From Astropecten irregularis (lineage: Eukaryota; Echinodermata; Asteroidea; Paxillosida; Astropectinidae): 64,000 nucleotides of DNA. Shown in pieces: positions 1 to 64,000 of the stretch. The translations under genes were made by a program, and so were the position numbers. The first letter of the stretch is position 1. The number at the start of each line of letters is the position of its first letter. The notes below the pieces were generated by a model. That model was not told the origin of the DNA and did no database searches. It saw only the letters and a list, made by a program, of their open reading frames with translations. The stretch is from positions 8,556,001 through 8,620,000 of the forward strand of contig OZ020259.1 of the NCBI GenBank assembly GCA_963971285.1. Reading direction: 5' to 3'.

Positions 1-114
1 GATTTAATCTGGAGAGCTATCCATGACTTATTTGGTGCTGGAACTGACACTACTACCTATACTATCCTATGGCTGATTATACTCATGATGAAGTATCCAG
101 ATGTACAAGCAAAG
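1..114 (+). CDS. P450 exon, I-helix
   Basis: It begins inside the exon at the window edge and ends at AAG followed by the donor gtaagt (phase 0). It encodes DLFGAGTDTTTYTILW and then a helix ending KYPDVQAK. AGTDTT is the conserved acid-alcohol proton-relay motif of P450s. The phase-0 intron after this lysine is the usual CYP2 position. Confidence 0.92.
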
Positions 115-3100
115 GTAAGTGTTTGATACTAACTGTTTCACCATCATCACAGTTCAAAGGTCATCCCATTAAGGAGCAAGTGTTCATGACACGTATATGT
201 CCACGAAAAATACATCCATTTTGTTCTATGTGTACATGTTTGCAACTCTCCACACGTCTCTCCCTAGGTCGTCCTCAGACGAGCCATCCATCGTCGTTTT
301 CAGTCATTCCGGTTTTCAATACTTCCGACCAGCTCGATCGCTGGTGCTTTGTACTCCTGCGTCCTTCTAGAACACATCAAATTAGAATAAAGTCAATCTC
401 ATTCATTAAGCATGAAAATAAGACGTCATAGTAAAGGAAAATATTTGTTCACGGATGTCACATTGACAACTCCAAGACAAAGCACTAACTTGATAAAATG
501 ATAAATTGTATTTCACTCTAATGAAACATTACAACAACAAATTGACTTGCAATACAAAATCACCTCGTCGTGTATTGCTAAGAAGTAAATGATTGAAAAA
601 AAAACCTTAGCCTAATTAACTTACAAAGGTATCATATAGTCATCGGCTTGTCAGCTTCCTTCTTAGTTCATTGTTTGTTAATGAGAACGAAAAAGTACAT
701 CAAAACTTTTTCAAAACATATTAAAAAGAGCGTGACGAGAGCATAATTTCCATCATGACAAGAACGGACATAATATCATAATGCCTTCAATGATGGTCTC
801 CAATCAATCTGACCTGTTACTCAGGTCTGTATATTGATTACATGGGTATATACTAATATTGCATCATGGCATTATAATCTTAATTAATACTTTTTCTAAA
901 TCAAGAACGCAGACAAAAAATTACTCCTTGATTTATCCTAAACTTACCTGAAATCACTTACCAAATTTTAATTGACAGGTGCAGCGGGAAATTGATGACG
1001 TCATCGGTGCATCTCGTCCACCGTCACTTGCAGCTCGTTCACGTTTGCCTTACACGGAGGCCACTATCATGGAAGTGCAGAGATACCGCACGGTGGCGCC
1101 CTTTCTACCCCCTCGTTGCCTTGGAGGAGATGTTGAGATCATGGGATATTCTATTCCTAAGGGTACACAAATCTGGGTGAATCTATGGAGTGCACTGAAT
1201 GATCCTGCTCACTGGTCAGATCCAGATATGTTTAACCCTCAGCGATTCCTGTCTGATGATGGTCAACGCGTTATCACACCAGAGGCCTTCATACCATTTG
1301 GAACAGGTAATTCATCGAAATATGAAGTAGAATCTTCCACTTACTTTCTGAAATCTCGACTCTAGTCAAGGTAGTTGATCGGATGTTCTACTGTCCATTA
1401 GGCCTAAAAAAATGTTGTGTTGCCCTCAGCGACCGACCGTAAAAAACCTTGGTTCGGGATTTTTTTTTCCTTTTTTTTTCTCTGAGTCCTAAAGTATGAA
1501 AACTCACAATTTTTGACAGAAAATGTAACATTTAGCAGTAAAAATGCGTGTCTCCTCAAAACGACCCAAGACCGTTGATTTTTAAGCCCTGGTGACCATA
1601 CATCCTGTATTTATTCTTAAATGTTTGAAAGTCTTCCCAAAAAAAAATTTAAAAAAATCGACCGACCGACCCAAAATTTAAATTTGTCCACTTGAGGGCA
1701 ACACAAAAAACATTTTTTTGGTCTTATGAAGAGCAATTTGTAAAGATAGGAGAATCTAATCTTTCATTTAATCTGACAAACAAACAAATGCTCTACTGAT
1801 TATATTTGGTGAAAATTAGTGAAGTTAAGAACTCAAGTGAGTTATTCCAACAATGAAATCTGACCCAAATGGGATTCTTTAATGGCAATTGCTTGTCTGG
1901 CATGCACAATTCTGAATTGGTATCCAGCACACGATGCAATTAGAGTAAGAAGTTGCACAAAGTCATGTAGTTCGCACTGTATCGAGGGAGCCAGTATGGA
2001 CCGGCATTTTGTAGGTAGTATCGCATCCGGTCCTCGTTTCATTCTTACGGGCCACTCCAAATGTTTTTGAATTTCTACCTTTTTTTCCGAAATAAAAGGT
2101 TGGTGGGTCAGGGAAATAATTTGAAGTAAACTGTTAATCGAAATTCACATTTTACATTAAAAACCAGTATATGCTTTTATTCTGAATAATTGCCAGAAAT
2201 AAATGTACATGTACTGCAGCACACGTGCCGCACCAGCATTCCAAAATGCAATCTTTGTCAACCTTGTTTCCAAATCAAAGTCATATCTGTGGATGCCCGG
2301 ACGTAACTTGGCATTTGTTAATACATCATACCAAGTTACCAATTAATGAAGCACAAAAAAAAATGTTCATCCCACCTGTTGACATTCCCGCCATCATGTT
2401 GACATAATTGTGTCGTACAATGTACTTCATGCATGTGGAAAATCACTTCTTCTTTATAATCGAAATTTGGAGAAAAAAAATTGAGTGGCCCCTTACCGAG
2501 ATAGGATCCAGTATATTTTCAACAATATTTGACACATACTTTACATGAATAGATGTATCATATTTTGATATTTTGATGTATCACACGTTTGAAGTTACGC
2601 AGGATTAGTTTGTAATTTTCTGAAAATTTTTTGCCGGAAATGAGAATTAATTATTGATTCAAAACCTTATCCCTGACCTCGTTCAACGTGCAGTTCCTTT
2701 TATACCCGCTAGCTCCATCCGACTTCTTGCTTGCATTTAAGAGTGCTGTACATTTATATTAATATATCAATAAAGTGTTGTAATTGGGTTACATTTTGAA
2801 CAGAAAACAAGAACGACTGTGTTCAACCATAATTATAATGAAATCGATTCGTGACTTTTCTGTTCGCACTGGGCAATAGTTTAAAGCAATTCATTCGATA
2901 AAACTTGTTTGTCATATGATGGTCGTTGTATTTTATTTGAATGTCATAAGTGATAACATTAATAGTGAACACTGAAAGACAAACTGGAACATCAGTCAAC
3001 ATGAATGGACTATTCTGTAGTATTTAACGGGTGACAATTTTGCTCTTGTAAGTACATACACTGAGGATATTGATGAAACACTAAACGTGCGTATTTTGCC

Positions 3101-3283
3101 CCTACAGGTCGTCGGTATTGCATAGGTGAGCAACTTGCCAAGATGGAACTTTTCTTGTTCTTTACAAACTTCATGCAGCGGTTTACCTTCACTAGTGACA
3201 CTAAAGCCAGTGTAGACGTGAGTGGTGTACTTGGAATCACCTTGGTACCTCACCCTTATAAAGTGATGGCTGTCCGCAGATAA
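1..3283 (+). CDS. Cytochrome P450, CYP2-like, C-terminal part (three exons)
   Basis: A haem-thiolate monooxygenase, probably anchored in the endoplasmic reticulum and fed electrons by P450 reductase. Three exons join in phase: 1-114, 979-1306 and 3108-3283, about 205 residues of a usual 490-510. In order they carry the I-helix oxygen-activation motif AGTDTT, the K-helix ExxR (EVQR), the PxRF-type motif NPQRF, and the haem loop FGTGRRYCIG with the cysteine thiolate ligand. The haem loop is split by a phase-1 intron after FGT. The protein ends GVLGITLVPHPYKVMAVRR then a stop, a normal CYP2-clan C-terminus. The N-terminal half lies upstream of the window. The open frame seen on the opposite strand at 2996-3343 is only a shadow of the last exon. 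The CYP2 clan is well supported by motif spacing and intron positions; subfamily and substrate cannot be told. Confidence 0.93.
115..978 (+). other. P450 intron
   Basis: Phase-0 intron with gt...ag ends. It is AT-rich, and I see no repeat element or second gene in it. Confidence 0.75.
979..1306 (+). CDS. P450 exon, ExxR to haem-loop start
   Basis: The acceptor is attgacag and the donor is ggtaatt; the exon is in phase 0 at its start and phase 1 at its end. It encodes VQREIDDVIG, then EVQRY (K-helix ExxR), a YSIPKGTQIWVNLWS segment, NPQRF, and the start of the haem loop, FIPFGTG. At 328 nt it equals the sum of two exons that are separate in vertebrate CYP2 genes (about 188 and 142 nt), so one ancestral intron is absent here. 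The comparison sizes are from family knowledge. Confidence 0.93.
1307..3107 (+). other. P450 intron (contains one MITE)
   Basis: Phase-1 intron with gt...ag ends that splits the glycine of the haem loop. Apart from the foldback element at about 1400-1728 it holds AT-rich sequence without recognisable coding. Confidence 0.75.
1400..1728. mobile_element. Foldback MITE in P450 intron
   Basis: The left end AGGCCTAAAAAAATGTTGTG continues into TTGCCCTCA. It is mirrored on the right by TGAGGGCAACACAAAAAACA, then TTTTTTTGGTCT. Both arms also carry CGACCGACC words just inside. About 330 bp, no coding capacity. Superfamily unknown. Confidence 0.6.
3108..3283 (+). CDS. P450 terminal exon, haem-binding cysteine
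   Basis: The acceptor is cccctacag; the first two bases complete the glycine codon left by the previous exon. The exon reads RRYCIGEQLAKMELFLFF and continues to a C-terminal VMAVRR and a TAA at 3281-3283. The cysteine of RRYCIG is the axial haem ligand. No canonical AATAAA is obvious close downstream. Confidence 0.93.
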
Positions 3284-4913
3284 TCTCAGCACCATCACAT
3301 GCACCAATTTGGTTTGGTACTTCCAGGAATTACCTGAAATCACAACTCATAATGAGGTTAAATACATCTGTGTTGTCATAAAACTCAACATGCTTATCAT
3401 TGTTTTTGTTAAAAAAAATTGTACGTAAAAAAGATGGTATTTTAGACCCATTGTACACTACTTTTCGCAACGAAAAACCTTGCTATACGTCACCGGCGGA
3501 ACGCCAGACAGTATCGACCCCGCGTTATTGTTCAAATCGAAAAGCAAAATCCTGTGGTGCAAGCCTACTTGTTCTGCTGATGACGTCACACGCATTGTTG
3601 CGTGGATCGGTTCCGAGGGGAATTTTTGGGGGAGAAGGGCATACGGTACATGAACTGATTTTTTAACTTTAGGGTCAAAATGAAGCACTTACATAAAAGT
3701 TACAATTTATATAGTTCATTATTCATTAAGCAATAATCTGAAAGCATTTTCCATCCCTTTCCCAAATTTGATTACAGGAAGCATTCATTATACAATTCGT
3801 AACCTGACTTTTACGTTTTTATTTTTTTTTTCAAATGTGAAAATTGAAACTCATAAACAATTTATAATTGCCCAAATTTCGTTATTCATTTAAAAATAAC
3901 GTTCATATTGGTTCCTAATTTCCTTTACAGTAAATGTTATACGTTGCAGTGGAGTCATTTATACTGCAATTACGTCATTATAAAACGAATCAGAATTTCA
4001 CAAAGAATATTTTCATATCCATTAGAAGCAGGTCCTAATGTATCCGTTACTGCGCTGAATTAAGTTTTGGGAAGTGAACAAATGTAAATGACCCTGTTGT
4101 TATGCTATGCCTAAACATGCAGGCAAGGTTAATATTGTATGGCCTTTGTAATGGAATTCGGGCTTTACTTGAGAAATGAGGATTTTCCCAATGTCCAATC
4201 TCTAGAGTTTATAGTGTGATGGTATATTATGTATTGGTGGGCGCAAGTTTTTTCAAAATCATTCAAACCATTCACCTTAAGAAACCTTAAGAAAAAATGT
4301 TGCCTTACTACATAAAGTAATAGTGTAATTACATATACTGCCATGTACTATTATTGTAACATTCATTGTCAGATTGATTTTTGTTATGGCTGTAAATGTC
4401 TTTGCTTTGTTTTAAACCATGACCTGGTTTGCTGAGTACAAAATTTGCATAGAATTTTATACATGTAGATACATAATAATTAACAGCTTGCTTTGAATCA
4501 AGGTTATTATTAAATCAAATAAAACTTAATCAAGGAAGAATCAACAAAAGGTAAAGGCGTTTTATTTCTTAACTGGGCGTGAATGACGTATTTTAGTTTA
4601 TTCACATTTGTTAGACTAAAACATAAAGAGCCGAATTTAAGAAAAGTGTTTTTCGTGTGTTTCACTAATCACCGTTTAAATCCTAAATAGAGTCTCAACA
4701 CAGTTTGCACGTGGACTGCTTACAGATGCATGCGTTTTTCCAATTTCACGACAGGTGTTTTGCGAACTGTTTAGCTACACGTGTGCAGTTTGTCTAGTAA
4801 GCTGAGTGTTAATTATTATTTATATTTCTATAGCAGCAATCGTAATGTGGTGATATTGTTTTTTGCTATTATATGTATAATGTACAATATAAATTTTATC
4901 ACAACTTCACATA
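3284..4913. other. Intergenic, nothing recognised
   Basis: Downstream of the P450 stop the sequence is AT-rich, with no codon-like stretch, tRNA or clear inverted repeat that I can support. Confidence 0.5.
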
Positions 4914-5325
4914 GGGTGCAGACCAGTAAATAAATTCCCATAGGCTCGCATGCTGAATAGCCAATTTCAAAAAATTATTTAAAATACTCAGATGTTTCTG
5001 AGACACTCAAGCTATACACCAAAATGAAGCTGAACACTTCAATTTTCATTTTCATTTCAATTTTCATTAGGGTAACCAATGACTTTTTGAGGAAAATCCA
5101 TCCAAAGGAAAATACCCTGAAAACGGCCATGTTGACTGGTGCCAGTATTCATCCAAACAGCTCAAAGTTGCAAGTCCAAACTCTGGCGACCGGGTTCCAT
5201 CCATTTTCTTTACAAGACTTCCCATGTAGGGCCCAGCAAATGATTTTATAAAAAAGATTTTGAGGGTATACACAAAATTAATGAGCTCCGCGGACTGATC
5301 TGGACCTATTTACTGGTCTGCACCC
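4914..5325. mobile_element. Solo relative of the direct-repeat element family
   Basis: It begins GGGTGCAGACCAGTAAATAA and ends with TATTTACTGGTCTGCACCC, its inverted repeat. The subterminal word AAATTCCCAT matches AAACTCCCAT at the same place in the elements at 5393 and 32150, and the right subterminal GAGCTCCGCGGA matches their GAGCTCGGCG. Only one copy is present here, so it could be a solo remnant. No convincing target duplication was seen. Confidence 0.6.
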
Positions 5326-5392
5326 ACAAGTTTCCCCGTGCAAGATAATTTATTGACTAGAGAGGGCGCTATTTATGTTTTTGGAAGGCTCA

Positions 5393-5875
5393 GGGTGCAC
5401 CACACTAAATAAACTCCCATTGACCTTAGTGTAAAATCCCTCAACTTCACAGTTCAAAAAACCCCATCCAGAAGTTTCTCAGTTGTTGGTGCAATAGTGT
5501 AAATGATAGTGTGAACTCTCATCTACCCAATTCTTTTCAATTTTTGGTTGGGTAACCGATTGGATTTTTTTCTAATTGCCCCAAGAAAAAAACACCCCCG
5601 AAATGTCCTTCTTCCGTAACCGACTTGCTACGAGTTTTCATGAAGCAACCCTCCACGTTCAAGACAATGTAGGTCCGGATTGTAAACCAAAATATCTCAA
5701 GTCTCTACAACAGGCTGAAGCACTGAACCCCCAGGTTGTCATAACCAGTCAAAATTACACAATATATTAATTGCACGACCGCCCAAATTGCATATTTAAA
5801 AAACATTTGAGGGTACACACATTATGATAATCAGCTCGGCGCATTGATTTTTGAGCTATTTAGTGTGGTGCATCC
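5393..5875. repeat. Left terminal direct repeat
   Basis: Same orientation and about 99% identical by eye to 6798-7281. The ends are inverted repeats of about 19 bp. Confidence 0.75.
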
Positions 5876-6797
5876 TATAAGGGGGGTCAACTTTCAAAAT
5901 TGGTTTTCCAATTAGGCCCAAAATGTAGAGTTTATGACACTGATCTCATATGTGAAAACAAAATTGAAAAATATTATTGCGTTTTTCTACGGCACGGCTT
6001 AATGTGTTAGGTCGTTGACCCGTGGTGGCCATACTAACGTGCACATTCTCCCTTATAATATTGTGTACACCCCATGGAAAGTCGGGCTCTGAATACACAT
6101 ATTATTTCCTCACAAAGTTATCTTATGGCTATTTTAGGATGCAATGATGCTCAGGCCATTACATATAGTTTAATTAATCAAGGCGAGGGTGTAATTTCAC
6201 ATGAAAAAGTGGTGTAAGGTCAGGGTTGGCCTGTTTGGTTGTGGGGGGGGGGGCGTTTAGGCTATTCCGTGGAATATTTCTGCCCCAGTATCCATATTAA
6301 GACATAATGATGAACTTTTTTGCGATAAATCAATGCATATTACATTTCACCAAATTTCGCTGTCCTTGAGAATAATCATTTCCCCTCTGAAAAGTGAGAA
6401 AGAGGCGATTAGGGTTGTCAGCGTGTGGGCGGGGCTTGCTAGGGTTGGGTCTAGGTCTGGAGCCCCGGCTGGGGTTAGGGTTGGAATCAGAGCGATTTAG
6501 GGTTAAGAACTGGTCATAGGGTTGAATTTTGGGGGCTAGGTTTACAATTTAGGGTATATTGGGGTTAAAAGTTGGGCCACCTTCGTCTAAACAAAACTCG
6601 TAGGATGTAGAAAAGACAATGTAAGTTGCGTAATACAAGGTTTTATGCGTATTAGGATTGATGTTTTCAGGAAATAATTAACAAAATCTGATGAGAAACT
6701 TGGTCTTATACAGTTTCTTTTCGTTCTCGCCTCTCACAACAGAGTGGTGGCGCTATCACAAAATGGCTACCGATGCGCCGCCATCTTGTGACCTATA

Positions 6798-7281
6798 GGG
6801 TGCACCACACTAAATAAACTCCCATTGACCTTAGTGTAAAATCCCTCAACTTCACAGTTCAAAAAACCCCATCCAGAAGTTTCTCAGTTGTTGGTGCAAT
6901 AGTGTAAATGATAGTGTGAACTCTCATCTACCCAATTCTTTTCAATTTTTGGTTGGGTAACCGATTGGATTTTTTTCTAATTGCCCCAAGAAAAAAACAC
7001 CCCCGAAATGTCCTTCTTCCGTAACCGACTTGCTACGAGTTTTCATGAAGCAACCCTCCACGTTCAAGACAATGTAGGACCGGATTGTAAACCAAAATAT
7101 CTCAAGTCTCTACAACAGGCTGAAGCACTGAACCCCCAGGTTGTCATAACCAGTAAAAATTACACAATATATTAATTGCACGACCCCCCCAAATTGCATA
7201 TTTAAAAAACATTTGAGGGTACACACATTATGATAATCAGCTCGGCGCATTGATTTTTGAGCTATTTAGTGTGGTGCATCC
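6798..7281. repeat. Right terminal direct repeat
   Basis: Direct partner of 5393-5875. The next four bases, CTCA, repeat the four bases before the left copy. Confidence 0.75.
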
Positions 7282-7291
7282 CTCAGTCATG

Positions 7292-7820
7292 GCCACAGAC
7301 ATAAATAACCCATAGACCGACAGCGCCCTATTCAAATGCATGGCGGGGAACCGTAATTGTGACGGCACCCGACTATTGCCAAACTATGGGCAAAAAAAGT
7401 TACTTTTACGCACAATTGAATAGGAAGGATTTATTCAAACGGGAAATTCTAGATGAAAACGAATTGATATCAACTTTAAACCCATTGGAGCATTAGGTTT
7501 ACCTCACATACCATTGCACAGTAATAAATTTTTCTCAAATAATGGAAAAATTGAATGAAAAACTTTTGTGTTTGAAATTTCATCTTAATTTTATGAGAGG
7601 GAACTAACGCGAGATTACGTGCGCAACTGGCCTCTTTTAGAATCTTTGCGAGATTTTGAAATAAAATCAATTGTTAACGTGCGGCGCGCGCGGCGCGCGC
7701 GCCTCGCGCACTGAGTGACGCGCACTTTGCCCATAGTTTTTTGAGATGGCGTCCGTTTAAAAAATTACGCGCTCACGCCCTATGCTGTCGGTCTATAGGT
7801 TATTTATGTCTATGGTCATG
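7292..7820. mobile_element. Foldback MITE, GACATAAATAACC ends
   Basis: The left arm reads AGACATAAATAACCCATAGA then CCGACAGC. The right arm is its complement, GCTGTCGGTCTATAGG then TTATTTATGTCT. About 530 bp with a GC-rich run of GCGCGC near 7683-7700. It starts only a few bases after the target duplication of the preceding element. No coding capacity; superfamily unknown. Confidence 0.65.
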
Positions 7821-7822
7821 GC

Positions 7823-8698
7823 GTATTAATCATGACAAATAAGCCGAAGTTAAATGATGCATTAATTAATCAAACGTACATGAATTTTATCGGACCTATA
7901 GGAATTGTCTCAAAGTATATTAATTTATCATATAATGGGCATAGTAAGCATAGTAATGGGTTGAATCCAGCAGTTCATAATTTAATGTGGGGTGATTAAC
8001 GTTGGTCATGCCCATAATTGAGGTGAAGTGGCCGTACCAGCCAAACTTTGGAGACTTCAAAGAGCTTGACCAATTTGGGTCTGTCTAGTTTGAAAGTGCG
8101 GCCAATTATGTGAGCATAATTGCCCAAAGTGAAGACGGGGAGCCCCTAAGTTAGGGTAGAGTTGTGTTGCATCAGCTGGTGAGTCCATACAGTTATTACT
8201 GGTGTCACCTAAAGTGTTATATTCGCGAGTCTGTGGTGCATGGACAAGTGCGCATTTTAAATTGTATAATGTACATGCATTATGACAGTATCTAACTGCA
8301 TTTGTATGGCAGCATAATTATGGTGGCCGATACATTGGACAATATAACGGCAGGACTGATAGCATGTCTATGTACGCAGTCTCTAGCTAATTATTACGCA
8401 ATATTAATGTTAAAGGAAATTCAGGGTGATAATGCATAATAATGGAACCTTATTAATGTATTGTATAGCATTATTTCTTTGCTATGTAAACACTGATGTA
8501 AGGGACGATCGCCTATTACTTTGGGGACCGCGTTCCATAGAGCAGATTAAACTTGCACTTAATTTGTATATACATTGTGCCCGCTTGGGTGCTGGGGATA
8601 TTGTACACTACAACATCATATCAGCCTGTAAATCTTTTAATTTCTGGCATAGGAAGAAGTCTGTATGGTGCTCGCTGAAGTGTATGCATTTACATCTA
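7823..8698. other. Intergenic, nothing recognised
   Basis: AT-rich sequence. The open frames are short and lack motifs or codon bias that would support a gene. Confidence 0.45.
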
Positions 8699-8699
8699 A

Positions 8700-9489
8700 C
8701 CAGGGGCCAATTTCATAGAGCTGCTTAGCACAAACATTCGTTAAGTATGACATTTCTGTCTTATTAAAAACAGGATTTACAACCAAATTTCCGTGTGTTG
8801 TGTGTCACTTGTACTTGTGATTGTGATTGTTCTTTGGCTGTTATTTGCTGACCATGAATATCAAATGGAATTTTCAATGGTTTTTTTTTTATTGAGCAAG
8901 CTATTATACAAATAATGAATGTTTATGAGTGGAATGGTAAAAATAATTTCATGAGGTGACAGATGGACTGTTCCATTTCACGAGGCGAAGCCGAGTGGAA
9001 TGGAACAGTCCATCTGTCACCGAATGAAATTATTTTTTCCATTCTACGAATGTGAAACATTCATTATTTGTTTTATATAACATCTTAGTAGATCTTTGTC
9101 ATTTTATTTTGATTGGAGGATAACATTTTAAGAGTTAGCGAGACAAAAAAAGCTTAAAATCTTGGCAAACAATATTGCTCTTATTACAGTAAAGCGCGTT
9201 GCACACCAACGCGTACGCGGCGCACGCAGTGACAAATAAATGGAACGCCGCTTGACCAATCACGTATTAGAGTCCCTGGCGTGCAATGGTACAAATCGGA
9301 TGGCACCAAAAATGCACGGTGGATGGTACAAATTTCAACGGTTGTGACGTAAGCCATGAATTGGTCTATTTATCACATATCACGTGACATACAATCCTCC
9401 AATCAAATGACAAGGATCTACTAAGGTGTTATATAATTTGTGCTGAGCAATTTTTCTGTGCTAAGCAGCTCTATGAAATTGGCCCCTGG
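8700..9489. mobile_element. Foldback MITE, GGGGCCAATTTCATAGAGC ends, with nested palindromes
   Basis: The ends CCAGGGGCCAATTTCATAGA and its complement TCTATGAAATTGGCCCCTGG enclose about 790 bp. Inside is a near-perfect hairpin (8930-9062). Inside that arrangement a further inverted pair occurs at about 9073-9125 and 9385-9437 (ATCTTAGTAGATC / GATCTACTAAGGT, and GATTGGAGGAT / ATCCTCCAATC). The same terminal sequence bounds a shorter copy at 17809-18055. Likely several elements inserted into one another. Confidence 0.7.
8930..9062. repeat. Long hairpin
   Basis: The left arm contains GGTGACAGATGGACTGTTCC and the right arm GGAACAGTCCATCTGTCACC, with outer arms AATAATGAATGTTT / AAACATTCATTATT. 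The loop is short and reads ACGAGGCGAAGCCGAG. Stem arms are about 55-60 bp. Confidence 0.75.
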
Positions 9490-12400
9490 AATTGAAAAGT
9501 TAGAAAATGACCTACTTTTTTACCCTCGTGTTAACATTAAACCGATCAGTCTCAACAACATGTATATGTACTTTACTTTGCTGAAAATATATGATAACAA
9601 TGCTGACAAAGAGATGGCTGGCACTGGAGCAGTCGCTGTCCGGGTATATGAGACTTTTGAGAAGTCTCTTTTTACTATCTCTGAGCATGCCGGCGCGCGT
9701 GCGCCGTTGACTGCGCCGAAGATCGATGCTCCAAAGTCTCCTATTCATGCTGGCGTAAGAGCTTGGTTAAGTGATTACGAAGTGTGTCTCCTGTATCTTC
9801 TCATTGAAGTGTGTAGCAAGATGATGTATGTGTGTCTTGGTGTGGTATGTTGTGATGCATTTGGAGTCCTAGGTCTTTACGAAAGGGGGTTTGAGGCTAG
9901 GCTTGGGGTTTATTTTGCTACTGCCATTTTGTGTCCTATGAAAAGAGGGGCCTTTCCCTAGCTTCATATCAAATGTGGCCCAATCCCTTCCTTTAATTGT
10001 TTGGGCTTAAAAATAATGGCGGTAGTAGTCTTAGTACACGACGTTATTACCGGAACGTATACGAACCGATTCCACTCACTGACCCGCACGCACGAACATG
10101 TACGTAAAGACTTCTCTGACACCTCTGTGCGTACGTGCTTGCGGATCACCTGTACGTATGTACATTATGTACGTGGTTGCCGGTCAGTGCGGTTCGAGTA
10201 TCCACACCAATAACGTAGTGAACCAAGACTAATGTAGTGAAGGCCTTGCCTAGCTAGTTTCGTAAAGGCCCATAGTTATAGTTCGGTGAGCAATCCAGCA
10301 TTTGGCCGACAAGCCGACATGCAGTCTGAGGAAGTCTATATCTGTACAATGTTGCAGTTATTTGACACCTTTTATTCTCAGTTGCCTCACACACCTTGAT
10401 GACATCATCTGATGCTATGACAAGTTTACCTGGATTCTTTATCTTAATGAGTACGCCACCTGCATCCAGTTTGTTAGGGGTAAGGGAAGACTGACATGGC
10501 AGTGCATGGTTCGCTTCACCATCTTCACAACAGATCCCCCAGAACCATTAGCCACTTCGATACGGGAGATTCCCCAAAATGCATCCGTCGCTATAGAATG
10601 GGAGACTTTTGGAGCGGGCTGTCGATAGAGGGCATCAAACTATCGTTCTCCTTAAAAATTTTGTACACGCTTTACGGTGATTGTCCAAAAACTTTCCAAA
10701 GGCCGCAGAAAAAAGCTGTAAACATTAAATTCAGGCATTTAACAATATTAGTTTTAAGCTTCACATTGCCACCCACCCCAATTCTAATGCCCGAAAACGC
10801 AAAGTGAGGTGAAATTCTTATGTTTGGCGAGGAATGTGCTTGGTCTCGCTTGCCAAAGTAAAAACGTTGTGCACACAACACTTTGCTGTTTGCCGTCGGC
10901 CACCATGATGGTTTGTAACTCGACCTTTTGAAGGGCAATCTCAACAGATTATGAATTTCTTTGTTTTGGGGGAACTCACGTACTCCCTTAATTGGCAACA
11001 AAACCGGTCACTGCATAGCATGTACCAAGCATTTTCAATGGATTATTTACGCCGGTTGTGTTCAAGACGAATATTCGTGCACAAATAAAGGCAATGACAA
11101 CACAATCGACACACTTCTCCCGGCATTGATGAAGCGCGCCCTCTTTAGATAAACAATGGTCAGTCAATGAGTCTCACATTGGTGCATTTTATTTCCACGC
11201 CTCCCTTTTGGAAAATCCTGGATCCGCTCCTGGGGGGGGGGGAGGCACAGACGTCATACAGTATATACAAAAATATCTGCACTTGCAATCATTTTGTATC
11301 AACTGAAGCCACCGACGGCCATCTTACCATGCCAGATACAATGCGGTAACTATTGTTGCCAGACAGGTTTAACTGACAATGGTGAGCACGTCTTTGTATT
11401 ACTTTTGTATTTGGCCCTCCAAGACGGATACTGGTTTCAGTGACCATAGGCACGTTCTCAGTACACACCAAAAAAGCGGGACTATTTTGGTCGCAATTTG
11501 TGTGGGGATACAAACAATCGCGACTATTAGTGCGATTTGGAGCGCACTCCAAACCGCACAAGAAGTGCGTCTTTTTTGTAGTCGAGATTATTTGCTGTGT
11601 GAATGGTGCACCAAAAAATACCGAGTTTTTTTATATCCCATCATGCAAGGCGGGCCCGCAAGTTTAGCACAGCGCGCATTGCGCACGGGCAGTTTGATAA
11701 CAAATCGTACCGGTAGTACGATTTGGGTCGCGCTTTTTTGGCTGTGGGACCACACCAAAAAGAGCGACTATATGTATTTGGGTAGGACGTTTGTGTGGGG
11801 GCGACAAATTAAGATTGGCCAACACGTTGCAAACTCTTGGAGCTGGAGGCGCACTATTTGGAATCGCTCGTACAGGAGACAATTTGAAGTAGTTGGTTAT
11901 GTCTGTGTACTTGCGTAGTCTCGATCTCTTGCACTTGGAGCGCGATTTTGCAGTTCAAAATCTTATAAGGAGATTGGCATCCTCACCCTTCACAAATTAA
12001 ATCACAAGATTCTTTTGCATATCCAAAACCTTATTTGCAACCATATACATTCTTCCTCAATTTGAAAATCTTGAAAATGCCACCACGTGAATTTGAAACT
12101 AAGGACCAGAAATTCAACGAAAAGAAGAACGTGACCCGCAAATTAAAAATAAAAATCAGAAGTGTTTATTCTTTTCATTTCAATTCATTTCTTTTATTAA
12201 CAAACACTCGCGACCATGAATGAGGTCGAATTGTGGTTTGATTTACAGTTGTTAAAAAACAATTAAACGTTAAAATAATAAACCTTAAAAATAGACCATT
12301 TCAGTTTACACCTTAAGCATTACACCTTAAGCATTAAAAATTCATTTAAAAATTCTCAAAAATATAGGCCTACTCTCGAAAACGTATATAATTATTCATG

Positions 12401-12648
12401 AACTGTTAGTAGTTTGTTATGTAGTTTTAGGACATGGTGTATAATCATTTTGTAAATTAGATGATTGGAATTAATGTTCACTTCCCAAAACCTGCAGGAT
12501 CATAAGTCCTACTTATTACAATAGGCCTTTACATGAACATGCACGTTTTTACCCACGGCCGGTCTCATAAGCCAGATCCTCATCCTGAGAGCGTAGCGAG
12601 TTCTGGGTAAGGTCAAAGGTTATTGGGGATAAACATTGCTGTCCACGC
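9490..12648. other. Intergenic, no firm gene
   Basis: Includes an imperfect GTACGT-rich inverted patch near 10040-10205, a possible minus-strand exon near 10260-10555 (separate entry), and GC-richer sequence at 11380-11940 where long open frames exist but show no motif or plausible codon pattern. Confidence 0.4.
10262..10555 (-). CDS. Possible exon of an unknown minus-strand gene
   Basis: The minus strand is open over about 95 codons and reads, among other things, LDAGGVLIKIKNPGKLVIAS then DDVIK, followed by GTGTGTGAG, a good donor, near 10398. The stretch has a more protein-like composition than its surroundings and several cysteines. I do not recognise a family, and no neighbouring exon was found. 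It could be chance or a remnant of a decayed gene. Confidence 0.2.
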
Positions 12649-14538
12649 TAGGCCTGGGCGATTAACTCGATTAATCGATTAATCGAGATTACATTCCTGT
12701 GTCGATTACTCGATTAGTAAATTCTGAACTACTCGATTAATCGTGCCAGCGCGATTAGTGCCTTCGAGTTGCGATTAATTCCATGAGCTTATGAGTTACT
12801 ACTATTCTCAGTCGATCAATTGCCATGCCGTGTGTGTTGCACGGAGCAGCTGCATAGACTTGATGACAAGTCGTTAGACATTCGTGTTTTGTCCGTCCGT
12901 CTGTCAAAATTAGGTACAATCATTGTGCATCATGCATCGTTCGTATAGTGAGGCATCGCGATCATTATTCAATAGGGGTCGAGGGTGTACATGTACCGCG
13001 GTCGCGTCCCCGCATGTTGGAAATATTGCAGGACGTACACAGTGTAATGTGAACACGCACACCGTACCCCTGGTGTAGCGATACAATTACCGACTTGATA
13101 TCAAGTTTGCCTGCTGCACGTGCACCGGATGCCCGCCCAATTGTGACAGCACCATGACAACATTTTGAGATTACACTGTAATTGGCCAGTAGCTCTTCTA
13201 ATAATACTGCCTTATATGGTCAACGTGGATGAGGCATGAATGAGGGCTATACCATTTCGCTGTTTATTGAGGTACTTTTAGTTATGTTGCATTTTCAATG
13301 AATACTATTTATCTCACTTAGTAATGAAACAAAAGGTTGTCGCACACAAACATAAGTTATTGAGTACATACAGTTTAAACGTGTCGCCGGGGTGAATTTT
13401 TATTCAACCCTGACAGCTGACAACGAAGTTTTCTCAACCTAGGCCCACGTGTTTACAATGGATTCAGCTACCATGGCCGGCCAGCAAGGCTTGGCGCATG
13501 GCGTGATGATATGACACTCAACTACTCGAGTGCAGACGCTATTCTATTAGACGATTACTGTACTGTAACGTATCGTATGATAATCGTGAAGTGAACGTGG
13601 AGTAATCGTGAGCTGAAAAATAATCGCGACGTGTTTAGTAATCGTGAACTGAGTAATAATTGTGTTCACTGTTCAGTAATCGTGAACTGTATAATAATCG
13701 TGTTCACTGTTCAGCCTACATGGGGTGTACATTGCGTCATCGTGTTCTATCGTTGACCTGTACATGCATGGGTGGGACCACGTCTGTGTGTACCAACGTG
13801 AGGCTGTAACTGCATGCCTTGTCGGCCAACACTTCGCGAAATTACCCTACTTTACTGAAGGAATACCAATAATTGGGGACGATATTATCTTCCCGAATTT
13901 TGCATTATACCTTGTCAGAACAAAAATGGCAGTGCTCATTGCTCAATGCCTCGGAAATCAGAACTGATCGCTGTTGAAACTTGTAAGAATCAATGCATTA
14001 CGCTAGTGCAGTTTACTGCAGTGTCGCTATGATGAAAATAAGGTACGTGCGTGCTGCTTGTATATAGTCACTTCCGGGTAATCGCGATTAAAGGCATTGC
14101 ATACGTTTGGTAATGACTCTGAAAATTTATGGCAATAAAAACTTACTTGGTGAGAAGTACAGCTGCTTTGGATAGTATAATGCATATTGAGAAACGTTCA
14201 ATTCGAAGTACCGCGGTTATGGAAAAATATGTCACTTTTTATCTCCAAAAATTATGAATCTGAGAAGCGTTATGGCCGTAACGCTTCTCAGCTATTGACT
14301 TACTGTTCTCCGGCGTGAAATAACCGCTCTAGTTTGTCCCTAAAATCTCAAAAACGCTACCACCTTTTGAATTGAAACTTTCACAGGTTAGTTTTATGGT
14401 ATATATAAACAATTATATTGGTTTGAAACAAACATTAGGCTCAAATTACCAAACGTATGCAATCCCTTTAATCGATTAATCGCGATTATTTCCTCCGCGA
14501 TTAATCGATTAGTGAAAAGCACTAATCGCCCAGGCCTA
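12649..14538. mobile_element. hAT-like non-autonomous element, 1890 bp
   Basis: Bounded by the 16-bp perfect inverted repeat TAGGCCTGGGCGATTA and flanked by the 8-bp duplication GTCCACGC (12641-12648 and 14539-14546). An 8-bp target duplication and TAGGnnTGGGCGATTA ends are typical of hAT elements. ATTAATCG words are piled up just inside both ends. A short run of TAATCGTGAACTG-type repeats lies at about 13560-13710. No transposase coding is visible, so it would depend on a transposase encoded elsewhere. Confidence 0.8.
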
Positions 14539-14546
14539 GTCCACGC

Positions 14547-15133
14547 CACTGATCTATACAAACTGGATAGGTTGCGAGTGCAGTGATAAGACGGCGAGCC
14601 GTGAAGTCACCAGCGGCCATGTTAGGATATTCAGCACAATACTCATTGCACTGCATGACTGCACAGCAAGCAGTGCCGCAATTCTCTGTATACGCCGGCT
14701 GCCGCGCATGGACCTTATCGAAGATAGCCTGTTTTCCGCGCTGCGCGTGCGCGCGCAAAGGACAGTGGGCAACATTGGGTTTAAAAGTTTTACCACACGA
14801 ATCGACACGCGTATATTCGTATAGCTGCCGGCTCGCGAAGTTTAAAGTTGTCTTTTTTCCTAGAAGAAAGCCTTGCTTTGAGTTGTTATACATAACGATG
14901 CTGCACAACGGTCCATGGAATGTTACTGTCGAGTCACTTGTTCCAGCGGTGTAAAGTTGAGTACTTATTCATAGTTGAATTTTCATGTCCATACGTTTTA
15001 TGCACTCAGCGCCAGCCCTAACAACCCTGCGTTTCCCAGAGTGCTTTGCGCACAGCCAATTTTTGGCTATCTCCGATAAGGTCCATGCCAATGTATTGAG
15101 CAGCGCGACCTATCCAGTTTGTATAGATCAGTG
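14547..15133. mobile_element. Second 8-bp-duplicating MITE (hAT-like), host of a nested MITE
   Basis: The ends CACTGATCTATACAAACTGG and its complement enclose 587 bp. The left flank is GTCCACGC (14539-14546) and the right flank GTCAACGC (15134-15141), a 7-of-8 match that fits a slightly decayed target duplication. Another element (14707-15088) sits inside it. Confidence 0.7.
14707..15088. mobile_element. MITE, CATGGACCTTATCGA ends, copy 1
   Basis: The left end CATGGACCTTATCGAAGATA and the right end TATCTCCGATAAGGTCCATG are inverted repeats. The interior (GC-rich GCGCGTGCGCGCG, then CCGGCTCGCGAAG) is closely shared with 17314-17700. Nested inside the 14547-15133 element. Confidence 0.7.
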
Positions 15134-15141
15134 GTCAACGC

Positions 15142-15794
15142 GCGCGTGTTCTGTTCTTTTGCTCATGAATTTCGATTTCGATAAAGATTTAGTAGCATTA
15201 AGACAAAATGAGTCTTTATTATTTATATTTCATGACTTTGAAAAATGATCATTTCGGCAGATAATCTAAAGAACAGGACTATTTTTGTTTTCATTCCGAT
15301 AATGTATTTACGAGTACATGTGTATTTAGTCCATCGCATACCAGTCTCAATTTGTTCAGTGAAAGTGTCAGAGGGCTATACTATACGTGACTGTCCTCTC
15401 CCAAAGTTGGTCATCACAAAATGGCCGCTTTTGTAATTAACGTAGGCCTACTTCGACCCATTTCAGAACCCTTATTATTCAGTTTCGGGGTTTCATTTAA
15501 TTTCATTTAATGGCATGAAATATCATGCAAAGATTAGGTTGAGAAACCTTGCGTAATTGTATTGAAATGAAATAAAGTTTACAATTTTTATCATTTTAGT
15601 TCACGATGTACACTACACGAACGCGCAAATGTGTTATGTGCAAGGTAAACGCGCAAACATGGCAATATTTATCCCGAATATAACCTTTCACCCATTTTAT
15701 CTCGCCAATGCGCAGTCGGAATGCCGAACTGGCTCATTTAAGGTTTACAGTAATCAAAATAAGTTTAAGGGTGAAAGTGCTTTAAAATTATTGC
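15142..15794. other. Intergenic, nothing recognised
   Basis: AT-rich. The short open frames lack motifs. Confidence 0.4.
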
Positions 15795-16570
15795 TTAAAG
15801 GAAGTAGGCTATCATACTTTGGTAAGAAACCAAAACAGAAATTTTCACAGATTTACGTATAACTTACAGGGTATGAAGATGGTGCTGGTAGAAACCTACC
15901 GTTAAAATATTCCCGCCTGAAATGGTGTATTTATCCAGAAATAAGTAAAACAACGACTCAAAATCGTTTTGATTTTTTAAAAGATCAAAAATAAAAGAGA
16001 AAAGACTTAAGAAATACTGTGGCTGTTTTCACTGTTTTCTCAAAAAGTGGGCACCGTATGGGACTGAAATTTTCACAGATGAATTTTTTTTTCATTTATT
16101 GATATTTGCAGGACAAACAAAGGACAAAACAATATGATTAATAATAAACTACTTATTTACAATATTAAAACACATTAGATAGAATAATTTCAAAAGTGTA
16201 AAATGCAATAGAAAGTTAAGTTTAAAAAAAAATTAAAAAGATAAGATGAGATGAGAAAAAACGAACAAATAGACAGACAGTCCATCCATAAAAACTATTT
16301 TTTAAAAAGTCAGGCAGATAGACAGACGAAACACAGGCACAAAAACAAGTAGCACCCCTGCAGGATTGCAAAAAAAGCAAACTAAATTACTATCGCTTTA
16401 CTAAATTGCTCTCCTTTAGTGCTACTATAAAAACAGACACAAATTCAGGCAATTAATGACTCTATACATTTGTATTTTTATGCATGAATGTTACTGTATC
16501 TTCCTTGATATTTTTGCCCATGAATCTGTACTTCTTTGACAAAAACAAAGTATGATACTACCTTTAAATT
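15795..16570 (+). mobile_element. K-family MITE interrupted by a retroposed insert
   Basis: The left part (15795-16080) and right part (16490-16570) align with the other K copies, including the ends ATCATACTTTGGTAAG and CAAAGTATGATACTACCTTT. The middle is displaced by an insert of about 400 bp. Confidence 0.7.
16085..16483 (-). mobile_element. Retroposed insert with poly(A) tail on the minus strand
   Basis: It lies inside a K MITE, flanked by ATGAAT (16079-16084 and 16484-16489). It starts on the plus strand with a T run; read on the minus strand it ends CAATAAATG followed by an A run. That is the signature of LINE-driven retroposition. No coding is visible, so it is a SINE or a short 3' piece of a LINE. 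The word AAATTCAGGCAATTAATGAC at its right end recurs just after the MITE (16564-16583), which is not explained by a simple insertion. Confidence 0.6.
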
Positions 16571-16639
16571 CAGGCAATTAATGACTATATATATTTTATT
16601 TTTATGCAAGTGCTTATTTTTTTACTAAAATCAGTGCAT

Positions 16640-16705
16640 GTATGCCCCGCCCCCTAAAAAAGCCCACCTTGGAACCAATCCACACAACAATAGCGTGTGA
16701 CGTCA
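16640..16705. promoter_or_regulatory. Promoter-like cluster: GC box, CCAAT, CRE
   Basis: CCCCGCCCC, AACCAATC and GTGACGTCAC fall within 65 bp, about 200 bp beyond the KHK stop. The combination is promoter-like, but no TATA box or following coding exon was found in either direction. It may be chance or belong to an unseen transcript. Confidence 0.25.
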
Positions 16706-16897
16706 CATACACAACTAGTATAGGCTCGCACTACAGTATACTGCGTGGCGTTCTGCATTACATAAAACGTCAGTTAATCGAGACAAATACGTAAATTACT
16801 AAGATCGAGCAGTTTAACATAAAATTTAAAAAGATGTTATTTCTCAAAATAATGGCAAACAACTCTATGTATACAAATGCAGTATTTATTAAGAGTA

Positions 16898-17153
16898 TCA
16901 ATTGGTAATATTGGATCCAATCTTGAACCCATGGTGACCAACTTTCTCTCCAGCTATTTTACATCCCTGTATGATAGCATCTAATACACTATGACCATTA
17001 GAAAGAGCAAATATAACTCCCGCATTGAATGTATCTCCTGCTCCTAGAGTATCAATGACTTGATCTGGTGGGAATGCAGGAGAATGTACAACTTCACCAT
17101 TGACATCAATAGCCCATGCTCCATGGTTACCCCATGCACAAACCAATACAGCT
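16898..17153 (-). CDS. KHK: KHK terminal exon, PfkB signature
   Basis: It starts after ttttatcttttcag and encodes [19 protein letters not shown], then [20 protein letters not shown] and a C-terminus ending [12 protein letters not shown] before TGA at 16900-16898. [12 protein letters not shown] is the anion hole/catalytic base motif of the ribokinase family. Confidence 0.95.
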
Positions 17154-20100
17154 CTGAAAAGATAAAAGGGATCAATTCTAATTACATGTATGTTATAAAT
17201 AATAGTATTACTAACAATGCATGAATCTTAGCATGAGTAACATTACATGACTTTGCAATAGCGCTCCGCGCTTGCGCTAAAAATAGCACCGGATCTCAGA
17301 CAAACATTGCAACCATGGACCTTATCGAAGATAGCCTGTTTTCCGCGCTGCGCGTGCGCGCGCAAAGGACAGTGGGTAACATTGGGTTTAAAAGTTTTAC
17401 CACACGCGTCGACACGCGTATTCGTATAGCTGCCGGCTCGCGAAGTTTAAAGTTGTCTTTTTTCCTAGAAGAAAACCTTGCTTTGAGTTGTTATACATAA
17501 CGATGCTGCACAACGGTCCATGGAATGTTACTTTCGAGTCACTTGTTCCAGCGGTGTAAAGTTGAGTACTTATTTATACACCTGTAGTTGAATTTTCATG
17601 TCCATACGTTTTATGCACTCAGCACCAGCCCTAACAACCCTGCGTTTCCCAGAGTGCTTTGCGCACAGGCAGTTTTGCGCTATCCTCGATAAGGTCCTTG
17701 CAAACGTGTGTGCGTGTGTGCGTCCTGGCCATGTACGTACATGGTATTCAAAATAAGCCAGTGAAATTTTGACCTCAATCGGCAGTAGTGTAGACACGTC
17801 CTCAGACCTGGGGCCAATTTCATAGAGCTGCTTAAGCACAGAATTTGCTTAAGCATGAAAAGTCTTCCTTGATCAAACAGGATTGGCAAGCAAATGTTCA
17901 TGCGATGTCTTCTGCTTTTGACTTGTATTCAGCTATTGTTTGCTGAGCATAACATTCACAGGGGGTTTGAGCTGGCATACTTATTTCATTAACCAAGGTT
18001 TTTGGTGCTTAAGCAAATTTTGGTGCTTAAGCAGCTCTATGAAATTGGCCCCTGGGGGGTTGATCATGTAGCTGGGTCGTTCTTCCATATACGTTTGTGC
18101 ACAAAATCATTTTTTTATATATATCAAAAGTGAAAACCTGGGGGGGGGGGGTTGCAACCCCCCTAGCCCCCCGGGACCTACGCCCATGTCAATCGGACAT
18201 CTCAGTCCGGAGAAAATAGCGACAACGCACCTCAATGTTTCTTTTAAAACATAATTTTGGTCTTGCCAAGATCAAAAAAATTGTTATGTTCGGTTTACTC
18301 TTTCTGGATAAATACAGCATTTCAGACGGAAATATTTTAACTGTATGTTTCTACCAGCACCATTTTCATACCCTGAAAGTTGTACATAAATCTGAGAGCA
18401 TTTCTGTTTTGGTTTGTTACCGATGTTGTATATGCCAGGTATACTGTCATACATTCATACCAAAACAGAAATTTTCATAGGTTTACCTATAATTTAAATG
18501 GTATACAGATGGTGGTTGTGGTAGAAACATACCATTAAAATTTCTCTGCCTGTAATGCTGTATTATCCAAAAAATAGTAAAACCAGTGACCAAACAACAG
18601 TTTTGATATTTTGCAAATGACGGTGAAAAGAATTGTTTATACTATGGGCGTTTTTCACTGTTTTCTCAAAAAAAGTGGGAACCGCATGGGACAATAAATT
18701 CCACAGATGACTGTTACAGTATCTTCTTTGATATCATTTGCCCATAAAACTGCATTTCTTTCACAAAAAGCAAAGAACCCACAAGACGGGTTTTGCGATC
18801 CAATAAAAAGATGCGAAGCAGCTCCGGAAAATAGAGGGCGCAAGTACTAAGATCGCTTAAAAAGAGTGCACTGGAGCCCGAAATTTGCATACCCTCTTTT
18901 TTCAAATGTGAATTATTGGGATCATGCATTTAATACATTGCGTGATTATTACAACCTATCACGACCGGGGTTCAGTACTTCAAGCGGTTGTAGAGACTTG
19001 AGAAAAATTGGCTTTGATGGTAGCATCATATATACTTTGGTATATGAAACCAAAACAAATCTTAACAGATTTGCCTATAGCTTACAGTGTATAAAGATGG
19101 TGGTGGTAGGAACATACCGTTAAAATGTTTCCACCTTAAATGTTTTTTTGTTTTTTTTTCAGAAATCAGTAAAACAACCACCGAAAATCGTTTTCTTTTT
19201 TTTTCTCACGGCGGGCACCGTATGAGACTGAAATTTTCACAGATAACTGTTATTGTATCTTCCTTGATATGTTTGCCCATTTTCTTTAAAAAAAAAACAA
19301 AGTATGATATTACCTTTAACATTTTGGGATTTTGTTTTTCTCAGGGGGAATAAAAATACTTTTGTCAATTGGAGTTCATTTACTGAGGTGAACCCTGATA
19401 GAGAACAAAACTCGACTTGGACCAGTATAATATCGTACACGTGAATGGGCCGATGCATGGGGCCTATTATATGGCAACTGTATGCCAAATAAGGCGATCA
19501 TTGTCCAGTTTTGTCCACTATATTGTTGCCCGAAGGGTACAAGCTGATCCGAGCATAGAATACGGGTACACTAAAGTAGACCAAGAATAACCAAAAATGG
19601 AAACTCTTCTGTGAAATACGCTAACCGTAACCAAAAAAGTCTTCTAACTTGAGCGAAGAATTGTTGCTAACGGTAACGGATTCCATGAAATTGGGCCCTG
19701 TACAGCCCCAACCAGTTTATAGAGTACTAGTGCGAATTTCATATATCAGGTATAGGATCCGTCCATACAGTACGTACGCACGAAATGCCGACTTTTTTGA
19801 CCCCCCCTCCCCCTCTGTACGCAAGGCGTACGCATACGCATTTCACATTAGGTTTTTCACTTCTCGCGGTACCTTGCTTTAGCATCAGTAATATGTCACA
19901 GTAATCCGGGCAGGTACCGTTATTAGGCATCACTTTCAAATTTTGAAATGTTGAATAAGAAGAAGAGGAAAAAAAAAAAAAACAATCCCGGTGTTTTTTC
20001 TCTTTTTTCCCCTCTCTTTTTGCGCGAAATAATTATGCAAAATTTTCGTTTGCGTACGCATTGGTCTGAACCAATTGGTCCCCCCCCCCTGTACGCATGG

Positions 20101-23100
20101 CGTACGCATCGGCAAACCCCCTCACGACGCTCAACCGGGTCCAACGTCAGCTTAGCTGCAGCAGAGGCACGTGCTAAAGCAGAAGCCGCACGCACAAGAG
20201 CTGACTACGCCAGGCGCCAAATCGAGATGAGGGTGGAACGTGCACGACTTGACGCAATGCTGACCGCCTTGCACGAAGAGAGTGAAGCTGAATCTGCATT
20301 GGCTGCTGCTAAGACGCTGGAAGCGGCTGCGGATATGGAGACGGACAAAGACAGAGTGAGCCTCAAGAGTCCCCCTGCATCACCAGCTTCCGCTACACAA
20401 CGCACAGAGGAGTACGTGAAGACACACTTCGATCCTGAACGAGATCATACTGTTCCTGATTCCAATCAAAGGGATTTCCCCATTGACACTGGACACCAGC
20501 AAAACATTGCTGTGCCTCCACCTCAAATCCCTTCACCCCCTCGGCCGACCATGAATCTTCCCTACTACTATGGCCCACCGCCTCCGGCTGCGATCCCAAG
20601 ATTCCCAACCGGGCTTTCTCATCCCTAGTCCCGGTGGTGACAACAGCAGACTACATTCTACTGGCCATGCAGACATTTCCGCTCTTGCATCCCACCTAGC
20701 CCGTCGTGATCTCCTCACTGCCGGATTGAAGGCTTTTGACAGCCGACCAGAGAACTACCGATCTTGGAAAGCCAGTTTCCAGAACGTTCTTCAGGGTCTT
20801 GACGTGAAACCCAGCGAAGAGCTTGATCTGCTTACCAGATGGCTGTCCGGAGAGTCCCTCCAGCACGCCCTACGAATCAGAGGAGTCTACATGCAAGACC
20901 CAAGCACCGGCCTGACCAGAGTATGGGAAAGACTGGACAGGAAATACGGCTCCCCAGAAGCAGTTGAGGTTTCTCTCTTCACACGCTTAGAGCAGTTTCC
21001 GAAGATAGGAAACAAGGATCATGCCAAATTGCAGGAGCTTGCAGACCTTCTCACAGAAGTCAACGCAGCGAAGTTAGAGGGTAACCTACCAGGCCTTAGC
21101 TTCTTGGACACCGCCAGAGGCACCAACCCAATAGTTGAGAAGCTGCCTCACCATCTCCAAGAGAAGTGGATCACCCAGGGATCCACGTACAAGAGGGCCC
21201 ATGGTGTCCCGTTTCCCCCCTTCCCATTCTTCGTCGACTTTGTATATTCCCAGGCGGAGATGAGGAACGACCCCAGCTTTGCGTTGCAGACATCCACATC
21301 AGGTGAGAAGTCTTCAAACAGATTCACGCCGAAGACAATCTCAGTTCACAAGACCAGGGTGAACAACCCTACAACTCCATCATCTGACTCCAATCGACGC
21401 CTCAATCCAGACAAGCAATGCCCTCTCCACAACAAGCCCCACCCACTTAGAAAGTGCCGTGGATTCCGAGGAAAGCCACTGGAGGAGAGGAAGACCTTTC
21501 TAAGAGAACACACCATTTGCTTCAGATGCTGCGCATCTACTTCCCACCTTGCCAATGAGTGCAAGGCCAGCATCCGATGTACCGAGTGCCAGAGTGACCG
21601 CCATGTTTCCGCACTCCACATCGGCCCACCTCCTTGGGTAGACAAGGCCCCTTCATCTGCGGAAAGCCATGGCGGGGAGCAAGCCTGTACAGAACCTCCT
21701 GTCACCATCACCAAATGCACAGAGATTTGTGGAGATGCTGCCTTGGGAAAATCATGTTCCAAGATATGTCTCGCCATGGTGTATCCGGAGGCAGAACCTG
21801 AGAACTAGATGAAGGTGTACGTGGTGTTAGACGACCAGAGCAATCATTCACTCGCTAGAACCACCTTCTTCGACAAGTTCAATATCCGTGGAGACACGTT
21901 CCCCTACACCCTACACACTCCGTACATGCTCAGGCACAACGACTACTCACGGGAGACGAGCCATTGGTTTCAAAATAGAATCCATCGATAGTGAAGTCCA
22001 GCTGACCTTGCCACCCCTCATCGAGTGCGACTCCATGCCGAACAACCGTGAGGAGATTCCGAGTCCAGAGGCAGCAAGTCACTATCCTCACCTCAAATCC
22101 ATCGCCCACAAGATCCCATCGCTGGATGCTTCCGTCGATATCCTGCTGCTGTTGGGCAGAGATATCATTCAGCTTCATAAGGTTCGAGACCAGTGCAACG
22201 GACCCCACAACGCACCCTACGCTCAACGCACAGACTTGGGCTGGGTCATAGGCGGTGATGTTTGCCTTGCAGGAGCTCACACGCCTGCCGTCAATGCCTT
22301 CCACACCAACATCCTTCACAATGGCCGACCCAGTATCCTGACGCCATGTGAAAACAGGATCCAGGTAAAGGAAACATTCTCAACGAACATGATGAAGCAT
22401 ACCTCTGAGAAGACACCTGACATCAGCTCTGACATCTTCAAAGAATCTTCAGAAGACTACAAGAGGGCAGCATCTGTTGAAGATGAGATCTTCCTCTCCA
22501 TCATGGACCAAGAGTATGCCAAAGATGAAATCAACAGTTGGGTGGCCCCACTTCCCTTTCGCTCTCCTCGACGACGTCTACCCGACAACAGACAACAAGT
22601 CCTGAACCGCCTCATGTCTCTCCGTCGTACCCTCCTCAAGAAACCTGAGATGAGGGACCACTACATCGACTTCATGAAGAAGATCTTCGAAAATGGTCAT
22701 GCGGAATTAGCTCCCCCACTCCGACCAGAACAGGAGCGTTGGTATCTACCAAGTTTCGGAGTTTACCATCCCCAGAAGCCAGGACAAATCAGGGTCGTGT
22801 TCGATTCCAGCTCTCAGTACGATGACACCTCCCTTAATCAAGTCCTACTCAGGGGCCCAGACTTGAACAACACCTTGCTTGGCATCCTCTTCCGCTTCAG
22901 AGCTGAACCCATAGCCATCATGGCTGATATCCAGCAAATGTTCCACAGCTTTCTGGTCAAGGACGAGCATCGTGACTACCTTCGCTTTCTGTGGTTCAAG
23001 GACCACGATCTCAACGGAGAAGTCATCGACTTCCGCATGAAGGTCCATGTGTTTGGCAACTGTCCGTCACCAGCCGTAGCAATCTATGGGCTCAAGAGGT

Positions 23101-26100
23101 CCGCCGCTGAGGGAGCAGAAGAATTCGGAGATGATGCAAGACTCTTCGTCGACCGTCACTTCTACGTCGACGATGGCCTCAAGTCATTTGCCACCATCAG
23201 TGAAGCCGTCAACGTGCTTGGGAGGGCACAAGATATGCTTGCACAGTCCAATCTCCGTCTCCACAGGATTTCATCCAACAGCCCCGATGTCATGAAGGCT
23301 TTCCCTAGTGAAGACCTCGCAAAGGGACTTCAGGACCTCAATCTTGGACAGGACACCCCTCCATTGCAGCGAAGCTTAGGCCTGCAATGGGACTTGTCTG
23401 CAGATGTCTTTAAGTTTCACGTGGCAGCCAGCGACAAGCCATTCACTAGACGTGGGGTATTATCTACCATCAACAGCTTGTTCGATCCTCTCGGATTTGC
23501 CGCACCAGTAAGCATCCAGGGTCGTTCCATTCTCCGAGAACTTAACCGTGATGCCTGTGACTTGGACGCACCACTTCCTGACGAGAAGTATGGAGAATGG
23601 AAGAAATGGAAAGATTCCCTTTGTGATCTTCACGAACTGCAGATCCCGAGGATGTACACCTCCATCCCTCTGTCACAATCCCAGAAGCGAGAGCTGTTCA
23701 TCTTCTCCGATGCATCAACGAAAGCAATCGGTGCTGTTGCTTACCTGAGGGTCACAGCTGCTGACGGACATCCTGAAGTGGGTTTCATCTGTGGCAAAGC
23801 AAAGCTTGCTCCGAAACCTGAACCTACCGTCCCTCGTCTGGAACTTGGAGCCGCAGTGATGGCCGTAGAGATGGCGGAGGTAATCCAAGATGACCTGGAC
23901 GTGCACCTCGATGCGGTCAAGTTCTTCACCGACAGTAAGGTGGTGCTTGGTTATATCACCAATGAGTCAAGACGATTCTACGTGTACGTCCACAACCGGG
24001 TGCGCCGCATTAAACGCTCTACGGAACCAAGTCAGTGGAACTACGTGGCAACGGATCAAAATCCTGCTGATCACGCAACCAGGGCACTGCCAGCAAGTTC
24101 CTTACCTTCTTCATCGTGGCTGAGCGGACCTGCATTCCTCCATGATGCAAGGTACCACAACCAAGAGCAGACCTTCAATCTGATGGATCCTGAAGGAGAT
24201 GCAGAAGTGAGACCACTGGTGACTACTTGTGCCACAACTCTGGTTGATGCAGGTCTTGGGAGCGGACGCTTCGAAAGCTTCTCATCTTGGAAGTCACTTC
24301 TCCATGCAGTTTCCAGGCTCTCGCACATCGCTCACTCCTTCCCTCAAGCTTCCGAAGGAAGTGCTTGTCATGGATGGCACCTGTGTAATAGGAGCATCTC
24401 AAGCCAGAACAGCTCGACCAAGCCAAGGCAACAATTCTCCATGCTGTCCAGATGGACGTCTACACAGATGAGATAACATGCCTCAAAGATGGTCGACCGG
24501 TTTCCAGATCCAGCCCACTCAACAAACTCTACCCCTTTCTTGACAAGAGCAATCTACTCAGGGTTGGAGGCAGGCTGAAGAAAGGTGAACTTACATCCGA
24601 TGAGGCTCATCCAGCAGTCATCCCAGGAAGATGTCACGTCGCTACGCTTCTCATCAGGCACTTCCATTCACAAGTACGCCATCAGGGCAGACACTTGACT
24701 GAAGGTGCTGTGAGAGCTGCTGGTTTCTGGATCCTTGGAGGCAAGCGAGCAGTCAGTGGTGTTATCTACCATTGCGTCACCTGTCGTAAACTTCAAGGCA
24801 AACAAGAAGAGCAGATCATGGCAGACTTACCTGCAGACCGCCTCAGCACAGACCCACCCTTCACTTACGTTGGTTTAGACGTGTTCGGCCCGTGGTCTGT
24901 CACCGCCCGCAAAACACGAGGAGGTCAAGCTAGCAACAAGCGATGGGCTGTCATCTTCACATGCATGGCTACACGCGCAGTGCATATCGAAGTGATCGAG
25001 TCGATGGACACCTCGAGCTTCATGAATTCCCTCAGATGCTTCTTTGCCTTGAGAGGTCCTGCTAAGCTGCTGAGGTCCGACTGTGGCACCAACTTCGTGG
25101 GCTCCTGCAAGGAGCTCGGCATCAACTCCTTTGGACGGCAGAAGCAGGTTGAGCACTTTCTTGCTGACAACGAATGTACCTGGCAGTTCAACCCTCCACA
25201 TGCTTCACACATGGGCGGAAGCTGGGAAAGGATGATCGGTATTGCTCGCCGCATTCTCGATGCCATGCTACTCCAGTTGGGGTCAGGCGTGCTGACTCAC
25301 GAAGCGCTGACAACGTTCATGGCTGAGGTGACTGCCATCATGAACGCAAGACCACTCTCCCCCGTCTCGACGGATCCTGACGACCCGCTCATCCTCACCC
25401 CAGCGACACTTCTCACGCAGAAGGTTGGTGCACCATCCATCCCTCCTGGCGAGTTCGACGATAAGGATCTACTTCGCGGCCAGTGGCGGCGCGTCCAGAG
25501 ATTGGCTGACATGTTCTGGGCGAAGTGGAAGCGAGAGTACATCAGCAATCTCCAAGCACGCTGGAAGTGGAAGACGGAGAAACCAAACCTCCAAGAAGGA
25601 GATGTCGTCCTGATGAAAGACACTCAAGCCAAGAGGAACGACTGGCCCATGGGTTTGATCACCAAGAGCTTTCCCAGCGAAGACGGCAAAGTCAGGAAGA
25701 TCGAGGTGAAGATCATCAGAGACTCTTCTTGAGACCTATCACCCAAGTTGTTCTCTTGCTTGCTAAAGACTCTAACAAGTAGTTAGTTCCAGTTGCATAA
25801 GATTCCTACTCTGTGGCGTAGTTCTTATCATTCTTTTTATAGATTTGGCATCTTAGAGACGCCAGACGGGGAGTGTTATGCCTTCCAGGCTCTGCATTTC
25901 TGTTTGGCGCCCTCTCGTGTTCATTCTTAACCATGTCAGTTACTCAGTTCCAGAACATTCCATCAGACATTTTGTCTGTTGCTGTTTCGTTATATCTTAC
26001 ATTCGATTCATTCCTTCTTACATGCCCTTGACAAGGAACAAACTGTAAGTCCTTATTCTCTGTTATTCTGTTTATATAATTATACTGATCTGGTACTTAT

Positions 26101-29100
26101 TTAAGGCTCCTTTGACAGTTATATTCACGTTTTCTTGGGTTGTGTATTTCGCACATGGTCATATCATATTACATGTGTAGCATACTTGTGTAGTATTTCG
26201 TCAGCCTATTCTATTGTGTTTATATAAGGGAGTTTGGGGGACATCTGTGTATTTATATATCATTGTTTGGGATATATCAGGCCTTTATTTCATGTAGATT
26301 ATTGGGGAAGTATTTATGACTTTATGGATTCTTGTAAGGCCTCTCCTAGACTCGCCTAGTCCTTTGTACTCTCACATTGCTCACCTTATTTGAGGATAAC
26401 TCATGACTTTATTGTGGTTATTTTTATTGCCAGTTGGGTTCTTATGTGCTCGTGTGTTTACTATTCTCGGTCGGGGCTATCCAGTAATTATTCCAGGGTT
26501 TCCTTCACGCTTATTTAATGTACGTGTACTTGTAGTAACATTTGTAACTCAAAATGTGCTACCTCTTTGTTTGTTTACAGTTTTACACTGCTTCTAATAA
26601 AACGTCAGACAGCATCATCAGATATGTTTCCGGCTACTCAATTGGAGGAGTGTTTAATTGCTGCATAGCTGCATCGTTACATGCAGTGAGGGCAGAAGAA
26701 ATGTATTTATGGACAGCCTCACAAAATCGTGTCCTATCCTGGGGCAGTGATACGCTTACCCTTGTTTCACATTTTTGTAGAACTTCAGTACACATTCTTG
26801 TCCACTTTTACACCCATATTCCATGGAGATATCTTTGCTCAGGAAGACCTGAAATTCAATTCAGAATGCCACCGAATTATTAGGTAAAAACTACAGAATT
26901 ATATTAAAACAAATCTAGGTTTAAAGGTAATATCATACTTTGGTTTTATCAAAGATTCATGGGCAAAAATATCAAGACAGATACAGTAACAGTCATCTGT
27001 GAAAATTTCAGTCCCGTACGGTGCCCACTTTTTGAGAAAACAGTGAAAACAGCCACAGTATTTCTTAAGTCTTTTCTCTTTTATTTTTGATCTTTTAAAA
27101 AAATCGAAACGATTTTGGGTCGTTGTTTTACTTTTTTCTGGATAAATAAAGCATTTCAGGCGGGAAAATGTTAACGGTATGTTTCTATCACCGCCATCTT
27201 CATACCCGGGAAGTAATACGTAAATCTGTGAACATTTCTGTTTTGGTCTCTTACCAAAGTATGATACTACCTTTAAGTTGACTGCTGAGAAAACATACAT
27301 TTCGGATTATCAAACAAGGTAACAAACACCGCAGTGTAGTGCATGCACATGGTGTTCTTAGTCGGTTACTGAAATGCCGCAAATCCCCATTCAATGTTCT
27401 GGCTTGGGTTATTGCACATTATACACACTCTCATAGAACACAGGCTTTAAGGGTGATGGCTGCAATGATATCCAATGAAATCCACCGAAATAATTTAATT
27501 AACTTTTAAAAAATATATAGCAATTTTGATTAAAGTTGCATCTTGTATTTTTTTCTCGAAATAAACCGCACCCCATTAGCATTTCGAGCCATTACTTAAT
27601 GGCTTGTGAACCAGCTACCGGGTTCCCGAGATGACGACAAGACGTTCCACCCTCCCAGTTAATAAAATGATATTAACACCAACACAAGGGAGGCTGAAAC
27701 TACGACAGCCACACAACCGCGTTTTAAAGACTTTATTCCATCAATATCAGCAAAAACACCCATTGCTGCCACCCTTTAAAGGTAGTACAATACTTGATTT
27801 TATCAAAGAAATACAGATTCATGGGCAAAAATACCAAGACAGATACAGTCACAGTCTTCTGTGAAAATTTCAGTCCCATATACAATGCCCACTTTTTGAG
27901 AAAACAGTGAAAAACAGCCACATTATTTCTTAAGTCTTTTCTCTTTTATTTTTGATCTTTCAAAAAATCAAAAAGATCTTCGGTCGTTGCTTTACTAATT
28001 TCTGGATACATACACCATTTCAGGCGGAACAATTTTAACGGTATGTTTCTACCACCACCGTCTTCATACCCTGTAAGTTATACGTAAATCTGTGAACATA
28101 CTTTGGTTTCTACATACATAGTCTAAGGAATCGTGTAAGGGCTGTGAGTTGCGTGCGCACCACATCAGTATAATGTAAGTAGCGCCCTACTAGTCTGGTT
28201 CCCTGCCCAAAGATTCCCTGACGACTCTTATTAAAAATCTTAAGTCAGGCATCGGCTACGGTTTCAAATAGAACATGACACAGCTGTCATGTCTGCGCAG
28301 GCGCGGAAGCTAGTTTTAGAGTTTAGCGAGATTCAATTTTAGCAATAATTTTTGCACTTTTGTAAGCACATGCAATTTTATCTGGACAGAATAAGAAATC
28401 AAAGAGTGGGAAAAAACCATACAACAAACTCCTCAAAAGTGCATAATAGGAAAAGTGCTCTGTTGTATGTGAACAATAAAATATGCTCTATTTGGGCTAA
28501 CTGTAGCCGGAATGAAACATATTTACATGACGTGTCTTTCCCTGAAGTACATGACATCGTGTGACCTGTCGGAAATAGCCGAAACTCCTTGCTTCATGTT
28601 TTTTTTTAACAAATGCAATGGAATTATAGTATTCCAAGGTACAATAATTCAGCAACCGTGGATTTCTACATTATATGTTGTAAATTATAGCCACTGAAAT
28701 ACACAGTACTCACCAAATCTGCCTTAGATGCAAGGTCATTCAAATATCCTTTCCATTTGGGCTTTTCAATTTCCACGGATATTTTTATTGCTTGTTTAGA
28801 TTGATCCAGCTGCGCATTGTACCTGTCCACAAAGGCAATCATTTTCAAAACTTCTCCGGCATTTCGTCCCTGTTTGAAAAAAAACAATTAAGTGCATTCA
28901 TGCAGGGTGATTTTGGTTCTAAAAATATATGACAGATGCCATGACGATGCCCTTAAAGGTAGTATCATACTTTGGTAAGAGACCAAAACAGAAATGTTCA
29001 CAGATTTACGTATAACTTACAAGGTATGAAGATGGTGCTGGTAGAAACATGCTGTTAAAATTTTTCCGCCTGAAATGGTGTATTTATCCAGAAATTAGTA

Positions 29101-30273
29101 AAACAACGACTGGAAATCTTTTTGATCTTTGAAAAACTATGGCCGTTTTTCGCAGTTTTCTCAAAAAGTGGGCAACGTATGCGACTGAAATTTTCACAGA
29201 TTACTTTTACTGTATCTTCCTTGATATTTTTGCACACGAATCTGTATTTCTTTGACAAAAACCAAAGTATGATACTACCTTTAAATGTCAAGCCATTTTT
29301 TTTTTCAAATACCGGGTTCTTAGTTCTAAAACCAAGTCACTATGGCATCACCACAATAGTATCATTGTAAAAAAAAAAAACTTATTATTAATCTCGTACC
29401 TACGGAAGCGTATTTAAAAGGTAATATCATACTTTGGTTTTTATCAGAGAAATACAGATTCATGGAAACAAATATCAAAATAGATACAGTAACAGTCGTC
29501 TGTGAAAATTTTAATCCAATACGGTGCCCACCTTTTGAGAAAACATTGAAAAACAGCCTTTTAAAAGATCAAACAGATTTTCAGTGATTGGTTTACTAAT
29601 TTCTGTATAAATACACCATTTCTGGCGGAAAAATTGTAACGGTAGGTTTCTACCAGCACCATCTTCATACCCTGAAAATTTCTTTTTGGGTTTCTTACCA
29701 TAGTATGATACTACCTTTAAATAAAAAATATGTTTCTCTTTAATATACAGTCCTTTAATAACTGTGAAAAATCTCAACTGTTATTCAAGTAAGCATGAAA
29801 TTAATATATGATCATTAAACGAGAGAACCTAAAACAATACTGTCTAGAGGCCATACTCGACTATAAGACAACGGTGCAAGTTTACTTCATGTAATCTATT
29901 GAATAAGCTGTATTTTATCTAACCTCAAAATGGATCCACTTGTAGTCGTCCAAATTCAGCAATTGGAAGTCTTCATACTTCAGTTCAGGTAAAGTTCTGC
30001 AGGTGGCAGAAATGCACAAATTGTTAATAATTCCAAAGTGCAATTGATATCACAATTGTCGTCGATCAGGTTATCCACTAATATCAGTTTGTAGAATGTA
30101 ACACTGAATACCATTCAAGGCAACCCGAGAGCATTTACCTTTTCCCGTGCAGTATGGTTCGTGTCCCTGATGAGGAACTGACTATCACACAGGAAACTGG
30201 AGGATTGACATTGTCATGGTAAACACAATGATCCATGGCAACTCCATATCTCTGAAGGTCCTCCTCTATCATC
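16898..30273 (-). CDS. KHK: Ketohexokinase (fructokinase), last five exons
   Basis: Phosphorylates fructose at C1 with ATP in the cytosol, the entry step of fructose metabolism; PfkB/ribokinase family. Exons in gene order: 30273-30139, 29996-29924, 28869-28714, 26848-26760, 17153-16898. All four junctions have gt...ag and keep frame (phases 2, 0, 0, 2). Recognisable segments in order are [55 protein letters not shown], and the PfkB C-terminal signature [18 protein letters not shown] containing the catalytic aspartate of GAGD. About 235 residues are seen of a usual 298-300. The first 60-65, including the GGNASN sugar-binding region, were not found between 30.3 and 64 kb and may lie in the gap or beyond. 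The last intron is 9.6 kb, inflated by a BEL/Pao element. A minus-strand AATAAA lies just after the stop (plus 16885-16890). Confidence 0.93.
17314..17700. mobile_element. MITE, CATGGACCTTATCGA ends, copy 2
   Basis: Shares both ends and the GCGCGTGCGCGCG interior with 14707-15088, at roughly 90-95% identity by eye. Lies 160 bp upstream of the KHK terminal exon, inside the intron. Confidence 0.7.
17809..18055. mobile_element. MITE, GGGGCCAATTTCATAGAGC ends, short copy
   Basis: The left end GGGGCCAATTTCATAGAGCT continues GCTTAAGCACA; the right end is its complement. About 247 bp. Same termini as 8700-9489 but a different interior. Confidence 0.75.
18056..18200. repeat. G/C homopolymer patch
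   Basis: A GGGGGGGGGG run followed by TTGCAACCCCCCTAGCCCCC. Low-complexity tail of an unidentified repeat; no coding. Confidence 0.4.
18265..18780. mobile_element. K-family MITE remnants, head-on pair
   Basis: 18265-18430 matches the K family in reverse orientation (ATTTCTGTTTTGGT near its right side). 18455-18780 matches it forward (CCAAAACAGAAATTTTCA, then TTTTCTCAAAAAAAGTGGG). Together they form an inverted pair with damaged ends. Confidence 0.6.
19015..19325 (+). mobile_element. K-family MITE copy
   Basis: The ends GGTAGCATCATATATACTTT and CAAAGTATGATATTACCTTT are inverted, and the interior shares TGAAATTTTCACAGATAACT with other copies. Forward orientation. Confidence 0.7.
19580..19702. 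mobile_element. Half copy of the GGGCCCAATTTCATG MITE
   Basis: CTTCTGTGAAATACGCTAAC, then CGGTAACGGATTCCATGAAA and TTGGGCCC align with the right half of 37715-38017. The left half is missing. Confidence 0.6.
19760..20120. repeat. GTACGC-rich inverted repeat
   Basis: CTGTACGCAAGGCGTACGCA near 19816 and CTGTACGCATGGCGTACGCA near 20090, plus TTTGCGTACGCATTGG between them. They form a foldback with A- and C-runs. It abuts the 5' limit of the BEL/Pao similarity. Confidence 0.45.
20120..21800 (+). pseudogene. BEL/Pao gag part (fossil)
   Basis: An alanine/glutamate-rich coiled-coil-like start ([20 protein letters not shown]), a proline-rich linker, then the DUF1759-like gag core ([29 protein letters not shown]) and cysteine-rich knuckles with spacing [13 protein letters not shown] and CFRCC..C. 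This is the usual Pao gag design. Part of a broken element. Confidence 0.8.
21810..24470 (+). pseudogene. BEL/Pao protease, RT and RNase H part (fossil)
   Basis: A protease-region start ([14 protein letters not shown]) is followed by the long Pao pre-RT region ([16 protein letters not shown]), the RT core with [15 protein letters not shown] and FYVDDGL (the YVDD-type active site), and a Pao RNase H region with [15 protein letters not shown] and PRLELGAAV. Domain order and motifs are diagnostic of BEL/Pao. Part of a broken element. Confidence 0.85.
24480..25730 (+). pseudogene. BEL/Pao integrase part (fossil)
   Basis: An H-x-H...C-x-x-C zinc region ([11 protein letters not shown]...CVTCRKLQG), then the integrase core with [10 protein letters not shown] (first Asp), [11 protein letters not shown] (second Asp) and [12 protein letters not shown] (Glu), and a C-terminal DUF5641-type segment ending [20 protein letters not shown]. 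Typical of Pao elements. Part of a broken element. Confidence 0.85.
25874..26612 (+). repeat. Probable 3' LTR of the BEL/Pao element
   Basis: A purine-rich tract (AGACGGGGAG) precedes TGTTATGCC, a common BEL LTR start. The region is non-coding and T-rich and contains AATAAA-like words near its end (about 26598). The right end, near CAGACA, is approximate. Confidence 0.5.
26760..26848 (-). CDS. KHK: KHK exon, fourth visible
   Basis: 89 nt. The acceptor is gaatttcag and the donor GGgtaagc. It encodes [12 protein letters not shown], then [11 protein letters not shown], matching VFVSKDVAKHLG...GRVRKG of vertebrate KHK. The two leftover bases GG join the next exon's A to give glycine. Confidence 0.9.
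26928..27277 (-). mobile_element. K-family MITE copy, reverse
   Basis: The ends TTTAAAGGTAATATCATACT and CCAAAGTATGATACTACCTT are inverted. The interior is reversed relative to 28952. In the KHK intron between visible exons 3 and 4. Confidence 0.8.
27774..28112 (-). mobile_element. K-family MITE copy, reverse, damaged right end
   Basis: Starts TTTAAAGGTAGTACAATACT and runs through the K interior in reverse. The right end has lost most of the inverted repeat (ACATACTTTGGT remains). Also between KHK exons 3 and 4. Confidence 0.75.
28714..28869 (-). CDS. KHK: KHK exon, third visible
   Basis: 156 nt, 52 codons, phase 0 at both ends. It begins [20 protein letters not shown] and later reads [12 protein letters not shown]. 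The acceptor is a long T/C run ending caaacag... read as tttttcaaacag; the donor is gtgagt. Because it is symmetric, skipping it would keep frame while removing part of the sugar-kinase core. Confidence 0.92.
28952..29285 (+). mobile_element. K-family MITE copy, complete
   Basis: The best copy: TTAAAGGTAGTATCATACTT at the left and AAGTATGATACTACCTTTAA at the right, 334 bp, forward orientation. Located in the KHK intron between visible exons 2 and 3. No coding; the superfamily cannot be told because target-site bases merge with the TTAAA end. Confidence 0.85.
29419..29722 (-). mobile_element. K-family MITE copy, reverse
   Basis: AAAAGGTAATATCATACTTT at the left, TAGTATGATACTACCTTTAA at the right. 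Reverse orientation, 134 bp from the complete copy, so the two can fold on each other. Confidence 0.8.
29924..29996 (-). CDS. KHK: KHK exon, second visible
   Basis: 73 nt. Completes an arginine codon, then [20 protein letters not shown] and IHFE, matching the KHK segment before GRNA. Acceptor ctgcag, donor gttaga. Confidence 0.9.
30139..30273 (-). CDS. KHK: KHK exon, first visible
   Basis: 135 nt, with acceptor ctcttgatgcag and donor gtaaatgc. After one base completing a codon it encodes [16 protein letters not shown] and on to [13 protein letters not shown]. The GTRTILH strand matches the KHK lid/substrate region (human SGSRTILH-type). Confidence 0.9.
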
Positions 30274-30994
30274 CTGCATCAAGAGAAAGGTTTGTCATTT
30301 CAAGACAATAAATTAAACAGCCAATATAAACTACATTTAACTTATTGATGAAAGTCTCAAGGAATGACATTTTATCAATCTGAATGAAATCGACTTTAAC
30401 CGCATACAGTCTGCATACGTATACATGTTTGTGTATACAACAAATCTGGTTAGGCATCTCCCGTTCGAATCGATCTAAATAAAACCGTTTTTTCCCATAG
30501 AGCACCATGCTCAAATCCATCGATTTTGCACTGACTCATGACGGATTTAATCTCGTTCGTCGTCGGAGTTTCGCGAAACTTCTTCAGTTATTCTTCACAT
30601 GATACTGCGTTTTGAATGAGGTTGCTTTATTCAAACTATATTTCCGAAGAATTCTCGTACATCCATAACAAAACACAAGGTGCCATATTTGGAAATATTA
30701 AGGTACATTTATATTTATTATTTGTCATCTGTCATTACAAACGTAATGAATGTAAAGTTCTCATGATTTTTCTGTGGAATTACAAAATTTGAGTACAATA
30801 GAGTACAGTATAGAAGTCTACCTAGGCCCATAAAATACAGTGTCTTCAATTAAAAACTTAACTGGTTCACCCAAGTTTTGTCTTCAGCTGAAGCAAAACA
30901 TTTGCATTTTCTTCATTCAAAATATGTTTCTCATTTTGAGGTTTACATTTTTTTCTTCACCATAGACATATTTCTAAATTCAAATCTGCGACCT

Positions 30995-31080
30995 CACAGG
31001 ATCTTTTTAAGATCGAAAATGTTTTGTGTCGTTGTTTTACTCATTTCTTGATAAAGTACACCATTTCAGGCAGAACAATT
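30995..31080 (-). mobile_element. K-family MITE remnant
   Basis: GTTTTACTCATTTCTTGATA then ACACCATTTCAGGC match the reversed interior of K. Both ends are missing. Confidence 0.5.
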
Positions 31081-31650
31081 GCTAAACTTTCGCAGAACTT
31101 TCGCTAAACAAGTCTGAGGAAAGTGGCCGGGAATTGCCTTAGAATGCACCACAGAGCATCTAGAATCAAAATTTTCCCGGGACCCTCGCCGTAACTTTAC
31201 TTGCCTTAAAAAAGTCATAGGATTGCGAGCAACCACAGCATCCTGGTTGGAACATCCAGTTATCATGCTCTTTTCAGACCAAAAACGTACTCACAAAAGA
31301 GTGTCACATGCTGTTACCAAAAAGCCTATTATGTACTTCTACCATGCAAGTCTGATTAAAATCTTTTAAACTTTCGCTAAAAGAAAGTCTGAGGAAAGTG
31401 GCCAGGAATTGCCTTAGAATGCACTACAGAGCATCTAGAATCAAAAATTTCCCGGGGCCCTTAAGCGGGCCCCGGAACCCATGCCGTAACTTTATTTTTT
31501 TTACAATTTTGTTTAGGTTTGCTGGCAACTTAAGCACACTGGTAGGAACATCGAGTTAACCGGCTCTTTTCAGAGCCACGGTCAGCCACCCCATACTCAC
31601 ACAAGAGTGTCACATGGTGTTACCAAAAAACCTGCACTTCTACCATGCAT
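31081..31650. repeat. Imperfect tandem duplication, about 275-285 bp unit
   Basis: 31081-31350 and 31366-31650 share AAGTCTGAGGAAAGTGGCC, GAATTGCCTTAGAATGCA, AGAGCATCTAGAATCAAA and GAGTGTCACATG at matching spacing. No coding. The second unit carries a GGGGCCC...GGGCCCC hairpin the first lacks. Confidence 0.65.
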
Positions 31651-32149
31651 AGCCTCATATCTAAGTTTTATTTTTCAAAGTTGGAGAACACTCGTGATCG
31701 GCACACCTACCACACATGCAAGCGTATGCTAGGCCATAGGCATGGCACTGTATACTGAAAGTTACTAACTTATGAAGTGTAAATTGATGTCCCCCCCCCC
31801 CCATGATCGAGGAGGGATTTCCGCCCATGATTCACGTACACAGAATGTGTATGAAAGAAAGATGAACATCGGGTTTTGAGGTTGGGTAATTCAGTCTTAG
31901 TTTTTTCACTCAATTTCAGTACAATTTTGCTCAAATTCTACATGGTGATAGCCAAGACATAGCTGTATCACAAACAGTTTAATTTCAATATAATGTTCTC
32001 GACACAAAGTGTTGCTTTTTGGGACACCCTGTATACTAAATAGTTATTGATCATCTGCATCAGCAAATTACTCCAGTGTGTGGTCATACGATCGGGTCTT
32101 CCTTAATTGCAAAACTGTTAATGACAGTGTTCAGCAGAGGCCTTGTTAA

Positions 32150-32629
32150 GGTTGCACCCAAGTAAATAAACTCCCATAAACAACAGTGATAAATCCTCGA
32201 ACTTCAAAAACCATTTAAAAATATACAGAACTCTCACAGCTGTTCAAGTTACACAGAAAAATGATGAGGAACATGTCACCTTTCATTTTCTTTTCATTTT
32301 ATGGTAGGGTGACCATTGAATTTTTGAGATATACTCATTCTCAGCTGACCACCCCTAAAACAAGGTATGGATCACTCCAATCAAAGAAGCCATTTTCAAA
32401 AAAACATCCCTCTGCAAAGCGGCTGAAATAGACCCACTTTCTCACCCAATTGCATCCAAAATGGTCACAAATGGAAGCCCAGAGTCCAGGCAGGAGGTCC
32501 AGTGCCATATTTCTTCAATCCTTCATTTTCATAGCTCTCACAACTCTCTTATTTAAAATATATTGAGTGCTTAACTTGTATTAATGAGCTCGGCGGACGG
32601 ATTTTGGCCCTATTTACTTGGGTGCACCC
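32150..32629. repeat. Left terminal direct repeat
   Basis: About 99% identical by eye to 33457-33936. Subterminal AATAAACTCCCAT is shared with the other family members. Confidence 0.75.
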
Positions 32630-33456
32630 TATAAGAGCAGATAGTGTCCATATTTTGACACCATACCACACTGAGGGGAAGCAGAATATTCCAAAGGTCA
32701 CTTATTTGAAAAGAAAATTGAAAAATATCGCTCCTCTGTGAAATGGCAGAGGTTCGCATCTGGGGTGGCGGCCATGTTTTTTGTACAGTTTTATATGGCA
32801 AAGCATACAACTTATATACATGCTAAGATTTTGAACATGAGAATTCTCCATTCCACAACACCAAATCTGGTGTAAATCCTCTCTGTTACACAAATTTCTT
32901 GCTTCATGTGTTCATCTGGGATCATTTTGCAGTGGACATAGCCACATTGGGGTCCCACTTTGGGGGTGGATAAAGGATGGAAGGGGGGTGGGCTTGTCAA
33001 CGATTTTGAGGACACACACTCATTTAATGCACAAGGTGATCTCTTTTAGACAGCCTAGTAGTGAAATACATGTATGAAGTAACACACCCTAGGTGTACTA
33101 CAGTCCAAGATTATTTCCACCCACAGAAAATATCAAAACTACAGAAAATACACACCATTTTCTGTGCATTACATACCATGTTATGATTCCATCCAATTGC
33201 CTGGCACATGTAACTTGTGTTTACTTTGTGTAGTTGGTGACACTTCTGACAAAATGTTTACTCCACTGTGCTTCTTTTCAATAAAACAATGAAAACCCAG
33301 AGATACAACATGTCAAAAGTGTGGTTTTCATGTCATGTTCACTTTTATGTCTATTAGGAGCCTTGTATGCAGAGATAGGAGCAAAAAAACACATGTTTAA
33401 ATCACCCACCAAAACAAAATGGACGCCACCATTCTGCTGGTGCATGTGCAGCTATA

Positions 33457-33936
33457 GGTTGCACTCAAGTAAATAAACTCCCATAGACAACAGTGATAAA
33501 TCCTCGAACTTCAAAAATCATTTAAAAATATACAGAACTCTCACAGCTGTTCAAATTACACAGAAAAATGATGAGGAACATGTCACCTTTCATTTTCTTT
33601 TCATTTTATGGTAGGGTGACCATTGAATTTTTGAGATATACTCATTCTCAGCTGACCACCCCTAAAACAAGGTATGGATCACTCCAATCAAAGAAGCCAT
33701 TTTCAAAAAAACATCCCTCTGCAAAGCGGCTGAAATAGACCCACTTTCTCACCCAATTGCATCCAAAATGGTCACAAATGGAAGCCCAGAGTCCAGGCAG
33801 GAGGTCCAGTGCCATATTTCTTCAATCCTTCATTTTCATAGCTCTCACAACTCTCTTATTTAAAATATATTGAGTGCTTAACTTTTATTAATGAGCTCGG
33901 CGGACGGATTTTGGCCCTATTTACTTGGGTGCACCC
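33457..33936. repeat. Right terminal direct repeat
   Basis: Partner of 32150-32629, followed directly by TTAA, which also precedes the left copy. Confidence 0.75.
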
Positions 33937-34419
33937 TTAAACCTTTTGGTGTGTACTTTGACCTCTTCTGGGCATGCGTGGTGAGACCGTATTTTTATCC
34001 TAATTCTGGTAACGCCGTGACGCTGCATCGGGCATTCGGCGCAGGATAAACTCTTTGTGGATCCAGAGGCGAATATTTCCACAAAGTGCTGCTCTCCGTG
34101 AGTTCTATAATCATGATAGGAACGATAGGTAGAATTACAGATGAACGGGATGGGAATACCAGCAGGTTATACTTTAGGTAATCAATACTAACTTTTAAAA
34201 TAAGGAAAAGAGTATCCCAGCATCCGCTACCGTAATCGTCGTTCATTTTTTCATTTATCTCTTCTGCAATAACCACTCATATAAAAATAAATGTGACCTA
34301 AAAATGACATACATGGTGGAAATTGCTTGGTCCTTGCTCCGCAAAAAAAAAAACCCAAAAAAGTAGTCCAAGATTATATAAATAGATGGTAACAAACAAT
34401 GCAAAATCAGAATAAAAGC

Positions 34420-35200
34420 CCTACACTGAGTTGTTCTTGTAGTTTTGGTAGCAACAGTCTAGTTGGAACAGAGCATTGCCTGGGTGTGACTTATCCCGTG
34501 CACTTGCCACGGCCTGCTTCTGTAACCTTGCCATTATAATTTCCTCCACTGATGGTAGCCGCTGACCAAACGATCTTACATGCGGTCAAAGTGTCCTCTG
34601 GGCCGCCGTGGAGCCATCATACCAGATCAGACACTGATGCAGAGCGTCAAAACGCTCTCCACCACGGACCGGCAAAAATCAACCAGTACTCGCTGGCCGA
34701 AGCCAAAGCTCCTCATCCGGCGTAAGAAGAAAAGCCGCTGCTGGGCCTTTTTCACACAGTGGTGAACTTGTGCCGACCAGGTCAGGTCACTCACAATGTG
34801 GATGCCCAGGAACTTAAAGACGTGCACTCTTTCAACTTCTGAAGAGTCAGTTAACAAAAGAAAAATCGGAGTTTTGCTCCGGGAAAATCGACAACAATCT
34901 CCTTGGTCTTAGCCACATTAAGCTCGAGGTTGTTATCTGAGCACCACCCCAAGAGTCCCTCGACCTGGTGACGATAGTCACTTTCATCACTGTGCCGAAT
35001 CAGGCCCTCTGCAGCCGTGTCGTCCGCAAACTTTGAAGTACATGTACATGTATAATCATTTGTCATCAGTGAATACAACAATGAACACAACCCTGAGGAG
35101 CACCAGTATTCAGCATTCTCATCTCAGAAAAGTTATCACCTGATATCACGCTGATAAATGGCCGTCAAGAAGTTAAATATCCAGTGACAAAGGGCAAGAG
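34420..35200 (-). mobile_element. LINE fragment, CR1/L2/Rex1-like reverse transcriptase C-terminal part
   Basis: On the minus strand the pieces LYSLMTND, SKFADDTAAEGLI (FADD catalytic box), WCSDNNLELNVAKTKEIVVD, VHVFKFLGIHI, VESVLTLCISVWYDGST and LPSVEEIIMARL appear in the order typical of these RTs. The frame changes between FADD and FKFLG, and there is a stop after AQRTL, so it is dead. Both ends are missing; it is probably 3'-biased as LINE copies usually are. Confidence 0.8.
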
Positions 35201-37560
35201 GCAGTATATGCGTTGCCATATGTTGCCAAATTAAAAAAGGGGGGGCATCACTAGCCAGAGCAAAAGAAAGACAAACTACTAAGAAGTATAGTTTATTTGA
35301 ACGATCTTGACAACACCCACGTTATTTTATGCGGAGATTGGAATCTGATTTTAAATGAATTTCTCGACTGTGTGAACTATAGTAATCTGAATAACCCCCT
35401 AGCAAGAAACAGGGTACTTAATAATTATGTGTTATGAATTTGATTTATTAGATGTTTGGTGAGTACATAATTTTGATTGTCATAGATATACTTGGAGACA
35501 GCATCAAACTCTGAAACAATCTAGGCTGGATTATTTTCTCATTTCATCAGAATTAAATTCTTAACTTATTAGTTGTGACATTAAGCCAGGATATAGAACT
35601 GATCACTCTCTCATTGATATTAAATTTGATCTCAGTGAGGTGGAGCGAGGTCAAGGTTACTGGAAATTTAACAATTCATTATTGATGGATAAAGCTTACT
35701 CGGAGTCAGTTCGAGAAACAATTTGGGAGTTGGTAGAAGAGTATGTATTGTCTCCATATTCACGTGATAATTTAAGAAACATGCATCCACGGAATATCCT
35801 TTTTTCTATTAATCATCAAACTTTTTTGAAATATTGTTGAAAATAAGGTCGAAGACTATTTCTTTCTCTGCCTGGAAGAAGAAAGAAACCAGAAATATAG
35901 AGATTATACTTGAGAAAGAGATAAGTATTTTGTCAGACAAAGTTCCCGATGGTGATTTGGATTCAGTTGAGCTCTTAAATGCCAAGCAGGCAGATCTGGT
36001 CGATCTCCGCAAAGGTAAAATGGAAGGGTTTTTAATAAGATCCAAATCAAGATGGATGGAGAGTGGTGAAAAACTCCTCCAAATACTTTCTAAATCTAGA
36101 GAAGCGCAACTTTGTGAATAAATCAATTCAATGTATTATTAATGATGCCAACTGTAGACTTACTAGTCCCAAAGACATCTTACAGGAGGCTATGTGTTTT
36201 TATGACAAACTTTATTTTACTCGTAATGTCGAAGAAAATGTTGATCGCAAATCAATTTTTGTTGCAGCTGATTAAAGTATTCTTTCTGATAATATGCGAG
36301 ACAGCATCAAGGGGCCCTTATCCCACGATGAACTTATGTTTGTTTAAAAAGCCAAGAATGGAAAGTCCCCAGGCTCTGATGGTTTCAGTTATGAGTTTTA
36401 TAACTATTTTGCTTCAGGCTTGTCATGGTATCTGTTATATACGGTCTTTAAATGGTGCATATATTACTGGTCAACTTTCTGTTACGCAGAGATACGGTAT
36501 AGTTACTATTTTACCTAAAGGGGACAAGCCAAGGCAGTATTTAAAAAATTGGCGTCCAATCTCGCTTTTAAACACTTCGTACAAAATTGCCTCAGCATGT
36601 ATTGCGGAAAGACTCAAATCGTGTCTTCCACACATTATCCACGAAAGACAAAAGGGTCTTATGGCAGATCGGTTCATTGGAGAAAATATCCGATTCATGT
36701 ATGATTTGTTGAATGTCACTGAATCTAAAAGCATCCCTGGTATATTTCTTTCTATTGATTTTTGAAAAAGCATTCGACTCCATTTCACATAACTTTATTT
36801 TCAGTTCTGCATGAATTTAGTTTCGGCCCTTCAGTTCAGAAGTGGATCAGGGTGCTTTATAACCAAGCCTCTTCTTCAGTTCTAGTCAATGGATTCCTTT
36901 CCCAATCATTTCAAATTGTGAGAGGGTGTAGGCAGGGAGACGGCCTAAGTCCTTATCTGTTCCTTTTATGTGCAGAAGTTCTATCAAGGATGATTTGTAA
37001 TGACAAAAATCTCAAAGGTATTCAAGTTGAGGGAACGGAGTTTCGATTGTCCCAATATGCAGTTGATACAGTCTTGTTTCTGAATGGCACAGCGGAGTCT
37101 GTACGTGCATCCTTTCTTGATATTCTTGATCAGTATGCTCGCATGTCGGGGCTTAAGGTAAATGTTGACAAAACAAATGCCATTTGGATTGGTTCAATGA
37201 AAGGTAGCGGGGCGAAGCTCTGTGAAGAGATTAACGTGAACTGGGTTGCGGCCAAGCACCCATTTAAAATTCTTGGCATCGAGTTCTCAACGGATCTTGA
37301 TTCTATGACTCTGTTAAAATACGATAGGATTATCCAGTCCATACGTGGCCAAATCTTTAACTAGACAAAGAGACATCTGACTGTATTGGGTAGAATTGCT
37401 GTAGTTAAATCGTTACTGTTATCCAAACTGACTTATTTTGTGTTAACCATTCCCAATCCTCCATGTAATATGATCAAGGAATAAAACACTCTGGAAAGGA
37501 CAGGATCGAGTGGCTAGAAACCAAATCATCCAAGATTATGGTCAGGGTGGGTTGCGAATA

Positions 37561-37642
37561 CACGGGTTTACACCTTGGCGGCCATCTTAGATTTTGATCG
37601 CGACTTCAAAACGAGGCACTATCACGCATGTGTAAACCCGTG
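37561..37642. mobile_element. 82-bp MITE with TA duplication
   Basis: The perfect 13-bp ends CACGGGTTTACAC / GTGTAAACCCGTG are flanked by TA on both sides (37559-37560, 37643-37644), inside LINE coding. The TA target fits Tc1/mariner-type mobilisation. Very small for a MITE. Confidence 0.75.
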
Positions 37643-37714
37643 TATTGTTGACCTTCGGGCTTATGACGCTCTAAAAATCACTTGGTTACGTAGACTTTTT
37701 AAGGCACATTGTTC

Positions 37715-38017
37715 TGGGCCCAATTTCATGAAATCCGTTACGGCCTATTTTTGTGCTTACGAGTACTGCTACGCGTGAAATCTATTTCATGGAATCCGTA
37801 AGCAAGACTCTCGGTTAGCGAAGAATTTCTTGGCTAACCGTGATGATTTTCTGCTAACGCGCTGTCGTATGCATTCTGCACAAATTCCTTGCTTACCGTT
37901 TAATACCAAAAAGGAAACTCTTCCGTGAAATACGCTAACCGTAACCAAAAAAATTCTGCTACCGTAAGCGAAGAATGTTTGCTAACGGTAACGGATTCTG
38001 ATGAAATTGGGCCCCGG
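37715..38017. mobile_element. MITE, GGGCCCAATTTCATG ends
   Basis: Inverted ends TGGGCCCAATTTCATGAAAT and ATGAAATTGGGCCCC with CGGTAACGGATT-type subterminal words. About 300 bp inside the LINE. A half copy occurs at 19580-19702. Confidence 0.75.
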
Positions 38018-39126
38018 TTGGTTTGTACTGTGTAACTATATTTTTGATGTGTCCCGTCTGTCTTTATTGGAAGGAGGTTCCGTCAAGTTTATTGGTACTA
38101 ATGTATCTGGTCAGATGTATTCACGGCATGGTCTAACTTTACCTTGGTTCATATGCCTATAAACAGAGAGGAGGTACTTAAGAGTTCTCTTTGGTTCAAT
38201 GACAAAATTAAGGTTAATAAGAATTGTATTTGTTATAAACATTGGGCGATTAAGGGCGTTAAATTCATTTGCGATCTAGTAAACGAGAATGGTACTTTCC
38301 TATCTCTTGAAGGTTTTAAGAATGCATTCAATGTGAATACCAATGTTCTGGAGTATGGCGGGGTGTTGAGAGCGGTCAAGATTGCTTTTGGAGAATGATG
38401 TCTGAAACGTCAGTTATTTCTTACCCATTTGTGCCGTTCAACCTTTAATCCCTATTAAGGGACCAAAAAGGATCGCAAAGAATATACAATGTTCTGGTCT
38501 CACTCAAACATGTGCAAAGAAAATGTATAGATAAGTGGAATGTTAAACTAAATGCTGACTTCAACTTTTCGAAATGGTCTCTTATTTTCAATATCCCATA
38601 CGCTTGTACAGTAGACACTAAATTACAGTGGTTTCAATATAGATTAATACATCGGATCCTGGGTACTAACTTATTTCTTTTAAAGATCGGCAAAACAGAC
38701 ACTAATCTCTGTCCATTCTGTAAGAAGGAAGAGGAGACACTTATTCATTTGTTTTGTACTCTTATGGATTAAAGAAAAAACCAACCTGTCGATTGCAGTG
38801 GACAATACAGTCTTTCTATTTGGTAACGCCAATGTCAACAGTAAAGTGTGCAATTTGATATTTCTGATTTGTAGATTCCACGTGTACAAAATGAAAATGA
38901 ATGAAAAATGTCCTTCTCTCTCAGCTTTGAAAACAGATGTGAAGAATTATTACTTGATGGAAAAATATGTTTTTTACTAATGGAGTGGGTTACAAATTCG
39001 ACAAAAAATGGGACCAATTTTTGACTCTAGGCCAAGGTTAGCTATTTTTCATTTATTGGAATTTTATTTTGTATCTGTTGACAAATTGTATAGATGTTAA
39101 CAAAAGAATCAGTGAAATGAAATAAA

Positions 39127-39738
39127 TGAGCACCCCGGATAAAAAACAATTTTAAAATACATTATTAATGCAAATAAGGCTACGTCATGATGTGCCTACA
39201 ACGCGGGGGTAAATGCTCGGAATTTTCCGGGCAGTTTGGAGTAAAGTGACAAGACGTTATTACGGGCTTGTGTGTGTGGCGTAGACGCTATTTCGGGTCG
39301 TTTGTTGTGTTGACACGCCCGATCTGTTGGCCAACCACAACGACGTAATAACGCCTTGATCAAGACCATAAACAAAGGATGTTGCTGAATTAACTGGATG
39401 GCCTTGAAAGTGCATTGTTACACGCTTCGTTTTATTTGTATGCGTACGCATGACTGGTTTGCTTATGAATATTTAATGAGATCGGTGAACGTATTTTCAA
39501 AATTCGCTTTCTCCTAATTTTGTCTTTGAAAGCATACATTTAATTGAAATAGTAGTATAGGAAAGGTTCCTTTCGTGCCGTTCAAAGAGATTATTTAAAT
39601 TTCTAACCAGTTGCAAAATGAGAAATGTATAGCTCGAAAAAAATGCCGGAATTGTTTTCTCATTTAAATGTTAAGGAAAGATTTGAGGCTTTGCATGGTG
39701 ACAATTGGTATGTGGATCGGTTTGCGGAGACACCATGT
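39127..39738. other. Spacer between LINE and repeat field
   Basis: AT-rich sequence. No gene or clear repeat recognised. Confidence 0.4.
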
Positions 39739-39740
39739 AT

Positions 39741-39941
39741 TAATCGTTCGTACTTTCGCACGTCTATATCGTTCGCACTTCTATATCGTTCGCTCTAGTC
39801 GCAATTAGGTCTCAACGTTTCGACTAGCCTGCTCTAGTCCTCCTGATGAGGACTAGAGCAATCTTAACTTTGAGCGAAACTTTGAGAACTAATTGATTGA
39901 GAGTGCGAACGATATAGAAGCGCGAAAGTACGAACGATTAT
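39741..39941. repeat. Foldback next to the repeat field
   Basis: The left arm AATCGTTCGTACTTTCGC then CTATATCGTTCGCACTTC pairs with GAACGATATAGAAGCGCG then AAAGTACGAACGATT at the right. The tip carries CTAGTCCTCCTGATGAGGAC. About 200 bp, immediately before the first 5' hairpin module. Confidence 0.65.
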
Positions 39942-39942
39942 T

Positions 39943-40283
39943 AGCTGTTCCGACATTTCGGATGTCGGAACAGGTTTAGTTTTTGCTTAGATTTTTAGCT
40001 GTTCCGACATTTCGGATGTCGGAACAGGTTTAGTTTTTGCTTAGATTTTTATTATTAGCTGTTCCGACATTTCGGATGTCGGAACAGGTTTAGTTTTTGC
40101 TTAGATTTTTATTAGCTGTTCCGACATTTCTGATGTCGGAACAGGTTTTGTTTTTGTTCTGATTTTTATTAGCTGTTCCGACATTTCTGATGTCGGAACA
40201 GGTTTTGTTTTTGTTCTGATTTTTATTAGCTGTTCCGACATTTCTGATGTCGGAACAGGTTTTGTTTTTGTTCTGATTTTTAT
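39943..40283 (+). repeat. Six tandem copies of the 5' hairpin module
   Basis: Module starts at 39943, 39997, 40057, 40114, 40171 and 40228, a period of 54-60 bp. Each has the hairpin CTGTTCCGACAT / ATGTCGGAACAG and then GTTTTTG and ATTTTTATTA. The first three carry TTTCGGATG, the last three TTTCTGATG, so local amplification happened in two bouts. Confidence 0.85.
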
Positions 40284-40478
40284 TATTATTATTATTATAC
40301 TTTATCACCCAAAGTTTGTTTATTCCTGATCTCTTACTTAGCTTCTTCTGATCAGCTTATATGAGGTATCATATGAAAGCTTATAAGCTGAAGTTAATCC
40401 TAAGACTGAGTTTGTTAAAATTCTTAATTAATTATGCACGTGACAGCTCATTTGCATATTTAATTAGTCAATTTTGTT

Positions 40479-41020
40479 AGCAGCGTATCTCGAGAACTAC
40501 AAATGCTATGAAAATAATTCTTTTTGCAAAGGCTTAGTAGCATCATGTAGTTGTGCATGCTGTCAAGAAATTTACCGTGACGTCATCATGACGTCATCAA
40601 AAATGCTGATTTTATTATTAGCAGCATATCTCGAGAACGGTAAGTGCTACGGTAATGATTCTTTTTGTAAAAGCTTTGTAACATCATGTAGTTGTGCATG
40701 CTGCCACAAAATTTACAGTGACGTCATCATGACGTCATCAAAAAAGGTAATTTTTGGTTAAGAGCATTATATCTGGAGAACGGTAAGTGCTACGGTATTG
40801 GTTCTTTTTGTAAAAGCTTTGTTAGACCCTGTAGATTTGCATGCTGTTGTGAAATTAACTGTGACGTCATTATGACGTCATCAAAAGGCATAATTTATGT
40901 TTGCAGCATATCTTGAGTATGACAAAAGCTATGGTAATGATTCTTTTCACAAAAGCTTTGTTAGACAATTTAGATGCACGCTGCTTTGTAAATGACCGTG
41001 ACGTAATCATGATGTCATCG
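40479..41020 (+). repeat. Example set of four core subrepeats with double CREs
   Basis: Each subrepeat runs from GCAGCATATCTCGAGAACGG through TTCTTTTTGTAAAAGCTTTG and TTGTGCATGCTGC to GTGACGTCATCATGACGTCA, then a TCAAAAA tail. TGACGTCA is the CRE/ATF site; two copies sit 11 bp apart start to start. The set recurs in nearly all units, so dozens of CRE pairs lie in 19 kb. Confidence 0.8.
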
Positions 41021-42538
41021 GAGCTTTTATAAAGCTGATCAAATAAGTCGGAACAGCTCCGTGTTCGTCCACGAACACTTAAATGTCTAGTTATTATTAT
41101 TATTATTATACTTTATCACCCAAAGTTTGTTTATTCCTTATCTCTTACTTAGCTTCTTCTGATCAGCTTAGATGAGGTATCATATGAAAGCTTATAAGCT
41201 GAAGTTAATCCTAAGACTGGGTTTTTTAAAATTCTTAATTAATTAGGCACGTGACAGCTCATTTGCATATTTAATTAGTCAATTTTGTTAGCAGCGTAAC
41301 TCGAGAACCACAAATGCTGTGAATATAATTCTTTTTCCAAAAGCTTAGTTACATCATGTAGTTGTGCATGCTGCCACGAAATTTAGTGTGACGTCATCAT
41401 GACGTCATCAAAAATGCTGATTTTATTATTAGCAGCATATCTCAAGAACGGTAAGTGCTACGGTAATGATTCTTTTTGTAAAAGCTTTGTTACATCATAT
41501 AGTTGTGCATGCTACCCCAAAATTTACAGTGACGTCATCATGACGTCATCAAAAAAGGTAATTTTTGGTTTATAGCAGTATATCTTGAGAACGGTAAGTG
41601 CTACGGTATTGGTTCTTTTTTTAAAAGCTTTGTTAGACCCTGTAGATTTGCATGCTGTTGTGAAATTAACTGTGACGTCATAAAAAGGCATAATTTATGT
41701 TTGCAGCATATCTTGAGAATGACAAAAGCTATGGTAATGATTCTTTTCACAAAAGCTTTGTTAGAAACTTTAGATGCACGCTGCTTTGTAAATGACCGTG
41801 ACGTCATCATGACGTCATCGGAGCTTATAAAGCTGATCAAATAAGTCGGAACAGCTCCGTGTTCGTCCACGAACACTTAAATGTCTAGTTATTATTATTA
41901 TTATACTTTATCACCCAAAGTTTGTTTATTCCTTATCCCTTACTTAGCTTCTTCTGATCAGCTTAAATGAGGTATCTTATGAAAGCTTATAAGCTGAAGT
42001 TAATCCTAAGACTGAGTTTGTTAAAATTCTTAATTAATTATGCACGTGACAGCTCATTTGCATATTTAATTAGTCAATTTGGTTAGCAGCATATCTTGAG
42101 AACGACAAAGGCTATGAATATGATTCTTTTTGCAAAGGCTTAGTAGCATCATGTAGTTGTGCATGCTGCCAAGAAATTTACCGTGACGTCATCATGACGT
42201 CATCAAAAATGCTGATTTTATTATTAGCAGCATATCTCGAGAACGGTAAATGCTACGGTAATGATTCTTTTTGTAAAAGCTTTGTTACACCATGTAGTTG
42301 TGCATGCAGCCCCGAAATTTATAGTGACGTCATCATGACGTCATCAAAAAGGGTAATTTTTGGTTTATAGCAGTATATCTCGAGAACGGTGAGTGCTACG
42401 GTATTGGTTCTTTTTGTATAAGCTTTGTTAGACCCTGTAGATTTGCATGCTGTTGTGAAATTAACTGTGACGTCATTATGACGTCATCAAAAAGCATAAT
42501 TTATGTTTGCAGCATATCTTGAGAATGACAAAAGCTAT

Positions 42539-42646
42539 TTTTTTTTTTTTTTATGAAAAATCGCCAATCACAAGGCCCAAAACAGGCCACTCCAGGTGAT
42601 GGCTAAAACGAGGAGAAAAGGGAACAAAGAAGAAATCATGGGGTAG
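42539..42646 (-). mobile_element. SINE-like retroposed insert in unit 3
   Basis: 108 bp beginning with a T run on the plus strand, flanked by the 8-bp duplication AAAGCTAT (42531-42538, 42647-42654). Minus-strand reading ends in an A run after GATTTTTCAT and contains CACCTGGAGTGGCC. The neighbouring unit 4 lacks it, so it came after that unit duplication or only in this unit. Confidence 0.75.
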
Positions 42647-43615
42647 AAAGCTATGGTAATGATTCTTTTCACAAAAGCTTTGTTAGAAACTTTAGATGCA
42701 TGCTGCTTTGTAAATGACCGTGACGTCATCATGACGTCATCGGAGCTTATAAAGCTGATCAAATAAGTCGGAACAGCTCCGTGTTCGTCCACGAACACTT
42801 AAATGTCTAGTTATTATTATTATTATACTTTATCACCCAAAGTTTGTTTATTCCTTATCCCTTACTTAGCTTTTTCTGATCAGCTTAAATGAGGTATTGT
42901 ATGAAAGCTTATAAGCTGAAGTTAATCCTAAGACTGAGTTTGTTAAAATTCTTAATTAATTATGCACGTGACAGCTCATTTGCATATTTAATAAGTCAAT
43001 TTGGTTAGCAGCATATCTTGAGAACGACAAAGGCTATGAATATGATTCTTTTTGCAAAGGCTTAGTAGCATCATGTAGTTGTGCATGCTGCCAAGGAATT
43101 TACCGTGACGTCATCATGACGTCATCAAAAATGCTGATTTTATTATTAGCAGCATATCTCGAGAACGGTAAATGCTAAGGTAATGATTCTTTTTGTAAAA
43201 GCTTTGTTACACCATGTAGTTGTGCATGCAGCCCCGAAATTTATAGCGACGTCATCATGACGTCATCAAAAAGGGTAATTTTTGGTTTATAGCAATATAT
43301 CTCGAGAACGGTGAGTGCTACGGTATTGGTTCGTTTTGTAAAAGCTTTGTTAGACCCTGTAGATTTGCATGCTGTTGTGAAATTAACTGTGACGTCATTA
43401 TGACGTCATCAAAAGGCATAATTTATGTTTGCAGCATATCTTGAGAATGACAAAAGCTGTGGTAATGATTCTTTTCACAAAAGCTTTGTTAGAAACTTTA
43501 GATGCATGCTGCTTTGTAAATGACCGTGACGTCATCATGACGTCATCGGAGCTTATAAAGCTGATCAAATAAGTCGGAACAGCTCCGTGTTCGTCCACGA
43601 ACACTTAAATGTCTA

Positions 43616-43648
<33 letters not shown>

Positions 43649-45118
43649 CTTTATCACCCAAAGTTTGTTTATTCCTAATCTTCTATAATCTTGTTCTGGT
43701 CAGCTTATATGAGGTATCATATGAAAGCTTATCAGCTGAAGTTTATTATAAGACTGAGTTTGTTAAAATTCTTAATTAATTAGGCACGTGACAGCTCATT
43801 TGCATATTTAATTAGTCAATTTTGTTAGCAGCATATCTTGAGAACGACAAAAGCTATGAATATGATTCTTTTTGCAAAGGCTTAGTAGCATCATGTAGTT
43901 GTGCATGCTACCAAGAAATTTACCGTGACGTCATCATGACGTCATCAAAAATGCTGATTTTATTATTAGCAGCATATCTCGAGAACGGTAAGTGCTACGG
44001 TAATGATTCTTTTTGTAAAAGCTTTGTTACATCATGTAGTTGTGCATACTGCCCCGAAATTTACAGTGACGTCATCATGACGTCATCAAAAAAGGTAATT
44101 TTTGGTTTATAGCAGTATATCCCGAGAAGGGTAAGTGCTACGGTACTGTTTTTTTTTTGTAAAAGCTTTGTTAGACCCTGTAGATTTGCATGCTGTTGTG
44201 AAATTTACTTGTGACGTCATTATGACGTCATCAAAAGGCATAATTTATGTTTGCAGCATATCTTGAGAATGACAAAAGCTATGGTAATGATTCTTTTCAC
44301 AAAAGCTTTGTTAGAAACTTTAGATGCACGCTGCTTTGTAAATGACCATGACGTCATGATGACGTCATCGGAGCTTATAAAGCTGATCAAATAAGTCGGA
44401 ACAGCTCCGTGTTCGTCCACGAACACTTAAATGTCTAGTTATTATTATACCTTCGCACTTTTTGCTTCCATAGCTTTGTGTGATAAGTTTGTTTATTCCT
44501 AATCTTTTATAATCTTTTTCTGGTAAGCTTATATGTGGTATCTTAAGAAAGCTTATAAGCTGAAGTTAATCCTAAGACTGAGTTTGTTAAAATTCTTAAT
44601 TAATTAGTCACGTGACAGTCATTTGAATATTTAATTAGTCAATTTTGTTAGCAGCATATCTCGAGAACCACAAATGCTATGGAGATGATTCTTTTTGCAA
44701 AAGCTTTGTTATATCAAGTAGTTGTGCATGCTGCCACGAAATTTAGTGTGACGTCATCATGACGTCATCAAAAAAGCTTATTTTTGATTAGCAGTCTATC
44801 TCGAGAACGGTAAGTGCTACAGTAATGATTCTTTTTGCAAAAGCTTTGTTATTATCATGTAGTTGTGCATTGCTCTGAAAAATGAACATGATGACATCAT
44901 GACGTCATCAAAAAGCCTGATTTTTTGTTTTCAGCATAACTCAAGAATGACAAATGCTATGGTAATGATTCTTTATATAAAAGCTTTGCTGCATCATGTA
45001 CATGGATATGCTGCCATGAAATTGACCGTGACGTCATCATGACGTCATCAGAGCTTATAAAGCTGATTAAATAGGTCGGAACAGCTCCGTGTTCGTCCAC
45101 GAACACTTAAATGTCTAG

Positions 45119-46325
45119 TTTTAATATTTAATTAGTAATTTTTGTTCGCAGCGTATCTCGAGAACGGCAGGAGGTACGAAAATAATTCTTTTTGCAAAAG
45201 CTTAGTAACACCCTGTAGATGTGCATGCTGCCATAACATTTGTGACGTTACGTCATCATGACGTCACAACCGGAAGTTGAATTTTGACTCGAAATAACTC
45301 CAAAACGGATGGATTTGGGCATTTAAAACCTTACAGTCTAAAAGATAGAGACAGGCTAGGGCTTTTTTAGAAAATATAGGTGATGACGTCATACGTTTGA
45401 ATGTGATAACGTCATTCAACCGGAAGTTATGTGCTTTTAAAGGAAAAATGACGTCATTATTAAAATACTATTTACTCGGTAACGGCATATGCTACGAAAA
45501 TAACTCTTTTTCCAAAAGCTTTTTTACATCCTTTAGTTGTGCATGCTGCAATGAAAATGGCCGCGACGTCATCATGACGTCATAAAACTGGCTGTTTTAA
45601 AGCCCGAGATCGAGGGCCCATAATGTATGTGCATGGCGCCATGGTATATGTGTGTACATCCACTGCATGTGGTGCAAGCTCTTTACAGTTAATCCCCGAG
45701 TGAACTGGGACTGGTTTTTCTTAAGGGAACACGCCTGCTTCAAAGATCCAAAAATGAACAATGCAGAGTATAGCACAATATTTCTATGATATTTAATGAA
45801 GGTTTTTTTGTGAAATAAAATCAGAAATATGTCGTGTAATTAAGGTTATAACTCAAAAACACTATAAGGGTAAATTAGGTCAGGTACGTATAAGCCTTTC
45901 CAGCCTCAGCAAGTGTTAGGTTGTCGCACACCAATATGGTTTTAGATGTACTGGTAGCTGTGACTTTGTTGCAGCTGCCGTATGAGAATTCCAGGAAGGC
46001 GATACATCACATACATTATGTGACGTCTGGCTTGAGATACGAAGATACACGTAGATCGGGGTCGATAGAGACACAGCAATAACGCCACCAAGCATTTTAA
46101 CTTAAATTGTGACAAGAGACAGAGGCTGCATCCGGCCGAATCTGTTGAGGAGGTCTCCGTTCCATAAAATTGACCGTGACGTGCAAAAGCTTTTGTATAT
46201 CCTCTAGATATGCATGCTGCATTGACAATGTCGATGACGTCATCATGACGTCACCAGAGTTTATAAAGCTGATTAAATAAGTCGGAACAGCTCCGTGTTC
46301 GTCCACGAACACTCAACTTGTATAG
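45119..46325 (+). repeat. Divergent unit with extended tail
   Basis: It starts with one core-like subrepeat, then sequence (CCGGAAGTTGAATTTTGACT, GAGGGCCCATAATGTATGTG) that recurs at 51575-52560. It ends with the field's 3' hairpin but a variant terminus, CACTCAACTTGTATAG. Confidence 0.6.
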
Positions 46326-46330
46326 TTTTC

Positions 46331-47445
46331 ACTTGCTCTGATGATTCCGAACCGTCTTACACCATTTTATACTCCGAACATCAGAAATCTTCGTAACGTA
46401 GGCAAATGGATTCAAATGGAATATTTGAATATATACATCAAGTGCCTTAACAAAGTACCATGTAGCCAACCTCTCCATGATCAAAATGATCAACTGCAAT
46501 GTACACTACAAAATAATACCATGTCAATATATTATGTCTCATAGATGTCATTTCAAATGAGCTCCCGATTTCTCAAAGACTAAAATTATGAAGACAACAA
46601 ATTACCTACTTTGAAAACTATTATGCGAATTAACGACATCCATGATAATATTATGATATTTACTGCAACGTAAATGTCAACATTCGCTGCAAGTGCAAGT
46701 ACATTGTACATAAACTCAATATGTTGGAATGTGACTGATTTCAAGGTAAACTTCAACAATCAACTGAACCTTTGCGAACCTAGCCACTGCCATTGTCAGT
46801 AATTTCAATACAGCACCTCATTTGAATAACCACCTGTAGAGTTTATATATAGGTGTTCCCGCACATTTATAAACTGTTTTCATTCAATTTCCGAAGCGGT
46901 TAACTTCAATTTCGTCTTGAAGATTCATTACCTTGCATATCCCATGTTCGATTTCGTCTTTGGTCGCCCATTTTGACACTTTGACAAACCAATTTGATAT
47001 ATTTGCCATACATTTTGATCGAAGACAAATCAATTTCGTCGACTGCAGTCGCCAAGCGAACGATAGACGAATCAATTTCGTCATTTTACAATCAAATTCG
47101 TATGAATATCATTCAAATTCGTCCCATGATTAATAATATATGCCGTCCTTCATTTCTTGTTTACTATGTATGATGTGCTTTTCGATTTTTGTTTTGCCCG
47201 AAAATTGAGCCTAGAGGAAAGATGTTTTTTTTAATGTTCATACCAGAAATAAGCAGTCCTATACTTCATCAAGTAAAAGAAGATGTATTCGTAATTTCAC
47301 AACTCTTCTGGAATAGTCCACACATCACTTGGTTATATGACCCTCTGGCCCGGTTTCCATCTGGATCCATTTGCCTACGTTACGAAGATTTCTGATGTTT
47401 GGAGTATAAAGTGGTGTAAGTCGGTTCGGAATCATGAGAGCAAGT
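46331..47445. repeat. Inverted repeat pair A (arms about 80 bp)
   Basis: 46331-46411 (TTGCTCTGATGATTCCGAAC ... TCGTAACGTAGGCAAATGG) pairs with 47366-47445 (CCATTTGCCTACGTTACGA ... GTTCGGAATCATGAGAGCAA). The arms interleave with pair B. Confidence 0.7.
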
Positions 47446-48012
47446 AGAAAGAAGCAACATGTAACCTGAAAAGGACTTATGCAGTGTAGGCAAATAAGCC
47501 TTTTCGCAAAGCTGTTTACATTCAGATTATCAGTTTCATTTGAATGACATTATTCTTGAAATCGCTCGACAAAAGACGAATTTGATGTTTCAATAATGTA
47601 GATGATGGTCAAGTGAGACGAATTACAGTGACATATGACGAAAACGAATGAAAACTGACGAAACCCATTGACCATTGATCAACTCGAATGACCAATGACT
47701 AAATTAATTGTAGCATTTGCATATTCCAGTCTTCATGGAACGAAATTGAAGTGAGGTGCATGCTTAGGAAATTTAATGAAAAACGTTTTAAAATGTGCCG
47801 GAAAACCTATAATAACTCTCCAGCGGGTTATTAAAATGGGTACTGTATACAGTGTATTGAAATTACAGACAATAGCAGCGGCTAGGTTCGCAAAGGTTCA
47901 GTTCATTTCATTGTTGACGTATACCTTGAAATCAATCAATGTGCCAACAGATTGAGTTTATGTACAATGTACTTGCACTGTACGTTGCAGTAAACATCAT
48001 AATATTATCACG
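46640..48012. repeat. Inverted repeat pair B (arms about 180 bp)
   Basis: 46640-46820 (AAGTACATTGTACATAAACT, GAACCTTTGCGAACCTAGCC) pairs with 47838-48012 (GGCTAGGTTCGCAAAGGTTC, AGTTTATGTACAATGTACTT). The inner flanks also resemble each other as complements (CAATTTCGT / ACGAAATTG words). No coding. Confidence 0.7.
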
Positions 48013-48557
48013 AATGTTTGCAGTTGATCATTTTGATGGATGGCTACATGGAGCTTTGTATTTATTTATTTTTTATATTTTAAGTTCTACGTGCACTTTG
48101 TGTAAGAAAATTTCAATCATGTAAGGGTTAGGGTTAGTGGAACTATGGTTTTAATCGATTCATTGTTAATTGATGGTCATTTTAATGGATTTCATGGTGT
48201 AAGTCTGGGGAAAGGACATCATCGCAATTTGTCCACACACCTCTTCCCAACTATTAAACTATAGAAGTTTTGTTACGGAACCCGTCCAAATAGCACAGCG
48301 TGGCTATGTGTTTCGTATACACAATCATATCATATCCGTATGCATACACAACGTACACATGAGTTATTTGCACGTACTGTATGGTGGAGATCAATGATGG
48401 TATCCCATAATAATACATTGATAGTATCTAATTCATCATACAAATAAAACACGCCTCCCAAAACATGAAAGCAGTACCAGACTATTTCGTTGAAACGATG
48501 ACGGAGGTCCGGTCAGTGACCCTGGGGTATGGCGTGCAAAGTTAACATTTAATCGGG

Positions 48558-49006
48558 AATAGAGATATCTCTATTAACAATAGAGATATCTCTATTAACA
48601 ATAGAGATATCTCTATTACAAGACGTGCCAAGTTAACATTTAATCCCGAAATAGAGATATCTCTATTAATAATAGAGATATCTCTATTGTTAATAGAGAT
48701 ATCTCTATTATTAATAGAGATATCTCTATTAGTAATAGAGATATCTCTATTTCTAATAGAGATATCTCTATTATTAATAGAGATATCTCTATTAACAATA
48801 GAGATATCTCTATTATTAATAGAGATATCTCTATTAATAATAGAGATATCTCTATTACTAATAGAGATATCTCTATTTCTAATAGAGATATCTCTATTAA
48901 TAATAGAGATATCTCTATTGTTAATAGAGATATCTCTATTTCGCAATAGAGATATCTCTATTGCACAATAGAGATATCTCTATTTCGCAATAGAGATATC
49001 TCTATT
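48558..49006. repeat. Palindrome array, left arm, 20 copies
   Basis: AATAGAGATATCTCTATT, a perfect 18-bp palindrome, is repeated 3 + 14 + 3 times. In the middle block the period is exactly 21 bp (starts 48650, 48671 ... 48923). The 3-nt spacers vary (AAC, AAT, GTT, ATT, AGT, TCT, ACT) while the palindrome does not. The last three spacers are 4 nt. Because 21 is a multiple of 3, long open frames reading NRDISI-like or LLIEIS-like repeats appear on both strands; they are not genes. Confidence 0.9.
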
Positions 49007-49379
49007 ATAATCAGCTTTCGACGTCAGCAGGTCGCCCTCTACGTTTTGTTTTGTTTAAATTTCTATCATCTTGAGGGGTTTCAAGTCGCGTCTTAATACT
49101 GTACTCCCGCAGTTGTTTACGCTGGGAAGTTTATGTATCTTTTTATGGTACCAGTCTGTCGAGATGTCGCCTAATCTGGCGAATTTCGCTATGTATGCGA
49201 CGTTCCAAAACGGTCCTTAATCCAGCCATTATAAATTAATTGAAAGTGCCTGGGCATAATACATGTAATAACGAACATAATAAAATGACTTGATGCATGA
49301 TGGGATATGATGCGCGTGCCCCCTGGCTCACTGAAACTTTGTGCGTGACGTTACAACGACCACTCCGACCGGAAACATT

Positions 49380-49662
49380 AATAGAGATATCTCTATTAAA
49401 ACCGGAAGTACACAATAGAGATATCTCTATTGTTAATAGAGATATCTCTATTGTTAATAGAGATATCTCTATTACTAATAGAGATATCTCTATTGCTTAT
49501 AGAGATATCTCTATTGCTAATAGAGATATCTCTATTGCTAATAGAGATATCTCTATTCTTAATAGAGATATCTCTATTCTTAATAGAGATATCTCTATTT
49601 CTAATAGAGATATCTCTATTGTTAATAGAGATATCTCTATTGTTAATAGAGATATCTCTATT
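49380..49662. repeat. Palindrome array, right arm, 13 copies
   Basis: One copy at 49380, then 12 from 49414 to 49662 at a 21-bp period, with spacers GTT, ACT, GCT, CTT, TCT. One copy (about 49498) has a single changed base in one half. Same palindrome as the left arm. Confidence 0.9.
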
Positions 49663-49767
49663 CCCGATTAAATGTTAACTTTGCACGCCATACTGGGGCA
49701 TAGCACTTTACAAAACCTCAGCGCGACTCAGTCCTAAGACTGAGTTTGTTAAAATTCTTAATTAATT

Positions 49768-52560
49768 AGCTGTTCCGACATTTCCGATGTCGGAACAGGT
49801 TTTGTTTTTGTTCTGATTTTTATTATTATTATTATTATACTTTATCACCCAAAGTTTGTTTATTCCTGATCTCTTACTTAGCTTCTTCTGATCAGCTTAT
49901 ATGAGGTATCATATGAAAGCTTATAAGCTGAAGTTAATCCTAAGACTGAGTTTGTTAAAATTCTTAATTAATTATGCACGTGACAGCTCATTTGCATATT
50001 TAATTAGTCAATTTTGTTAGCAGCGTATCTCAAGAACTACAAATGCTATGAAAATAATTCTTTTTCCAAAAGCTTTGTTACATCATGTAGTTGTGCATGC
50101 TGCCAAGAAATTTACAGTGATGTCATCATGACGTCATCAAAAATGCTGATTTTTATTATTAGCAGCATATTTCGAGAACGGTAAATGCTACGGTAATGAT
50201 TGTTTTTGTAAAAGCTTTGTTTCATCATGTAGTTGTGCATGCTGCCCCAAAATGTACAGTGACGTCATCATGAAGTCATCAAAAAAGGTAATTTTTAATT
50301 CTTTAATAATTAAGCACGTGACAGCTCATTCAAATTTTTAATTAGTCAGTTTTGTTAGCAGCGTATCTCAAGAACGACAAAGGCTATGAATATGATTCTT
50401 TTTGCGAAAGCTTAGTTACATCATGTTGTTGTGCATGCTGCCAAGAAATATACCGTGACGTCATCATGACGTCATTAAAAAAAGGAAATTTTTGGTAAGC
50501 AGTATATCTCGAGAACGGTTAGTGATACGGTAATGGTTCTTTTTGTAAAAGCTTTGAAAGACCCTGGAGATGTGCATGCTGTTGTGAAATTAACTGTGAC
50601 GTCATTATGACGTTATCAAAAGGCAAAAGATATCTTGAGAATGACAAAAGCTATGGTAATGATTCTTTTCGCAAAATCTTTGTTATAGCCTTTAGATATG
50701 CATGCTGCTTTGGAAATGACAGTGACGTCATCATGACGTCATCGGAGCTTATAAAGCTGATCAAATAAGTCGGAACAGCTCCGTGTTCGTCCACGAACAC
50801 TTAAATGTCTAGTTAGTCATGTGACAGTCATTTGAATATTTAATTAGTCAATTTTGTTCGCAGCATATCTCGAGAACCGCAAATGCTATGGAAATTATTC
50901 TTTTTGCAAAAGCTTTGTTATATCATGTAGTTGTGCATGCTGCCACGAAATTTAGTGTGACATCATCATGACGTAATCAAAAAAGCTGATTTTTGATTAG
51001 CAGTATATCTCGAGAACGGTAAGCGCTACAGTAATGATTTTTTTTTGCAAAAGCTTTGTTATATCATGTAGTTGTGCATTGCTTCGAAAAATGAACATCA
51101 TGACATCATGACGTCATCAAAAAAGCCAGATTTTTTGTTTGCAGCATATCTGAAGAATGACAAATGCTATATGGTAATGATTCTTTTTATAAAAGCTTTG
51201 CTGCATCATGTACATGAGTATGCTGCCATGAAATTGACCCTGACATCATCATGACGTCATCAGAGCTTACAAAGCTGATTAAAGAAGTCGGAACAGCTCC
51301 GTGTTCGTCCACGAACACTTAAATGTCTAGTTATTATTATTATTATTAGCTGTTCCGACATTACCGATGTCGGAACAGGTATTGTTTTCGTACGGATTTT
51401 TCATTATTCCTTCGCTCTTTTTGCTTCCATAGCTTTGTGCACAAAGTTTGTTTATTGTTTATCTCTTCTTAGCCTCTTCTGATCAGCTGAAATGAGGTAT
51501 CATATGAAAGCTTATAAGCTAAGGATCATTTCGGAACGGAAGTGTTAAAATTCTCAATTAATTAGTCACGTGACAGTCATTTTAATATTTAATTAGTAAT
51601 TTTTGTTCGCAGCGTATCTCGAGAACGGCAGGCGGTACGAAAATAATTCTTTTTGCAAAAGCTTAGTAACACCCTGTAGATGTGCATGCTGCCATGACAT
51701 TTGTGACGTTACGTCACATGACGTCACAACCGGAAGTTGAATTTTGACTCGAAATAACTCAAAAACGGATGGATTTGGGCATTTAAAACCTAACAGTCTA
51801 AAAGATAGAGACAGGCTAGGACTTTCAGAAAATATAGGTGATGACGTCATACGGGTTACATAGCGCCCTCTACGGTTGATTAAAGATATACAGTGATTAC
51901 GTAATCCGAAAATAAACAACGGATTACTGCCAAATTTAGTAAGTGTCAAGTATTAGAACACCTCCTTATGTTCGTGAAGTTTGAATGTGATAACGTCATT
52001 CAACCGGAAGTTATGTGCTTTTAAAGGAAATATGACGTCATTATTAAAATACTATATTTACTCGGTAACGGCATATGCTACGAAAATAACTCTTTTTCCA
52101 AAAGCTGTTTTACATCCTTTAGTTGTGCATGCTGCAATGAAAATGCCCGCGACGTCATCATGACGTGATAAAACTGGCTGTTTTAAAGCCCGAGATCTAG
52201 GGCCCATAATGTATGTGCATGGCGCCATGGTATGTGTGTGTACATCCACTGCATGTGGTGCATGCTCTTTACAGTTAATCCCCGAGTGAGCTGGGACTGG
52301 TTTATCTTAAGGGATCACGCCGGCTTCAAAGATCCAAAAATGAACAATGCATAGCACAATAGAGTATAGCACAATATTTCTATGATATTTAATGAAGGTT
52401 TTTTGTGAAAAAAAATCAGAAATATGTCGTGTAGTTAAGGTTATAACACAAAAACACTATAAGGGCAAATTAGGTCAGGTACGTATAAGCCTTTCCAGCC
52501 TCAGCAAGTGTTAGGTTTTAGATATACATGTACTGGTAGCTGCCGTATGAGAATTTCAGG
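49768..52560 (+). mobile_element. Helitron-like field, block 2
   Basis: Units end with CTAG at 50809-50812 and 51327-51330. A third starts with the hairpin module at 51348 and runs into the tail sequence shared with 45119-46010. Core subrepeats with double CREs as in block 1, somewhat more diverged. Confidence 0.65.
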
Positions 52561-52679
52561 AAGGCGATACATCACGTAAGATGGTTTTAGCCGTATACGA
52601 TGGTAAAATCATCGACAAAACTTTAACAATTTCTGAATTAGGAAAATCCGTCTGTTGAAACCATAATTAGGCTTTTCAG

Positions 52680-53590
52680 AATGATTCACAAAATGTTTTT
52701 TGAGTTGACGAAATGTTTGCGACTTGACAAAATGTTTTTCGGGTTGACGCAATGTTTGCGAGTTGACGTAATGTTTGCGAGTTGGCAAAATGTTTGCGAG
52801 TTGGCGCAATGATTTGCGAGTTGAGGCAATGTTTTAGAGTTGAGGCAATGTTTGCGAGTTGAGGCAATGTTTTCGAGTTTACGTAAAGTTTGCGAGTTGG
52901 CGCAATGTTTTAGAGTTGACGTAATGTTTGCGAGTTGAGGCAATGTTTTCGAGTTGACGAAATGTTTGCGACTTGAAAATGTTTTCGGGTTGACGTAATG
53001 TTTTCGAGTTGACGTAATGTTTGCGCGTTGGCGCAATGTTTGCGAGTAAGCGGAATGTTTTACAGTTGACGCAATGTTTTCGAGTTGAGGCAATGTTTTC
53101 GAGTTGACGTAATGTTTGCGAGTTGACGCAATGTTTTCGAGTTGAGGCAATGTTTTCGAGTTGACGAAATGTTTGCGACTTGAAAATGTTTTCGGGTTGA
53201 CGTAATGTTTTCGAGTTGACGTAATGTTTGCGCGTTGGCGCAATGTTTGCAAGTTGGCGGAATGTTTTACAGTTGACGCAATGTTTTCGAGTTTAGGCAA
53301 TATTTTCGAGTTGACGTAATGTTTGCGAGATGGCGCAATGTTTTAGAGTTGACGCAATGTTTGCGAGTTGACGCAATGTTATCGAGTTGACGTAATGTTT
53401 CCGAGAGTTCAATGTTTGCGAGTTTATGCAATGTTTTTGAGTTGCCGCAATGTTTTTGATTTTACACAATGTTTTCAAGATTATGTTATGTTTGCGAGTT
53501 GACACAAAGTTTTTGAGTTGACACAATGTTTGCAAGTTGATGCAATGTTTTAGAGGTGACACAACGTTTTTGAGTTGACGAAATGGTAAA
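52680..53590. repeat. 19-bp minisatellite with 207-bp higher-order repeat
   Basis: Unit of type AATGTTTTCGAGTTGACGC, about 47 copies. Variants are GCGAG/TCGAG/TAGAG and GACGC/GAGGC/GACGT. A block including the odd variant GCGACTTGAAAATG occurs near 52955 and again near 53162, giving a 207-bp super-repeat. Three units make 57 bp, so minus-strand frames stay open with a 19-residue repeat; these are not genes. Confidence 0.85.
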
Positions 53591-53599
53591 GTCACGGTA

Positions 53600-55187
53600 A
53601 AGGCAAGCATGGGCGCCAAAAAGTGCCAAAAATCGCCCAACGTGTGTGTTCTGGGTCTCAGGAATGTGCTGCTATGTATAAGTTAACAATTTAGGTACGT
53701 GTACAAGGCCATACAGATCAGACATGACGTAGGATGTTGAAAGTACTGTAAAGTCTCCATTATTTTTCGTGTGGAGGTTGTGTTATCAGCCTTTTTTTCA
53801 TTACCCCAGTTTCATATACTTGTGAATTTTGAGAGCGACAAGTGCTACGAACTTGATTCTTAATTTTATCTGTTATATCATGTAGTTGTGTATGCTACCA
53901 CGAAAATGACAGACATCATTACGATATGTCATTGTATTCGAAATTTGGGTTTCCTTTTTAAAGATACGTCATTGGAAGATTTTTTTTCTACGGTTAATTT
54001 TAAAATGTCCGTAAATACTTGAATAAAAATCATTTGTCGGAGAATGTGACATTGAGACTGAAGTCACTGATAGAATTGCTACGTGAAACATTCAAAACTT
54101 GAATACACCATACAGCCCTTATACCTCAAAACAAAAGAATAAACTTCCGCTTTTTGTGTGACGTCTCGTGACCATGGCTTGCGATACGAATTAGGTACAC
54201 GTAGATCGTGGGCGTTCACCAATAGCGCCACCAAGCATTTTAACGTTATTAAAAAAGTTGAATTTTTTGTTGGCAGTATATCTCGAGAACGACAAATGCT
54301 ATGGTAATGATTCTTTTTGAAAAAGTTCTGTTAGATCCTGAAATTGTGCATGCGGCAGTGAAAATAAATGTGATGTCATCATGACGCCATAAAAAGCTGA
54401 ATTTTATTCCATATCGTAAAGAATGTCTGATTGTCAGGAAACTTGGTAGGTGTGTCTGTGCTACTCCAAGAATGTTTTAAAGATGACTTGGTTAAGAATG
54501 TAGAATTAAATACTGAAGTGTTGAGCACATGCCAGCTCATTTAAATATTTACTTAGCAAATTTTGTTCGCAGCATATCTCGAGAACGGCAAATGCTACGG
54601 AAATGATTATTTTTGCAAAAGCTTGTTATATCATGTAGTTGTGCATGCTGCCTCAAAATTTACCGTGACGTCATCACGGAGTCATCAAAAAAGCTGATTT
54701 TTGATTAGCAGTATATCTCGAGAACGGAAATTGCTACGGTAATGATTCTTTTTGCAAAAGCTTTGTTATATCATGTAGTTGTGCATGCTGCTACGAAATT
54801 TACCATAACGTCATCATATGACGTTATCAAAAAGCTGATTTTAATAGAAGCAGCATATCTCAAAAACGACAAATGCTATGGTAATGATTCTTTTTATAAA
54901 AGCTTTGCTGCATCTTGTAGTTGTGCATTGCTCCGAAAAATAAACATGATGACATCATGACGTCATCAAAAAGGCAGATTTTTTGTTAGCAGCATATCTC
55001 AAGCATGACAAATGCTTTGGAAATGATTCTTTTTATAAATTGACTGTGACGTCATCATGACGTCATCAGAGCTTATAAAGCTGATTAAATAAGTCGGAAC
55101 AGCTCCGTGTTCGTCCACGAACACTTAAATGTCTAGTTAGCTGTTCCGACATTTCGGATGTCGGAACAGGTTTAGTTTTTGCTTAGA

Positions 55188-55226
<39 letters not shown>

Positions 55227-58200
55227 TTTATCACCCTCTAAGCTTGTTAACAGCTTATCTCTTCTTAGCTTCTTCTGATCAGCTTAGATGAGGTATCATA
55301 TGAAAGCTTATAAGCTAAGGATCATACTGGCACTGAGTTGTAAAAATTCCTCATTAATTAGGCACGTGACAGCTCATTTGCATATTTAATTAGTCAATTT
55401 TGTTAGCAGCATATCTTGAGAACGACAAAGGCTATGAATATGATTCTTTTTGCAAAGGCTTAGTAGCATAATGTAGTTGTGCATGCTGCAAAGAAATTGA
55501 CCGTGACGTCATCATGACGTCATCAAAAATGCTGATTTTATTATTAGCAGCATATCTCGAGAACGGTAAGTGCTACGGTAATGATTCTTTTTGTAAAAGC
55601 TTTGTTACATCATGTAGTTGTGCATGCTGCCCCTAAATTTACAGTGACGTCATCATGACGTCATCAAAAAAGGTAATTTTTGGTTTATAGCAGTATATCT
55701 CGAGAACGGTAAGTGTTACGGTATTGGTTCTTTTTGTACAAGCTTTGTTAGACCCTGTAGATTTGCATGCTGTTGAGAAATTAACTGTGACGTCATTATG
55801 ACGTCATCAAAAGGCATAATTTATGATTGCAGCATATCTTGAGAATGACAAAAGCTATGGTAATGATTCTTTTCACAAAAGCTTTGTTAGAAACTGCAGA
55901 TGCATTCTGCTTTGTAAATGACCATGACGTCATCGGAGCTTATAAGGCTGATCAAATAAGTCGGAACAGCTCCGTGTTCGTCTACGAACACTTAAATGTC
56001 TAGTTATTATTATTCTTTATCACCCTCTAAGCTTGTTTACAGCTTATCTCTTCTTAGCTTCTTCTGATCAGCTTAGATGAGGTATCATATGAAAGCTTAT
56101 AAGCTAAGGATCATACTGGCACTGAGTTGAAAAAATTCCTCATTAATTAGGCACGTGACAGCTCATTTGCATATTTAATTAGTCAATTTTGTTAGCAGCA
56201 TATCTTGAGAACGACAAAGGCTATGAATATGATTCTTTTTGCAAAGGCTTAGTAGCATAATGTAGTTGTGCATGCTGCCAAGACATTTACCGTGACGTCA
56301 TCATGACGTCATCAAAAATGCTGATTTTATTATTAGCAGCATATCTCGAGAACGGTAAGTGCTACGGTAATGATTCTTTTTGTAAAAGCTTTGTTACATC
56401 ATGTAGCTGTGCATGCTGCCCCGAAATTTACAGTGACGTCATCATGACGTCATCAAAAAAGGTAATTTTTGGTTTATAGCAGTATATCTCGAGAACGGTA
56501 AGTGCTACGGTATTGGTTCTTTTTGTAAAAGCTTTGTTAGACCCTGTAGATTTGCATGCTGTTGTGAAATTAACTGTGACGTCATTATGACGTCATCAAA
56601 AGGCATAATTTATGATTGCAGCATATCTTGAGAATGACAAAAGCTATGGTAATGATTCTTTTCACAAAAGCTTTGTTAGAAACTGCAGATGCATGCTGCT
56701 TTGTAAATGACCATGACGTCATCGGAGCTTATAAAGCTGATCAAATAAGTCGGAACAGCTCCGTGTTCGTCCACGAACACTTAAATGTCTAGTTATTATT
56801 ATTCTTTATCACCCTCTAAGCTTGTTAACAGCTTATCTCTTCTTAGCTTCTTCTGATCAGCTTAGATGAGGTATCATATGAAAGCTTATAAGCTAAGGAT
56901 CATACTGGCACTGAGTTGTAAAAATTCTTCATTAATTAGGCACGTGACAGCTCATTTGCATATTTAATTAGTCAATTTTGTTAGCAGCGTATCTCGAGAA
57001 CCCAAAATGCTATAAAAATAATTCTTTTTCCAAAAGCTTTGTTACGTCCTGTAGTTGTGCATGCTGCCACGAAAATGGCCGTGACGTCATCATGACGTCA
57101 TAAAATTTGCTGTTTTTAAGCCCTATGTCAGAGCATAGGCCTATTATGTGTGTGTAGTGTGTACACGTACATACATACATGTACTGTATTACTGTATACA
57201 GTTAACCCCATTTGCAGCTGGGATTGTTTATCTCTAATGATCAGAGTCTGAGGAATGTGCTGTTATGTAAGAGGTAGGCCAGCAAGTGCATGACCATGCA
57301 CTGTTGCCACGGTAACAAGGTGTGTTAGTATTCAAGCGCATGAAAGCACATAGTACGATGTTGAAAGTACTGTCAAGTTCATCGTCTAGAGGATGTGTTA
57401 TGAGGCTCACTTTCTGACCCAAGTTTATATGCTTATTTCTTTTGATTATTTAGTCAGTTCATGCTTAGTTTGATATTATGGAAATGACCATGACGTCATC
57501 ATGACGTCATCAAAAATGCTGATTTTATTATTAGCAGCATATCTCAAGAACGGTAAGTGCTACGGTAATAATTCTTTTTGTAAAAGCTTTGTTATATCAT
57601 GTAGTTGTGCATGCTGCCCCGAAATTTTCATTGACGTCATCATGACGTCATTAAAAAAGGTAATTTTTGGTTTATAGAAGTAAATCTCGAGAACGGTAAG
57701 TGCTACGGTATTGGTTCTTTTTATAAAAGCTTTGTTAGACCCTGTAGATTTGCACGCTGTTGTGAAATTAACTGTGACGGCATTATGACGTCATCAAAAG
57801 GCATAATTTATGTTTGCAGCATATCTTGAGAATGACAAAAGCTATGGTAATGATTCTTTTCACAAAAGCTTTTTTAGAAACTTTAGATGCACGCTGCTTT
57901 GGGAATGACCGTGACGTCATGATGACGTCATCGGAGCTTATAAAGCTGATCAAATAAGTCGGAACAGCTCCGTGTTCGTCCACGAACACTTAAATGTCTA
58001 GTTATTATTATTATTATTATTAGCTGTTCCGACATTTCGGATGTCGGAACAGGTTTAGTTTTTGCTTAGATTTTTATTAGCTGTTCCGACATTGCCGATG
58101 TCGGAACAGGTATTGTTTTCGTTCGAATTTTTCACTATTATTATTCTTTATCGTCCAGATTTTGTTTACAGTTTATCTCTTATAAGCTTCTTCCGATCAG

Positions 58201-59178
58201 CTTAGATGAGGTATCTTCTGAAAGCTTATAAGCTAAGGATCATTCTGGAACAGAGTTGTACAAATTCTTAATTAATTAGCCAAGTTACAGTCATTTGAAT
58301 ATTTAATTAGTAAACTTTGTTCGCAGCATATCTCGAGAACGACAAATGCTACGGACATGATTTTGTTTGCAAAAGCTTGGTTATATCATGTAGTTGTGCA
58401 TGCTGCCACGAAAATGACCGTGACGTCATCATGAAGTCATCATGACGTCATCGAAATCGAAATTTGTGCTTCTTATTTAAAGATAAGTAATTTGTTGATT
58501 TTTTTTCTACGGTTAATATAAAAATTTACTAAAAATCATTTGTCGGAGAATGTGACATTAAGATTGGAGTAACTGATGGAATTGCTACGTGAAACATTAA
58601 AAACTGATTGTAAAAAAAAAACATTTTAGGCCTTATACTTAAAAAAGATTGAATAAACTCCCGCTTTGTGTGACGTCTCGTGACCTTGGCTTAAGATACG
58701 AAGGTACAGGTAGATCGGGGTCGATAGAAGCACAGTTATAGCGCCACCAAGCATTTTTACTTAAATTGTGACAAGTGAAAAAGGCTGCATCCGGCCGAAA
58801 CTGTTAGAGGAGGTCTCCGTTCCATGAAATTGACCGTGACGTCATCATGACGTCATGAAAAGGCTGAATTTTGTTTGCAGCATATCTCGAGAAGGACAAA
58901 TGATATGGTAATGATTCCTTTTGCAAAAGCTTCGTAATATCCCGTAATTGTGCATGCTGCCACGAAATTTAGCGTGACGTCATGATGACGTCATCAAAAA
59001 AGCTGATTTTAATGTTTGCAGCATATCTCGAGAACGAAAAATGCTATGGTAATGATTCTTTTTGCAAAAGCTTTGTTAGAGGATACAGTGACGTCACCAT
59101 GACGTCATCGGAGCTTATAAAGCTGACCTAATAAGTCGGAACAGCTCTGTGTTCGTCCACGAACACTTAAATGTCTAG
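53600..59178 (+). mobile_element. Helitron-like field, block 3
   Basis: CTAG ends at 55133-55136, 56000-56003, 56789-56792, 57998-58001 and 59175-59178. Hairpin modules at 55138, 58022 and 58079. Units at 55.2-56.0, 56.0-56.8 and the start of 56.8-57.0 are almost identical and share a variant leader (CACCCTCTAAGCTTGTT). Some units carry extra tails, such as 53930-54250, repeated at 58470-58800. Confidence 0.65.
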
Positions 59179-59179
59179 T

Positions 59180-59241
59180 TATTATTATTATTATTATTAT
59201 TCTTTATCACCCTCTAAGCTTGTTAACAGCTTATCTCTTCT
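59180..59241 (+). mobile_element. Start of a further Helitron-like unit, cut by the gap
   Basis: (TTA)n then CTTTATCACCCTCTAAGC, the same leader as the preceding units. Sequence stops at the N run. Confidence 0.7.
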
Positions 59242-59441
59242 NNNNNNNNNNNNNNNNNNNNNNNNNNNNNNNNNNNNNNNNNNNNNNNNNNNNNNNNNNN
59301 NNNNNNNNNNNNNNNNNNNNNNNNNNNNNNNNNNNNNNNNNNNNNNNNNNNNNNNNNNNNNNNNNNNNNNNNNNNNNNNNNNNNNNNNNNNNNNNNNNNN
59401 NNNNNNNNNNNNNNNNNNNNNNNNNNNNNNNNNNNNNNNNN
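59242..59441. other. Assembly gap, 200 N
   Basis: A run of exactly 200 N between the repeat field and a duplicated segment; the true length is unknown. Confidence 0.99.
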
Positions 59442-60065
59442 CAGGTCAGGCGGGGAAGGTGCAAGGGCATCGTTGTTGGGTGCCGCACAAGTGCCTCCAT
59501 GCATTTCGCACACTTGACATAATTTAACAGCTTCTTGACAACATACCCAGCAATGTAGGCAACCACATTACAGCTGTATTGGCTGAGAACTTTAGGCACA
59601 GATGGGATGGTGGTACATGTAGGATGAGTGGAATGTGGGGGAGTGAGGAGCTCGGTGTCATCTTGTACAGTCGCATTGGTGTTTGAAGACAAACAGAAAT
59701 GACATTTCAGGAGCTGTCGATATGCACGTCTGCAAGTTAAAAAAGTTATAAAGTTATACAAAGTTCAGCAGACCCATGACACGTTTCACGGCACACTTCC
59801 AAATACAGTTAATCTTCCTTGACATGGAAAAGAAAAATAAGAAATATACTAATAGGTTATAGACCTAATCATAGGTGTGTGTTCAGGAGTGGATTATGTT
59901 ACTTTCCTCAAGGTAGCCCTTCAAGCAATGCAGCATTCTTCACACCCAGCTGTTGCATTAATCCCCATTGGTGTCGCTCTCGCATTTATGAATCCTGACC
60001 ACATCGCGTGCTTGAAACTATCTTCTTCGAAAATACGGTCTGAAAAGGTACATTTTATGTATTAA
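59442..60065 (-). pseudogene. P-element-like transposase remnant, copy A
   Basis: Minus-strand exon beginning after the acceptor tttttaacttgcag. It encodes RAYRQLLKCHFCLSS, then CNVVAYIAGYVVKKLLNYVK and CAKCMEAL, the C-terminal cysteine-containing region of P-element/THAP9-type transposases, and is cut at the gap. An upstream piece, DRIFEEDSFKHAMWSGFINA, lies near 59930-60055 and is followed by an in-frame stop. The copy is dead. Confidence 0.6.
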
Positions 60066-60264
60066 GGTACTCACACATGAAATGTTAGCTTCTGGAGCAA
60101 CTGTCCTCCAGGACCCTTCCTCCGTTTTCTATTTTGGCATTTTGCTGCTGCTCAATTTGACTCCATTATGGGCCCCGAGATGGTTCATGACCAGCAGAAA
60201 TACTAGCATTCTACAAAGTGATCGCCACGCCGACAAAATGCGCGTTTCAAATTTTTGCCTCATT

Positions 60265-60476
60265 CCATATGCGCGTTCGTTTTTTTTCATCCGCTGCGTA
60301 TACGTTGCGTGTACGTTGCGTGTGGGTTAAAATTGCCCATTAAAAAGACGCACGCGACCTTTTCAAACGCACACGCACATAATGGAAAGGGTCGCTTGTT
60401 TTTCATAATGATCGATTTTTTTGAAACGCGACGGACACGCAACGTATACGCGGCGGATGAAAAAACGCGCATATGG
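60265..60476. mobile_element. Foldback MITE, CCATATGCGCG ends
   Basis: CCATATGCGCG, then TTTTTTTTCATCCGC and TGCGTATACGTTGCGTGT, pair with the complement at the right end (212 bp). It is absent from the matching place in copy B (near 62513), so it inserted after the duplication or in one copy only. Confidence 0.7.
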
Positions 60477-61562
60477 AAAGGCGCTTTAATGGCGGCGCCC
60501 ATAGATATCAAAAGAATAAATAACTAGATCGGACGCGCGTTCACACGCGCCATTCACTGTGCACACACTTTTTGTGTTCTCCATGGACGCGCTAAAAAGT
60601 CACGTGAATGAGTCGACGCGCAAAGGATAACTGCTGAATGTGAGAAGGAAGCATAGGCCGATCACCAAAATAAGCGTGTAAATGATGCCCTCCGTTTTAT
60701 AAAAACCAATAAGAAAACACTGTTTTATATGAACCAAAGAAAACAAAGCTGTTGTAAACTCATTTTGTTGTAAAGAGAACACAGTTTAATCTTCAAAGAA
60801 TATTCCTGACCTACCCACGTACTTTCGAGGCATACAATGATATTATTGCGTTCTATCATAATATATACTTTCTTGGGAGATAGCAATGTTCTTCAAAAAT
60901 GCCCTGTGCATAATAAATTATTCTCTTTTCCACGACAAACTAATCGTCCTAGTGCGAGCTACTGCAAGAATTACGGAAACGTTTTATTCTGCCCAACAAG
61001 CCAAAAATTACCGCGACAAAACTACAGTGAGACGGTTGAGTAATACGATGGGAATGCACAACAAATTATTATATAAATTGTTCAGGGCGGAATTTATTTA
61101 CGAATGGGCTCTCTCAACATTATCTTCTGCACGAAAATCACCGTTATACAAACATTGGCTGATGCTCCAGGAAATAGTTTTAACCAGGAATTACGCAAAA
61201 TCTAGAAGTTTACCTGTGGGGGATTTGGCCTCATCTATGCACCCACTCCATGAACCCTGGGGTTGATAATACAATTCTTGGAAGATCTAGAGGGTTACTC
61301 GGCCTATAAACATTGCTTTCTGCTGTTCTCATTGACCTTTGAATAGAACCAGCTTAGAGTACAGTCTTCTTATCTTTTGACCTTGAAGTTCCTCGGTATA
61401 TAGTTTTCTTGCCGAAGTCGAATGACCCAATTCGCGGATATTGCCCGGCAACATGGCGTATCAGGGTGATGCCATGACCAGCTTCGCCCGTGGATGCGTC
61501 GGAAGCATGGTCAGTAGACAGGAACACACCACTTCCGATCAATTCCCCCATTGTGCGGACTT
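60477..61562. other. Spacer between the duplicated segments
   Basis: Contains open frames of up to 126 codons (60886-61266, +) without a recognisable motif. Probably repeat-derived; nothing firmly supported. Confidence 0.4.
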
Positions 61563-62312
61563 TCATTGTGGCCAGTAGCCCGGACATCGGGGATGGTCAG
61601 TTGTTGTTGTACATCCGAAACACGCTCTCTGCAACTTTACATACTGCCTCAATACGAGACCTCCATTTTCTCTAAGATGAACTAGGTACAGGTCAGGCGG
61701 GGAAGGTGCAAGGACATCGTTGTTGGGTGCCGCACAAGTGCCTCCATGCATTTCGCACACTTGACATAATTTAACAGCTTCTTGACAACATACCCAGCAA
61801 TGTAGGCAACCACATTGCAGCTGTATTGGCTGAGAACTTTAGGCACAGATGGGATGGTGGTACATGTAGGATGAGTGGAATGTGGGGGAGTGAGGAGCTC
61901 GGTGTCATCTTGTACAGTCGCATTGGTGTTTGAAGACAAACAGAAATGACATTTCAGGAGCTGTCGATATGCACGTCTGCAAGTTAAAAAAAGTTATACA
62001 AAGTTATACAAAGTTCAGCAGACCCATGGCACATTTCACGGCACACTTCCAAATACAGTTAATCTTCCTTGACATGGTAAAGAAAAATAAGAAATATACT
62101 AATAGGTTATAGACCTAATCATAGGTGTGTGTTCAGGAGTGGATTCTGTTACTTTCCTCAAGGTAGCCCTTCAAGCAATACAGCATTCTTCACACCCAGC
62201 TGTTGCATTAATCCCCATTGGTGTCGCTCTCGCATTTATGAATCCTGACCACATCGCGTGCTTGAAACTATCTTCTTCGAAAATACGGTCCGAAAAGGTC
62301 AATTTTATGTAT
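61563..62312 (-). pseudogene. P-element-like transposase remnant, copy B
   Basis: Same coding as copy A and more complete at the 3' side: after CAKCMEALVRHP it continues LVHLRENGGLVL. In a shifted frame it then reads AVCKVAESVFRMYNNN and a stop, as expected for the end of THAP9/P-type transposases, so one frameshift lies near 61640. The acceptor (tttaacttgcag) is at about 61980 and the upstream piece DRIFEEDSFKHAMWSGFINA at about 62170-62300. Copies A and B differ by only scattered bases. Confidence 0.65.
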
Positions 62313-62508
62313 TAAGGTACTCACACATGAAATGTTAGGTTCTTGAGCAACTGTCCTCCAGGACCCCTCCTCCGTTTTCTATTTTGGCACCTTGCTGTTG
62401 CACAATTTGACTCCATTATGGGCCCCGAGAAGGTTCATGACCAGCAGAAATACTAGCATTCTACAAAGTGATCGCCACGCCGACAAAATGCGCGTTTCAA
62501 ATGTTTGC
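61690..62508. repeat. Segmental duplication, partner of 59442-60258
   Basis: About 820 bp nearly identical, same orientation, offset about 2248 bp. The left limit of the first copy is the N gap, so part of the duplication may be an assembly artefact. Confidence 0.85.
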
Positions 62509-62523
62509 CTCATTCACGTGACT

Positions 62524-62659
62524 AATGGCGGCGCCCAGTTAAAACGCGCGTATCAGACGCGCGTCCGATCTAGTTTTTATTATTCTATTATCTATGGCGG
62601 CGCCCAGTTAAAACGCGCGTATCAGACGCGCGTCCGATCTAGTTTTTATTATTCTATAT
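62524..62659. repeat. Tandem pair, about 69-bp unit
   Basis: ATGGCGGCGCCCAGTTAAAA, then CGCGCGTATCAGACGCGCGT and CCGATCTAGTTTTTATTATT, occurs twice head to tail. The complement of its CGCGCGTCCGATCTAG end occurs once near 60525, in inverted orientation, next to copy A. Confidence 0.75.
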
Positions 62660-62671
62660 CATAGAGTTATA

Positions 62672-63199
62672 TTAAGGCCGTGTCCCAATTCACTGGCTGT
62701 GGCCGCTGGCTACGGCCGCGGCTGTGGCCGCGTCTTCGAACTGGATTCATCCAGTAGAATTGGGACGCGCCTTCGGCCGCGTAGACGCGCCTGTCGGGAC
62801 GATTTGAATCCATACGCGCAACTGAGGTCATGGCAAGCCAAATGCCAAATAGTTCGATACACACTGTTTATCGGTGAAAAACAATCTTTATCTAGATAAA
62901 ATTTGTTTATTATTGAGTTTTTCTCAAAAAGCAGTGTTTATCATTTCGGAATATACTGTTTCTAGGCGAAAAACGTGTTTATCTCCAATAAATAGAGTTT
63001 ATCGAATTAGTTGGCATTTGGCTTGCCATATAAAGTTGGCCCGGCCACAACGAAGTCACCTTCCCTTGTGGCTTGATATTCGTGACGTCGCGGCCACAGC
63101 CACGGCCGCAGCCAGTGAATTGGGACGCGGCAACAAGATGGACGCGCTGCCAATAGCCGCAGCCACGGCCACAGCCAGTGAATTGGGACACGGCCTAAG
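62672..63199. mobile_element. Foldback MITE, GGCCGTGTCCCAATTCACTG ends
   Basis: The left end GGCCGTGTCCCAATTCACTG continues GCTGTGGCCG; the right end is its complement, CAGTGAATTGGGACACGGCC. GGCCG-rich words are reiterated at both ends. An inner inverted pair (GGCAAGCCAAATGCCAAAT / TTGGCATTTGGCTTGCC) frames the TTTATC-rich centre. TTA at the left edge hints at a Harbinger-type target, but this is uncertain. Confidence 0.7.
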
Positions 63200-63812
63200 A
63201 AAACTAGAGTGCGCACTCACCGTGACGTGCGTGACGCGCTCTCGGCTACACATGGGGAATCAAAGATGGCGTCTTAAGTGGGCAAAACCGTGTAAAATGC
63301 CCGTATGTGCCTATTATTTTACACAGTGCGCTCAGAAAACGCATTACTAAAACTAAAAGTCGATTTTCTCCAATCTTTTTGGGAGTTTCGGCCTCATCGT
63401 CATGAATACTACTCATCAAAAGTTTGTTTTTGGAATAAACTTGTGCAATTTGAAAAAATTGCAATAATTGACAAAAAATCCTTTACATTAAAACTGCCCC
63501 TTTCCACTCGAATTCAGCTTTAGTTTAGGATATGCCGCTTTTCAAGTCGAGGGCCGGTCATAACTCGATTGCACGTCGATAATATCGTTTTTTTAATTGT
63601 CAGTCTTAATCTGAAACAAGGAGGGTATCGGGTTTTTATATCTTGGGTCACGTGCATGTATAGTTTAGAGAAATGTGGGATGGAACTGAGGCGTAACCGC
63701 TATTTGTTGTACTCGATTACAACTACGGATCCAAGTAATTAAATCAGCCACAAACTTGACACAATACGGAAACTTGCGATTTTCGACTTTTCTGCAAGTT
63801 CTGAATCAATAT
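63200..63812. other. Nothing recognised
   Basis: AT-rich; short open frames only. Confidence 0.4.
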
Positions 63813-63965
63813 GTTAAAATACCGTGTGCATTTTTTCCACTGTTTTCTCCAAAGGTAGTCACCTTATGACACTGGAAATTTTCACAGATGACTTTTGCTG
63901 TTTCTTTCTTGATATTTTTGCCCACGAATACCTGCATTTCTTTGACAAAAACCAGTTTTTATATA
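63813..63965 (+). mobile_element. K-family MITE remnant
   Basis: CACTGTTTTCTCCAAAGGTAG, GAAATTTTCACAGATGACTT and TTGATATTTTTGCCCACGAA match the right half of the K family. The terminal repeat is degraded. Confidence 0.55.
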
Positions 63966-64000
63966 TGCATTTAAATAAATAAATCGTGACAAACTAATAT

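Follow-up and report, generated by a model that had tools for sequence, protein, structure and literature searches.

Palindromic arrays in both arms of a short IS3EU/GingerRoot-type transposon from the sea star Astropecten irregularis

Introduction

A 64,000-nucleotide stretch of the genome of the sea star Astropecten irregularis (hereafter the window) contains a short insertion whose two arms are built from one palindrome, repeated at a spacing of two turns of the DNA helix. This raises the question of what kind of element it is and what the palindromes do there. Repeated transposase-binding sites inside the tips are a feature of Ac/Ds, Spm/CACTA and Tn7 ends, although these have fewer sites than the present (focal) element and transposases of other families. 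Galileo, a Drosophila element of the P superfamily, resembles it in having long arms with internal tandem repeats, which in Galileo hold extra transposase-binding sites as determined by gel shift (Marzo et al. 2013, PMC3688188). It differs, however, in its P-type THAP transposase and in its repeats, which are long and direct and carry extra sites in two cases out of four, and the string 'palindrom' does not occur in the available part of that text. Foldback-type elements, including Tetris and the sea urchin elements cited with it, are similar in their inverted arms of tandem repeats (PMC4079207). Their transposases are, by contrast, mostly Mutator-type or unknown, the Tetris repeat is TIR-220, and a palindromic unit of two helical turns goes unmentioned in the portion of the article at hand.

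Structure of the focal element

The element occupies positions 48528-49692 of the window (1165 bp) and is flanked on both sides by a 6-bp target duplication, CTGGGG (48522-48527 and 49693-49698). Its 30-bp ends are perfect inverted copies, TATGGCGTGCAAAGTTAACATTTAATCGGG; the left one (48528-48557, + strand, also supported by genome matches) starts with TATGG and the right one (49663-49692, - strand) ends with CCATA, so that the termini read TATGG..CCATA. An initial sequence-only reading had proposed an element of exactly this length, with precise terminal inverted repeats and a CTGGGG duplication, and the sequence bears this out. The same reading counted 33 perfect palindromes at a strict 21-bp step. 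The count of 33 units of AATAGAGATATCTCTATT stands, but only 32 are exact, the unit at 49498 having one change, and the step is less regular than supposed: of 32 steps, 26 measure 21 bp, 4-nt spacers raise three to 22 bp, and the others are 34, 50 and 391 bp.

The longer steps reflect the layout of the arms. Three palindromes (48558-48617) follow the left end, and the 50-bp step beyond them contains, at 48618-48649 (+ strand), an imperfect 32-nt copy of the terminal repeat, oriented as the left end. The remaining 17 units of the left arm (48650-49006) have a step of mostly 21 bp, the last three being at 22 bp. The 391-bp step contains the unique core of 373 bp (49007-49379), after which the right arm (49380-49662) consists of one palindrome, a 16-nt gap and twelve palindromes at a 21-bp step, including the changed unit. 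As in Foldback-type elements, the arrays lie in both arms, inside perfect ends; the two arms have their ends and palindromes in common and are unlike in length and spacers. Open reading frames spanning the array were considered as genes and rejected as low-complexity by-products of the repeat.

Distribution of the family and origin of the short form

The exact 18-mer palindrome occurs 843 times in the 475.7-Mb genome and its reversed control not at all, and the focal repeat is therefore not a product of chance. The terminal repeat gave 97 genome matches (43 forward and 54 reverse, with up to three mismatches over 27 bases) against none for the control, and a 376-bp core query (49010-49385) gave 37 matches, 11 of which, the window copy among them, had the full score at 100% identity. 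We looked for target duplications at 30 loci of the family, namely the window copy, 25 short copies (L011-L035), L043 and three long copies. An exact 6-bp duplication was found at 21 of these, against a chance expectation of about 1 in 4096 per pair under equal base use; the nine without one include a single-ended locus and a long copy, C15, that fits neither of its two right ends. Array size, counted in the window element and in 17 further short copies that retain both ends and two arms, ranges from 27 to 37 units and changes by whole units. Two copies of only 80 bp (L028 and L035) have a single palindrome each, exact in the former and altered in the latter, with an exact duplication. The two expectations that had been set for a family, namely the same ends with 6-bp duplications and arrays of variable length, were thus both confirmed. 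Nor is the exact palindrome mainly an independent satellite, since 744 of the 843 lie within fetched loci bearing the family ends or core; 99 are without an assigned location, and two loci fetched for missing palindromes (L102 and L103) yielded none and one, respectively.

Three pairs of ends are widely separated, by around 13.8 kb in C15 and C18 and by around 24 kb, with extra DNA, in C1. The C15 and C18 copies are 99.6% identical over 9518 bp and 99.8% identical over 4623 bp. In both, the core is present as two separate parts (query 1-152 and 149-376), while C1 has only 149-376 among the matches listed. The core of the window element is therefore the join of an internal deletion, at which a left and a right subterminal segment of the long element meet with four bases, GTCG at 49158-49161, common to both. 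Pfam searches of C18 identified integrase-core exons (rva_4, E 7.8e-44 and 6.8e-18), and rva_4 matches were found at the corresponding places in C15 and C1, so that all three long copies are positive. A short upstream exon in C18 reads WHMDANLKLV and the next contains RSDHGLEN and NQRIE; together, the WH.D, R.D..EN and NQRIE signatures make up a D, D, E set like that of integrase-type transposases. In each of the three long copies, the final rva_4 exon match contains a TAG, which may be an exon edge. The short form thus arose when a ~13.8-kb element encoding a split DDE transposase lost its interior, and the focal element is a short, internally deleted, non-autonomous member of a recent mobile family.

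On the strand opposite to rva_4, C18 also has an open reading frame that encodes the C-terminal portion of a HECT ubiquitin ligase (E 7.2e-9) and weakly matches solved HECT domains (best E 1.1e-5, to E6AP). Polinton/Maverick elements, of 15-20 kb, carry genes for a protein-primed DNA polymerase and capsid; polymerase or capsid genes of this kind had no match in the five long-copy ORFs scanned.

The between-copy comparison bears on an argument made from the window alone, that conservation of the palindrome beside freely varying 3-nt spacers points to selection or copying on the palindrome itself. Within arrays the contrast holds, the 3-nt spacers differing by 0.49 per nt. In 19 young focal copies, 600 of 615 units were exact and 18 of 11,070 positions departed from the consensus, a count that omits units with more than four changes, the coreless L022, loci with fewer than 10 units, loci past L033 and an older copy, L031, in which 25 of 39 units are altered. 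Between copies the argument loses force, the palindromes changing about as little as the core: across 18 copies, the core differs by 0.19% pairwise and aligned spacers by 6.3% per nt, a figure that includes unit turnover and misalignment. Since palindrome and core are about equally unchanged between young copies, a young burst alone is no proof of selection. The spacers, moreover, do not vary freely, being mostly drawn from a small set in an order largely common between copies, and some are of 4 nt.

Relationship to known superfamilies

Judged from its termini, duplications and integrase-like DDE domain, the family is a member of the known IS3EU/GingerRoot superfamily. In published IS3EU families that are complete, the termini are invariably TA..TA and 6-bp duplications are usual, and IS3EU clusters with GingerRoot (PMC10045372). 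In fungal TET-carrying IS3EU elements, the terminal inverted repeats exceed 30 bp and the ends read TAYGG..CCRTA (Kojima 2025, PMC12730594). The focal family agrees in its TATGG..CCATA ends, its 6-bp duplication, its 30-bp terminal inverted repeat with an adjoining palindrome and its integrase-like DDE transposase. It differs in its subterminal palindromic arrays and its HECT gene, neither of which is mentioned in the available text of the two papers: HECT occurs in neither, and 'palindrom' is absent from the former and appears once, in an unrelated context, in the latter. The earlier remark that no described family with this build was known is not supported, since the focal termini, duplication and transposase match those of IS3EU/GingerRoot, and foldback-like elements whose ends contain tandem repeats are known. 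Among the full-text matches listed in a literature search, with subscription papers and Repbase mostly outside its scope, no description of palindromic subterminal arrays in IS3EU was recognized by title or abstract. These comparisons suggest that, while the superfamily and tandem-repeat arms are already known, palindromic arrays in IS3EU are a new variation. The amphioxus 'mirage' minisatellites were also considered and set aside, being, as far as the consulted part of the source describes them, exon-intron tandem duplications unlike the focal arrays.

Arrays in other rva_4 element types

A genome search with rva_4 returned at least 61 matches, and 30 of these loci, of 3.2-3.6 kb each, were examined for arrays. 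Tandem arrays with a period of 20-23 and at least four copies within 1.5 kb were present in 18 of the 30, against 2 of 18 tiles of the window, both of which belong to the focal element. Grouped by their ends and the sequence of their arrays, the 18 loci, many of them mutual copies, represent nine types (A, A2, B, C, C2, D, D2, E and F), all with units of 21-22 bp that are unlike in sequence between types. Among the other loci, L056, L057 and L078 belong to the focal family, with arrays farther out; L058 carries a repeat of 31 bp and L079 one of 53 bp; and within the limited flanks of L053, L054, L055, L062 and L080 no arrays were seen.

Termini starting with TA (TACG.. or TATG..) were read at the outer edges of eight types (A, A2, B, C, C2, D, D2 and E), and in all eight types with two ends read, that is, excluding F and with E complete in L076, arrays are present in both arms. 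Four end patterns, searched against the genome, gave 80, 27, 76 and 79 matches (controls 0 or 1); these include short pairs and also pairs that bracket rva_4 genes at distances of 7-25 kb. Exact 6-bp duplications flank 14 of 16 copies of the other types, both exceptions being A2. One A2 element (L085 and L063, C8:11971536-11980346) has flanks ATGTAA and TTACAT that are reverse complements, instead of a direct duplication.

We also observed a sister of the focal type, L050 (C11:1008981), in which an array of around 1.5 kb has the main unit AATAGAGACATCTCTATT plus GTT, with the central pair broken. At L099 (405-773), 18-bp palindromes CATGGTTTATAAACCATG and variants occur at an irregular, wider spacing upstream of the rva_4 gene of L051, itself a twin of L052 (99.9% identity over 3549 bp).

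Dyad symmetry was assessed by circular pairing within each unit (the tandem-repeat consensus or dominant forms) against 5000 shuffles, the best centre being taken in both; H and J lay outside this test. Units of the focal type (P = 0.007), A (0.026), the A variant in L071 (0.006), A2 (0.022), C (0.0004), D (0.004), D2 (0.010), E (0.002) and L050 (0.042) were symmetric, whereas B (0.077), C2 (0.060) and F (0.056) singly lay above 0.05 relative to shuffled units, and the 31-bp unit of type G showed no dyad symmetry by the same test (P = 0.71). For six representatives of our own choosing (focal, A, B, C, D and D2), the combined Fisher P was 4.6e-8. When units of eight types were permuted, 63 of 72 half-sites matched, compared with a mean of 32.8 under the null, but this comparison is biased because the units had been set on their best dyad centre. 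A mononucleotide shuffle of whole arrays is an invalid control for repeats and was excluded from the evidence. Types D2, E and F have a common frame, TCGT....ACGA followed by GATAATA, with TCGA, GCGC and AATT, respectively, as the central four bases. The units of D2 and E are perfect 12-bp palindromes and the F consensus has one broken pair, so that the two halves of the palindrome centre change together between D2, E and, imperfectly, F.

In a FastTree phylogeny of 15 sequences (whole ORFs, with a single exon in the focal row), the focal exon grouped with J and K (split support 0.999), and A/A2, C/C2 and D/D2 formed pairs. The focal exon is 39-44% identical to J and K and 26-34% identical to types A-F. 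Arrays are thus found on two distant branches, for which shared descent and repeated origin are both possible; the low identity to A-F means that the build could have arisen repeatedly. An N-terminal helix-turn-helix was sought in five non-focal transposase ORFs, where all matches fell below the Pfam cut-off, including HTH_21 in type G (E 0.0006) and HTH_Tnp_Tc3_2 in D (E 0.005), and D2 had none; compared by sequence with solved structures, the D2 transposase had no match up to E = 1.

Function of the arrays

We consider it likely that the window contains a short IS3EU/GingerRoot-type element whose arm palindromes serve as dimer sites for its own transposase, a role that we infer from the dyad unit, the two-turn pitch, the presence of arrays in both arms and in gene-less copies, and the type-specific palindrome. 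Transposase dimers would occupy the palindromes in both arms, and with the two-turn spacing successive dimers would lie on one face of the DNA and coat each arm; the coated arms might then allow the two ends to be found and paired. Arrays would gain and lose complete units, the dyad being preserved by the need for the transposase to recognize it, and the palindrome would differ between element types because site and transposase change together. Galileo provides a precedent for repeated transposase sites in transposon ends. The original suggestion of a dimeric protein site on successive turns also gains support from the other element types.

Several observations temper the dimer-site reading, among them the P values of B, C2, F and G, the loci with no array in their limited flanks, the low identity of the focal exon to types A-F and the TAG in the final exon match of the long copies. 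The 80-bp, one-palindrome copies with exact duplications indicate that a long array may be dispensable, unless they shrank after insertion, and the best of the sub-threshold helix-turn-helix matches sits in type G, itself without a dyad array, which counts against the arrays being dimer sites. For a broader proposition, that an entire branch within IS3EU marks its ends with long two-turn dyad arrays and that palindrome and transposase change jointly between types, we see the chances as about even. Such a branch would constitute a natural series of matched transposase-site pairs, with many dimers coating each arm to form the pairing complex.

It is possible, though unlikely, that the arrays are instead a by-product of hairpin or slippage amplification near transposon ends, with palindromes multiplying by folding and having no binding role. 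Array length does shift by whole units between copies, palindromic units are able to fold back and the L050 array is long. Folding, however, does not explain a period of two helical turns or the presence of identical units beside such divergent spacers, and the 21-22-bp period is common to the nine other rva_4 types despite their sequence differences.

A further alternative, which we think quite improbable, is that the arrays bind a host or element-encoded regulator (for silencing, promoter control or insulation) rather than the transposase. Dyad sites spaced by two turns could serve any DNA-binding protein that is a dimer, in the 3.5-kb loci the transposase gene has the nearer array upstream of it, and the long copy has the HECT gene in addition, but the arrays occupy both arms and persist in short copies without genes, and palindromes specific to each type would be unexpected if one host factor were shared. 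That an ordinary satellite merely chanced to sit inside a mobile element is highly improbable: unit turnover in the tandem repeats and the unlocated palindromes would fit it, but most exact palindromes lie in loci with family ends or core, and analogous arrays occur in other element types.

If the arrays do bind transposase, a single genome would offer as many as ten combinations of a DDE transposase with its matching site (the nine types and the focal one), with geometry in common and sequence not. Such combinations would give direct access to how an integrase-type transposase reads DNA, to the dependence of end pairing on site number and to the joint change of site and protein. The arrays would also provide a structural signature for finding and sorting members of the superfamily, and would account for a class of palindromic repeats of 21-22 bp that may be recorded as satellites in annotation pipelines. 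If they do not bind transposase, a two-turn period across unlike sequences would still need explanation.

Other observations

At L081 (C131:32162-33484) we found a second COX1, open in the standard code and unlike the mitochondrial COX1, perhaps from a bacterial contig in the assembly. In the mitochondrial gene, all five AAA codons occupy Asn positions, AGA and ATA coincide with Ser and Ile positions, respectively, and TGA is translated as Trp, a pattern in agreement with the echinoderm/flatworm mitochondrial code. An amphioxus host was considered and rejected; a search for the GFP family gave no match, which is weak evidence because the controls gave none either. Several further repeats are present in the window. 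A hairpin of the form GTTCCGACAT-loop-ATGTCGGAAC has eleven copies with up to two mismatches (39947-40256, 49772-49796, 51352-51376, 55143-55167 and 58026-58107), six of which form a 57-bp tandem array and one of which lies around 74 bp to the right of the duplication of the element. Repeats of around 141 bp containing TGACGTCATCATGACGTCATCA extend over 40477-59110; TGACGTCATCATGACGTCATCA itself has 53 matches with up to three mismatches at 40578-59089, and none between 46235 and 50118, around the element. A 19-bp tandem repeat, AATGTTTTCGAGTTGACGC, is present in around 47 copies at 52692-53585, and a perfect 69-bp tandem repeat of 1.9 copies lies at 62525-62657.
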